Source: an uncultured Pseudomonadota bacterium (lineage in GTDB: Bacteria > Pseudomonadota > Gammaproteobacteria > Methylococcales > Methylomonadaceae). From it: DNA of 41,404 bases. The translations under genes were made by a program, and so were the position numbers. Location of the stretch: positions 1 to 41,404 of the forward strand of contig CAINHO010000012.1 of NCBI GenBank assembly GCA_903848935.1. Reading direction: 5' to 3'. Below, piece after piece: positions 1 to 41,404 of this stretch; within the stretch, counting starts at the first letter, position 1; each line of letters begins with the position of its first letter. A model generated the notes under the pieces. That model worked only from the letters and a program-made list of their open reading frames with translations, had not been told where the DNA came from and ran no database searches.

Positions 1-147
1 AGGTACATTGAGTTTCATAAAAATTCCACAAGCGTGCGTGTTAAAGCCAAAGGGTTAGAAGGTATGCGTAAAATTACGTTATCAAAACTAACAGCAACAT
101 TTGCGCCACAACTTTCACCAATGTTGGCACGCTTGCTCATGTCTTAA
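1..147 (+). CDS. C-terminal fragment of an unidentified protein
   Basis: The first forward frame is open from the window edge to a TAA at 145-147 and gives 48 residues ending in ARLLMS. The peptide is basic in its first half (RVKAKGLEG, MRKITLSK), and I do not recognise the family. It converges on purF with only six bases between the two stop codons, so there is no room for a separate terminator. The compact spacing and uninterrupted frame suggest a real gene, but the start and most of the protein lie outside the window. Confidence 0.5.
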   Translation, partial: RYIEFHKNSTSVRVKAKGLEGMRKITLSKLTATFAPQLSPMLARLLMS

Positions 148-153
148 TTGCTA

Positions 154-1662
154 TTACGCACAGTTTTGCATTTCGATAATGAAGTTTGCCGAGTTCGATT
201 GAGCTTGTGCGCCGTCATTTCGCAACGCTTCAATGCGTTCTAAATAAGCATCATCAATATCACCAGTAATATATTCGTGACTGAAACAGGATGTGTCGAA
301 ATGCAAAATTTCAGGATTGCCTTTTTGAACTGCTGCAATTAAATCGTCCAAATCCTGGTAAATCAATTTATCCGCACCGATTTCCTCACAAATTTCTTGT
401 TCCGTGCGGTCATGAGCAATCAATTCATGTGCGGCGGGCATATCGATGCCATAAACATTCGGATAACGAACGGGTGGTGCAGCGGAAGCAAAATACACTT
501 TTTTTGCACCTGCATCGCGGGCCATTTGAATGATTTGCGCCGACGTGGTACCGCGAACAATCGAATCATCAACTAACAAAACATTTTTACCGTTAAATTC
601 CAAATCAATTGCATTGAGTTTTTGACGCACAGACTTTTCGCGCATTTTTTGCCCAGGCATAATGAACGTACGTCCGATGTAGCGATTTTTGATGAAACCT
701 TCGCTGAATTTCACACCCAATTTATTTGCCATTTGCAACGCGGCAGTACGGCTAGTATCGGGAATCGGAATCACCACGTCGATGTCATGATCCATCCATT
801 CGCGTTGAACTTTTGCTGCCAATTTTTCACCCATACGCAAACGCGCTTTATAAACCGAAATGTTGTCAATAATCGAATCAGGGCGAGCAAAATAAACGTA
901 TTCAAAAATACACGGACAATGATCGACTTTTTCAGCACATTGTTGCGTGTGTAATTTGCCAGATTGTTCGATGAAAATCGCTTCGCCCGCTTCAATGTCG
1001 CGGATAATGTCGAACCCCAAAACGTCTAACGCCACACTTTCAGACGCAATCATGAATTCGTTGCCTTGTTCGGTTTTGCGTTCGCCAAAAATAGCGGGGC
1101 GAATTCCGTTCGGGTCGCGAAAGCCTAAAATACCTACGCCTGCAATCATAATCACCACCGCATACGCGCCCCGGCAACGACGATGTGTACCTTTTACAGC
1201 TTCAAAAATATCCGTCACACTCAAATCCGATTTATGCAAACTTTGCAATTCGTGTGCGAAAACGTTCAATAAAACTTCGGAATCGGAATCTGTGTTGATA
1301 TGGCGTTGATCCTCGTCAAATAACGCTTTTTTGAGTTCTTCAGTATTAGTCAAATTGCCGTTGTGCGCCAACGTTAAACCGAATGGCGAATTGACATAAA
1401 ACGGTTGTGCTTCAGCAGAACTGGTGCAGCCTGCAGTTGGATAACGAACATGAGCAATCCCCATATTTCCGCGTAAACGTAACATTTGATCATTTGTAAA
1501 AACGTCGCGGGTTAATCCATTATCTTTGCGTAAATGCAGCCGTCCATTTTCACACGTTACAATACCTGCCGCGTCTTGTCCGCGATGTTGCAGCACTGTG
1601 AGTGCGTCATATAAATCTTGATTTACGGCTTGATGAGAGACGATAGCAACAATACCACACAT
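154..1662 (-). CDS. purF: Amidophosphoribosyltransferase
   Basis: This 502-residue protein makes 5-phosphoribosylamine from PRPP and glutamine, the first committed step of purine synthesis in the cytoplasm. The N-terminus reads MCGIVAIV, so Cys2 becomes the N-terminal nucleophile of the class II glutaminase domain once Met is removed. The PRPP-binding loop [14 protein letters not shown] lies at residues 361-374 in the type I phosphoribosyltransferase half. Length matches the E. coli enzyme (about 505). It is the last gene of the trpF-to-purF block and starts 25 bases after cvpA. The cvpA-purF linkage is classical in gammaproteobacteria. No operator for PurR was recognised upstream. Confidence 0.97.
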
Positions 1663-1687
1663 TATTTTTTCACCTGAGTTGGAAGTT

Positions 1688-2209
1688 TTAACGATAAATG
1701 AGAGTGTGCGTCATTTGCACGGCGACGTGGTCGCGTAACCAAATGGCAAGGAGTTGAAAAGCGGGTAATAAACTGGATTCGTGCCACCATAAATGGGTTG
1801 GCAGTTTTGTGAGTCCAGCGAGAAAAACGACGAAGGTCGTGATGACTACGCCCTGCATGATGCCGCAGGTTAAACCACCTAAGCGTTCCATGATGGCGGT
1901 GTGATTGTACGTTTGTTTGAAGCGGGTGGTGAGCCACTTTTGAAGCCAACTTCCCGCTAAAATGGTTGAAACGAATAAACCGATAAAGGTCACGGCGAGG
2001 CATTTATTTGGCGGGGCAATTAACGTTTGTAACGCGGTTGAAACGGCGATTGAAAAATGTAAACTCGTCCAAAATCCGACGACCCAACATAATAGTGAAA
2101 CAACTTCCCGACTAAAACCGCGCATTATACCGATAGTCAAAGTCACACCGATGAGTGTGACGATGCTGTAATCAATCCAAATAAACGGTTTTAGTGCGGC
2201 GGGAAACAC
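1688..2209 (-). CDS. cvpA: CvpA family inner-membrane protein
   Basis: A 173-residue hydrophobic protein with about four membrane-spanning stretches. The N-terminal signature FIWIDYSIV followed by [15 protein letters not shown] matches the CvpA family, named for colicin V production. CvpA proteins are linked to envelope homeostasis, but their biochemical role is not settled. The gene lies four bases after dedD and 25 bases before purF, the usual gammaproteobacterial order. The protein is slightly longer at the N-terminus than E. coli CvpA; an internal start nearer the WIDY motif cannot be excluded. Confidence 0.93.
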
Positions 2210-2213
2210 GACG

Positions 2214-3041
2214 TTATTCAGAAACTAAAATGGAATTTATGCCTTGGTCGTCCATTTTCTTTTTCATTGATGCCGCGTGTTTGCCGTCCAATTCTGGCCC
2301 GACGCGTAAACGGTAAAAAGTACCTTTTTCATTTTGAATTTGCGAAAGTGTCGCAGGCAGCCCTTGTGCCTTCAAGCCTTCAAGCAATGAATCGGCTTTT
2401 GTTTTATTGGTCAAACTTGCCAACTGAATAAACCAACGTGAGGCTTTTTTAGGTTCGGTGGCGAGGACTTTTTTCACATCTGCCACATTCACATCTGCGG
2501 TCGCAGCCGTTTTAGCTATGGGGGCTTCTTCCACTAATTTTGCCGCCCGCATTTGTTTCAATAATTCTTCTTCGGGTTTACCGCTGACTTTTTTCGCTTC
2601 TAACTTCGGTTTCATAGGCGGTTCATCATCCACATCGTCGGCATTGACACCGTAATTGGTAGTTTCAGAATACGCGGGTTTTTCAACGTGCGATTTTGCA
2701 ACAAGCGGTTTTGCAACAACGGGTTTAGGTTGCAATTTTGGCGCAGGCGTTTCATCCATTTCGTCAGGACGAAGCGAGTTTGTAGTAGCAGATGTTGTCG
2801 AGGGTGCGAGAGCTGCCACTTCAACTTGCGGTTGTTGCGGAATTGCCAATACTTGCTCAGAACTTGCCGGTGCTTTCACAGCGGGTTCTTCAACAAACTG
2901 ATTTTCAGCAGGTAACGCCAATGTTGTTACCGCTTGCCCGTCCTCTTCAATTGGGTCATCAAACAACATCGGAATGAAAATCGCCGACAATATCGTGACC
3001 ACCAATGCGCCAATCAAACGTTGTTTTAATTCATGATCCAT
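2214..3041 (-). CDS. dedD: DedD-like SPOR-domain cell-division protein
   Basis: DedD is an inner-membrane division protein whose C-terminal SPOR domain binds denuded septal peptidoglycan. The N-terminus MDHELKQRLIGALVV is followed by one membrane segment and an FDDP motif typical of DedD. Then comes a long Pro/Ala/Lys-rich periplasmic linker, and the last 75 or so residues (ASRWFIQLASL onward) form the SPOR domain. I place the start at the ATG at 3041 rather than the GTG four codons earlier, because an AGGTG ribosome-binding site sits nine bases upstream of this ATG and the GTG lies inside that site. The ATG overlaps the folC stop, suggesting coupled translation. Confidence 0.9.
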   Translation of the reverse strand: MDHELKQRLIGALVVTILSAIFIPMLFDDPIEEDGQAVTTLALPAENQFVEEPAVKAPASSEQVLAIPQQPQVEVAALAPSTTSATTNSLRPDEMDETPAPKLQPKPVVAKPLVAKSHVEKPAYSETTNYGVNADDVDDEPPMKPKLEAKKVSGKPEEELLKQMRAAKLVEEAPIAKTAATADVNVADVKKVLATEPKKASRWFIQLASLTNKTKADSLLEGLKAQGLPATLSQIQNEKGTFYRLRVGPELDGKHAASMKKKMDDQGINSILVSE

Positions 3042-4323
3042 TTTTAATTTCACCTATTTTTAAATTCACGCAACAATCCGACACTAAAAAAAATGACCCA
3101 AACACTAAAATTAAATCGCCGACTTGCGCGGCTTTTTTCGCGGCGGCAAAGGTTTGGGAAAAACCTGAAAATCCTAAACTGACCGCTGAAATTTGACACT
3201 GTTCAAACATTTCACGCATTGCCAATTCCGTTACCGCTCGCGGATTTTGCGGCAATGGCGCGAAAAACCACTCTGAAACTACAGGCTTCATTAAATCCAA
3301 AATACTGGAAATATCTTTGTCTTTCATGATTGAAAAAATGGCGTGAATGCGGCGGTTTGGAAAGTTTTCAGTGAGATAATCAACCAATGTTTCTACCGCT
3401 TGCGGATTGTGTCCTACGTCTAAAAGGACAGGAATTTCGCCGTTAATCAATTGAAAACGCCCCGCCAATTTCACATTTTTCAAACCCATTTTTATCGACG
3501 TTTCACTCACAGGCAAACGATTCGCTAAACACTGCGTCGCTAAAATTGCTGCGGACGCATTGCGATATTGGTGATTTCCCTTTAACGCAGGTGATGGTAA
3601 ATCTGAAATCGTTTGCGACAACCCATGCCACGTCCATGTTTCTCCGTGTTTTTCGTAAAAAAACGTTTTACCTAACCGAAGCAAAAGTGTGTTTTGTTCA
3701 TTCGCATAATTGAGCAACGATGCAGGCGGTCTTAAATCGCTGATAATTGCCGGCGTATTCGGACGAAAAATGCCTGCTTTTTCCAAGCCAATTTCTTCGC
3801 GGGTTTGTCCGAGATATTCAACGTGGTCAATCGCAATACTGGTCACAATTGCCATATCCGCATCAACGATATTCACTGCGTCCAATCGTCCGCCCAAACC
3901 GACTTCTAAAATTTGTACCGCTACGTTTTGCTGCGAAAAAATCAGCAATGCCGCGAGCGTACTAAATTCAAAATAACTCAATGACGTTTTGCCACGCGCT
4001 GTGTCGATTTGTTCAAATGCCGTACAAATCAACTCATCTGAAACTGATTTGCCATTGATTTTGATACGTTCGTTGTAACACAAAATATGTGGCGATGTGT
4101 ACGCCCCCACTTTGTGACCGGAAGCAAAATAAAATTCTTCTAAATACGCGACGGTTGAACCCTTGCCATTTGTACCTGCAACAGTAATTGTTACGCCGTG
4201 AAAAGGAATTTTTTTCAAACTTTCAAAAACGCGCTTCACCCGTTCCAGCCCCAAATCAATCGGTAACGGATGCAAACTTTCTTGCCATGTCAGCCATTCG
4301 GTCAAGGAATTAAAACGGTTCAT
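3031..4323 (-). CDS. folC: Bifunctional folylpolyglutamate/dihydrofolate synthase
   Basis: FolC makes dihydrofolate from dihydropteroate and glutamate and adds further glutamates to folates, using ATP. The protein has the Mur-ligase fold; the ATP loop AGTNGKGST is near residue 50 and a glycine-rich EVGLGGRLDAVN motif follows, both standard for FolC. I start it at the ATG at 4323 (MNRFNSLTEW), seven bases after the accD stop. An upstream in-frame ATG would push 16 non-conserved residues into accD. This gives 430 residues, close to E. coli FolC at 422. The 3' end overlaps the dedD start. Confidence 0.94.
   Translation of the reverse strand: MNRFNSLTEWLTWQESLHPLPIDLGLERVKRVFESLKKIPFHGVTITVAGTNGKGSTVAYLEEFYFASGHKVGAYTSPHILCYNERIKINGKSVSDELICTAFEQIDTARGKTSLSYFEFSTLAALLIFSQQNVAVQILEVGLGGRLDAVNIVDADMAIVTSIAIDHVEYLGQTREEIGLEKAGIFRPNTPAIISDLRPPASLLNYANEQNTLLLRLGKTFFYEKHGETWTWHGLSQTISDLPSPALKGNHQYRNASAAILATQCLANRLPVSETSIKMGLKNVKLAGRFQLINGEIPVLLDVGHNPQAVETLVDYLTENFPNRRIHAIFSIMKDKDISSILDLMKPVVSEWFFAPLPQNPRAVTELAMREMFEQCQISAVSLGFSGFSQTFAAAKKAAQVGDLILVFGSFFLVSDCCVNLKIGEIKNGS
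3051..3055 (-). promoter_or_regulatory. Shine-Dalgarno sequence fixing the dedD start
   Basis: On the minus strand AGGTG lies nine bases before the ATG at 3041. A longer reading frame would use the GTG within this motif as its start, which is unlikely, so the site decides between the two starts. Confidence 0.6.
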
Positions 4324-4330
4324 TTCAGTT

Positions 4331-5251
4331 TCAACCAGCGTCTTCAACTTCGGGAGATAACGGTTCGTCAATCACGGTTTCGTGCATATAAACGCCACGA
4401 TTTGCGGTCAACATTTCTAAAATACTAGCGAGTTTTGCACGAATATCACGACGATGAATAATCATGTCGATGGCACCGTGTTCTTGTAAAAATTCGCTAC
4501 GTTGGAAACCTTCGGGCAATTTTTCACGCACAGTTTGTTCAATCACGCGAGGCCCTGCAAAACCGATTAACGCATTTGGTTCGGCAACGTTAATGTCGCC
4601 CAACATCGCCAAACTTGCCGATACACCGCCCATTGTTGGGTCGGTCATAAACGAAATATACGGAATGCCACGCTCTGACAATTTGGTTAAAGCCGCACTG
4701 GTTTTCGCCATTTGGAACAACGAAAACAATGATTCTTGCATTCTCGCGCCACCACTGGCAGTGAAAACGATAAACGGTACACCGAGTTCTAAACTTTTAT
4801 TTACGCCGCGCACGAATTTTTCGCCTACAACTGAACCCATTGAACCGCCCATGAAATTGAAATCAAACGCAGCCGCAACGATTTCTTGCCCTTGTAATTC
4901 GCCTTTCATAACGATTAAAGCGTCATTTTCTTTGGTTTGTTTTTGGGCTTGCGTGATACGGTCTTTGTATTTTTTGCTGTCTTTGAATTTCAACGGATCG
5001 ACAGGCTTGACGTTTTTGCCAATTTCTTCGCGTCCATTTTCATCTAAAAATAGGTTTAAACGCATTCGTGCCGAAATTCGCATGTGATGGTCACATTTTG
5101 GACAAACGCTGCCGTTTTTTTCGAGTTCGCTGTTGTACAAAATCGCGTTACAGCTCGGACATTTTGCCCACAATCCTTCGGGAACAGTCGTTTTTTTGCC
5201 CGAGGATTCGGTTCTGATAATCGACGGACGTAATTTTTCAAACCAACTCAT
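4331..5251 (-). CDS. accD: Acetyl-CoA carboxylase carboxyltransferase beta subunit
   Basis: AccD pairs with AccA to transfer the carboxyl group from carboxybiotin to acetyl-CoA, giving malonyl-CoA for fatty-acid synthesis. The 306-residue protein has the expected N-terminal zinc ribbon with Cys31, Cys34, Cys50 and Cys53, then a crotonase-like carboxyltransferase core with the conserved SGGARMQE and [10 protein letters not shown] stretches. Length equals that of the E. coli subunit (about 304). It starts two bases after trpA and ends just before folC, the common trpA-accD-folC order. Confidence 0.97.
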
Positions 5252-5253
5252 GA

Positions 5254-6057
5254 TTAGTTATCCATTGCCTGCCGCATGGCAGTTAATAATTCGATAATTG
5301 CTTGTTTTGCTTGCGCGGGATTGTTCAAATTCGCTTCGATTTCTTTAATCAACGCACTTCCAACGACTACGCCATCACCTAAATTACCAATCGTTTTTGC
5401 AGTTTCAGCGTCTTTTACCCCAAAACCTACCGCAATCGGCAATTTTGTATTGGCGCGAATTTCAGTGAGTTTCGTTTCAACTTCAGTTGCGTTCAAATGT
5501 CCCGCCCCCGTTACGCCTTTTAATGAAACGTAATACAAATAACCACTGCCGATTGCGTCCATTTTTTTGACACGTTCAGCCGAACTATTTGGCGCAAGCA
5601 AGAAAATTGGGTCAACACCACGCGCTTTCAATAATGCGGTACATTCTTCCGCTTCTTCGGGTGGTAAATCAACGGTTAAAACACCGTCTACGCCAGCGGC
5701 TTGAACGGCATCAGCGAATTTTTCATAACCCATGATTTCAACAGGATTCAAATAACCCATGATAACAATCGGCGTGTGTCCGTTGGTTTTGCGGAATTCT
5801 TTGGCAATCGTTAAGGTAGTCCGCAAACTTTGATGGTGCGCCAAAGCCCGTTCACTTGCGCGTTGAATTACAGGTCCATCCGCCATTGGGTCAGAAAATG
5901 GCACGCCTAATTCGATAATATCCACGCCAGCACTGACCATCGCGTGCATTAACGGCACAGTAAATTCGGGATTCGGGTCGCCAGCGGTTACAAATGGAAT
6001 TAACGCTTTGCGGTTTTTTTCCGCCAATTCGGCGAATGTTGCAGCTAATCGGCTCAT
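5254..6057 (-). CDS. trpA: Tryptophan synthase alpha subunit
   Basis: TrpA cleaves indole-3-glycerol phosphate to indole and glyceraldehyde-3-phosphate; indole is channelled to TrpB. The 267-residue TIM barrel carries the active-site segments [15 protein letters not shown] (catalytic Glu and Asp) and GFGVKDAET plus a VVGSALI phosphate-binding end. The start overlaps the trpB stop by four bases (ATGA), indicating translational coupling that suits the alpha2beta2 complex. accD follows after two bases. Confidence 0.97.
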
Positions 6058-7256
6058 AGTTCAATTCCTTCTCGTTTTGCCATCGTTTGCATATCTTTAT
6101 CGCCACGCCCTGATAAATTCACGATGATAATTTCATCGGATTTCATGGTGGGTGCAAGTTTCGTGACATAAGCCATTGCGTGACTGGATTCTAATGCGGG
6201 AATAATTCCTTCCATTCGAGTCAATGCGTAAAAACCGCCGAGTGCTTCATCGTCAGTGATATTCACATATTGAGCGCGACCCGAATCTTTGAGCCAAGCG
6301 TGTTCAGGACCTACGCCTGGATAATCTAAACCAGCCGAAATCGAATGCGTTTCGATAATTTCGCCGTCGTCGTCAGACATTAAATAAGTCCGATTTCCAT
6401 GTAAAACACCAGGGCGACCTGCACAAAGTGGTGCAGAATGACGACCCGTTTCAATGCCATCGCCCGCTGCTTCCACGCCAATCATTTTCACGTCAGCGTC
6501 GTTAATGAATGGATAAAAGAGTCCCATTGCATTTGAACCGCCACCAACACAGGCAACTAACGCATTCGGCAATTTACCCGCTTGCGCTAAACATTGTGCT
6601 TTGGCTTCCCGTCCTAAAATCGCTTGGAAATCACGCACCATCGCAGGATACGGATGAGGTCCAGCAACGGTGCCAATAATGTAAAACGTGTCGTCTATAT
6701 TTGTGACCCAATCGCGTAACGCTTCGTTTAAAGCGTCTTTCAAGGTTTTCGAACCTGATTCAACGGCAACCACTTTTGCACCTAATAATTTCATGCGATA
6801 AACGTTCAACGATTGACGCGCCACATCGACTGCGCCCATATAAACGACGCATTCCAGCCCTAAACGTGCTGCGACCGTTGCGGTTGCAACGCCGTGTTGA
6901 CCTGCGCCTGTTTCAGCAATAATACGAGTTTTTCCCATGCGTTTGGCGAGCAATGCTTGACCGACCGTGTTGTTAATTTTGTGCGAACCCGTGTGATTTA
7001 AATCTTCACGTTTCAAATAAATTTGTGCGCCACCAAGTTCTTTTGTCCAACGTTCTGCATGATAAAGCGGTGACGGACGACCGACATAATGCTGTAAATC
7101 TTTATCCAATTCCGCGATAAATTCAGCGTCTTTCATGTAATGCCGATAAGCGGTGTTTAATTCTTGAATCGCAGGCATTAAGGTTTCTGCGACAAAAATG
7201 CCACCGTAAGTCCCAAAATGTCCCCGTGCGTCGGGCATATTATATTTTTCTGTCAT
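6054..7256 (-). CDS. trpB: Tryptophan synthase beta subunit
   Basis: TrpB condenses indole with serine to tryptophan using pyridoxal phosphate. The PLP lysine lies in the canonical [11 protein letters not shown] motif, and the glycine-rich cofactor phosphate loop is seen as [10 protein letters not shown]. It has 400 residues, the usual TrpB1 length. The gene overlaps both trpF upstream and trpA downstream by four bases, so the three trp genes form a coupled unit. The other trp genes (E, D, C) are not in the window, matching the split trp layout of many gammaproteobacteria outside the enterics. Confidence 0.98.
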
Positions 7257-7885
7257 AGTGTTTCTCTGTCACCTTCTTGAACTTGTTGTGTAAATGCAGT
7301 CATTTTAACGATGTCTTTTTTGCCTTTTTCTAATTCTACTCCGCTACTGACATCGACCGCGTAGGGATGGGCGATTTGAATCGCTCTTTTTATGTTTTGA
7401 ACAGTCAAACCACCTGCCAAAATAATCGGAATCGGACGTTTTTTTGGCAACAAATCCCAATCAAACTGTGTTCCCGTGCCGCCTTTTGCATCAGGATGAT
7501 AAGCGTCTAAAAGTAAGCCTTTTGCATCGTAATATTCAGCGTTTAAAGCCTCGAAATCTAAACCTGCTTTCATGCTTACTGCTTTGATGTAACGTTTGCC
7601 GTAAATTCGACAATCAGCCGCAGGTTCGTCGCCATGAAATTGCAAATAATCCAGTGGCACTTGCTCAATAACATTACGAATTTCACTTTCGGACGCATTG
7701 ACAAATAAACCGACGACACTTGTAAAAGGTGGTAGCGCGTTTGTAATCGCAATCGCTTGTTCAATCGAAACGTGGCGCGGACTGTTGGCGTAAAAGACTA
7801 AACCAATCGCGTCAACACCTAAATGCGCGGCATAAACAGCAGAATCCACATCGGTAAAACCGCAAATTTTAAGGCGTGTTCTCAT
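7253..7885 (-). CDS. trpF: Phosphoribosylanthranilate isomerase
   Basis: TrpF performs the Amadori rearrangement of phosphoribosylanthranilate in tryptophan synthesis. The 210-residue single-domain barrel begins with the expected KICGFTD motif (the catalytic Cys is in KICG), has FHGDE in the middle, and ends with a LAGGLTVQN phosphate site and AVDVSSGVE. It is free-standing rather than fused to trpC as in E. coli. It heads the trpF-to-purF block, 71 bases downstream of the penicillin-binding protein gene. That gap shows no clear Trp-rich leader peptide or attenuator. Confidence 0.96.
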
Positions 7886-7956
7886 TGAATTTGTGGGTTA
7901 ATAAAAGAAAAATCATGGTGTGTAGCATAACATAAAAATTAAACGATGCTTTTCTG

Positions 7957-10900
7957 TCACTGCTCAACGGTTGGCGTAGGCGTAATGGTCACAACGGGCG
8001 ACGGCAAACTCACTTTATTCAACATCGGCGAAAGCGTCGGTTCTAAAAATTTCAAAATATGCACCGGCAACGAACTCGTAAAATGATAACTTCCCGCATT
8101 ATCACCTGCGACGTAAGCCGTAATCACACCAAAAAATTTATCACCCAAAAAGAAGGTGAATGTCGCCGCACGACTGATAAATTTCGACTCAATCAATTGT
8201 CCATTTGTACCGTGTCTTTCTTTACGATGGTCGCCGGTTCCTGTTTTACCACCAACCACTAAAGGTTTGCCGTTTGTATCTTTATAAACACCGTTCATTG
8301 CGCCCGCTGTCCCGTTTGCCACCACGCCAATCAACGCACTACGCGCCGCTCGTGCGACTTCGGGCAATAACACTTGTTGTCCGCTTTCGAGGGTTTTATC
8401 TAACACTGTTTCATACGGCGTGGCTTGCGCGTAATGCAAATTTGAAAAACGCACTGCGGGTAATTTCACACCGTCGTGGCTGACAATTCCAATCAATTCA
8501 GCCAATGCAGCAGGTCTATCACCCGATGCACCAATCGCCGTAGCATAAGACGGGGTCAACGATGCAAACGGATAACCAACCCGTTCCCACGCTGCATGAA
8601 TTTGTTTAAACGCATCATCTTCGAGCAACGTCAGAATGCGACGTTGTTGGGCGAAATGATGGGTGTTTTTAAATAACCAATGATAAACGTCTTGGCGTTG
8701 CTCGCTACTTGCAGCGATAACTTCGTCGCGTGTCGCCGTGGGGTGTTCCGACAAATAACGCACCATCCACAATTCCAATGGATGCACTTTGGTGATATAG
8801 CCTTGATCTTGTAAATCGAAATTATCAGGCGTGTATTTATAAAACAAATTATCCACATTTTCGTTTGCCAAAATTTGCGCGGGAATATGCTCTTTCAAAT
8901 ATGCTTCTAACGCCGCTCTATCGCGTTCAGGATAAATTGCCTCATATAACATCGTTAAGCGCGACGGTTTTGGATACACTTTTTGGGTCAAAGTTTCCAA
9001 ATTATCGTCGGTACTTTTTCCTTTATATCGCGCATAAAAACGCCGTAAATATACCAATCCTTCACGGTCAGCAAAACGGGCGAGATATTCTGCACGTTTG
9101 GAATCATCAGGATTTTCTAACCATCGCGCAATGCCTTCGGGTTTGTACAAATGGTGATAGGTTAAATCCCGCATCATGCGAATAAATGGCAAATTGATAG
9201 ATTTTTTTAGCGCATCGCGCACAGACACAATTCTAAAATCATCGTCTTCGCTAAAGTTATTGAAATGATGTACGCCGCCACCCGTGTAAAAATACTCGTC
9301 GGGACTGGCGGAATACTTGCGCTCAAGAGCTTGATTTAAAATTTCTTCGAGCGTCATTTTTGGACGCGCTTTAAGCTGATCAACTACCCACGCCGACAAA
9401 AAATCACGCGGATGCAATTCAACTTTTGCTAAATCTTTAGGCGTTTGCCCTTGGTAGGTTTGATAAATTTCACCAATCAATTCGAGATAATGCACCAGGG
9501 TTCGCAATTTTGCCGTTGAACCCAAATCCAAGCGAATGCCTTCGTTAATATCGAGCGGCTGGTCGTAATTATCGGTTTGAACACGCAGCAAATTACCTTT
9601 GTCACTTCGTTCGAATAGCACCAAACTGTAAATAATCGCGCTTAAATCGTTACTCGGCGTAAGCATTCGTTCGCCCATCAAACCAGCGGCACGCGCATTA
9701 ACAGGCTCGCTCAATTTTTTCAACGCGGCGGTCACTTGTTCCTGCATATTGAAATCGATGGTGCTTTTGACGGTCAAATCGAGACGATCTAAATCGTAAT
9801 TGGTTTTAATGCCCAGCATTTGCGCTAATCGAGCGCGAAGTACGTTTTGAGTTTTTTGTTCGGTCACAAACAAATAATGCGAACTGATTTTTGGGACACG
9901 CTCCACTTTTACCGCTAACGCTGCGTCACGCAACGCCGGAGAAATCACACCTTGCGTCGCAAGCAAACGCAAATAACTGTCAGTTAATGTTTGAAGAGCG
10001 TCGAAACCTGCGCCCAATAAATATGTCGGACGGCGTTGCGATAACAAAATGCTTAACACTTGACGATAGGCTTTGGCTTGTTCAGGATTGATGGTTTCAA
10101 CGTCTTTCAAGCGTTGCGACGCGAGCAAATTATTTGTTTCTTTAAAATCTGCACCAAACCACGATACCAAGCCATCGCCTAGTCCATGTACTTCGCCCGA
10201 TTTTTCTGACGCAGCAAGCGGCATGGTATTTAAATAGGCGAGTGCAATTTGCTTCCGCATTTCGCGAGTATCCACGCCGAGCAAATATGCCCGAATCGAC
10301 GCGCTTGCCATTTGGCGCACTTTTTCATAAATCGATTCGGTGTAACCATTGCGCGAATGGCGGTATTTTTCAATTTGTGTCGCTAGCGTACTACCGCCGG
10401 GAACGTTGCCATCCACGCCTAATTTTTTCGCCATCATTTGCAACACCGCAAAACCTAAGCGATCCCATTCGACGGCTGGATTGACATTTTTACGGTTTTC
10501 ATCAAGTAGCTCACGATTTTCAATATACAACAGCGTATTCAAAATTACCGGCGGAATCATATCGAAATTTGGATAGCCATAAGTCGGATAGGCGGCAGCA
10601 AATAACGGTTTATCCGCATTATCGACTAAGCGCAATCCTGCCTGATTTTTTTCGTGATACAGTGGAAACAGCCCGTATTCATCCATCAATTGCGTCATCA
10701 TCGGCGAGGAAGTGGCTTGCGCTGAAATGCCAAAACCTTGCTTTTCTAAACGTTCGATTTGGTCTGAAAGCAAGGTATAACCTAGTCGCTGATCATAAGG
10801 ACCATGACTAGGATAACGAATGGAATTACTGGCTTTATTTTCGAGTTTGAAACTGAGTTGCTGGCTGATTTCGGATAAATAACGCGCTTGATAACGTGAC

Positions 10901-11010
10901 GATTGCACTTCATCTCGTACTAATTTAAAAGCGACACCCGTCACCGCGACGGAACCCACGACGGTGTAAGCGAGTAAAAGCTGTGAAAGCAAACGGGATT
11001 TTTTTTTCAT
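7957..11010 (-). CDS. Class A penicillin-binding protein (transglycosylase/transpeptidase)
   Basis: A large (1017-residue) bifunctional peptidoglycan synthase. After a short basic N-terminus there is one membrane segment. A GT51 glycosyltransferase domain follows, with the catalytic Glu in YIENREL near residue 164 and the GGSTLATQ motif near 205. The transpeptidase domain shows the serine motif STAK near residue 497, SIN near 603 and KTGTG near 930. I start at the ATG at 11010; the frame continues upstream only to a TTG four codons earlier, and neither has a strong ribosome site. It is longer than E. coli PBP1a/1b and has a long insert between the SxxK and KTG motifs, including a helical region around 640-780. 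It does not match a standard mrc gene closely enough for a symbol. Confidence 0.85.
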   Translation of the reverse strand: MKKKSRLLSQLLLAYTVVGSVAVTGVAFKLVRDEVQSSRYQARYLSEISQQLSFKLENKASNSIRYPSHGPYDQRLGYTLLSDQIERLEKQGFGISAQATSSPMMTQLMDEYGLFPLYHEKNQAGLRLVDNADKPLFAAAYPTYGYPNFDMIPPVILNTLLYIENRELLDENRKNVNPAVEWDRLGFAVLQMMAKKLGVDGNVPGGSTLATQIEKYRHSRNGYTESIYEKVRQMASASIRAYLLGVDTREMRKQIALAYLNTMPLAASEKSGEVHGLGDGLVSWFGADFKETNNLLASQRLKDVETINPEQAKAYRQVLSILLSQRRPTYLLGAGFDALQTLTDSYLRLLATQGVISPALRDAALAVKVERVPKISSHYLFVTEQKTQNVLRARLAQMLGIKTNYDLDRLDLTVKSTIDFNMQEQVTAALKKLSEPVNARAAGLMGERMLTPSNDLSAIIYSLVLFERSDKGNLLRVQTDNYDQPLDINEGIRLDLGSTAKLRTLVHYLELIGEIYQTYQGQTPKDLAKVELHPRDFLSAWVVDQLKARPKMTLEEILNQALERKYSASPDEYFYTGGGVHHFNNFSEDDDFRIVSVRDALKKSINLPFIRMMRDLTYHHLYKPEGIARWLENPDDSKRAEYLARFADREGLVYLRRFYARYKGKSTDDNLETLTQKVYPKPSRLTMLYEAIYPERDRAALEAYLKEHIPAQILANENVDNLFYKYTPDNFDLQDQGYITKVHPLELWMVRYLSEHPTATRDEVIAASSEQRQDVYHWLFKNTHHFAQQRRILTLLEDDAFKQIHAAWERVGYPFASLTPSYATAIGASGDRPAALAELIGIVSHDGVKLPAVRFSNLHYAQATPYETVLDKTLESGQQVLLPEVARAARSALIGVVANGTAGAMNGVYKDTNGKPLVVGGKTGTGDHRKERHGTNGQLIESKFISRAATFTFFLGDKFFGVITAYVAGDNAGSYHFTSSLPVHILKFLEPTLSPMLNKVSLPSPVVTITPTPTVEQ

Positions 11011-11160
11011 GCGTGAAGGCAAAAGAAAAATACAGGCAAAAAGTGTGTCATCGAAATGGAAGATTAGGGCGAAATTTGATAGCGATAATTATAACCATTG
11101 AATACGGATAATGGTAATGCAATCCAAAACCGTGTCGTAATCCTCAGGGTTAAAATCCGT

Positions 11161-11166
11161 TATAAT
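11161..11166 (+). promoter_or_regulatory. Candidate -10 element for the LysR gene
   Basis: A perfect TATAAT lies 27 bases before the LysR start codon in the gap shared with the divergent penicillin-binding protein gene. No good -35 hexamer is seen at the usual spacing, so activator dependence or chance are both possible. Confidence 0.35.
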
Positions 11167-11193
11167 CGTGCCAAAATTACAATTGAGAAGAAA

Positions 11194-12117
11194 ATGGATA
11201 AATTAACCAGCATGAAAGTGTTTGAGCGTGTGGCGAAAGCGGGCAGTTTTGTTGGTGGCGCACGCGAATTAAATATTTCACGCGCAATGGCAACTAAACA
11301 CATCATGTTTCTTGAGGGCGAATTGCGAACACGTTTGTTTAATCGCACGACGCGCAGTTTGAGTTTAACCGACATGGGCGCGTCATATTTGGAACGTTGT
11401 TCACAGGTTTTGCTTGATATTGAAGATATGGAATCGGCAATTACGCATTTACAAAATGAACCACGCGGCACGTTGAAAATCAGTGCGCCTCCCGTCATTG
11501 GTGCGACGCATATCACGCGAGCGGTGGCTGAATTTTTAAAAATTTATCCCGATTTAAACGTTGAAATGATTTTGCAAAGTAGTCACGCGGATTTAATTGA
11601 TGACGGTATTGATATAGCAATTTATTTGGGAGATTTGGACGACACCAGCATGGTGGCGCGGAAGTTAGCCAGTTCGTCGATGATTGTGTGTGGTTCGCCG
11701 GAGTATTTGGAAAAATATGGCGTGCCACAAACGCCCGAAGATTTGATGAATCACAGTTGTTTGGTGAATTGGGCGAGTGCGCCACAAGATAAATGGAAAT
11801 TCAAAACAGACACCGGTTTTACCACCATTAACGTGTCAGGACGCATGCAGACGAATGTTGCCGAAGCCAATCGTGTCGCGGCATTGAATGGTTTAGGGTT
11901 AGTGATTTTGGCGACGTATGTGGTGCGGCGCGACATTGAAAAAGGCAAACTGAAAGCGGTCTTAGAAAATTACGCGCTTCCGCCACTTGATATTCACGCC
12001 GTCTATCCGCATCGCAAATACCTGTCGGCGAAAGTCCGTTGTTTTTTAGATTTTTTACAACAATGGCTCGAACCGCGCGTATCGATTTCATGGGCGCAAG
12101 AAATTCAACCAGGATAG
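11194..12117 (+). CDS. LysR-family transcriptional regulator
   Basis: A 307-residue regulator with the LysR layout: an N-terminal winged helix-turn-helix (residues 1-60, with GARELNISRAMATKHI and RLFNRTTR, typical of the CrgA/PA2206-like branch) and a C-terminal periplasmic-binding-like effector domain starting near residue 90. I start at ATG 11194, preceded by GAGAAG about four bases upstream; an earlier in-frame TTG would add 32 residues with no family similarity. The neighbouring divergent gene is a penicillin-binding protein, but nothing in the sequence proves that it is the target, and the effector is unknown. Confidence 0.9.
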   Translation: MDKLTSMKVFERVAKAGSFVGGARELNISRAMATKHIMFLEGELRTRLFNRTTRSLSLTDMGASYLERCSQVLLDIEDMESAITHLQNEPRGTLKISAPPVIGATHITRAVAEFLKIYPDLNVEMILQSSHADLIDDGIDIAIYLGDLDDTSMVARKLASSSMIVCGSPEYLEKYGVPQTPEDLMNHSCLVNWASAPQDKWKFKTDTGFTTINVSGRMQTNVAEANRVAALNGLGLVILATYVVRRDIEKGKLKAVLENYALPPLDIHAVYPHRKYLSAKVRCFLDFLQQWLEPRVSISWAQEIQPG

Positions 12118-12181
12118 TTAGCTTATTTGTTTGGTGCTGGTGGAATTACAGCGACAACCTCGGTAATTCGTTTAAAACCTA

Positions 12182-12222
12182 AAAACCGCTCTTCGGCTTT
12201 TCACGCTGAAGGGCGGTTTTTT
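12182..12222. terminator. Bidirectional rho-independent terminator
   Basis: Arms 12183-12194 and 12208-12219 pair over 12 positions with one G-U, around a 13-base loop. A T-run follows on the plus strand and an A-run precedes it, so it can stop both the LysR transcript and the convergent small secreted-protein gene. Confidence 0.8.
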
Positions 12223-12268
12223 ACGTCAACCTGCTGATAACGTGACAATGGAGAGATTTTTCATCAAT

Positions 12269-12625
12269 TCACCAATGCGTGTCATCGCGATTGAATTGGT
12301 TTTCAAAATACGGCGTTTGCGGCATTTGTTGTAATTCTAAACGACGTTGCCGCCACCGATTATCTTCACGAGTTTGTTGATTTTGCGGTGGATAATTTCG
12401 ATTCGGCTGCATATAAATTTGAATCGGTGACTGATAATTCTGTTGATAACGTGGGGTTTGAAACGAGCGTTGTTCACGACGTTCACTTTCATACCAATCA
12501 TTATCACGCTGACGTTCATGACGTTCGTCATCATTATCACTCGAGTATTCATGGGCGTAACGCTCATCAGCACTCACATTGAACACAATAAAACCCAAAA
12601 CAAATAGTGCGATTAACTTTTTCAT
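12269..12625 (-). CDS. Small secreted, charged hypothetical protein
   Basis: A 118-residue protein with a clear N-terminal signal peptide (KKLIALFVLGFIVFNVSA, likely cleaved after Ala near residue 19). The mature part is very hydrophilic, rich in Asp, Glu, Arg, Gln and Asn with several Tyr and Trp, and has no cysteines or predicted fold. GGAG lies about six bases before the ATG. The low-complexity composition suggests a disordered periplasmic or outer-surface protein; I do not recognise a family. It is transcribed away from rapA and shares a terminator with the LysR gene. Confidence 0.65.
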   Translation of the reverse strand: MKKLIALFVLGFIVFNVSADERYAHEYSSDNDDERHERQRDNDWYESERREQRSFQTPRYQQNYQSPIQIYMQPNRNYPPQNQQTREDNRWRQRRLELQQMPQTPYFENQFNRDDTHW

Positions 12626-12667
12626 GGCTCACTCCGTTTTTTGTCAAAACTTATACTTGTTACGGCT

Positions 12668-12673
12668 TATAAT
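12668..12673 (+). promoter_or_regulatory. Candidate -10 element for rapA
   Basis: A perfect TATAAT lies 47 bases before the rapA ATG. The best -35-like hexamer, TTGTCA at 12641-12646, is 21 bases away, longer than optimal, so the promoter assignment is tentative. Confidence 0.35.
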
Positions 12674-12720
12674 ACGCGCCACTTCTACTTTTTAACACAC
12701 ACTTTCAGGCGCAATCATCA

Positions 12721-15534
12721 ATGGAAAACTTCATCGCAGGTCAACGCTGGATTAGTAACACCGAATCTGAATTAGGTTTGGGGCTGATTCTCGAAATGAG
12801 CTTTAATCGAGTCAGCGTTTTGTTTTTAGCGTGCGACGAAAAACGGATTTATGCCGTGGATAACGCGCCTTTAACCCGCGTAAGATTCGCCACTGGCGAC
12901 CACATTGAATCCGTTGATGACGAAAAATTGATCGTTTTGAAAGTGATCGAAACCGAAGGTATTTTGACTTATGTTTGCGAAAATGAAGACGGCGAAACGG
13001 TCGAACTTGAAGAAATGGATTTAAACCATCACAGCCAATTCAACAAACCGCAAGAGCGTTTATTTACCGGACAAACCGATCCGAATGCGTGGTTTTCGTT
13101 GCGTTATGAAACGTGGCAACGTTTGCAACAACACGCGCAATCGCCTGTCAAAGGTTTGCTCGGTGGACGCGCCGCGTTAATTCCCCATCAGATTTTTATT
13201 GCTCACGAAGCCGCGAATCGTGCTGCGCCACGGATTATGTTGGCGGACGAAGTTGGTTTAGGCAAAACGATTGAAGCCGGTTTGATTTTGCATCACCGGT
13301 TGATTAACGGGTTGAGTAAACGTATTTTGATTATCGTGCCAGAAAGTTTGTTGCATCAATGGCTGGTGGAAATGTTGCGCCGTTTCAACGTGAAATTCAG
13401 TATCTTTGACGAAATGCGTTGTTTGAGTGAAATCGGCGATGATGGTTTTGAAGATGAAGAAGCTGATTTGTACAATCAAGCGAATCCGTTTTTGTCTGAA
13501 CAATTGATTTTGTGCAGCCAATCGTTCTTTTCAAATTATCCCGCCCGCCAAGAACAAGCCTTGGACGCGGGTTGGGATATGGTGATTATTGATGAAGCGC
13601 ATCATTTGGAATGGTCGGAAACTGCGCCCAGCGCAGATTATTTATTTGTCGAACAACTCGCCCAAATTTCACCGAGCCTGATTTTGCTCACTGCCACGCC
13701 TGAACAACTCGGCAAAGAAAGTCATTTTGCGCGTTTACGTTTATTAGATCCCGGCCGTTTTTACAGTTTCGCGGCATTTTTGGAAGAAGAAAAATCGTTT
13801 GAACCGGTGGCGAATGCGGCGAAATCGTTGCTTGCTGATAAGCCTTTAACTGCCGATGAACAACAAGCCTTAGCGGTTTTATTAAAAGACGACAATGTTT
13901 CTAAAACATTAGAAAATTTGAACGATGCTGAAAAATCAGTGGCGGCGCGTCAAACGTTAATTAACATTTTGCTCGACCACCACGGCACCGGACGGATTTT
14001 GTTCCGTAATTCACGCCAAACGGTACAAGGTTTCCCCGAACGCGAATACTTTGGTTATGCGTTGAATGGCGACATTAACGAAACGGACTTACAACATGAC
14101 GCGCGTTATTTGTGGCTGGTTGAAAAAGTGAAACAACTTGCAGGCAAAAAAGCGTTGTTGATTTGCAAACACGCGCAAACCGCAATGGATTTAGAAGAAA
14201 CCTTAAAAATGCGGGCAGGCATTGCGTCAGCTGTTTTTCATGAACACATGACGATTATCGAACGTGACCGCGCAGCCGCTTATTTTGCTGACGAAGAAAG
14301 TAGCGCACGGCTGTTAATTTGCTCTGAAATCGGCAGCGAAGGACGCAATTTTCAATTCTTGCAGCATTTGATTTTGTGGGACTTGCCGACGAATCCTGAT
14401 TTATTGCAACAACGTATCGGGCGTTTAGACCGTATCGGGCAAAAACACGTTATTCAAATTCACGTCCCGTATTTAGAAAACACCGAGCAAGCGATTTTAT
14501 ATCGTTGGTACGACGAAGGTTTGAATGCGTTTCGGGCGAATAATTCCGCCGCGCAACAAGTCGCCGATACGTTGCACGAAGAATTACAGTCGCTTTTGAT
14601 AAACAACGATGCAGAAAAAATCAGTGCATTTATCGAAAAAACTCGCGCTTTAAGTCAGGAAGTTGAAGCTGAATTAAATCACGGACGCGACCAACTTTTA
14701 GAGCTGAATTCGTGTCGCAAAGAAATCGCCGATGAGTTCATTGCCGAATTATCCGACTACGAAAATGAAGGTACGCTGTGGGATTACATGGAATCGATGT
14801 TTGATTGTTACGGTGTCGATACCGAAGAACATTCTGCCGATGCGTTTATTTTGATGCCAAGCGAACATTTGCGTTGTGAATCGTTCCCACATTTAACCGA
14901 AGACGGTTTGACAGTGACTGTTCGACGCGCTCAAGCCTTGGCACGAGAAGAATTGCAATTTTTGACGTGGGAACATCCGCTGGTGACGGCTTCGATGGAT
15001 ATGGTTTTGTCGAGTGAAACCGGCAACGCCACGTTAAGTACCGTGAAACATCCTGATTTAAAAGCCGGACAATTTTTCTTAGAATGTTTGTTTATTGTCG
15101 AACACAGTGCGCCGTCGGAATTACAAATCAGCCGATTTTTGCCACACACGCCAATTCGTGTGTTAATCAACCAATTGCAAAAAGACGTGACCGCTGATTT
15201 TTCGCACGACAGTTTGATCGACAGCGGTGTGAATTTTGATAAGCACGCGATTACGGCGTTTTTAAATAAACAACGGACATTGATTTTGAAATTGTTGGCG
15301 TTTGCTGAACAACAAGCGCAACTTCAAAAAGAAGCAATTTGTGAACACGCGACCGTGACCATGTTGGAATCGTTGACCACCGAAATTAAACGTTTAGTGC
15401 GTTTGCAAAAAGTGAATCTCAGCATCAAAAGCGACGAAATCGAAGATTTAAAAGACAAAACGCTTTTGATTCACGAAAATATCCAAATTGCACAATTACG
15501 TTTGGATGCGGTGCGGTTTGTAATTACGCGCTAA
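12721..15534 (+). CDS. rapA: RNA polymerase-associated ATPase RapA (HepA)
   Basis: RapA is a Swi2/Snf2-type ATPase that binds core RNA polymerase and promotes its recycling. The 937-residue protein aligns throughout with E. coli RapA (968). The N-terminal GQRWISNTESELGLG starts the tandem Tudor-like region; Walker A DEVGLGKT is at residues 176-183; DEAH is at 291-294; LTATPEQLG follows; and the helicase C-terminal half carries ICSEIGSEGRNFQF and RIGRLDRIGQ. Start and end agree with the family. A hicAB pair follows with a one-base gap, which is unusual. Confidence 0.97.
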   Translation: MENFIAGQRWISNTESELGLGLILEMSFNRVSVLFLACDEKRIYAVDNAPLTRVRFATGDHIESVDDEKLIVLKVIETEGILTYVCENEDGETVELEEMDLNHHSQFNKPQERLFTGQTDPNAWFSLRYETWQRLQQHAQSPVKGLLGGRAALIPHQIFIAHEAANRAAPRIMLADEVGLGKTIEAGLILHHRLINGLSKRILIIVPESLLHQWLVEMLRRFNVKFSIFDEMRCLSEIGDDGFEDEEADLYNQANPFLSEQLILCSQSFFSNYPARQEQALDAGWDMVIIDEAHHLEWSETAPSADYLFVEQLAQISPSLILLTATPEQLGKESHFARLRLLDPGRFYSFAAFLEEEKSFEPVANAAKSLLADKPLTADEQQALAVLLKDDNVSKTLENLNDAEKSVAARQTLINILLDHHGTGRILFRNSRQTVQGFPEREYFGYALNGDINETDLQHDARYLWLVEKVKQLAGKKALLICKHAQTAMDLEETLKMRAGIASAVFHEHMTIIERDRAAAYFADEESSARLLICSEIGSEGRNFQFLQHLILWDLPTNPDLLQQRIGRLDRIGQKHVIQIHVPYLENTEQAILYRWYDEGLNAFRANNSAAQQVADTLHEELQSLLINNDAEKISAFIEKTRALSQEVEAELNHGRDQLLELNSCRKEIADEFIAELSDYENEGTLWDYMESMFDCYGVDTEEHSADAFILMPSEHLRCESFPHLTEDGLTVTVRRAQALAREELQFLTWEHPLVTASMDMVLSSETGNATLSTVKHPDLKAGQFFLECLFIVEHSAPSELQISRFLPHTPIRVLINQLQKDVTADFSHDSLIDSGVNFDKHAITAFLNKQRTLILKLLAFAEQQAQLQKEAICEHATVTMLESLTTEIKRLVRLQKVNLSIKSDEIEDLKDKTLLIHENIQIAQLRLDAVRFVITR

Positions 15535-15535
15535 A

Positions 15536-15724
15536 ATGAAAATTAGCGATATTTTACGAATTTTGAAAGACGATAATTGGTATCTTGTCGCTACGCGCGG
15601 CAGTCATCGTCAGTTCAAACATATTTTTAAAACTGGACGTGTTACGGTTGCTGGTAAACCCAGTGACGATGTAGCTCCCGACACGTTGAAAAGCATATTC
15701 AAACAAGCAAAATTGAAGGATTGA
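15536..15724 (+). CDS. hicA: HicA-type mRNA interferase toxin
   Basis: A 62-residue HicA-family protein with a dsRBD-like fold that cleaves mRNA, normally neutralised by HicB. The motif TRGSHRQF contains the catalytic His24, and a VAGKPSDDVAPDTL stretch leads into the C-terminal helix, both typical of HicA. The ATG begins one base after the rapA stop and has no clear Shine-Dalgarno site, so translation may be coupled to rapA. hicB overlaps or closely follows. Length is standard for the family. Confidence 0.9.
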   Translation: MKISDILRILKDDNWYLVATRGSHRQFKHIFKTGRVTVAGKPSDDVAPDTLKSIFKQAKLKD

Positions 15725-15729
15725 AAACC

Positions 15730-15942
15730 ATGCGTTACGCCATCGTGATTGAAAAAGCAGCAAATAACTATTCTGCTTACGTTCCAGATTTATTGGGCTG
15801 TATTGCAACAGGCGATACCATCGTAGAAGTGACCAATGAAATTCAAGCCGCCATTGCATTTCACATTGACGGTTTAATCGAAGATAGTTTACCGATACCA
15901 AAACCATTGAGTATTGTCGATTACGTTGAAATTGCAGCGTAA
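15730..15942 (+). CDS. hicB: HicB-type antitoxin
   Basis: A 70-residue HicB-like antitoxin: MRYAIVIEKAANNYSAYVPD followed by LLGCIATGDT is the partial RNase-H-like HicB core. I use the ATG at 15730, with AAGGA nine bases upstream, instead of a TTG at 15721 that overlaps the hicA stop. The usual C-terminal ribbon-helix-helix or HTH DNA-binding domain is absent, so it probably neutralises HicA by binding but may not autoregulate by the standard route. That fits its placement behind rapA, where no separate promoter is apparent. Confidence 0.88.
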   Translation: MRYAIVIEKAANNYSAYVPDLLGCIATGDTIVEVTNEIQAAIAFHIDGLIEDSLPIPKPLSIVDYVEIAA

Positions 15943-16004
15943 TTTCCAGACAAACTTCCCACACAACTAATTTTTAACCCAAACCTCAAAATAGAGAGAA
16001 CATT

Positions 16005-16484
16005 ATGTCTACCATCAAAACTTACGAAGGGCATTTTGCGGCACAAAGTGGCAAATTTTGTATCGTATCATCACGTTTCAACAGCTTCATTGTTGAACAA
16101 TTAGAAAACGGCGCGATTGACGCGCTTGTCCGTCACGGCGCAAACAAAGACGACTTACATTTGGTCAAAGTTCCCGGCGCATTTGAATTACCGATGGTGG
16201 TGCAACGCATCGCCGCCAGTAAAAAATACGATGCAATTATCGCATTAGGTGCAGTGATTCGAGGCGGTACCCCGCATTTTGAATACGTTGCAGGCGAATG
16301 TGTCAAAGGCTTGGCGCAAATTTCATTGCAATACGACGTGCCGGTGAGTTTCGGTGTTTTAACGGTTGATAGTATTGAACAAGCCATTGAACGTGCTGGC
16401 ACAAAAGCCGGTAACAAAGGCGCAGAAGCCGCTTTATCCGCCATTGAAATGGTGAGTTTATTTAAGAACCTGGAATTATCATGA
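16005..16484 (+). CDS. ribH: 6,7-dimethyl-8-ribityllumazine synthase
   Basis: RibH condenses the ribityl-aminouracil with dihydroxybutanone phosphate, the penultimate step of riboflavin synthesis, usually as a 60-subunit shell. The 159-residue protein has the substrate loops [16 protein letters not shown] and [15 protein letters not shown] (the proton-transfer His is in TPHFE). AGAGAGAAC lies just before the ATG. It overlaps nusB by four bases, the standard ribH-nusB arrangement. No FMN riboswitch is seen in the 62-base upstream gap. Confidence 0.97.
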
Positions 16485-16942
16485 GCAATTCGAAAAGTAA
16501 TCCCAAAAGCAATGCTCGTCAAGCTGCCGCTCAAGCTTTGTATCAATGGCAAATCACTGGTCAAAATCTAAATTTAATCGAACAGTATTTCATCGATGAA
16601 CAGTATTTTGCAGAAGGCGAAAAAATTGATAAAAGTTATTTTTCTGAACTTTTTCACGGTGTGCCACAGGATTTAATTGCGATTGACGCGCTATTAAATA
16701 ACTTTGTTGATCGTGAAGTTGATGCCGTTGATCCAGTGGAACGTGCGGTTTTACGATTAGGCACTTACGAGTTAATTCATTGTATCGAAACGCCGTATAA
16801 AGTGATTATTAACGAGGCTATCAATGTCGCGAAATATTTTGGCGCAGACGGCAGTCACCGTTACGTCAATGGTATTTTGGACAAAGTCGCCCAAAAACAG
16901 CGTGCTGAAGAAGTAGATAGCAAGCGTAAAACACAAAGTTAA
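16481..16942 (+). CDS. nusB: Transcription antitermination factor NusB
   Basis: NusB binds BoxA RNA together with NusE (S10) to support rRNA antitermination. The all-helical 153-residue protein has the N-terminal [16 protein letters not shown]-binding helix and the conserved [13 protein letters not shown] and [15 protein letters not shown] segments. The start overlaps the ribH stop (ATGA), so the two are translated together. The last ten residues are basic and variable, as is common. Confidence 0.96.
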
Positions 16943-17115
16943 TCTGTTATTTCCCTCAATCGTGAATACCAATTTGCCAAAATGTTGTCCGGACAAGTGA
17001 ATGTGTTTACTTCTACACAAATTGGCGCATTAACGATTGAGCAATTCAGTAACGTGCCTGACTGCCGCCTCGTTTATTTGAAAACATTTTTTTTTGACCT
17101 CTACGAAATTCAATT
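16943..17115. other. Gap between nusB and ubiD without a recognised feature
   Basis: I see no convincing terminator or promoter in this 173-base stretch. A short open frame starting at 16982 runs into ubiD in another frame and is not credible. A T-run at 17089-17097 is not preceded by a clear hairpin. Confidence 0.5.
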
Positions 17116-18573
17116 ATGCAATACCACGACCTGCGCGACTTTATCGCTCAACTTGAAAAACAAGGCGAACTCAAACGCACCGTTTATCAAGCGGATCCTC
17201 ATTTAGAAATCACTGAAATTTGTGACCGAACTTTAAAAGCCCAAGGTGCAGCGTTGTTGTTTGAACGTCCGAAAGGTTACAACGTGCCGTTGCTGGGAAA
17301 TTTATTTGGTACACCACACCGCGTCGCGATGGGAATGGGCGCAGATTCGGTAACGGCATTGCGTGATATTGGACATTTGCTCGCGTATTTGAAAGAACCT
17401 GAGCCGCCTAAAGGTTTTCGGGATGCAATGGATAAAATTCCGGTGTTCAAACAAGTGTTGAATATGGCACCGAAAATTATTAAAAATCCCGCTTGTCAGG
17501 AAAATGTGTTGCGCGGCGATGAAATCGATTTGGGACGTTATCCCGTTCAACATTGTTGGCCAGATGATGTTGCACCGCTGATTACTTGGGCGTTAGTTAT
17601 CACGAAAGGGCCAAATAAAGAACGGCAAAATATGGGGGTTTATCGTCAACAAGTATTGGGCAAAAATAAAACAATTATGCGTTGGCTCGCACATCGGGGT
17701 GGTGCGTTGGATTTCAAAGAATGGCAAGACGTGCATCCGAATGAACCATTTCCGGTGACAGTGGTTTTAGGTGCAGATCCCGCGACGATTTTAGCCGCCG
17801 TGACACCGATTCCCGATTCCCTTTCAGAATATGCGTTTGCTGGTTTATTGCGAGGCAGCAAAACAGAATTAGCGAATTGTTTGAGTAATAATTTACAAGT
17901 TCCCGCCAGTGCAGAAATTGTTTTAGAAGGTTTTATTTATCCGAACGAAACTGCACCTGAAGGGCCTTTTGGTGATCACACCGGTTATTACAACGAAGTC
18001 AGTGACTTTGCGGTGTTCACCATTGAAACGATTACCGAGCGCAATAATCCAATTTATCACAGCACTTACACCGGTCGTCCACCCGATGAACCCGCGATTT
18101 TGGGTGTAGCGTTGAACGAAGTGTTTATTCCAATTTTGCAAAAACAATTCCCTGAAATTGTGGATTTTTATTTGCCGCCCGAAGGTTGTTCGTATCGCAT
18201 GGCGGTGATTAGTATGAAAAAACAATATGCGGGTCATGCAAAACGAGTGATGCTCGGAACGTGGTCATATTTGCGCCAATTCATGTACACGAAATTTGTA
18301 ATTGTGGTTGATGACGATATTAACGTGCGTGATTGGCAAGACGTGATTTGGGCGATTACGACACGAATGGATCCCGCTCGTGATTTGACCATTTTAGAAA
18401 ATACGCCGATTGATTATTTGGATTTTGCTTCGCCAGTTTCGGGATTGGGTTCAAAAGTTGGTTTCGATGCCACGAATAAATGGGCGGGTGAAACGAATCG
18501 AGAATGGGGTAAAACCATTACCATGTCGCCTGACATTATTCAGCGTGTAAATGATATTTGGACGACATTATAG
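17116..18573 (+). CDS. ubiD: 4-hydroxy-3-polyprenylbenzoate decarboxylase
   Basis: UbiD removes the carboxyl group of the ubiquinone precursor using prenylated FMN supplied by UbiX. The 485-residue protein starts with [19 protein letters not shown] and contains the conserved [20 protein letters not shown] (catalytic Glu region) and [16 protein letters not shown] segments. Length agrees with E. coli UbiD (497). It is separated from nusB by 173 bases and probably has its own promoter. No ubiX is in the window. Confidence 0.96.
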
Positions 18574-18696
18574 ATTTGGATTTAGAAAAAACCGCCTCTC
18601 GAAAAATCGCCCCATTTTCGTAATCAACCGCGATAACCGTTCCACTGTAACCCGTTCGAATATCACTTTCTAACGGGAGTGACTTTCTGACCAAAC

Positions 18697-19023
18697 TTAT
18701 CCTAAATCACTACTTTGTTCTGCTGTTCGAACGCGCCCACCTTTGATAACGTCCAACACATACACTTTGCCATCACCATGTTGCCCACTATGTGCAATTT
18801 TCATAATCGTATCGAAAATAATATCAACCACGTTGTCAGGCGCAAAAATCTCAATCCGTTTTTTCGGCAAAAATGGACGGTAGTCTTGTGTATGTTCTGT
18901 GTGTTCCCGCCCAAAACCTTCACAGTCAATTACCGTCATGCCTGGAAAATTGGGCAGTTCCATTAACGCCATTGTAATCTGACTGAGTTTATGCGGTTGA
19001 ATAAATGCGCGAATTTCTTTCAT
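18697..19023 (-). CDS. PII-like protein of the metal-efflux-associated group
   Basis: A 108-residue protein with the ferredoxin-like PII fold: it begins MKEIRAFIQPHKL, has GMTVIDCEGFGRE where PII proteins carry the start of the T-loop, and ends with GDGKVYVLDVIKGGRVRT, the nucleotide-binding C-terminal strand. It lacks the uridylylated T-loop tyrosine context of GlnB/GlnK. It sits 13 bases after a heavy-metal RND pump gene as last gene of that operon. PII homologues in this position form a known subgroup (often called PII-NG) proposed to link metal efflux with a small-molecule signal. The ligand is not known from sequence. Confidence 0.82.
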   Translation of the reverse strand: MKEIRAFIQPHKLSQITMALMELPNFPGMTVIDCEGFGREHTEHTQDYRPFLPKKRIEIFAPDNVVDIIFDTIMKIAHSGQHGDGKVYVLDVIKGGRVRTAEQSSDLG

Positions 19024-19036
19024 GATTTTCTTCCTT

Positions 19037-22000
19037 TTAAGGTTCGTCTTTTTCAGCGAAATAGCGATAAAGTGCGGGTAAAAGCGTGAGCGTTAAAATC
19101 GTTGCCGTGACTAAACCACCGATAATCACAACGGCAAACGGTTTGGCGGTTTCTGAACCCACGCTTGTGGAAAGTGCAGCGGGAAATAATCCCAAAATTG
19201 CCATCAAAGCCGTCATCACAACGGGTCGAAGACGACTCACAGAGCCATTTACAATCGCATCGTGCAACGGCAAACCATCTCGCCGCAACTTGTTTAATTG
19301 TGAAACTAAAATCACGCCGTTTTGCACCGCAATCCCAAATAAGGCAATAAATCCAACTGCCGCTGAAACACTGAGATTGATGCCCGTTGCCAATAAAATC
19401 AAAATCCCGCCAATCATCGCAAACGGCACATTCATCACAATCAGCAACGCATTTTTAATCGACGTGAATGCCCAAAATAACAAGATGAAAATCAGCACCA
19501 AACTAATCGGCACAATAACCGCCAACCGTTTCATGGCGCGTTGTTGATTTTCAAATTGCCCGCTCCAAACAACGTGATAACCAGGTGGCAAAACTACTTC
19601 ATCAGTTACACGCTTTTGTGCTTCAGCGACAAAACTGCCTTGGTCACGATCGATGAGATTACATTTAATCGCAATGCGGCGCATATTATCTTCTCGACTA
19701 ATTCGAGATGCGCCTTGATTGATTTTTATGTCAGCCAATTCTGAAAGCGGAATGAGTTGTCCAGTTGGTGTTTGAACGGTTAAATTTTCTAAACTGGTAA
19801 CTGAATTCCGCGCGTTTTCTTCGTAGCGCAACGTAATATCAAAACGCCGTTCACCTTCTAAAAATTGCGAAGCGGCTTTGCCGCCCATGCCAATTTCCAT
19901 CACTCGTTCGACATCGATAATGTTTAAACCGTAACGTGATACTTTTGCGCGATCAATATCGACAATAATTTGGGTTAAACCGGCTTGCTGTTCAGCGGCA
20001 ACATCGGTTGCACCACGAATGGAAGCAAGAATTTCGGTGATTTGATTCGCGCTATTTTGTAGCGTTTTTAAGTCACTACCAAAAATTTTAATCGCAATTT
20101 CACCTTTTACGCCTGAAATCGCTTCCTCGACGTTATCTTGAATTACTTGAGAAAAGTTCGTCAAAATTCCTGGGAAAATTGACAATTCTTTGTCCATCGC
20201 TTGAACCAACTCGTCTTTCGCTTTATAACGCCAGGTATCTTTCGGGTTTAAATCAATCAATACTTCCAAATTATTAAAACCTTTTGGGTCGGTACCATCT
20301 TCGGGTCGTCCGAGTTGCGTTAAAACCGTTTTCGCCTCAGCAAACGTTTCTAATTTATTACGGACTTCGATTTCAATGGCTTTTGCGGTCGGCAATGAAA
20401 CAGGTGTTGGCAAGGTAATCGTCAACCAGATATTGCCTTCGTCCAGTTTCGGCATAAATTCCGTGCCGATAAACCGCACCGACATCACGCTTAAAACCAA
20501 TGCCACCACTGCAGATACAAAAACCAATCGTGCGTGTTTCAAAACCCATTCTAAAATGCGTCGATAATGGCGTTCCATGAATTCAACAAGCGGATTATGT
20601 TTTTCGGCGATTTTTGAACCGAGCATATACGTCAACATCGTCGGTACAAAGGTCAAACTAAACAGCATCGAAGCGACCAATGCAAAACTTAACGTGTAAG
20701 CCATTGGTGAGAAAATCTTGGCTTCAACACGCTGAAACGTAAAAATTGGTAAAAAAGCGATAATAATAATGGCTTTAGAAAATAAAATCGGTCGCCCCAT
20801 TTCTATCGCGGTATTCAACAACGATTGGCGCAAATGACGAATATCCACTTTCGCTTTTAAATCCAGCGTCGCTTGCACCATTACCGCTTCAACTAGCACT
20901 ACCGCGCTATCGACAATAATCCCAAAATCGATGGCACCAAGTGAAATCAAGTTTGCAGAAATCCCACCAAAATTAACTAAAATGAAAGCAAATAACAGCG
21001 ACAACGGAATAATCAACGTGACTAAAAGTGCCGCCAAAATGTGCCGCAAAAAGACCAGCAAAATAATCAAAATTAGCACCGCGCCTTCAATCATGTTGTG
21101 CGCGACAGTGTGAATGGTGTGTGCGACTAATTCAGTGCGGTCATAAATCGGCGTGACTTTCACACCAGGTGGCAAACCGAACTCATTGAGTTCTGTAATT
21201 TTTTGTTTCACGCCACCTAAAACATTGACGGCATCTTTACCTTTGGTCAAAAGTACAATGCCTTCCACAATGTCGTCGCGCTCATTCATTGCAACGATGC
21301 CGGTGCGAGGTTGTGCGCCAACGCTAATATCCGCCACATCTTTCACTCGAACAGGCACGCCATCATTTGTTGTCACAACAATCGCACCAATATCGTCGCT
21401 GGTTTTTAATAAACCTAATCCACGAACAACTAAAACTTCATCGCCGTGTTCAATATAACCGCCGCCTGTGTTGCTGTTATTTGCACCAATCGCATCGAAA
21501 AGTTGATTTAGCGTGACGCGGTAATTTTTCAAGCGATCAGGTTTAGCCGAAACTTTGTATTCTTTAACACCGCCTCCGTAAGAAACTACATCGGCAACAC
21601 CTTGAACGGAGCGCAATTTGGGTTCAATCACCCAATCTTGCAAGGCGCGTTGTTCAATCAGTGATAAATGTTTGGCATCGACCACATAACGCAAAATCTC
21701 GCCCACGCCTGTCGATAAAGGCCCTAAACTTGGATTGGAATCTGTGGGAATGGCGGCATCTTGTAAACGCTCTAAGACTTGTTGCCGCGAAAAATAATCT
21801 TCCGCATCGTCATCAAATGTCAGCGTCACCACCGATAAACCAAAAATCGACACTGAACGCATATTCATCAAATGCGGCAAGCCGTTCATCACGCGCTCAA
21901 TTGGCAACGAAATAAGTTTCTCAACTTCTTCGGGAGCTTGTCCTGGATATTGGGTAACGACTTGCACAAACACATTTTGCACGTCAGGAAAGGCTTGAAC

Positions 22001-22105
22001 AGGCAATCGTTCAAAAGCAATAATCCCCGACATTGCAATCACCAATGTCACGCCAATCACCATCAATCGCTGCTGTAAACAAAACGCAATAATACTTTCA
22101 ATCAT
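19037..22105 (-). CDS. czcA: Heavy-metal efflux RND pump, CzcA type
   Basis: A 1022-residue proton-driven inner-membrane pump that exports metal cations from periplasm or cytoplasm through a tripartite channel. It has the RND topology: one N-terminal membrane helix, two large periplasmic loops, and two groups of helices. TM4 contains GAIDFGIIVDSAVVLVE with Asp393, Asp399 and Glu406, the charged triad of the divalent-cation HME group (CzcA/CnrA/NccA) rather than the CusA pattern. This points to Zn, Co, Cd or Ni, but substrate cannot be fixed from sequence. It follows the adaptor gene by 15 bases and precedes the PII-like gene. Confidence 0.93.
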   Translation of the reverse strand: MIESIIAFCLQQRLMVIGVTLVIAMSGIIAFERLPVQAFPDVQNVFVQVVTQYPGQAPEEVEKLISLPIERVMNGLPHLMNMRSVSIFGLSVVTLTFDDDAEDYFSRQQVLERLQDAAIPTDSNPSLGPLSTGVGEILRYVVDAKHLSLIEQRALQDWVIEPKLRSVQGVADVVSYGGGVKEYKVSAKPDRLKNYRVTLNQLFDAIGANNSNTGGGYIEHGDEVLVVRGLGLLKTSDDIGAIVVTTNDGVPVRVKDVADISVGAQPRTGIVAMNERDDIVEGIVLLTKGKDAVNVLGGVKQKITELNEFGLPPGVKVTPIYDRTELVAHTIHTVAHNMIEGAVLILIILLVFLRHILAALLVTLIIPLSLLFAFILVNFGGISANLISLGAIDFGIIVDSAVVLVEAVMVQATLDLKAKVDIRHLRQSLLNTAIEMGRPILFSKAIIIIAFLPIFTFQRVEAKIFSPMAYTLSFALVASMLFSLTFVPTMLTYMLGSKIAEKHNPLVEFMERHYRRILEWVLKHARLVFVSAVVALVLSVMSVRFIGTEFMPKLDEGNIWLTITLPTPVSLPTAKAIEIEVRNKLETFAEAKTVLTQLGRPEDGTDPKGFNNLEVLIDLNPKDTWRYKAKDELVQAMDKELSIFPGILTNFSQVIQDNVEEAISGVKGEIAIKIFGSDLKTLQNSANQITEILASIRGATDVAAEQQAGLTQIIVDIDRAKVSRYGLNIIDVERVMEIGMGGKAASQFLEGERRFDITLRYEENARNSVTSLENLTVQTPTGQLIPLSELADIKINQGASRISREDNMRRIAIKCNLIDRDQGSFVAEAQKRVTDEVVLPPGYHVVWSGQFENQQRAMKRLAVIVPISLVLIFILLFWAFTSIKNALLIVMNVPFAMIGGILILLATGINLSVSAAVGFIALFGIAVQNGVILVSQLNKLRRDGLPLHDAIVNGSVSRLRPVVMTALMAILGLFPAALSTSVGSETAKPFAVVIIGGLVTATILTLTLLPALYRYFAEKDEP

Positions 22106-22120
22106 GTGGGTATTCCTGCG

Positions 22121-23281
22121 TTATTTACTGGTGGTTTCGTCGAGAGCTTCTTCTTCCGCTCGCAACATCAACGCGCCTTCGGTGACTAATTCTTCATTTG
22201 GTTGCAAACCATTCAACACAACAGCCGTGCCTTTTAAACGCAAACCCAATTCCACGCGCCGTTTATGAAAATGATCCGCCGCGCCACCCACAACAAACAC
22301 ATAATCAATATCATCTTCGGTAAAAATCGCCGTCAGTGGAATCACAATCGCTTGGTCATTCACGTCGCTATCAATCGCAATCGTCGTGTACATATTTGGT
22401 AATAAACGTCCGTCTGCATTCGGTAAATCACAACGCATTTGCACGGTGCGGGTCGATTCGTCTAACGTTTGCCCTATGTATTGAACTGTGGCGGGAAACT
22501 TTTCATTCGGATATGCCGACACTAAAACCGATAATTTTTGACCCAATTTAATTTTCGACAAATCCACTTCATAAACATTCATCAATACTGTCAATTTTTT
22601 GAGATCCGACACCAGAAACAACAGTTTGTCTAAATCGGGGCGAACTTCCATGCCTTGCGTAACATTACGTTCAACGACCACGCCAGTCATGGGTGAACGC
22701 AAAATAAACCGTCCGTCATTTTGTCCTGCCCCAAGATGCAAATTTTTCAATCGTTGTTGCGTGCGCTGCAAATCACTACGAGCATTGTTCAATGTATCTT
22801 CAGCTTGTTCTAATTCTTTTCGAGCAATGGCTTTGCCCGCATAAAGTTCTTGCTGACGATTAAAAGAACGTGTTGCAAACGTTAAATTAGCCTGCGATTT
22901 AACGAAATCAGATTCCGCATCCGCAACATCGGGACTGTCTAATTCCAACAAGGTTGCGCCAGCTGAAACAGCCGAACCTAATGTCACAGGTGCGGCAATT
23001 ACACGTCCTGCCATTGGTGAACTAATCCGCGAAGTCACACTTTCGTTGAACACAATTTTTCCCGCCAACGGTTCTAACAACGCATGTTGAGTTAATTTCA
23101 AATTCATTGTTTTAACATAAGTACGTTTTGGCGAATTGGGAGCAAGATAAATCTCGCCTTTTTGCATTTTAGGTAACGGTGCAGCAGGTGGTTGTACTTT
23201 TTCTGTGGGTTCAGAACACGCAGCTAAAAATAGCGATAAAAGAGAGGTAGCTAACAATGCGGAGCGATTCATAATTTTCAT
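22121..23281 (-). CDS. RND efflux periplasmic adaptor lipoprotein
   Basis: A 386-residue membrane-fusion protein linking the RND pump to the outer-membrane channel. The N-terminus has a signal peptide with lipobox LAAC, so the mature protein is probably anchored in the inner membrane through a lipidated Cys near residue 22. A lipoyl/barrel-sandwich half-motif (MAGRVIAAPVTLGSAVSAG), a helical hairpin (residues 125-180), the second half-motif (SPMTGVVVERNVTQGMEV) and a beta-barrel follow. The start overlaps the stop of the outer-membrane factor gene by four bases. No His-rich metal-binding N-terminal extension is present. Confidence 0.9.
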   Translation of the reverse strand: MKIMNRSALLATSLLSLFLAACSEPTEKVQPPAAPLPKMQKGEIYLAPNSPKRTYVKTMNLKLTQHALLEPLAGKIVFNESVTSRISSPMAGRVIAAPVTLGSAVSAGATLLELDSPDVADAESDFVKSQANLTFATRSFNRQQELYAGKAIARKELEQAEDTLNNARSDLQRTQQRLKNLHLGAGQNDGRFILRSPMTGVVVERNVTQGMEVRPDLDKLLFLVSDLKKLTVLMNVYEVDLSKIKLGQKLSVLVSAYPNEKFPATVQYIGQTLDESTRTVQMRCDLPNADGRLLPNMYTTIAIDSDVNDQAIVIPLTAIFTEDDIDYVFVVGGAADHFHKRRVELGLRLKGTAVVLNGLQPNEELVTEGALMLRAEEEALDETTSK

Positions 23282-24603
23282 TTTTTGAAATGGTTGTCAG
23301 TGGTGTTTAGTTCTACGCCAAGTGCCTTGACTAAATTGTGATAAGCATTCACACGGTCAATCATGGCGGCGTAATAATCACGCATCATATTTTTATAATT
23401 GCGCTGTGCTTCAATAAAATCGAGAACACTGGTTGCGCCTCTGCTGTAAGAAAATTCGGAACTATTTCTCACCGTCAACGCATCTTTCAACAAACCATTG
23501 TTGAAACGCTGTACAATTTTATCCGCGCTATTCCATGCGGCTAACGCCGTGACAACATCGTTGCGAATAGCAATTTCTGTTTGTTCCACAGCCAGTTTGT
23601 TGGTGTTTAAATTTACGAAGGCTTTGTCTTCTTGACCTTGATATTGATAAAACAACGGCATCGGCACACTGAGTCCAACAAAACCCGAATTGAGATTGTT
23701 ATTACTCGGATCGCGTGCATAACCCGCATTAACCGTGACATCGGGATATTTCAAACGTCGCGCTAATTCCAATTCTTTGTTGGTTTGTTCAATGCGTAAT
23801 TTGTCGGCTTGCAAATCGGGGCGTTGTTGCAGTGCGTTGTTGATGAGCGTTTCTGTTGGGAGGTTTTGTCCAATGTCCTTAAAAATTCCCCAATCATCTG
23901 TGGCTTCAAACTGCACATTTTTATCCGCCCAGCCTAACAGAACAGATAATTTTGCTTGTGCTTGCTGAACTGCCATTTGAGCATTATCTAAATCTGATTG
24001 TGCGTGCATCGCTTCCATTTTTACGCGCAAAAAATCCGATTCTGAAATGTCGCCACCTTTCAAACGCAACTGGTTAGCTTTTAAAACTTCGCCATAATGT
24101 TCAACAATTTCTTGCGCCAACCAGCGATTTTTTTGTGCTTGCAACAAACCAAAATAAGCTTCTCTGACCATGCTGGAAAAAATCCGAATTGCATCTTTAA
24201 AATCCCCTTCAGCGGCTTGCGTTGCAAAACCACTGCTTTCAATTCGCAAGCCGCGTTTGCCAGCGGTTTCAATCAATTGGCTGAATGAATAATTTTGCCC
24301 GATACCACACGAAACATTTGGACTAGGATTACAACCTGCTGGACTTGCACCCATATTTGGGTTTTTAGCAATTTCAGAAAGTTGAACGCCAAACGTGGGA
24401 TTTGGAATTGCAGCGGCAATAATTTCATCGGCTTTCGATTGTTCAATGTTGTATTGAGCAGAAATTAAATCGAGGTTGCGCTGATAAAAAATCGCCAGTG
24501 CTTCATCAATAGTGAGTGTGACATTTTGTGCGTGTGCGTCAAAAGGTATAAAGAAATTGAGCAGCAAACAAAATGCTATGAACTTGAAATAATTATTTTT
24601 CAT
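23278..24603 (-). CDS. TolC/CzcC-family outer-membrane efflux protein
   Basis: A 441-residue outer-membrane factor with a signal peptide (ending FDAHAQ) and the two OEP repeats: FQ-type helices near residues 60-230 and 270-430. The first repeat includes the conserved SQLIETAGKRGLRI; the second has RPDLQADKLRIEQ. A small insert near residues 91-101 carries two cysteines (AGCNPSPNVSCG) that may form a disulfide in the extracellular or periplasmic region. It is the first gene of the efflux operon, which runs on to the adaptor, pump and PII-like protein. Confidence 0.9.
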   Translation of the reverse strand: MKNNYFKFIAFCLLLNFFIPFDAHAQNVTLTIDEALAIFYQRNLDLISAQYNIEQSKADEIIAAAIPNPTFGVQLSEIAKNPNMGASPAGCNPSPNVSCGIGQNYSFSQLIETAGKRGLRIESSGFATQAAEGDFKDAIRIFSSMVREAYFGLLQAQKNRWLAQEIVEHYGEVLKANQLRLKGGDISESDFLRVKMEAMHAQSDLDNAQMAVQQAQAKLSVLLGWADKNVQFEATDDWGIFKDIGQNLPTETLINNALQQRPDLQADKLRIEQTNKELELARRLKYPDVTVNAGYARDPSNNNLNSGFVGLSVPMPLFYQYQGQEDKAFVNLNTNKLAVEQTEIAIRNDVVTALAAWNSADKIVQRFNNGLLKDALTVRNSSEFSYSRGATSVLDFIEAQRNYKNMMRDYYAAMIDRVNAYHNLVKALGVELNTTDNHFKK

Positions 24604-24726
24604 GATTTTTTGTATTCGCTTCTATAAATAAATCAGTTAATGCGGCTTTAAAGTGTGTGGTTTTGATTTTTAGTAGCGGTTTTATTGACTGTTAATCATT
24701 GGGTCGGCGGGGGAACCAACAAAATT

Positions 24727-24763
24727 AAAGCCTCATAACCACGATGTTATGAAGCTTTTTTTT
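24727..24763 (-). terminator. Terminator after the DksA-like gene
   Basis: CATAAC and GTTATG pair in the centre, extended by AAAG/CTTT at the base, with a six-base loop. A T-rich tail occurs on both strands. It lies directly after the stop of the minus-strand DksA-like gene, and no plus-strand gene needs it. Confidence 0.65.
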
Positions 24764-24768
24764 ATTGC

Positions 24769-25119
24769 TTATACTTTGATGCTCTGAGTCAAACTTGCAC
24801 ATTTAATACACTGCAACGAATACGGCACCGCTTTCAAACGTTCAGGGTTAATCGCTTCACCACACGTTTGGCAAACATCGTAATCCCCTGCATCAATCCG
24901 CGCAATTGCTTGTTTAATCGCGGCGATTTCTATTCGCGCTGAATTCCCCAAAAAATCCTGCACCTCATTATTTTCATTCTGAGTCGCTTGTTCTTCAGAA
25001 TCTTTTTCAACATCCTCATCCGCATGACAAACATCGTGTGTAATCGTCGTCAAACGTTCATCTAATTCTTCCAACATCGTGATTAGGTTGTGACGCACCT
25101 CGTCATAATTCGTAGTCAT
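24769..25119 (-). CDS. DksA/TraR-like C4 zinc-finger protein
   Basis: A 116-residue protein with a coiled-coil first half and a C-terminal C4 zinc finger: CQTC and, 17 residues later, CIKC. DksA/TraR proteins enter the RNA polymerase secondary channel and alter initiation, often with ppGpp. The central part is unusually acidic (HADEDVEKDSEEQATQNE). It is shorter than E. coli DksA (151), like the shorter DksA paralogues. Strong AAGGAG lies before the ATG. The gene is divergent from trxB. Whether it acts as a DksA paralogue or a separate stress regulator cannot be told. Confidence 0.85.
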   Translation of the reverse strand: MTTNYDEVRHNLITMLEELDERLTTITHDVCHADEDVEKDSEEQATQNENNEVQDFLGNSARIEIAAIKQAIARIDAGDYDVCQTCGEAINPERLKAVPYSLQCIKCASLTQSIKV

Positions 25120-25157
25120 TCCTTTCTCCTTTTATTTACATTCGCTAAAGTGGCGCG

Positions 25158-25163
25158 ATTATA
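25158..25163 (-). promoter_or_regulatory. Candidate -10 element for the DksA-like gene
   Basis: On the minus strand this is a perfect TATAAT, 38 bases before the ATG at 25119. The best -35 match 15-17 bases upstream (TTTGGT or neighbouring hexamers) is weak. Confidence 0.45.
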
Positions 25164-25172
25164 GCGTAATAA

Positions 25173-26189
<1,017 letters not shown>

Positions 26190-26195
26190 ACAGTA

Positions 26196-26894
26196 ATGAA
26201 ACTCGTCGTTCTCGATGCCAATAATCCCGCGCAATCTTTTCCGCCGTTACAAAATGCGTTGCGTGAACCCAATGGTTTGTTAGCGGTTGGCGGATGTTTA
26301 TCGAGTGAACGTTTAGTAAATGCGTATCGACATGGTGCGTTTCCGTGGTTTAGTGGCGACGAGCCGATTTTGTGGTGGTCGCCCAATCCGCGCCTCGTTT
26401 TATTTCCAGAAAAGTTACAGATTTCAAAACGACTCGCCAAAACTATTCGGCAAAATAAATTCGAGGTAACGGTGAATCAAGCGTTCGATTCGGTCATTTC
26501 AAAATGTGGTGAATTGCGTGTCGATAAAGAAGGAACGTGGATTAGCGATGACATTAAAAATGCTTATTCGCAATTGCATCGAGAAGGCATCGCGCATTCG
26601 TTTGAAGCATGGCACGAAGGGAAATTGGTGGGCGGTTTATACGGTGTAGCATTGGGAAATGTGTTTTTTGGTGAATCGATGTTTCACACGGTTTCAGACG
26701 CTTCAAAAATTGCATTCACGCATTGCGTTAATCACTTAATGGTACAAGGTTTTCAGTTGATTGATTGCCAAGTTCACAGCGAACATTTAGTGAGTTTGGG
26801 AGCGGAAGAAATCTCACGCACCGAATTTTCAAAGTTACTTGCAACACATTGCGCCGATACCGGCGTGATAACTGCTACAATTAACACACTCTGA
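26196..26894 (+). CDS. aat: Leucyl/phenylalanyl-tRNA-protein transferase
   Basis: Aat adds Leu or Phe from aminoacyl-tRNA to proteins with N-terminal Arg or Lys, marking them for ClpS/ClpAP (N-end rule). The 232-residue protein contains the signature RHGAFPWFSGDEPILWWSPN and the conserved EGIAHSFEAWHEGKLVGGLYG and ESMFH segments. Length matches E. coli Aat (234). The gene follows trxB closely; trxB and aat are also neighbours in E. coli. No clpS or clpA is in the window. Confidence 0.96.
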   Translation: MKLVVLDANNPAQSFPPLQNALREPNGLLAVGGCLSSERLVNAYRHGAFPWFSGDEPILWWSPNPRLVLFPEKLQISKRLAKTIRQNKFEVTVNQAFDSVISKCGELRVDKEGTWISDDIKNAYSQLHREGIAHSFEAWHEGKLVGGLYGVALGNVFFGESMFHTVSDASKIAFTHCVNHLMVQGFQLIDCQVHSEHLVSLGAEEISRTEFSKLLATHCADTGVITATINTL

Positions 26895-26916
26895 AGCCCT
26901 TTTTGAGCATCAAATT

Positions 26917-27933
26917 ATGAGCCTTTTAACGCCAAACCAAGTTTTTTCGTGGATGTCTCGATTGTCTGCCCAGCAAGATTATCAGTCACTCACACATGAA
27001 TTTTTAAACATTCTTCAAGAAAATCCGTGCATCGACGAAGCAAGTGGCTATGAAATTTATAATCACAAACGAAAAATATCAGAAGGTGTCAATGTTGACG
27101 AACGGTTAATTCGCCGCTTTCCGTTGGATTTCACTAAAGAAGATGATGTTACCGACAACGCGCATGTGAGTGATGCCTCACACGTTATTGGAATTTCAAC
27201 CAGCCATACCGATGAAAAAGGCGGTTATTCGTGGGCAATTTTGACCGTCAAAGGCGGTAATGGTCCCGATCGTTCGATATTGGTTGAAGGAAAATTAGAC
27301 GCTTCGTCCTTGAAAACATTACAACATTTGCGTGGTATTTACCAAAATTTGGTGATTTTACATGATGCGAAAGAACGTGACGTTTTAACAACTTTGCCGA
27401 ATCGTCAATCGTTGGATTCACGCTTGATGCAGGTTTGTCAGCATTATTGTGATCATCCGATTACCGACAAAATTCATGACAAAAGTTCATGGATTGCGAT
27501 TTTGGACATCGACCATTTCAAACGGGTGAACGATAATTTTGGTCATTTATACGGCGACGAAGTATTGCTTATTTTCAGTCAAATCATGGGCAGAAAGTTT
27601 CGTTATAACGATTTTCTATTTCGATTTGGTGGCGAAGAATTTGTGGTGGTGCTGAATTTAGCCACGCAAGAAACCGCGCTTACCGCCTTTAATCGTTTTC
27701 GCGAAGCCGTCGCCGAATATCATTTTCCAACGGTTGGCAAAGTGACCGTGAGTATTGGCATAACGCACATTGATAACGCGGCGATGCCAAGTGTTCTTTT
27801 AGACCGTGCTGACAAATCGCTTTATTACGCCAAAGAACACGGACGAAATCAGGTGGTTCTTTTTGAATTAACGCCTGAATTAGTCTCTGAAGAACATGAG
27901 CATGACGATGATGGCGAAATCGAATTATTTTAA
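26917..27933 (+). CDS. Diguanylate cyclase (GGDEF domain)
   Basis: A 338-residue protein with an N-terminal region of about 150 residues that resembles a small GAF-like sensor without recognisable ligand residues, then a GGDEF domain starting at LTTLPNRQSL. The active-site motif GGEEF is at residues 238-242, and an intact inhibitory RxxD motif (RYND, 229-232) lies five residues upstream. It is therefore expected to make c-di-GMP with product inhibition. There is no membrane segment, so it is soluble. It starts 22 bases after aat and ends nine bases before the sugar dehydrogenase gene. An acidic tail (HEHDDDGEIELF) ends the protein. Confidence 0.92.
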   Translation: MSLLTPNQVFSWMSRLSAQQDYQSLTHEFLNILQENPCIDEASGYEIYNHKRKISEGVNVDERLIRRFPLDFTKEDDVTDNAHVSDASHVIGISTSHTDEKGGYSWAILTVKGGNGPDRSILVEGKLDASSLKTLQHLRGIYQNLVILHDAKERDVLTTLPNRQSLDSRLMQVCQHYCDHPITDKIHDKSSWIAILDIDHFKRVNDNFGHLYGDEVLLIFSQIMGRKFRYNDFLFRFGGEEFVVVLNLATQETALTAFNRFREAVAEYHFPTVGKVTVSIGITHIDNAAMPSVLLDRADKSLYYAKEHGRNQVVLFELTPELVSEEHEHDDDGEIELF

Positions 27934-27942
27934 GGATTAACA

Positions 27943-28881
27943 ATGCAAAAGCTAAAATGTGCCGTTATCGGTACGGGTTATTTGGGTAAATTTCACGCGG
28001 AAAAATATGCGAATTTACCCGAATGTGAATTGGTCGCCGTGGTCGATATAAACGCTGAAACCGCTCAAGCCATTGCTGAAAAACATGGCGCACAAGCCTT
28101 GACGGATTACGCTTCACTTTTGGGCAACATCGATGCGGTGAGCATTGTCGTGCCGACGACATTGCATTATCAGGTGACGAAAGATTTTTTAAATGCAGGT
28201 TCGCACGTTCTCATTGAAAAACCGATTACCACGACGGTTGAACAAGCGGACGAGTTGATTGCGATTGCGAAAGCAAAAAATCTGATTCTGCAAGTGGGGC
28301 ATTTGGAACGTTTCAATCCTGCGGTTTTGGCGTTGGATAAAGATGAAAAACCGTTGTTCATTGAATCGCATCGTTTATCGCCCTTTAATCCGCGTGCCAA
28401 TGATGTGAGCGTGGTGTTAGATTTGATGATTCACGACATCGATATTATTTTGGCGTTAGTCGATTCAGATATTGAACGCATCGATGCCAGCGGTACGGCG
28501 GTTTTGACCAAAGGAACAGATATTGCCAATGCACGTTTGACGTTCAAAAATGGTTGCGTGGCGAATGTCACGGCGAGCCGAATCAGTATGAAACTTGAAC
28601 GTAAAATGCGTTTATTTAGACCAAGTTCTTACGCCTCGGTTGATTTTCAAAATCGAATTTTACAAAAATACCGCACGGGCGAAAAAGAAATGTTCCCCGG
28701 TGTGCCTGAAATTATCAGCGAAGAAGCCACGTTTGAAACCAGCGACGCATTGATGGCAGAAATTCAACAATTTATCGGCTGTATTCAAACGGGCGAACAA
28801 CCTTTAGTGACTGGCGAAGCAGCGCGTTTGGCGTTGGCGACGGCGATTGAAATTACAAAACTTATTAACACGGAAAAATAA
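27943..28881 (+). CDS. Gfo/Idh/MocA-family sugar-nucleotide dehydrogenase, GnnA-like
   Basis: A 312-residue NAD(P)-dependent oxidoreductase. The Rossmann motif GTGYLGKFHAEKY lies at the N-terminus, and the conserved EKP of the family is seen in VLIEKPITTT; HDIDII is the probable catalytic His segment. It is followed after three bases by a PLP aminotransferase. Such pairs oxidise and then aminate a sugar nucleotide. The best-known pair of this size and order is GnnA-GnnB, which converts UDP-GlcNAc to its 3-amino form for amide-linked lipid A. Other UDP-sugar routes (WlbA/WlbE type) remain possible. AGGA precedes the ATG. Confidence 0.85.
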   Translation: MQKLKCAVIGTGYLGKFHAEKYANLPECELVAVVDINAETAQAIAEKHGAQALTDYASLLGNIDAVSIVVPTTLHYQVTKDFLNAGSHVLIEKPITTTVEQADELIAIAKAKNLILQVGHLERFNPAVLALDKDEKPLFIESHRLSPFNPRANDVSVVLDLMIHDIDIILALVDSDIERIDASGTAVLTKGTDIANARLTFKNGCVANVTASRISMKLERKMRLFRPSSYASVDFQNRILQKYRTGEKEMFPGVPEIISEEATFETSDALMAEIQQFIGCIQTGEQPLVTGEAARLALATAIEITKLINTEK

Positions 28882-28884
28882 ATT

Positions 28885-29982
28885 ATGATCCCAATGGTCA
28901 ACCTTAAGGCGCAATACGCCGAAATCAAAGACGAAGTTGAACGCGGTTTAGCAGAAGTCATCGAAAACTGTAGCTTCATTTTAGGCGCGAATGTGCAAGC
29001 CTTTGAACGTGAAGCGGCTGATTATTTAGGCGTAAAACACGCGATTGGCGTGGCTTCTGGTACAGATGCGTTACATTTAGCGTTAATCGCTGAAGGTATC
29101 ACGGCTGGCGACGAAGTGATTACCACACCATTTACGTTTATTGCGACCGCCGAAGCGATTAAATATGTTGGTGCGATTCCTGTGTTTGTAGATATTGACC
29201 CACGCACATTTAACATTTGTCCCAAAGCGATTGCTGCGGCAATTACACCCAAAACCAAAGCCATTATGCCCGTGCATTTGTTTGGGCAACCCGCGAATAT
29301 GACGGCAATTTTAGCGTTGTGCGAACAGCATAATTTGAAATTGATTGAAGATTGTTGCCAATCGTTTGGCGCGACCGTTAATGGTAAACAAACAGGTTCA
29401 ATCGGTCATGCGGCGGGCTTTAGTTTTTTCCCGAGTAAGAATTTAGGGGCGTTTGGGGATGGTGGTTTAGCGACGACAAACAGTGATGAAACGGCGGCGA
29501 AAATTCGCCAACTTCGCAATCACGGTTCGGACGTGCGTTATTATCATGACGTAATTGGTTATAACAGTCGTTTGGATGAAATGCAGGCGGTGGTGTTACG
29601 CGCCAAACTCAAACATATCGACGAATACAATCAAGGTCGTCGTCGTGTAGCGCATTTGTATTCAGAATTGTTGGTCGGTTTGCCATTGGAAACGCCGTTG
29701 GAAGATGGTTGCGGTGAACACGTTTATCATCAATATACGTTGCTTTGTGATAGACGTGACGAGGTGATGCAAGCTCTGCAAGCTAAACAAATTGGTTGTG
29801 CTGTTTATTATCCCGTGCCGTTGCATCAACAAAATGCGTTCAAAGAAGAATGCGCTGGAATGACTTTACCCGTAACCGAATCCGTTGCGGCACGTTGCTT
29901 CTCGTTGCCAATTTGTCCATATTTGACAGACGATGAAATTCACGTTGTTGTGAATGTGATTAAAAGTGTTTTTAGTAACTGA
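28885..29982 (+). CDS. DegT/DnrJ/EryC1/StrS-family sugar aminotransferase, GnnB-like
   Basis: A 365-residue PLP-dependent aminotransferase. The PLP lysine is Lys185 in FFPSKNLGAFGDGG, and Asp156 in LIEDCCQSFGA contacts the pyridine nitrogen; GVASGTDALHLAL binds the cofactor phosphate. The enzyme is expected to aminate a keto-sugar nucleotide made by the upstream dehydrogenase. Placement three bases after that gene supports a shared pathway, probably for lipid A or another surface glycan. A weak hairpin follows the gene. Confidence 0.9.
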   Translation: MIPMVNLKAQYAEIKDEVERGLAEVIENCSFILGANVQAFEREAADYLGVKHAIGVASGTDALHLALIAEGITAGDEVITTPFTFIATAEAIKYVGAIPVFVDIDPRTFNICPKAIAAAITPKTKAIMPVHLFGQPANMTAILALCEQHNLKLIEDCCQSFGATVNGKQTGSIGHAAGFSFFPSKNLGAFGDGGLATTNSDETAAKIRQLRNHGSDVRYYHDVIGYNSRLDEMQAVVLRAKLKHIDEYNQGRRRVAHLYSELLVGLPLETPLEDGCGEHVYHQYTLLCDRRDEVMQALQAKQIGCAVYYPVPLHQQNAFKEECAGMTLPVTESVAARCFSLPICPYLTDDEIHVVVNVIKSVFSN

Positions 29983-29994
29983 TATTGAAACATT

Positions 29995-30013
29995 GGGCGA
30001 GTCGCCTTTCTTT
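29995..30013 (+). terminator. Possible weak terminator after the aminotransferase gene
   Basis: GGCG and CGCC form a short four-base stem with a three-base loop, followed by TTTCTTT. The stem is short, so the call is tentative. Confidence 0.35.
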
Positions 30014-30046
30014 AAATTACGATAAAAGACGCGATATTTCATTTTT

Positions 30047-30104
30047 CATACTCACTCAATGTGGGAAGTTACTAATTTTTGAGTTATTTCACACAGTGAG
30101 TATG
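30047..30104. repeat. Inverted repeat upstream of the CorA-like gene
   Basis: CATACTCACT (30047-30056) is repeated in inverted form as AGTGAGTATG (30095-30104), and the inner flanks TGTG/CACA extend the match after a three-base bulge. The centre is about 38 bases long. It lies roughly 90-145 bases upstream of a sigma-54-like site and 210-270 bases before the CorA-like gene, where an enhancer-type activator could bind. The rest of the 333-base gap (29983-30315) holds only the sites listed here. Confidence 0.5.
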
Positions 30105-30190
30105 TCATTTCACTCCTCCTCTTGCGATCGAAGTTGATTGGTACAGGTATTTATTCAAGTAACCCCCTGTTATAAAAATAGTTTTTGTGT

Positions 30191-30207
30191 TTGGCGTATA
30201 TCATGCG
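30191..30207 (+). promoter_or_regulatory. Candidate sigma-54 (-24/-12) promoter for the CorA-like gene
   Basis: TTGGCGTATATCATGCG has the obligatory GG and GC separated by exactly ten bases and matches the TTGGC half of the -24 box, with ATGC in place of TTGC. It would give a leader of about 100 bases before the ATG at 30316. No comparably good sigma-70 site was seen in the gap. Sigma-54 promoters are known for copper-repressed methane oxidation genes (soluble methane monooxygenase), so the idea fits, but a single short match can occur by chance. Confidence 0.4.
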
Positions 30208-30315
30208 TTAAAAAGCCATATAGAATATGTATTGTGACGACTTAACGTTAAATAAAGTTTAGAAATCAATATATTAACTATAAAAAATTCAAATTTATAA
30301 CTTAGGACTACTACG

Positions 30316-31104
30316 ATGAAATCTTACAAAACACTCGGAACAATCATTTCTTCTCTTTTGCTTACAGCTTCGTTTCAAGTGAACGCGGCAACGTCTATCG
30401 CAACTCAGAGTCATGTTTTTAATGTAAGTTCCGGTACTGACAGTTTCACAATGCCGAACATTAACGGTGCTTCGTGGGTAAGTGAAAGTATGGGCTATCA
30501 GGGATGGACCCATTTTAGTAAATGGGGTTTTATGGATGTAACAAAAGGCAAAACTGTCACGATTGTAGTAGATGCTTCTGCTTCAGGGTCTAATGTTGCT
30601 GGCTTCCACCCTGGTATTACAGTTTGGTACCGTAAAACAAATTTAAAAGCCGCCTCTCCTAATCTCCAGTACATGAATGATCACTCTTATGGTCAATCTG
30701 ACAGCATCAACGTTATCAATGCAAAAGATGACTCCGTTCCCCCAGTATCAGTTGGCAACATTACTATGGATTATGTCGCATCTGGCTATGACACAGATGG
30801 TTTAGGTGATAAGTTTATGGTGGATGCAACTACTGGTATGCTTAAACCACATGATGGAGTCGCAACATCATTCTATGGACCTTATCTGCCAACGGGATTC
30901 AATACGACATCCTTAGCAAATGCAAAGAAAATTTCTGATTCTGTACCTGGTAAAGTTGCCGTCACATTCACTGCAACCAAAGCAGGCGTTTATCAGTTTG
31001 TAGTCGGCGGTCTTAAACCTGATGCAGGTTCAACTGCTGCAATCAACGCAGGCAAAGGAACTGGTAATGTGAATGCTGTTAATGTAAGCGTCACGACTAA
31101 CTAA
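30316..31104 (+). CDS. corA: CorA/MopE-like copper(I)-binding surface protein
   Basis: A 262-residue exported protein with a signal peptide (cleavage likely after QVNA, residue 24). Segments such as FTMPNINGASW, GWTHFSKWG and AGFHPGITVWYR match the family of the methanotroph copper-repressible protein CorA (unrelated to the magnesium transporter of that name) and the C-terminal part of MopE. In MopE a tryptophan oxidised to kynurenine and two histidines bind Cu(I), with the Trp and first His spaced as W-x-H. Here Trp64-Thr-His66 has that spacing; His98 or His123 are candidates for the second ligand. TAGGA precedes the start by eight bases. The MauG-like gene follows. It is probably made when copper is scarce. 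Confidence 0.72.
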   Translation: MKSYKTLGTIISSLLLTASFQVNAATSIATQSHVFNVSSGTDSFTMPNINGASWVSESMGYQGWTHFSKWGFMDVTKGKTVTIVVDASASGSNVAGFHPGITVWYRKTNLKAASPNLQYMNDHSYGQSDSINVINAKDDSVPPVSVGNITMDYVASGYDTDGLGDKFMVDATTGMLKPHDGVATSFYGPYLPTGFNTTSLANAKKISDSVPGKVAVTFTATKAGVYQFVVGGLKPDAGSTAAINAGKGTGNVNAVNVSVTTN

Positions 31105-31116
31105 AAAATTATTTTT

Positions 31117-31159
31117 ACTGGTCAAATGACGACTGCCTTCACTGTGGCATTTGACCAGT
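31117..31159 (+). other. Intercistronic stem-loop between the CorA-like and MauG-like genes
   Basis: ACTGGTCAAATG (31117-31128) and CATTTGACCAGT (31148-31159) form a perfect 12-bp stem with a 19-base loop. There is no strong U-run after it, so it is more likely an mRNA-stabilising or partial attenuating hairpin than a full terminator. It would let the first gene be expressed at a higher level than the second. Confidence 0.65.
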
Positions 31160-31186
31160 TCTCACTTTATATCAACGGTATTTCTT

Positions 31187-33289
31187 ATGTCTTTGAGGTT
31201 TTTTATCTTTGCTTTGTTAGGCAGTAGTTTTAGCTTTTCTCATTCAGCTCACGCACATTTCAATCTAACCGATCAAGACTTAACTAAATACAAAGTTCCG
31301 ACAACACCTGGATTACTCAATGGCAAATCGCCCATTGTGATCAATAAAACAAAAGCGATTCAATTGGGTAAAGCATTATTTTGGGATACGAATGTGGGGA
31401 GTAATGGCGTTGCCTGTGCAACCTGCCACTTTCACGCAGGGTCAGATAGACGAACCGTTAATCAATTAAATCCCGGTGTGTTACACCTAAATAATCCTTT
31501 ATCTAGTAAACGTTTTGATTTGCCCTCTAATGATGGCGCACCTAACCATGCCTTAAAAGCTGATGACTTTCCATTTTTTAGACATCAACAATCAAATAAC
31601 AAAAATTCTCAGGTGATATTTGAAACAGATGATGTGGTTGGATCAGCAGGCGTTTATTTGCAAAAATTTAAATCCATCAATGTAAATCCAGAAGAAGCGG
31701 ATTTATGTACGCCAACAGGCGATCCTATTTACAATATTGGCAATTTACAAACAAGACAAGTAACAAAACGAAATGCTCCGACTGTAATCAATGCGGCATT
31801 TAATAGACGTAATTTTTGGGATGGACGCGCGAATCAAGAATTTAACGGGGTTTCAGTATTTGGGCCTCGCGATGTAAATGCCAAAATTTGGATAATGCAA
31901 GGCGGAAAACCTGTCAGCCAAAAAATCAGTTTGGCGAATGCCTCGTTAGCGTCTCAAGCTCTGGGACCTCCAATGGATATGATTGAGATGTCTTGTAATG
32001 GTCGAACATTCAAAGATGTCGCCAAGAAACTTCTACCGCAAAAACCCTTATCTACACAAGAAATTCACGCAGAAGACAGTGTTTTAGCATCTTTGAGAGA
32101 GCCTTCGGGTTTAGGACTGTCAAACACTTATGAAGAATTGATTAAAAAAGCATTTAATCCAATTTATTGGTCGGGAACAGAACCCGTTCAAAAGGTACAA
32201 GGAACAAATTATTCGCAAATGGAAGCTAATTTTTCTTTTTTCTTTGGCTTGGCGATTCAGTTATATGAATCAACTTTAATTTCTGATCAAAGTAAATTAG
32301 ATTTGGCGATTCCTAACATGAAGAAAACAGGTGCAACTGTCCCGTCAAACTTTACCGAGATTGAGAAAAAAGGTTTAGGAATTTTTACTGATGCTCATTG
32401 TAACATTTGCCACGCAGGTGCAACTTTTTCGGCGGCTGTGAATTACGAAAGTAATTCGCCAAATGCTTACCAAACGAATGGTAGTTTATCTGTTGATCGA
32501 ATTGGTATCATACCTAGCAATTCTGACGATCATGTAGATTCTACTTTAGCCGATGTTGGTTTTTTTAATACCAGTGTAGTACCTGATGAATATGACGTAG
32601 GATTAGGCGGCACAGATCCTTGGGGAAATCCACTGTCTTATGCTCAACAATATGTTAATTATCTTCGCTATGGATCTAAAAAATTGGTCGATAATTTCCT
32701 AGTTTCATCTTGTGATTTTACAAGATCTTTTGTATTGGATTTTAACGATAATGAAATGGTTGAAGATAAAAAGAATTTGGCGGGTTGCTCAACTTTTTTA
32801 CAAGATCTTGGTCTTGCACTTGTTCCCAAACCAACCGTTGTCAAACAAGAATCGGCAACTTTAGACCAAGGGCGATTATCCACGCTAACAACAGGAGCGT
32901 TCAAAATACCAACGCTTAGAAATGTTGAATTAACAGGGCCTTATATGCACAACGGCGGCATGAAATCACTTGAAGAAGTTGCAGCATTCTACGGTCGTGG
33001 CGGCAATGTAACGAATAGACGGCATCCTGGCACTTTGGTTTTCGATCAGGGATTTACGCGAGATGATATAAACGCCCTTGCGGCTTTCTTGAAAACCTTA
33101 ACGGATGAGCGCGTAAGATGGGAAAAAGCCCCATTTGATCATCCATCTATTCAAGTTCCTAACGGTCACACGCAATCAGCAAACGGTAATTTAATGGAAG
33201 ATAATTATTTAATGATACCTGCCGTGGGTAAAAAAGGTTTGCCCGCAGATAAGGGATCGTTAATGCCTTTTGATGCTTATTTGAAGTAG
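31187..33289 (+). CDS. Di-haem cytochrome c peroxidase/MauG-family protein, CorB type
   Basis: A 700-residue exported protein with a signal peptide (FALLGSSFSFSHSAHA) and two haem c motifs, CATCH at 77-81 and CNICH at 405-409. The family features NAPTVINAAFNRRNFWDGRA and TGPYMHNGGM are present. Di-haem MauG proteins oxidise tryptophan residues of partner proteins; next to a CorA-like protein, the likely job is making or recycling its kynurenine. It is about twice the usual family length because of inserts between the haem domains. I start at the ATG at 31187, not an upstream in-frame TTG, because the signal peptide begins there. The 3' end overlaps the convergent mfnB-like gene by 13 bases. 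Confidence 0.82.
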   Translation: MSLRFFIFALLGSSFSFSHSAHAHFNLTDQDLTKYKVPTTPGLLNGKSPIVINKTKAIQLGKALFWDTNVGSNGVACATCHFHAGSDRRTVNQLNPGVLHLNNPLSSKRFDLPSNDGAPNHALKADDFPFFRHQQSNNKNSQVIFETDDVVGSAGVYLQKFKSINVNPEEADLCTPTGDPIYNIGNLQTRQVTKRNAPTVINAAFNRRNFWDGRANQEFNGVSVFGPRDVNAKIWIMQGGKPVSQKISLANASLASQALGPPMDMIEMSCNGRTFKDVAKKLLPQKPLSTQEIHAEDSVLASLREPSGLGLSNTYEELIKKAFNPIYWSGTEPVQKVQGTNYSQMEANFSFFFGLAIQLYESTLISDQSKLDLAIPNMKKTGATVPSNFTEIEKKGLGIFTDAHCNICHAGATFSAAVNYESNSPNAYQTNGSLSVDRIGIIPSNSDDHVDSTLADVGFFNTSVVPDEYDVGLGGTDPWGNPLSYAQQYVNYLRYGSKKLVDNFLVSSCDFTRSFVLDFNDNEMVEDKKNLAGCSTFLQDLGLALVPKPTVVKQESATLDQGRLSTLTTGAFKIPTLRNVELTGPYMHNGGMKSLEEVAAFYGRGGNVTNRRHPGTLVFDQGFTRDDINALAAFLKTLTDERVRWEKAPFDHPSIQVPNGHTQSANGNLMEDNYLMIPAVGKKGLPADKGSLMPFDAYLK

Positions 33290-33963
33290 GATTCTGTCAT
33301 GACCTTTTTAATTTGTCGCAACGCATTCAAATCCAATTCCCCCACACGATTATGCTGATTGCACAACGCACCTCGAAAGCCTAAATAATCTGCATTCAGC
33401 GGCAATAATTCCGCGATATTTTCCAACCGTAACGAACCTGCTAAACCACAAATCAATTGCTGTGTTTTAGCTAGTTCGACAAATTCAGCAATCGTTTCAT
33501 TCGTCATCACTTCCGTTAATGAACCATTTTGTTTGTGCATCGTATCGAGCATTACGCCTGTAAAACCTGCGTTTTTCAATTCGGAAATAATCGAAAAATT
33601 GGGCTTTGTATCTGCAAATAACACGGCAATCAAGCGTATATTTTCAGTTAAATCGCTCAGTTTTTGCACAATTGCAAGCCAATCACCTTCGGGGAAAAAA
33701 CCGATTTTGACAAAATCCACACCAGTTTTTGCCATTTCTGAAACAGCGTTGAAAATGGTGTTTGCATCCATTGGTAAATCCCCAACCGTTGCACTGACGG
33801 GACAATGCCCGTCGATTTTCGCCACGATTTTCGCCACTAATTCAACGGACAACGCACCTAACGCACCCAATTCAGGTTGTTTTAAATCGATAATATCGAC
33901 ATCTTCATTCAATACTAATTCGGCTTCACGCAAATTTTTAACACTCGCTAACATTCCGGTCAT
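33277..33963 (-). CDS. mfnB: (5-formylfuran-3-yl)methyl phosphate synthase, MfnB-like
   Basis: A 228-residue UPF0264/DUF556-family protein. In archaea MfnB joins two glyceraldehyde-3-phosphate molecules to form the furan precursor of methanofuran. The N-terminal motif MLASVKN and VDIIDLKQPELGALGA match, and Lys28 corresponds to the Schiff-base lysine (Lys27) of the archaeal enzyme. In methylotrophic bacteria a methanofuran analogue serves the formyltransferase/hydrolase complex of formaldehyde oxidation. It overlaps the DUF447 gene by four bases and is the last gene of the cofactor operon. Confidence 0.87.
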   Translation of the reverse strand: MTGMLASVKNLREAELVLNEDVDIIDLKQPELGALGALSVELVAKIVAKIDGHCPVSATVGDLPMDANTIFNAVSEMAKTGVDFVKIGFFPEGDWLAIVQKLSDLTENIRLIAVLFADTKPNFSIISELKNAGFTGVMLDTMHKQNGSLTEVMTNETIAEFVELAKTQQLICGLAGSLRLENIAELLPLNADYLGFRGALCNQHNRVGELDLNALRQIKKVMTESYFK

Positions 33964-34505
33964 TTTGAATTCTCCATTTTGAACGTTTCAATTGCTTCCA
34001 TTAACCACATCCACGCTTCTAATTCACGTTCACCAGCAGTTTTGTCTAAACCAATTTTTAAATATGCAATTTCACTGTCGATTTTTTCTAGCGGCAACAT
34101 TTTCAAACGACTGACTAAAATCGCAGCTTCTAAAACCGAGTATTGAGCGCGATTAAATCCCATAAACGGCGCATGATTAACCGTGTTTAAAATTTTACAA
34201 ATCAACTTTGGGCGAATTTCATCCTCTTCGACACGCACCAATTCGACTTCGCTGTGTGCCAACGCAGAATTCAAAACCAAACCGTTTAAAGTCCAATTGC
34301 GTCGCCCCGTTAAACAACCGGCAAAAATTCGCACATCGTTGCAATAATTCAAAACGGCGAGTTTCGTTTCAAGTAAATTCGTTAACGTTGTTGATGGTCG
34401 AAATGGCAAAATGTGAATTTCGTCGCCATGAACGTGAACGCCCATTGGTGCGAGGTGTGGAACGCCAGTAGAATTTTTTGTGATAACGATAAGTTCTTGA
34501 ATCAT
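33960..34505 (-). CDS. DUF447-family protein of the tetrahydromethanopterin cluster
   Basis: A 181-residue protein with the DUF447 pattern: IQELIVITKNSTGVPHLAPMGVH at the start, ILPFRPSTTLTNLLET, and a C-terminal helical part. The family has a flavin-binding split-barrel-like fold and occurs in methanogens and in bacteria with the tetrahydromethanopterin pathway, where it belongs to the archaeal-like gene cluster first described in Methylobacterium. Its reaction is not established. It overlaps both neighbours by four bases, so it is made together with the pterin synthase-like and MfnB-like proteins. Confidence 0.83.
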   Translation of the reverse strand: MIQELIVITKNSTGVPHLAPMGVHVHGDEIHILPFRPSTTLTNLLETKLAVLNYCNDVRIFAGCLTGRRNWTLNGLVLNSALAHSEVELVRVEEDEIRPKLICKILNTVNHAPFMGFNRAQYSVLEAAILVSRLKMLPLEKIDSEIAYLKIGLDKTAGERELEAWMWLMEAIETFKMENSK

Positions 34506-35893
34506 GATTTTTTCTGCAAAGTAGTTCCGGCGGGTTTAAACGTATGCACATCGACTTCCGATTCTGCCGAATCCACCGCGCAACCCCAATCCAATGATTG
34601 GTCTTGATTAAATCGTTTGCCTAATTTTTGTGCAATTTCGGCGCGTGCCAATTCCACACCCAAATAAAACGCATGACCACCATCGTTTTCAATGCCTAAT
34701 TTCGGGAATAATTCAAACGGATCGGTTGCGCTGTGAAACCCGTCACGGTTAAAAATATGCACGCCGTTTTCACTAATTTGAATGCGATAACTGGGGTCTT
34801 TAATTTGTGCCGCGAGTTCTTGAATTTCATCTAACGAATACGGAAATGATGCTGGTTCGTGCAATGCCATCAAACCTGAATTGATATGTTTTGGCAATGT
34901 ATCGTGTTCTTTCGCAGCAAACATAATTCGACGCGCCAAATCAGCTTCTTTAATAGCACGAGCCGCATGGTTGCTGACTTCGGTCGCTAAAATATGATTG
35001 ATATTTAATTCTGAACAAATCCCCATCAATAACGCATTCATGCCAGCCGTGTCAGCGTGCGTCAATTCGGTGATATTGCCCACACCGAGCATTATTTCTA
35101 CGTCGGGGTGATTTTTTCGGACTTCGTGATAACGCACAATCGACGCAGTAAAACCAAAATGAATCGGGTCTAAAATCGGATCGACAATAAATGGACGATT
35201 TTTTGCCTGCATTTTTGCAATCGCACGGTCGAGCGATTCTAAATCGGTATGCGTTTCGGGAATAATAATCGGCGTTGCGTTCACTTCGTCCGCAATCCAC
35301 AACGTAGACTCGTGCAAACTCAATAAATAATCCACACCTGCTTTTCCGCCACGCAATAAATCCGCTGTTTCGAGTGAATCCAAACTCACCAAAAATCCCG
35401 CTTGTTTTAATGCTGCAATCGCGTCTTCCATGTGCGGAAATTCGGTACTTGGCAAACATCCTAAATCAATCACGTCCGCACCATTTTTTCGGTAATACTT
35501 GGCGCGATTCAAAATTTCAGGCACTGTTAAATTGGGTGCGTCAGTGATTTCAGCAAAAATTTTCACGCTGTAACGATTTAAATCCGCAATTTGAATTTTC
35601 TTGCCAAAAAACAGCGGTAAATCTTTGACTTCCTCTGTGCCGCGTTCGACGGGAATCCCTAATTTTTCAGAAAGCACGACTAAATCCCCACGACATCGAC
35701 CTGGAACAATGATTTTCGTTGCACCAAACGTATCCGTGAGCCGCCGTTCAATCATGTCTGCCGTCATTAACGCCGCAACTTTCAAACCTAATTGATGCAC
35801 GGTGTAAGTAAATTCGGGCTGCATTTTTTCTAAAATGCTCCGCAATTGTTTTTCGGCGAGTGAACCCGTTAAAAATAAAATATGTTCACTCAT
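34502..35893 (-). CDS. Dihydropteroate synthase-related protein of methanopterin synthesis
   Basis: A 463-residue protein. The N-terminal 150 residues (HILFLTGSLAEKQLRSIL onward) are the extra domain of the archaeal/methylotroph DHPS-like family; the middle (NGADVIDLGCLPSTEFP, VSLDSLETADL, PFIVDPILDP) is the pterin-binding TIM barrel. The likely role is joining the pterin to the ribofuranosyl-aminobenzene unit in place of normal dihydropteroate synthase; this is inferred from fold and context. The C-terminus has a conserved FYLGVELARAEIAQKLGK stretch. Four-base overlaps join it to both neighbours. It is too long and divergent to be the folate-pathway FolP. Confidence 0.85.
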   Translation of the reverse strand: MSEHILFLTGSLAEKQLRSILEKMQPEFTYTVHQLGLKVAALMTADMIERRLTDTFGATKIIVPGRCRGDLVVLSEKLGIPVERGTEEVKDLPLFFGKKIQIADLNRYSVKIFAEITDAPNLTVPEILNRAKYYRKNGADVIDLGCLPSTEFPHMEDAIAALKQAGFLVSLDSLETADLLRGGKAGVDYLLSLHESTLWIADEVNATPIIIPETHTDLESLDRAIAKMQAKNRPFIVDPILDPIHFGFTASIVRYHEVRKNHPDVEIMLGVGNITELTHADTAGMNALLMGICSELNINHILATEVSNHAARAIKEADLARRIMFAAKEHDTLPKHINSGLMALHEPASFPYSLDEIQELAAQIKDPSYRIQISENGVHIFNRDGFHSATDPFELFPKLGIENDGGHAFYLGVELARAEIAQKLGKRFNQDQSLDWGCAVDSAESEVDVHTFKPAGTTLQKKS

Positions 35894-36453
35894 GACAAAT
35901 TTCTTAAGCGTTCTTGAACCGTTGAAATCAGCGCAGCAACGTTTTCAACGACCGTGGTATATTCAAATTCGCGCAATTTTGCCGTGCCGTCTAAATCGAT
36001 TTTGCGCGGATAAACCATGACTTTTCCGCTCGGTGCAGTAGTTTCCATTTCGGGCGCAATGTCACATGGGTAAACAATACTCGGCACGCGGCATTTTCCC
36101 GCTTGGGAATAAAGATTTGTGACCAGTGAATCGGCAATGCCTAGCACGCATTTTGAAATTGTGTTTGAAGTGGCAGGCGCAAGCACAAATGTGTGGTAAT
36201 AACCTTTGTAGAAATGTCCGACGGGCGGACAGGAAGCGGTTTTATCACGATAAACGGGCATTTTTTCGCGTAAATCGCTAAGTGAAATACCGTACATTTT
36301 CAAAACTTCTTCGCCTGCTTGACTGACGTATAAATCCACATTTTCAAGCGTGAGCAAGAATTCAACGCATTCTTCAATGTAATGTCCTGAGCCGGTGATT
36401 GCCCATGCTAATCGGGGTTTTGTCATTTTAGTTTTCAATTCCTGAATTTTCAT
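35890..36453 (-). CDS. dmrB: DmrB-like flavoprotein (dihydromethanopterin reductase)
   Basis: A flavodoxin-like protein of the AfpA/DmrB family that reduces dihydromethanopterin to tetrahydromethanopterin with FMN. It starts PRLAWAITGSGHYIEECVEF and has the LAPATSNTISKCVLGIAD and VYPCDIAPEM segments of the family. The start is uncertain: I use the ATG at 36453 (187 residues); a GTG at 36477 and an ATG at 36426 (closer to the conserved start, with AGGA 13 bases upstream) are alternatives. It is the first gene of the four-gene cofactor operon. Its promoter must lie in 36454-36540 but no clear hexamers were seen. Confidence 0.78.
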   Translation of the reverse strand: MKIQELKTKMTKPRLAWAITGSGHYIEECVEFLLTLENVDLYVSQAGEEVLKMYGISLSDLREKMPVYRDKTASCPPVGHFYKGYYHTFVLAPATSNTISKCVLGIADSLVTNLYSQAGKCRVPSIVYPCDIAPEMETTAPSGKVMVYPRKIDLDGTAKLREFEYTTVVENVAALISTVQERLRNLS

Positions 36454-36540
36454 TGGCGCGTCATCGTTTGCATCCACAAATCTAAATAATTTTGCTGGTT
36501 ACCAACGAAATGTTGGCGAATTCTACCACACACCTACAAC

Positions 36541-36574
36541 AAAAAAGCCCTGTACTCAAACAGGATAGGCTTTC
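36541..36574. terminator. Terminator-like hairpin at the left edge of the replicon array
   Basis: CCTGT and ACAGG form an inner stem and AAAGC/GGCTTT an outer one separated by a small bulge, preceded by an A-run. It marks the left boundary of the first replication module and is repeated with small changes at 39549-39582. Confidence 0.55.
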
Positions 36575-36707
36575 AAGTTTTACAACGACAGCGTGAAAAA
36601 CGCTTATTTTTGTTAAAAATTTAAAAATTTTGTTTTATGAAATTTTTTAATCTTGTTTTAGCTTGTTTTATACTTGTTTTAGGAGGCGAATTCGATATAT
36701 TTTTCAA
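36570..36707 (+). repeat. Replication-module leader, copy 1
   Basis: A 138-base block beginning CTTTCAAGTTTTACAAC that recurs before all three rep genes. It contains a perfect AGCGT/ACGCT hairpin (36590-36604), very AT-rich DNA, three 9-mers CTTGTTTTA at 36652, 36662 and 36673, and ends with TTCGATATATTTTTCAA. AT-rich tandem 9-mers next to iterons are typical of the DNA-unwinding part of iteron-type origins. Confidence 0.75.
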
Positions 36708-36722
36708 TATGTTGAAAGAGCA

Positions 36723-36861
36723 TAAGACGACATATTCTTTTTATAAGACGACGAATTCTTTGCATAAGACGACAAAATTTTTGTATTAAACGACAAATTC
36801 TTTGCTCAATCGGCATTTATAAGACGACAAATTCTTTGTATTAGACGACCTTAATTTTTTG
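36723..36861 (+). repeat. Iteron array 1 of rep copy 1 (candidate origin)
   Basis: Six direct repeats with consensus TAAGACGACAAATTCTTTG start at 36723, 36744, 36765, 36787, 36820 and 36841. Spacings are 21, 21, 22, 33 and 21 bases, so all copies stay on one face of the helix (two or three turns apart). The core GACGAC is not found in the other two arrays. Array plus AT-rich leader plus rep gene is the standard layout of an iteron-controlled origin. Confidence 0.82.
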
Positions 36862-36911
36862 CGTCGCTTTTTATGTTACACTGCCCAAAATATCATTATT
36901 CAGGTGGGTTT

Positions 36912-37775
36912 ATGGAGCATAAAAATTTAACTGTTTGCAAAGCAAATAATGTCATTGAAGCGGGTTATAAACTCAGTTTGAATGAACAGCGCGTTATTTT
37001 GGCTTGTATTGGTCAGGTCAATTCAATGGAAGAATTGTTGAAAACTGATGAGTTTGAGTTGTCGGCTAAAAATTTCGCCAAATTATTCTCGGTTTCTGAT
37101 GAAAATGCTTATCAGGCATTAACTGAGGTCACTGAAAGTTTATTCAATCGTTATGTGGTGGTCGAAAATCCTTATCCTAATCGTCCGCGTGTTAAGCGTT
37201 TAAAAATGCGTTGGATTAGTTCCATTAAGTATTTACCCGACGAAGGAAAGACGATTCTGTGTTTTTCTCAAGATATGTTGCCTTATTTGAGCGAACTAAA
37301 AGGCAGTTTCACCCGATACAAATTGGAACACGTCGGTAAAATGACCTGTATTTATGCGATTCGATTGTATGAATTACTGATGCAATGGAAAAGCACAGGC
37401 AAAAGAGAAATTGACATTGATTGGTTAAAAAAACAATTTCAACTCGATGAAAATTATGATCGTATGTTTGATTTTAAAAAACGTGTTCTTGATCCCGCCA
37501 TCGACGACATCAATAAAAATTCAAACTACAACGTGTCTTGGACACAGCGAAAAACGGGGCGACGGGTCACACATTTAACGTTTGAATTCAGCGAAAAACT
37601 ACCGCCCGTTCCTGAAAAACCCAAAAAGAAAACAACGGTTAAAGCAAAACCCGAAGCCGCGAAAACCGATAGCATTGAACAGTTTGCCGAAATGCGTAAA
37701 CGATTCGGCGATACCGTGGCAGATATTATGCCGCTAGAAATTATCGAAATTCTCAAATCACAAGGACGTTGGTGA
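36912..37775 (+). CDS. Rep_3-family replication initiator, copy 1
   Basis: A 287-residue initiator of the plasmid Rep_3 (RepB/RepA) family. The N-terminal signature KANNVIEAGYKLSLNEQRVILACI opens the first winged helix; the second winged helix has the recognition helix DFKKRVLDPAIDDIN at 187-201. A Lys/Pro-rich linker (PEKPKKKTTVKAKPEAAK) and a conserved tail ending SQGRW follow. I start at ATG 36912 (AGGTGG five bases upstream), which gives the same length and N-terminus as the other copies; an in-frame ATG at 36873 lies 13 codons earlier. It should bind the six TAAGACGAC iterons upstream. Codons 204-287 are nearly identical in DNA to copies 2 and 3. Confidence 0.92.
   Translation: MEHKNLTVCKANNVIEAGYKLSLNEQRVILACIGQVNSMEELLKTDEFELSAKNFAKLFSVSDENAYQALTEVTESLFNRYVVVENPYPNRPRVKRLKMRWISSIKYLPDEGKTILCFSQDMLPYLSELKGSFTRYKLEHVGKMTCIYAIRLYELLMQWKSTGKREIDIDWLKKQFQLDENYDRMFDFKKRVLDPAIDDINKNSNYNVSWTQRKTGRRVTHLTFEFSEKLPPVPEKPKKKTTVKAKPEAAKTDSIEQFAEMRKRFGDTVADIMPLEIIEILKSQGRW
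37521..37775 (+). repeat. Homogenised 3' tract of rep, copy 1
   Basis: The last 255 bases of the gene differ from copy 3 at six positions by my direct comparison, four of them silent or conservative, whereas the upstream two thirds differ extensively including at silent sites. Confidence 0.85.
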
Positions 37776-37818
37776 AATCTACACAACAACAAAAAACCAC
37801 CACTTCATAGCGGCAGGG

Positions 37819-37935
37819 CTTTCAAGTTTTACAACTACAGCGTGAAAAACGCTTATTTTCGTTAAAAATTTAAAAATTTTGTTTTATGAAATTTTTTAAT
37901 CTTGTTTTAGGATGCAAATTCGATATATTTTTCAA
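37819..37935 (+). repeat. Replication-module leader, copy 2 (21-bp deletion)
   Basis: Same block as copy 1 but 117 bases long: only one CTTGTTTTA 9-mer (37901) remains, so 21 bases carrying two 9-mers are missing. Its left end is fused to a degenerate form of the terminator that follows the other rep genes (37788-37820), where the GCCC arm has become ACC and no longer pairs well. Confidence 0.75.
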
Positions 37936-37950
37936 CCGGTTACAATGGCA

Positions 37951-38034
37951 TTAAACGAGAAATCAGTTGTTTAAAGGGAGAAATCGGTTGCTTAAGACGA
38001 GAAAACGGTTGTTTATGAGACGAGGAATTGGTTG
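37951..38034 (+). repeat. Iteron array 2 of rep copy 2 (candidate origin)
   Basis: Four imperfect direct repeats with core GAGAAATCGGTTG have their cores at 37957, 37978, 37999 and 38022, spaced 21, 21 and 23 bases. The sequence differs from arrays 1 and 3. The copies are less regular than those of the other arrays, which, with the truncated leader, suggests this origin may be decaying. Confidence 0.72.
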
Positions 38035-38035
38035 A

Positions 38036-38069
38036 TTTAAACGCGTTTAAAAATTAAACTCGTTTAATT
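38036..38069. promoter_or_regulatory. Two palindromes before rep copy 2, probable Rep operator
   Basis: TTTAAACGCGTTTAAA (38036-38051) is a perfect 16-base palindrome. AATTAAAC-TC-GTTTAATT (38052-38069) is a second with 8-base arms. The half-sites TTAAACG resemble the left part of iteron 1 (TTAAACGAG). In Rep_3 plasmids, Rep dimers repress their own gene through an inverted repeat that shares sequence with the iterons, so this is the expected operator, 21-54 bases before the start codon. Confidence 0.62.
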
Positions 38070-38089
38070 GTATTTGTCAGGGGTATTTT

Positions 38090-38953
38090 ATGAGCAGTAA
38101 AAATTTAGTCGTTTATAAATCAAATAAAGTGATTGAAGCGGGTTACAAACTTAATCTCAACGAACAGCGGCTTATTTTGGCTTGTATTTCTAAAGTCAAT
38201 TCATCCAAGCCTTTATTGGCAACTGAGCGTTTTGAAGTGACGGCAAAAGAATTTTCCACGTTGTTCGGGATTAGCCAAGATAAAACCTATCAAACACTAA
38301 AAGAGGTTGCTGAACAGCTTTTTGAACGGTATGTGATTATTGATAATCCCGACCCCGACACACCCACGTTGAAATATACCAAAACCCGTTGGATTAGTTC
38401 GATTGATTATCTGCCAGAATTAGGCAAAATTTCATTGTACTTTGCCCAGCGTATGTTGCCTTATTTAAGTGAGTTAAAAGGTCAATTCACGTTTTATCGT
38501 CTTGAAAACATTAGTGAAATGAATTCAATTTATGCAATTCGCTTATATGAATTGTTAATGCAATGGAAAACCACGGGCAAGCGTGAAGTTGAAATTGACT
38601 GGTTAAAAGAACAATTTGAACTGGATGAAAGTTATGACCGAATGTTTGATTTAAAAAAATATGTCATCGACCCCGCCATCAACGACATCAACACCCATTC
38701 AAACTACAACGTGTCTTGGACGCAGCGAAAAACAGGGCGACGGGTCACACATTTAACGTTTGAATTCAGCGAAAAACTCCCGCCCGTTCCTGAAAAACCC
38801 AAAAAGAAAACAACGGTTAAAGCAAAACCCGAAGCCGCGAAAACCGATAGCCTTGAGCAGTTTGCCGAAATGCGTAAACGATTCGGCGATACCGTGGCAG
38901 ATATTATGCCGCTAGAAATCATCGAAATTCTCAAATCACAAGGACGTTGGTGA
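38090..38953 (+). CDS. Rep_3-family replication initiator, copy 2
   Basis: A 287-residue homologue of copy 1 and the most divergent of the three in the N-terminal domain (YKSNKVIEAGYKLNLNEQRLILACIS; LLATERFEVTAKEFSTLFGI). The recognition helix reads DLKKYVIDPAINDIN. From residue 204 the protein equals the other copies except for one or two residues. AGGGG precedes the ATG. Two palindromes and a degenerate four-copy iteron array lie upstream. No frameshift or stop interrupts it, so it is probably functional as a protein even if its origin is damaged. Confidence 0.91.
   Translation: MSSKNLVVYKSNKVIEAGYKLNLNEQRLILACISKVNSSKPLLATERFEVTAKEFSTLFGISQDKTYQTLKEVAEQLFERYVIIDNPDPDTPTLKYTKTRWISSIDYLPELGKISLYFAQRMLPYLSELKGQFTFYRLENISEMNSIYAIRLYELLMQWKTTGKREVEIDWLKEQFELDESYDRMFDLKKYVIDPAINDINTHSNYNVSWTQRKTGRRVTHLTFEFSEKLPPVPEKPKKKTTVKAKPEAAKTDSLEQFAEMRKRFGDTVADIMPLEIIEILKSQGRW
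38699..38953 (+). repeat. Homogenised 3' tract of rep, copy 2
   Basis: A 255-base tract that differs from copy 3 at six positions by eye; it begins directly after the recognition helix codons. Confidence 0.85.
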
Positions 38954-38965
38954 AATCGACACAAC

Positions 38966-39005
38966 AAAAAAGCCCCACCACTTCACAGCGGCAGGGCTTT
39001 TTTTT
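38966..39005. terminator. Bidirectional terminator after rep copy 2
   Basis: AAAAAAGCCC (38966-38975) and GGGCTTTTTT (38994-39003) pair perfectly over ten bases with an 18-base loop, with A-run and T-run on either side. It serves rep copy 2 and the convergent coiled-coil gene. Confidence 0.85.
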
Positions 39006-39016
39006 CACAAATACAA

Positions 39017-39502
39017 TCAATGCGGTAAATGCGTTAAAAACCATTCGAGTAATCGAATGCTCATAATTATCGAACCAATTGCACCAATAATCCAAAGCGT
39101 TTGCTTGTGAACCGTTTGTGCAAAATTCGTTTCCATTTGCTTCATTTCAACACGAATTTTCTCAATTTCAAGCCGCGTTCCCTCAATTTCCTTTTGTAAA
39201 TTCGCTTCAACGGTCTTGATTTCAAGCTGCAAATTCGCTTCAACCGTCCTGATTTCCAATTTCGTGGCTTGAATCTCCTTTTGCAAATTCGCTTCAACAG
39301 TCTTGATTTCTAATTTTGTTGCTTGAATTTCCTTTTGCAAACGCAATTCCGTTTCACTCAAATCACGCTTTGTTGCCGTCTCTTTCAAATCAGGATAACG
39401 TTCTTCTAATTCACTGAACGCTTCAACAATCGCTTTTGAACGCGCTTTATCGTCATGGGCATCATTTAATTTTTCGTACAAATGCAACGCGACAACACTC
39501 AT
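39017..39502 (-). CDS. Coiled-coil protein with C-terminal membrane segment (DUF1640-like)
   Basis: A 161-residue protein. After a helical head (residues 1-45) comes a long coiled coil made of near-identical units (LQKEIQATKLEIKTVEAN), then one C-terminal membrane helix (LWIIGAIGSIIMSIRLLEWF). In DNA the unit TTCGCTTCAAC recurs at 39201, 39234 and 39288, i.e. steps of 33 and 54 bases or 11 and 18 residues, so heptads and hendecads are mixed and copies probably expand by slippage. It resembles small DUF1640/CCDC90-type proteins; function unknown. It lies between replication modules 2 and 3 on the opposite strand, which could mean it travelled with the array. Confidence 0.72.
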   Translation of the reverse strand: MSVVALHLYEKLNDAHDDKARSKAIVEAFSELEERYPDLKETATKRDLSETELRLQKEIQATKLEIKTVEANLQKEIQATKLEIRTVEANLQLEIKTVEANLQKEIEGTRLEIEKIRVEMKQMETNFAQTVHKQTLWIIGAIGSIIMSIRLLEWFLTHLPH

Positions 39503-39548
39503 AGTTTTTCTCAGTTAGTTTTTTAAAGTTGCCCAAATCATATCACAA

Positions 39549-39582
39549 CAAAAAAGCCCCATCCTCAAACAGGACAGGCTTT
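39549..39582. terminator. Terminator-like hairpin before leader copy 3
   Basis: AAAGCC pairs with GGCTTT and an inner CCT with AGG, preceded by an A-run. Sequence and position match the hairpin at 36541-36574, so it is part of the repeated module. Confidence 0.55.
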
Positions 39583-39716
39583 CAAGTTTTACAACCACAG
39601 CGTGAAAACCGCTTATTTTCGTTAAAAATTTAAAGTTTTCGTTTTAAGAGATTTTTTAATCTTGTTTTACCTTGTTTTATACTTGTTTTAGGAGGCAAAT
39701 TCGATATATTTTTCAA
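39579..39716 (+). repeat. Replication-module leader, copy 3
   Basis: A 138-base copy of the leader, same length as copy 1, with three CTTGTTTTA 9-mers at 39661, 39671 and 39682 in the same spacing (10 and 11 bases). With copy 2 it also shares the next bases, GGTTACAATGGCATTAAAC, up to its first iteron. Confidence 0.78.
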
Positions 39717-39736
39717 CGGGTTACAATGGCATTAAA

Positions 39737-39847
39737 CTACAAAATCGGTGCTTATACCTACAAAATCGGTGGATTAAGCTACAAAATCGGTGCTTATACC
39801 TACAAAATCGGTGCTAAAACGGCGTTTATAAACCTACAAAATCGGTG
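39737..39847 (+). repeat. Iteron array 3 of rep copy 3 (candidate origin)
   Basis: Five exact copies of CTACAAAATCGGTG start at 39737, 39758, 39779, 39800 and 39834, spaced 21, 21, 21 and 34 bases; the intervening seven bases are partly conserved (CTTATAC). This is the most regular of the three arrays, and with the intact leader suggests the youngest or best maintained origin. Confidence 0.85.
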
Positions 39848-39867
39848 CTTTAAACTTCATATTTTAT

Positions 39868-39898
39868 TTAAGTAGGATAATCATGTTAGACTACAAAT
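39868..39898. promoter_or_regulatory. Possible operator before rep copy 3
   Basis: GTAG (39872) and CTAC (39891), within TTTAAGTAG and CTACAAAT, form an imperfect inverted repeat that reuses the start of the array 3 iteron (CTACAAA). It lies 60-90 bases before the rep start, where autorepression sites of Rep_3 plasmids are found. Confidence 0.4.
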
Positions 39899-39959
39899 AA
39901 GATGTATATAGTTTAATAGCGACATATCTCACAAAAATAACTAATGCGAAGGTAATTAT

Positions 39960-40823
39960 ATGAATCAAAAAAATTTAACTGTTTGTAAAGCAAACAAAGT
40001 TATTGAAGCCGGCTATAAGCTCAGTTTAAATGAACAGCGCGTTGTTTTAGCCTGTATCGGGCAAGTTAACTCAATGGAAGAATTACTCAAAACCGATGAG
40101 TTTGAATTATCCGCCAAAGATTTTGCCGCGTTGTATGGCGTTTCAGAAGATAGGGCTTATGGAGAATTACAGGAAGTTGCAAAGAATTTATATCAAAGGT
40201 CATTAACCATTTACAATCCAGACCCGAAGCGACCCAAAATTAAAAAATTGGAAACACGCTGGATTAGTTCAATTGGTTATATGCCTGAAGATGGCAAAAT
40301 TACGTTGTGTTTTGCTCAAAAATTATTGCCTTACTTGAGTGAATTAAAAGGCAGTTTTACCCGTTATAAATTAGAACACGTTGGCAAAATGACCTGTGTT
40401 TATGCGATTCGGTTGTATGAGTTACTGATGCAATGGCAAAATACTGGCAAAAGAGAAGTGGAACTAGACTGGTTAAAAAAACAACTGCAACTTGATGACA
40501 GCTACGAACGAATGGATAATTTTAAAGCCCGTGTTATCGACCCTGCCATCAACGACATCAACACAAATTCAAACTACAACGTGTCTTGGACACAGCGAAA
40601 AACGGGGCGACGGGTCACACATTTAACGTTTGAATTCAGCGAAAAACTACCGCCCGTTCCTGAAAAACCCAAAAAGAAAACAACGGTGAAAGCAAAACCC
40701 GAAACCGCGAAAACCGATAGCCTTGAGCAGTTTGCTGAAATGCGTAAACGATTCGGCGATACCGTGGCAGATATTATGCCGCTAGAAATCATCGAAATTC
40801 TCAAATCACAAGGACGTTGGTGA
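39960..40823 (+). CDS. Rep_3-family replication initiator, copy 3
   Basis: A 287-residue initiator whose N-terminal 50 residues are close to copy 1 in protein (KNLTVCKANKVIEAGYKLSLNEQRVVLACIG; MEELLKTDEFELSAKDF) but differ at many silent sites. Residues 60-95 and the recognition helix (NFKARVIDPAINDIN) are its own. From residue 204 it matches the other copies. GAAGG lies before the ATG. It is preceded by five regular CTACAAAATCGGTG iterons and followed by a strong terminator. The intact frame and origin make it the best candidate for an active initiator. Confidence 0.92.
   Translation: MNQKNLTVCKANKVIEAGYKLSLNEQRVVLACIGQVNSMEELLKTDEFELSAKDFAALYGVSEDRAYGELQEVAKNLYQRSLTIYNPDPKRPKIKKLETRWISSIGYMPEDGKITLCFAQKLLPYLSELKGSFTRYKLEHVGKMTCVYAIRLYELLMQWQNTGKREVELDWLKKQLQLDDSYERMDNFKARVIDPAINDINTNSNYNVSWTQRKTGRRVTHLTFEFSEKLPPVPEKPKKKTTVKAKPETAKTDSLEQFAEMRKRFGDTVADIMPLEIIEILKSQGRW
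40569..40823 (+). repeat. Homogenised 3' tract of rep, copy 3
   Basis: A 255-base tract that differs from copies 1 and 2 at about six positions each; the adjoining terminator is also shared with copy 2. Confidence 0.85.
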
Positions 40824-40836
40824 AATCTACACAACA

Positions 40837-40872
40837 AAAAAGCCCCACCACTTCACAGCGGCAGGGCTTTTT
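40837..40872. terminator. Terminator after rep copy 3
   Basis: AAAAAGCCC (40837-40845) and GGGCTTTTT (40864-40872) pair over nine bases around the same loop as after copy 2. It is the right edge of the array and can also serve the convergent adhesin-like gene. Confidence 0.82.
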
Positions 40873-40923
40873 CATTTCAAGCAAAGCAGATTAAAACATC
40901 ATCTGCTTTTACTAGACCAACAA

Positions 40924-41404
40924 TTACGCCAATGTGAAATCCAATGTTGCCGTGTTACCAGCAAGGTCAGTCGCACCCGTTAAAATGATATGGTCAGTTG
41001 CAGCGACGGTAGTTCCGGAATCAGCAGTGAAAGTAGCACTTAATCCATTACCAGCAAGTGTTAATGTTCCTGGTGTTCCACTCGTAGCAAGAATATGAAC
41101 ATGGTTAGAACTAGAACCAGCATCATTAACCGTTACAGTACCCACTGAACTTAATGCTTCACTAAATGCCAACGTGATAATGTCAGTCGCAGCGAAATGT
41201 GTTGAAGCGTTATTATCACCTGCACTGGCATCAGAGTAAGTCACAGGCGTTGCCGCTGCCGCAGGTGCAGTTGTATCAACCGTAATTGCGTTAGTTGAAG
41301 CGGCTGACAAGTTACCTGCCGCATCCACTGTGTACACTTTGTAAGTACCATCAACCAAACCTGTTGCGGCAAGATTGGTGTTGGTATTTGCCGTAGTGAT
41401 AGTC
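40924..41404 (-). CDS. C-terminal part of an Ig-like-repeat surface protein (partial)
   Basis: The minus-strand frame is open from the window edge to a stop at 40924, giving 159 residues. It shows bacterial Ig-like repeat features: GTYKVYTVDAAGNLS, a DTTAP junction between domains, SEALSSVGTVTVNDAGSS, and a closing TDLAGNTATLDFTLA. Such repeats occur in large adhesins and calcium-binding exoproteins of type I secretion. The composition is rich in Thr, Ala and Asp with no Cys. The stop comes directly after an Ig-like domain, without an obvious LPXTG or autotransporter end. The true start lies outside the window. Confidence 0.8.
   Translation of the reverse strand, partial: TITTANTNTNLAATGLVDGTYKVYTVDAAGNLSAASTNAITVDTTAPAAAATPVTYSDASAGDNNASTHFAATDIITLAFSEALSSVGTVTVNDAGSSSNHVHILATSGTPGTLTLAGNGLSATFTADSGTTVAATDHIILTGATDLAGNTATLDFTLA

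Follow-up and report, generated by a model that had tools for sequence, protein, structure and literature searches.

Three complete Rep_3-type iteron replicons of differing predicted specificity lie in tandem on a Methylococcales contig

Why should three plasmid-type replication modules stand in a row beside housekeeping genes? We examined this question in the window, that is, the whole 41,404-nucleotide stretch of contig CAINHO010000012.1, part of a 51-contig, 2.4-Mb Methylococcales genome bin. An earlier interpretation made from the letters alone (the sequence-only reading) had described three Rep_3 genes of the same orientation and of 287 codons each. The genes do lie in tandem on the plus strand at 36.9-40.8 kb, and the common length holds when rep1 is taken from the ATG that matches rep2 and rep3; its longest frame starts at 36873 and has 300 codons. 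All three proteins exceed the Rep3_N and Rep3_C Pfam cut-offs, contain WH1 and WH2 domains (PF01051 and PF21205, all above cut-offs) and, in profile comparison, match RepE and pi chains whose structures are known. The bin has three PF01051 matches, all within the array; since none lies outside it, the clustering is not due to chance. The features of the locus are the following.

35890-36477, minus strand: flavoprotein gene of a cofactor cluster (PF02441), left neighbour, divergent from the array
36540-36573, unstranded: weak hairpin at the left junction of module 1 (fold z -1.7)
36574-36715, plus strand: module 1 leader, AT-rich, with CTTGTTTTA repeats, presumed DNA unwinding element
36726-36838, plus strand: five module 1 iterons, core GACGACAAATTCTTTG, 0-2 mismatches each
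36844-36870, unstranded: presumed operator ahead of rep1, an inverted repeat of the left iteron half (read by eye)
36912-37775, plus strand: rep1, Rep_3 initiator, WH2 code residues D187/R191
37790-37822, unstranded: hybrid, weakened terminator, in which the hairpin of the rep 3′ end is joined at GGCTTT to the following leader
37823-37950, plus strand: module 2 leader (98% identity with the module 1 leader, 94 bp)
37954-38034, plus strand: four module 2 iterons, core GACGAGAAATCGGTTG, 1-3 mismatches each
38039-38068, unstranded: presumed operator ahead of rep2, an inverted repeat (read by eye)
38090-38953, plus strand: rep2, Rep_3 initiator, D187/Y191
38966-39003, plus strand: strong intrinsic terminator after rep2
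39017-39502, minus strand: coiled-coil protein gene between modules 2 and 3 (weak KID-repeat match only)
39550-39583, unstranded: terminator-type hairpin at the left junction of module 3 (read by eye)
39584-39730, plus strand: module 3 leader (92% identity with module 1, 165 bp)
39737-39847, plus strand: five module 3 iterons, core CTACAAAATCGGTG, exact in 5/5
39852-39875, unstranded: operator-like repeat before rep3, degenerate (read by eye)
39960-40823, plus strand: rep3, Rep_3 initiator, N187/R191
40836-40872, plus strand: strong intrinsic terminator after rep3
40924-41404, minus strand: right neighbour, a repeat-rich protein gene truncated by the contig end (3′ end only)

Each unit possesses its own leader, iterons and intact initiator. 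The expected leader and iterons accompany every Rep gene, with an AT-rich leader and five, four and five iterons of period 21 upstream of rep1, rep2 and rep3, respectively. An inverted-repeat operator sharing an iteron half can be read by eye before rep1 and rep2 and is degenerate before rep3. In a genome-wide search for the r1-type and r3-type iterons, arrays were found at this locus only; a regulon of distant iterons of these types was rejected, as stray matches numbered 6 and 1 versus 5 and 1 for the reversed-pattern control. Strong terminators had been claimed for two of the modules, and folding confirmed them (z -5.7 after rep2 and -4.8 after rep3). The hairpin after rep1 is broken (z -0.7), and the weak hairpin at 36540-36573 belongs to a family of terminators with further copies in the genome. 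No RNA family scored above its gathering score in 36000-41404. With their two winged-helix domains, upstream iterons, AT-rich leader and operator-like inverted repeat, the units resemble the replicons of RepE of F, RepA of pPS10 and pi of R6K, but here three putative replicons stand in tandem on a chromosomal contig, with no partition genes in view.

Are the three units copies of one origin? Comparison across relatives indicates that the left iteron half varies with WH2 and the right one with WH1, a correlation based on 22 of 26 hand-read Reps (the near-duplicate L032 and three Reps of L227 being left out). Within WH2, residue 187 (D or N) goes with the first base (G or T) of the half-site and residue 191 (R or W/Y) with the third base (C or G), and together these two residues predict the iteron triplet in 58/58 scorable Reps. 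Because many of the scored Reps are close relatives, more weight falls on the tree test for residue 191, in which 8/8 supported independent pairs agree. One natural pair that differs at this residue is L198 and L199, whose Reps share 94% identity. The rule was drawn from the 26 hand-read Reps before most further loci were viewed; the register pattern for scoring was fixed after the loci had been seen, and it permits only G/T and C/G at the scored bases. The set itself was hand-chosen (the window, L005, L016, L017, L026, L027, L031-L034, L036-L050 and L157-L227 minus duplicates, 12 duplicate loci being omitted overall) and yielded 108 rep frames, 95 of them full-length in 84 loci. Helix and iterons were called in 79 Reps, 62 of which have D/N and R/W/Y; the triplet was called in 58 and left uncalled in L049, L218, L214 and L226. 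The other 17 fall outside the rule, because either the residues are different or the helix was misplaced (L027, L043). Of the 58 scored Reps, 35 lie outside the hand-read set, and among these the upstream DNA of L177 had been viewed before the rule was drawn. L018, outside the set and examined afterwards, has W191 and GAG, in agreement with the code.

These data suggest a simple letter code by which Rep proteins choose their signal. D203 and R207 of RepE presumably have a DNA-contact role, judging from alignment. In geminiviruses, too, Rep residues predict iterons, with a protein unrelated to Rep_3 and rolling-circle replication, and ColE2-type plasmids show mosaic exchange of specificity parts between Rep and origin, with a different Rep family and origin. 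The review PMC4980987 describes WH2 of pi as contacting GAG, and WH2 of RepE as contacting three nucleotides per strand. Within the window, one molecule carries initiators with three different code words, so the three Reps should not cross-react. The Reps differ in both DNA-reading domains, with iterons that differ to match: when a 16-bp iteron core is compared with another module, its closest counterpart there has 4-7 mismatches, versus 0-3 for copies in its own module.

The DNA-binding parts and iterons thus differ among the units; the last ~84 codons of rep and most of the leader are nearly identical. Between window Reps, dS is 0.07-0.09 in codons 204-end versus 1.6-2.1, near saturation, in codons 1-203. 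The rep 3′ ends and leaders have recently been homogenised or shared, and the r1-r2 junction is a hybrid terminator. Against L032, a sister module in the sister genome G001, rep1 has a dN/dS of 0.03 over codons 1-203, and the iterons (92%) and operator (95%) are more alike than synonymous sites (~70%); the leader segment 36599-36715 is 86% and segment 36836-36911 94.7% identical. This constraint may date from a time when both modules were on plasmids.

We consider it probable that three complete and mutually orthogonal Rep_3-type iteron replicons, clustered at this locus, were captured in a Methylococcales chromosome and are held there as latent, compatible replicons, neither decayed remains nor copies of one origin. 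Units of different specificity would have come together either on a plasmid or through successive arrivals at the chromosome, joined by homologous recombination in the shared 3′-end/terminator/leader segment, with the terminator repeats of this genome as the likely entry point. The most likely picture is that each Rep binds no iterons or operator but its own and holds itself at a low level, probably by self-repression, with the start of chromosome replication left to DnaA.

A chromosomal setting had been suggested for both flanks, and it stands for the left one. All 25 scanned proteins left of the array have core or ordinary chromosomal functions, among them tryptophan enzymes, acetyl-CoA carboxylase and Mur-ligase family proteins, RapA, UbiD and cofactor genes, and by gene content these 36 kb are ordinary chromosome. 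On the right no core genes were seen before the contig ends. The 30 window proteins scanned, which come from the larger frames, include no partition or mobilisation genes, so that the contig combines core genes with no plasmid genes beside the Reps, unlike an extrachromosomal molecule with maintenance genes. An integron cassette array was also rejected: no TIGR02249 match exceeded the cut-off, and weaker matches occur as in all 14 control genomes. The flavoprotein gene has a strong match in 16/17 same-genus relatives; 0/18 relatives' flavoprotein flanks (2.4-4.1 kb upstream) carry a rep, which gives no conserved insertion site, and gene order varies too much among relatives for an empty site to be identified there.

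That plasmid-type units can sit beside chromosomal genes, as the sequence-only reading had it, is borne out by kin at chromosomal loci of two other genomes. In G001, one rep (L033) sits between gnd and zwf by Pfam assignment; among 16 zwf loci compared, gnd and zwf adjoin without a rep in 7 (spacing 37-99 bp), and gnd is not beside zwf within the locus in 8. The second, L032, adjoins a sigma-factor gene, and what is left of another module lies alongside; a clean empty counterpart of that site was sought and not obtained, G009 having only the left gene and terminator in common. G025, of another genus, has two reps on a 2.97-Mb contig, near pyruvate dehydrogenase genes: one is intact, and an IS110-type transposase gene interrupts the other. 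Such units have therefore been captured by chromosomes more than once.

Could the locus instead be the remains of an integrated multireplicon plasmid, as had been proposed, decaying and with no present function? The plasmid part of that proposal fits, because plasmids with several initiators exist: pINp10 of Methyloprofundus, in the same taxonomic order, and, according to PMC7315799, Acinetobacter plasmids. Like these bi- and trireplicons and the F-like FIA/FIB/FII plasmids, the window joins several initiators of different groups on one molecule; it differs in that they are three close paralogues with homogenised 3′ ends on a chromosomal contig. Decay is visible in the broken rep1 terminator, the degenerate rep3 operator and degenerate iteron copies in modules 1 and 2 (0-3 mismatches, a pattern similar in L032), as well as in the interrupted G025 copy and the relic beside L032. 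Yet three intact frames, full iteron sets and leaders, and r1 iterons and operator conserved above synonymous sites argue against mere remains, and we regard this explanation as unlikely.

A wrong join, in assembly or binning, of the end of a multireplicon plasmid to a chromosomal contig is a rather poor candidate. The array is anchored on its left side only: the contig ends 0.5 kb beyond it, inside the repeat-rich gene, which leaves the right side unanchored (this gene has no Pfam match, and the frame that matches it best elsewhere in the bin is 3036 aa long). The junctions lie within repeated terminator sequence, and exact repeats inside the array reach 123 bp, so module order and copy number could be an assembly choice. 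However, the terminator repeats are only ~40 bp long, and like units lie inside chromosomal gene order at both G001 sites and on the 2.97-Mb contig of G025.

A chromosomal incompatibility locus, at which chromosomal iterons with Rep bound would handcuff or titrate plasmids that arrive with the same code word, is doubtful. The units are intact and apparently constrained, and exact copies of the r3-type iteron core occur in L164 and L031, from related bacteria. According to PMC11983097, the control iterons of an FIB replicon suffice by themselves to displace FIB plasmids in E. coli, which favours such a role; the active iterons in that work, however, were the downstream control ones, those of the origin had no such effect by themselves, and Rep could aid the target. 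Only upstream origin-type iterons occur in the window, and its Reps have no PADLOC match. A related proposal, equally tentative, is that domesticated Rep/iteron cassettes with different two-domain code words form an array that would exclude plasmids sharing those words, the cassettes being gained or swapped by recombination at the shared rep 3′ ends and terminators.

A DnaA box (TTWTNCACA) lies within 500 bp upstream in 0/6 chromosomal modules and in 10/70 other Reps; with so few among the latter, the box does not define the family in this set, and its loss is uninformative as a silencing mark. That one or more units fire as extra chromosomal origins is improbable: all origin parts are present, with five exact iterons in module 3, but dnaA is normal and lies elsewhere in the genome, the 41-kb GC-skew profile, a weak test, has no lasting switch at the array, and the leaders lack the DnaA box, as do most other Reps.

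If the three units are truly chromosomal and working, one chromosome holds three orthogonal plasmid initiators and its replication has not been taken over, which would offer a natural system for how iteron origins are silenced or turned against plasmids. Should the array indeed exclude plasmids, the host would hold a repertoire against those of the same code. The code rule would allow compatibility groups to be predicted across a very large plasmid family, and plasmid incompatibility to be read from sequence alone.

The genome bin holding the window spans 2.395 Mb in 51 contigs, the window being contig C12 (41,404 bp) in its entirety, and the only Rep_3 matches across this bin are three initiator genes arranged in tandem:

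36912-37775, + strand: r1, Rep_3 gene of 287 codons, both winged-helix domains above Pfam cut-offs
38090-38953, + strand: r2, Rep_3 gene of 287 codons, both winged-helix domains above Pfam cut-offs
39960-40823, + strand: r3, Rep_3 gene of 287 codons, both winged-helix domains above Pfam cut-offs

Upstream of each gene, four or five iterons with a period of 21 accompany a leader that is AT-rich and contains CTTGTTTTA repeats. Strong hairpins lie 3′ of r2 and r3, the hairpin 3′ of r1 is broken, and a coiled-coil gene occupies the opposite strand between r2 and r3. Judged by domain and layout, the units are Rep_3 iteron replicons.

None of the 25 larger proteins scanned left of the array comes from a plasmid or mobile gene; their functions are ordinary or core ones (tryptophan enzymes, acetyl-CoA carboxylase carboxyl-transferase, a Mur-ligase family protein, RapA, UbiD, RND efflux parts, leucyl/phenylalanyl-tRNA protein transferase and cofactor genes). 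The right side is unanchored because the contig ends inside a repeat-protein gene. At the window's own site, 0 of 18 relatives carry a rep gene (flavoprotein flanks, 2.4–4.1 kb).

Rep_3 was present in 15 of the 61 genomes searched, including that of the window. The sister genome G001 has a solitary rep unit between gnd and zwf, and is alone among 16 same-genus zwf loci (window's own counted) in having a rep-containing gap there (1,341 bp); gnd and zwf are adjacent without rep in seven (37–99 bp gap), and gnd is absent beside zwf within the locus in eight of the 16 genomes. A second G001 unit, on a 50-kb contig, encodes a protein 93% identical to that of r1, is flanked by a terminator on one side and sigma-factor genes on the other, and adjoins a relic of another module that, read by eye, lacks rep and retains a leader, an operator and one iteron. 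In G025, from another genus, a 2.97-Mb contig carries tandem reps close to pyruvate dehydrogenase genes, one intact and the second split by an IS110-type transposase gene; they adjoin a cytosine DNA methylase and an LlaMI-type restriction enzyme (Pfam).

The window Reps share 74–80% protein identity, unevenly distributed: dS is 1.6–2.1, near saturation, over codons 1–203, versus 0.07–0.09 from codon 204 to the end, and the leaders are 92–98% identical over matched stretches. Thus the unit ends are recently shared or converted and the DNA-reading parts old. The r1–r2 junction joins a rep-type hairpin at GGCTTT to the following leader. Modules 1 and 3 each have, at their left junction, a hairpin belonging to a terminator family that recurs elsewhere in the genome. 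These junction hairpins point to recombination at terminators, with the order of events inferred. Elsewhere in the bin (C5:5100-6640 and C17:1800-4010), short genes, read by eye as coiled-coil and toxin-like small proteins, stand in cassette-like tandem, separated by near-identical terminator-plus-promoter repeats and with no integron integrase; repeats of that kind also border the rep modules.

Iteron cores differ between modules (r1, GACGAC+ATTCTTTG; r2, GACGAG+ATCGGTTG; r3, CCTACA+ATCGGTG), with 0–3 mismatches to the 16-bp core in the own module versus 4–7 for the best match in another. The G001 Rep L033 has a WH1 domain resembling that of r1 (85% identical) and a WH2 domain resembling that of r3 (90%), and its iteron mirrors this mix, with the right half of r1 and the left half of r3. 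Across 22 hand-read Reps, WH1 similarity tracked right-half similarity with WH2 held constant (0.361, 0/5000 permutations) but not left-half similarity (−0.05), while WH2 similarity tracked the left half (0.404, permutation fraction 0.0006) but not the right (0.004). Arrays mixing two right-half types or retaining degenerate copies (L049, L036 and window 36726-36838) hint at iteron exchange in progress; r1 and its sister module both show this pattern.

Within WH2, residues 187 (D with G, N with T) and 191 (R with C, W or Y with G) gave the correct left-half triplet in 58/58 scorable Reps, 35 of them outside the hand-read set, versus a mean of 21 and a maximum of 36 matches in 20,000 label shuffles. 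On a quick tree with helix residues masked, residue class 191 and its base each changed 11 times, and 8/8 independent pairs on supported branches were concordant (sign test 0.0078); residue 187 and its base each changed six times, with 4/4 pairs concordant, too few for a test. By profile alignment, the RepE equivalents are D203 and R207. No such Rep_3 rule was found in titles and abstract openings, a coverage outside which most subscription journals fall, and this is weak evidence of novelty.

Between r1 and its G001 sister, codons 1–203 show dS 0.39 and dN 0.012 (ratio 0.03), and iterons (92.4%) and the operator-to-ATG stretch (94.7%), blocks sharing a 25-bp overlap, exceed the ~70% identity at synonymous sites. 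Origin and initiator have thus, on sequence grounds, apparently been kept working together long-term, whether on chromosome or plasmid. Chromosomal genes of the same two genomes have dS of 0.47 (flavoprotein) and 1.10 (zwf). Each Rep would most likely be restricted to binding the iterons and operator of its own unit, and chromosome replication would most likely be started by DnaA, whose gene is present. FIB replicon iterons can displace plasmids through control iterons downstream of rep (PMC11983097); unlike FIB, the window units have none downstream.

At least two full reps on one strand occurred in 8/84 loci examined, the window counted. One, L034, is probably a plasmid read twice: its two identical rep genes, spaced by 14,551 bp on a contig of 29.7 kb, suggest that the assembly runs twice around a circular plasmid of 14.5 kb. 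Compared with the sequence one period further along, the first 5 kb agree at 4,675/5,000 positions, ungapped. A Larsenimonas rhizosphaerae contig has Rep_3 genes at 2809 and 3967 (1,158 bp apart), one with W191 and GAG iterons and the other with R191 and GAC iterons, two code words in tandem outside methanotrophs. Bi- and trireplicons with initiators of different groups are described in Acinetobacter (PMC7315799), and the 42-kb plasmid pINp10 (AP023241.1) has five annotated initiator genes with different iteron types. An additional open Rep_3 frame at 14833 of pINp10 is missing from the plasmid collection's gene table, which skips a locus tag; the original record may list it. Several initiator genes in one molecule were thus already known; what is new is the apparently chromosomal tandem, the residue–base code, and the pairing of homogenised ends with diversified specificity.
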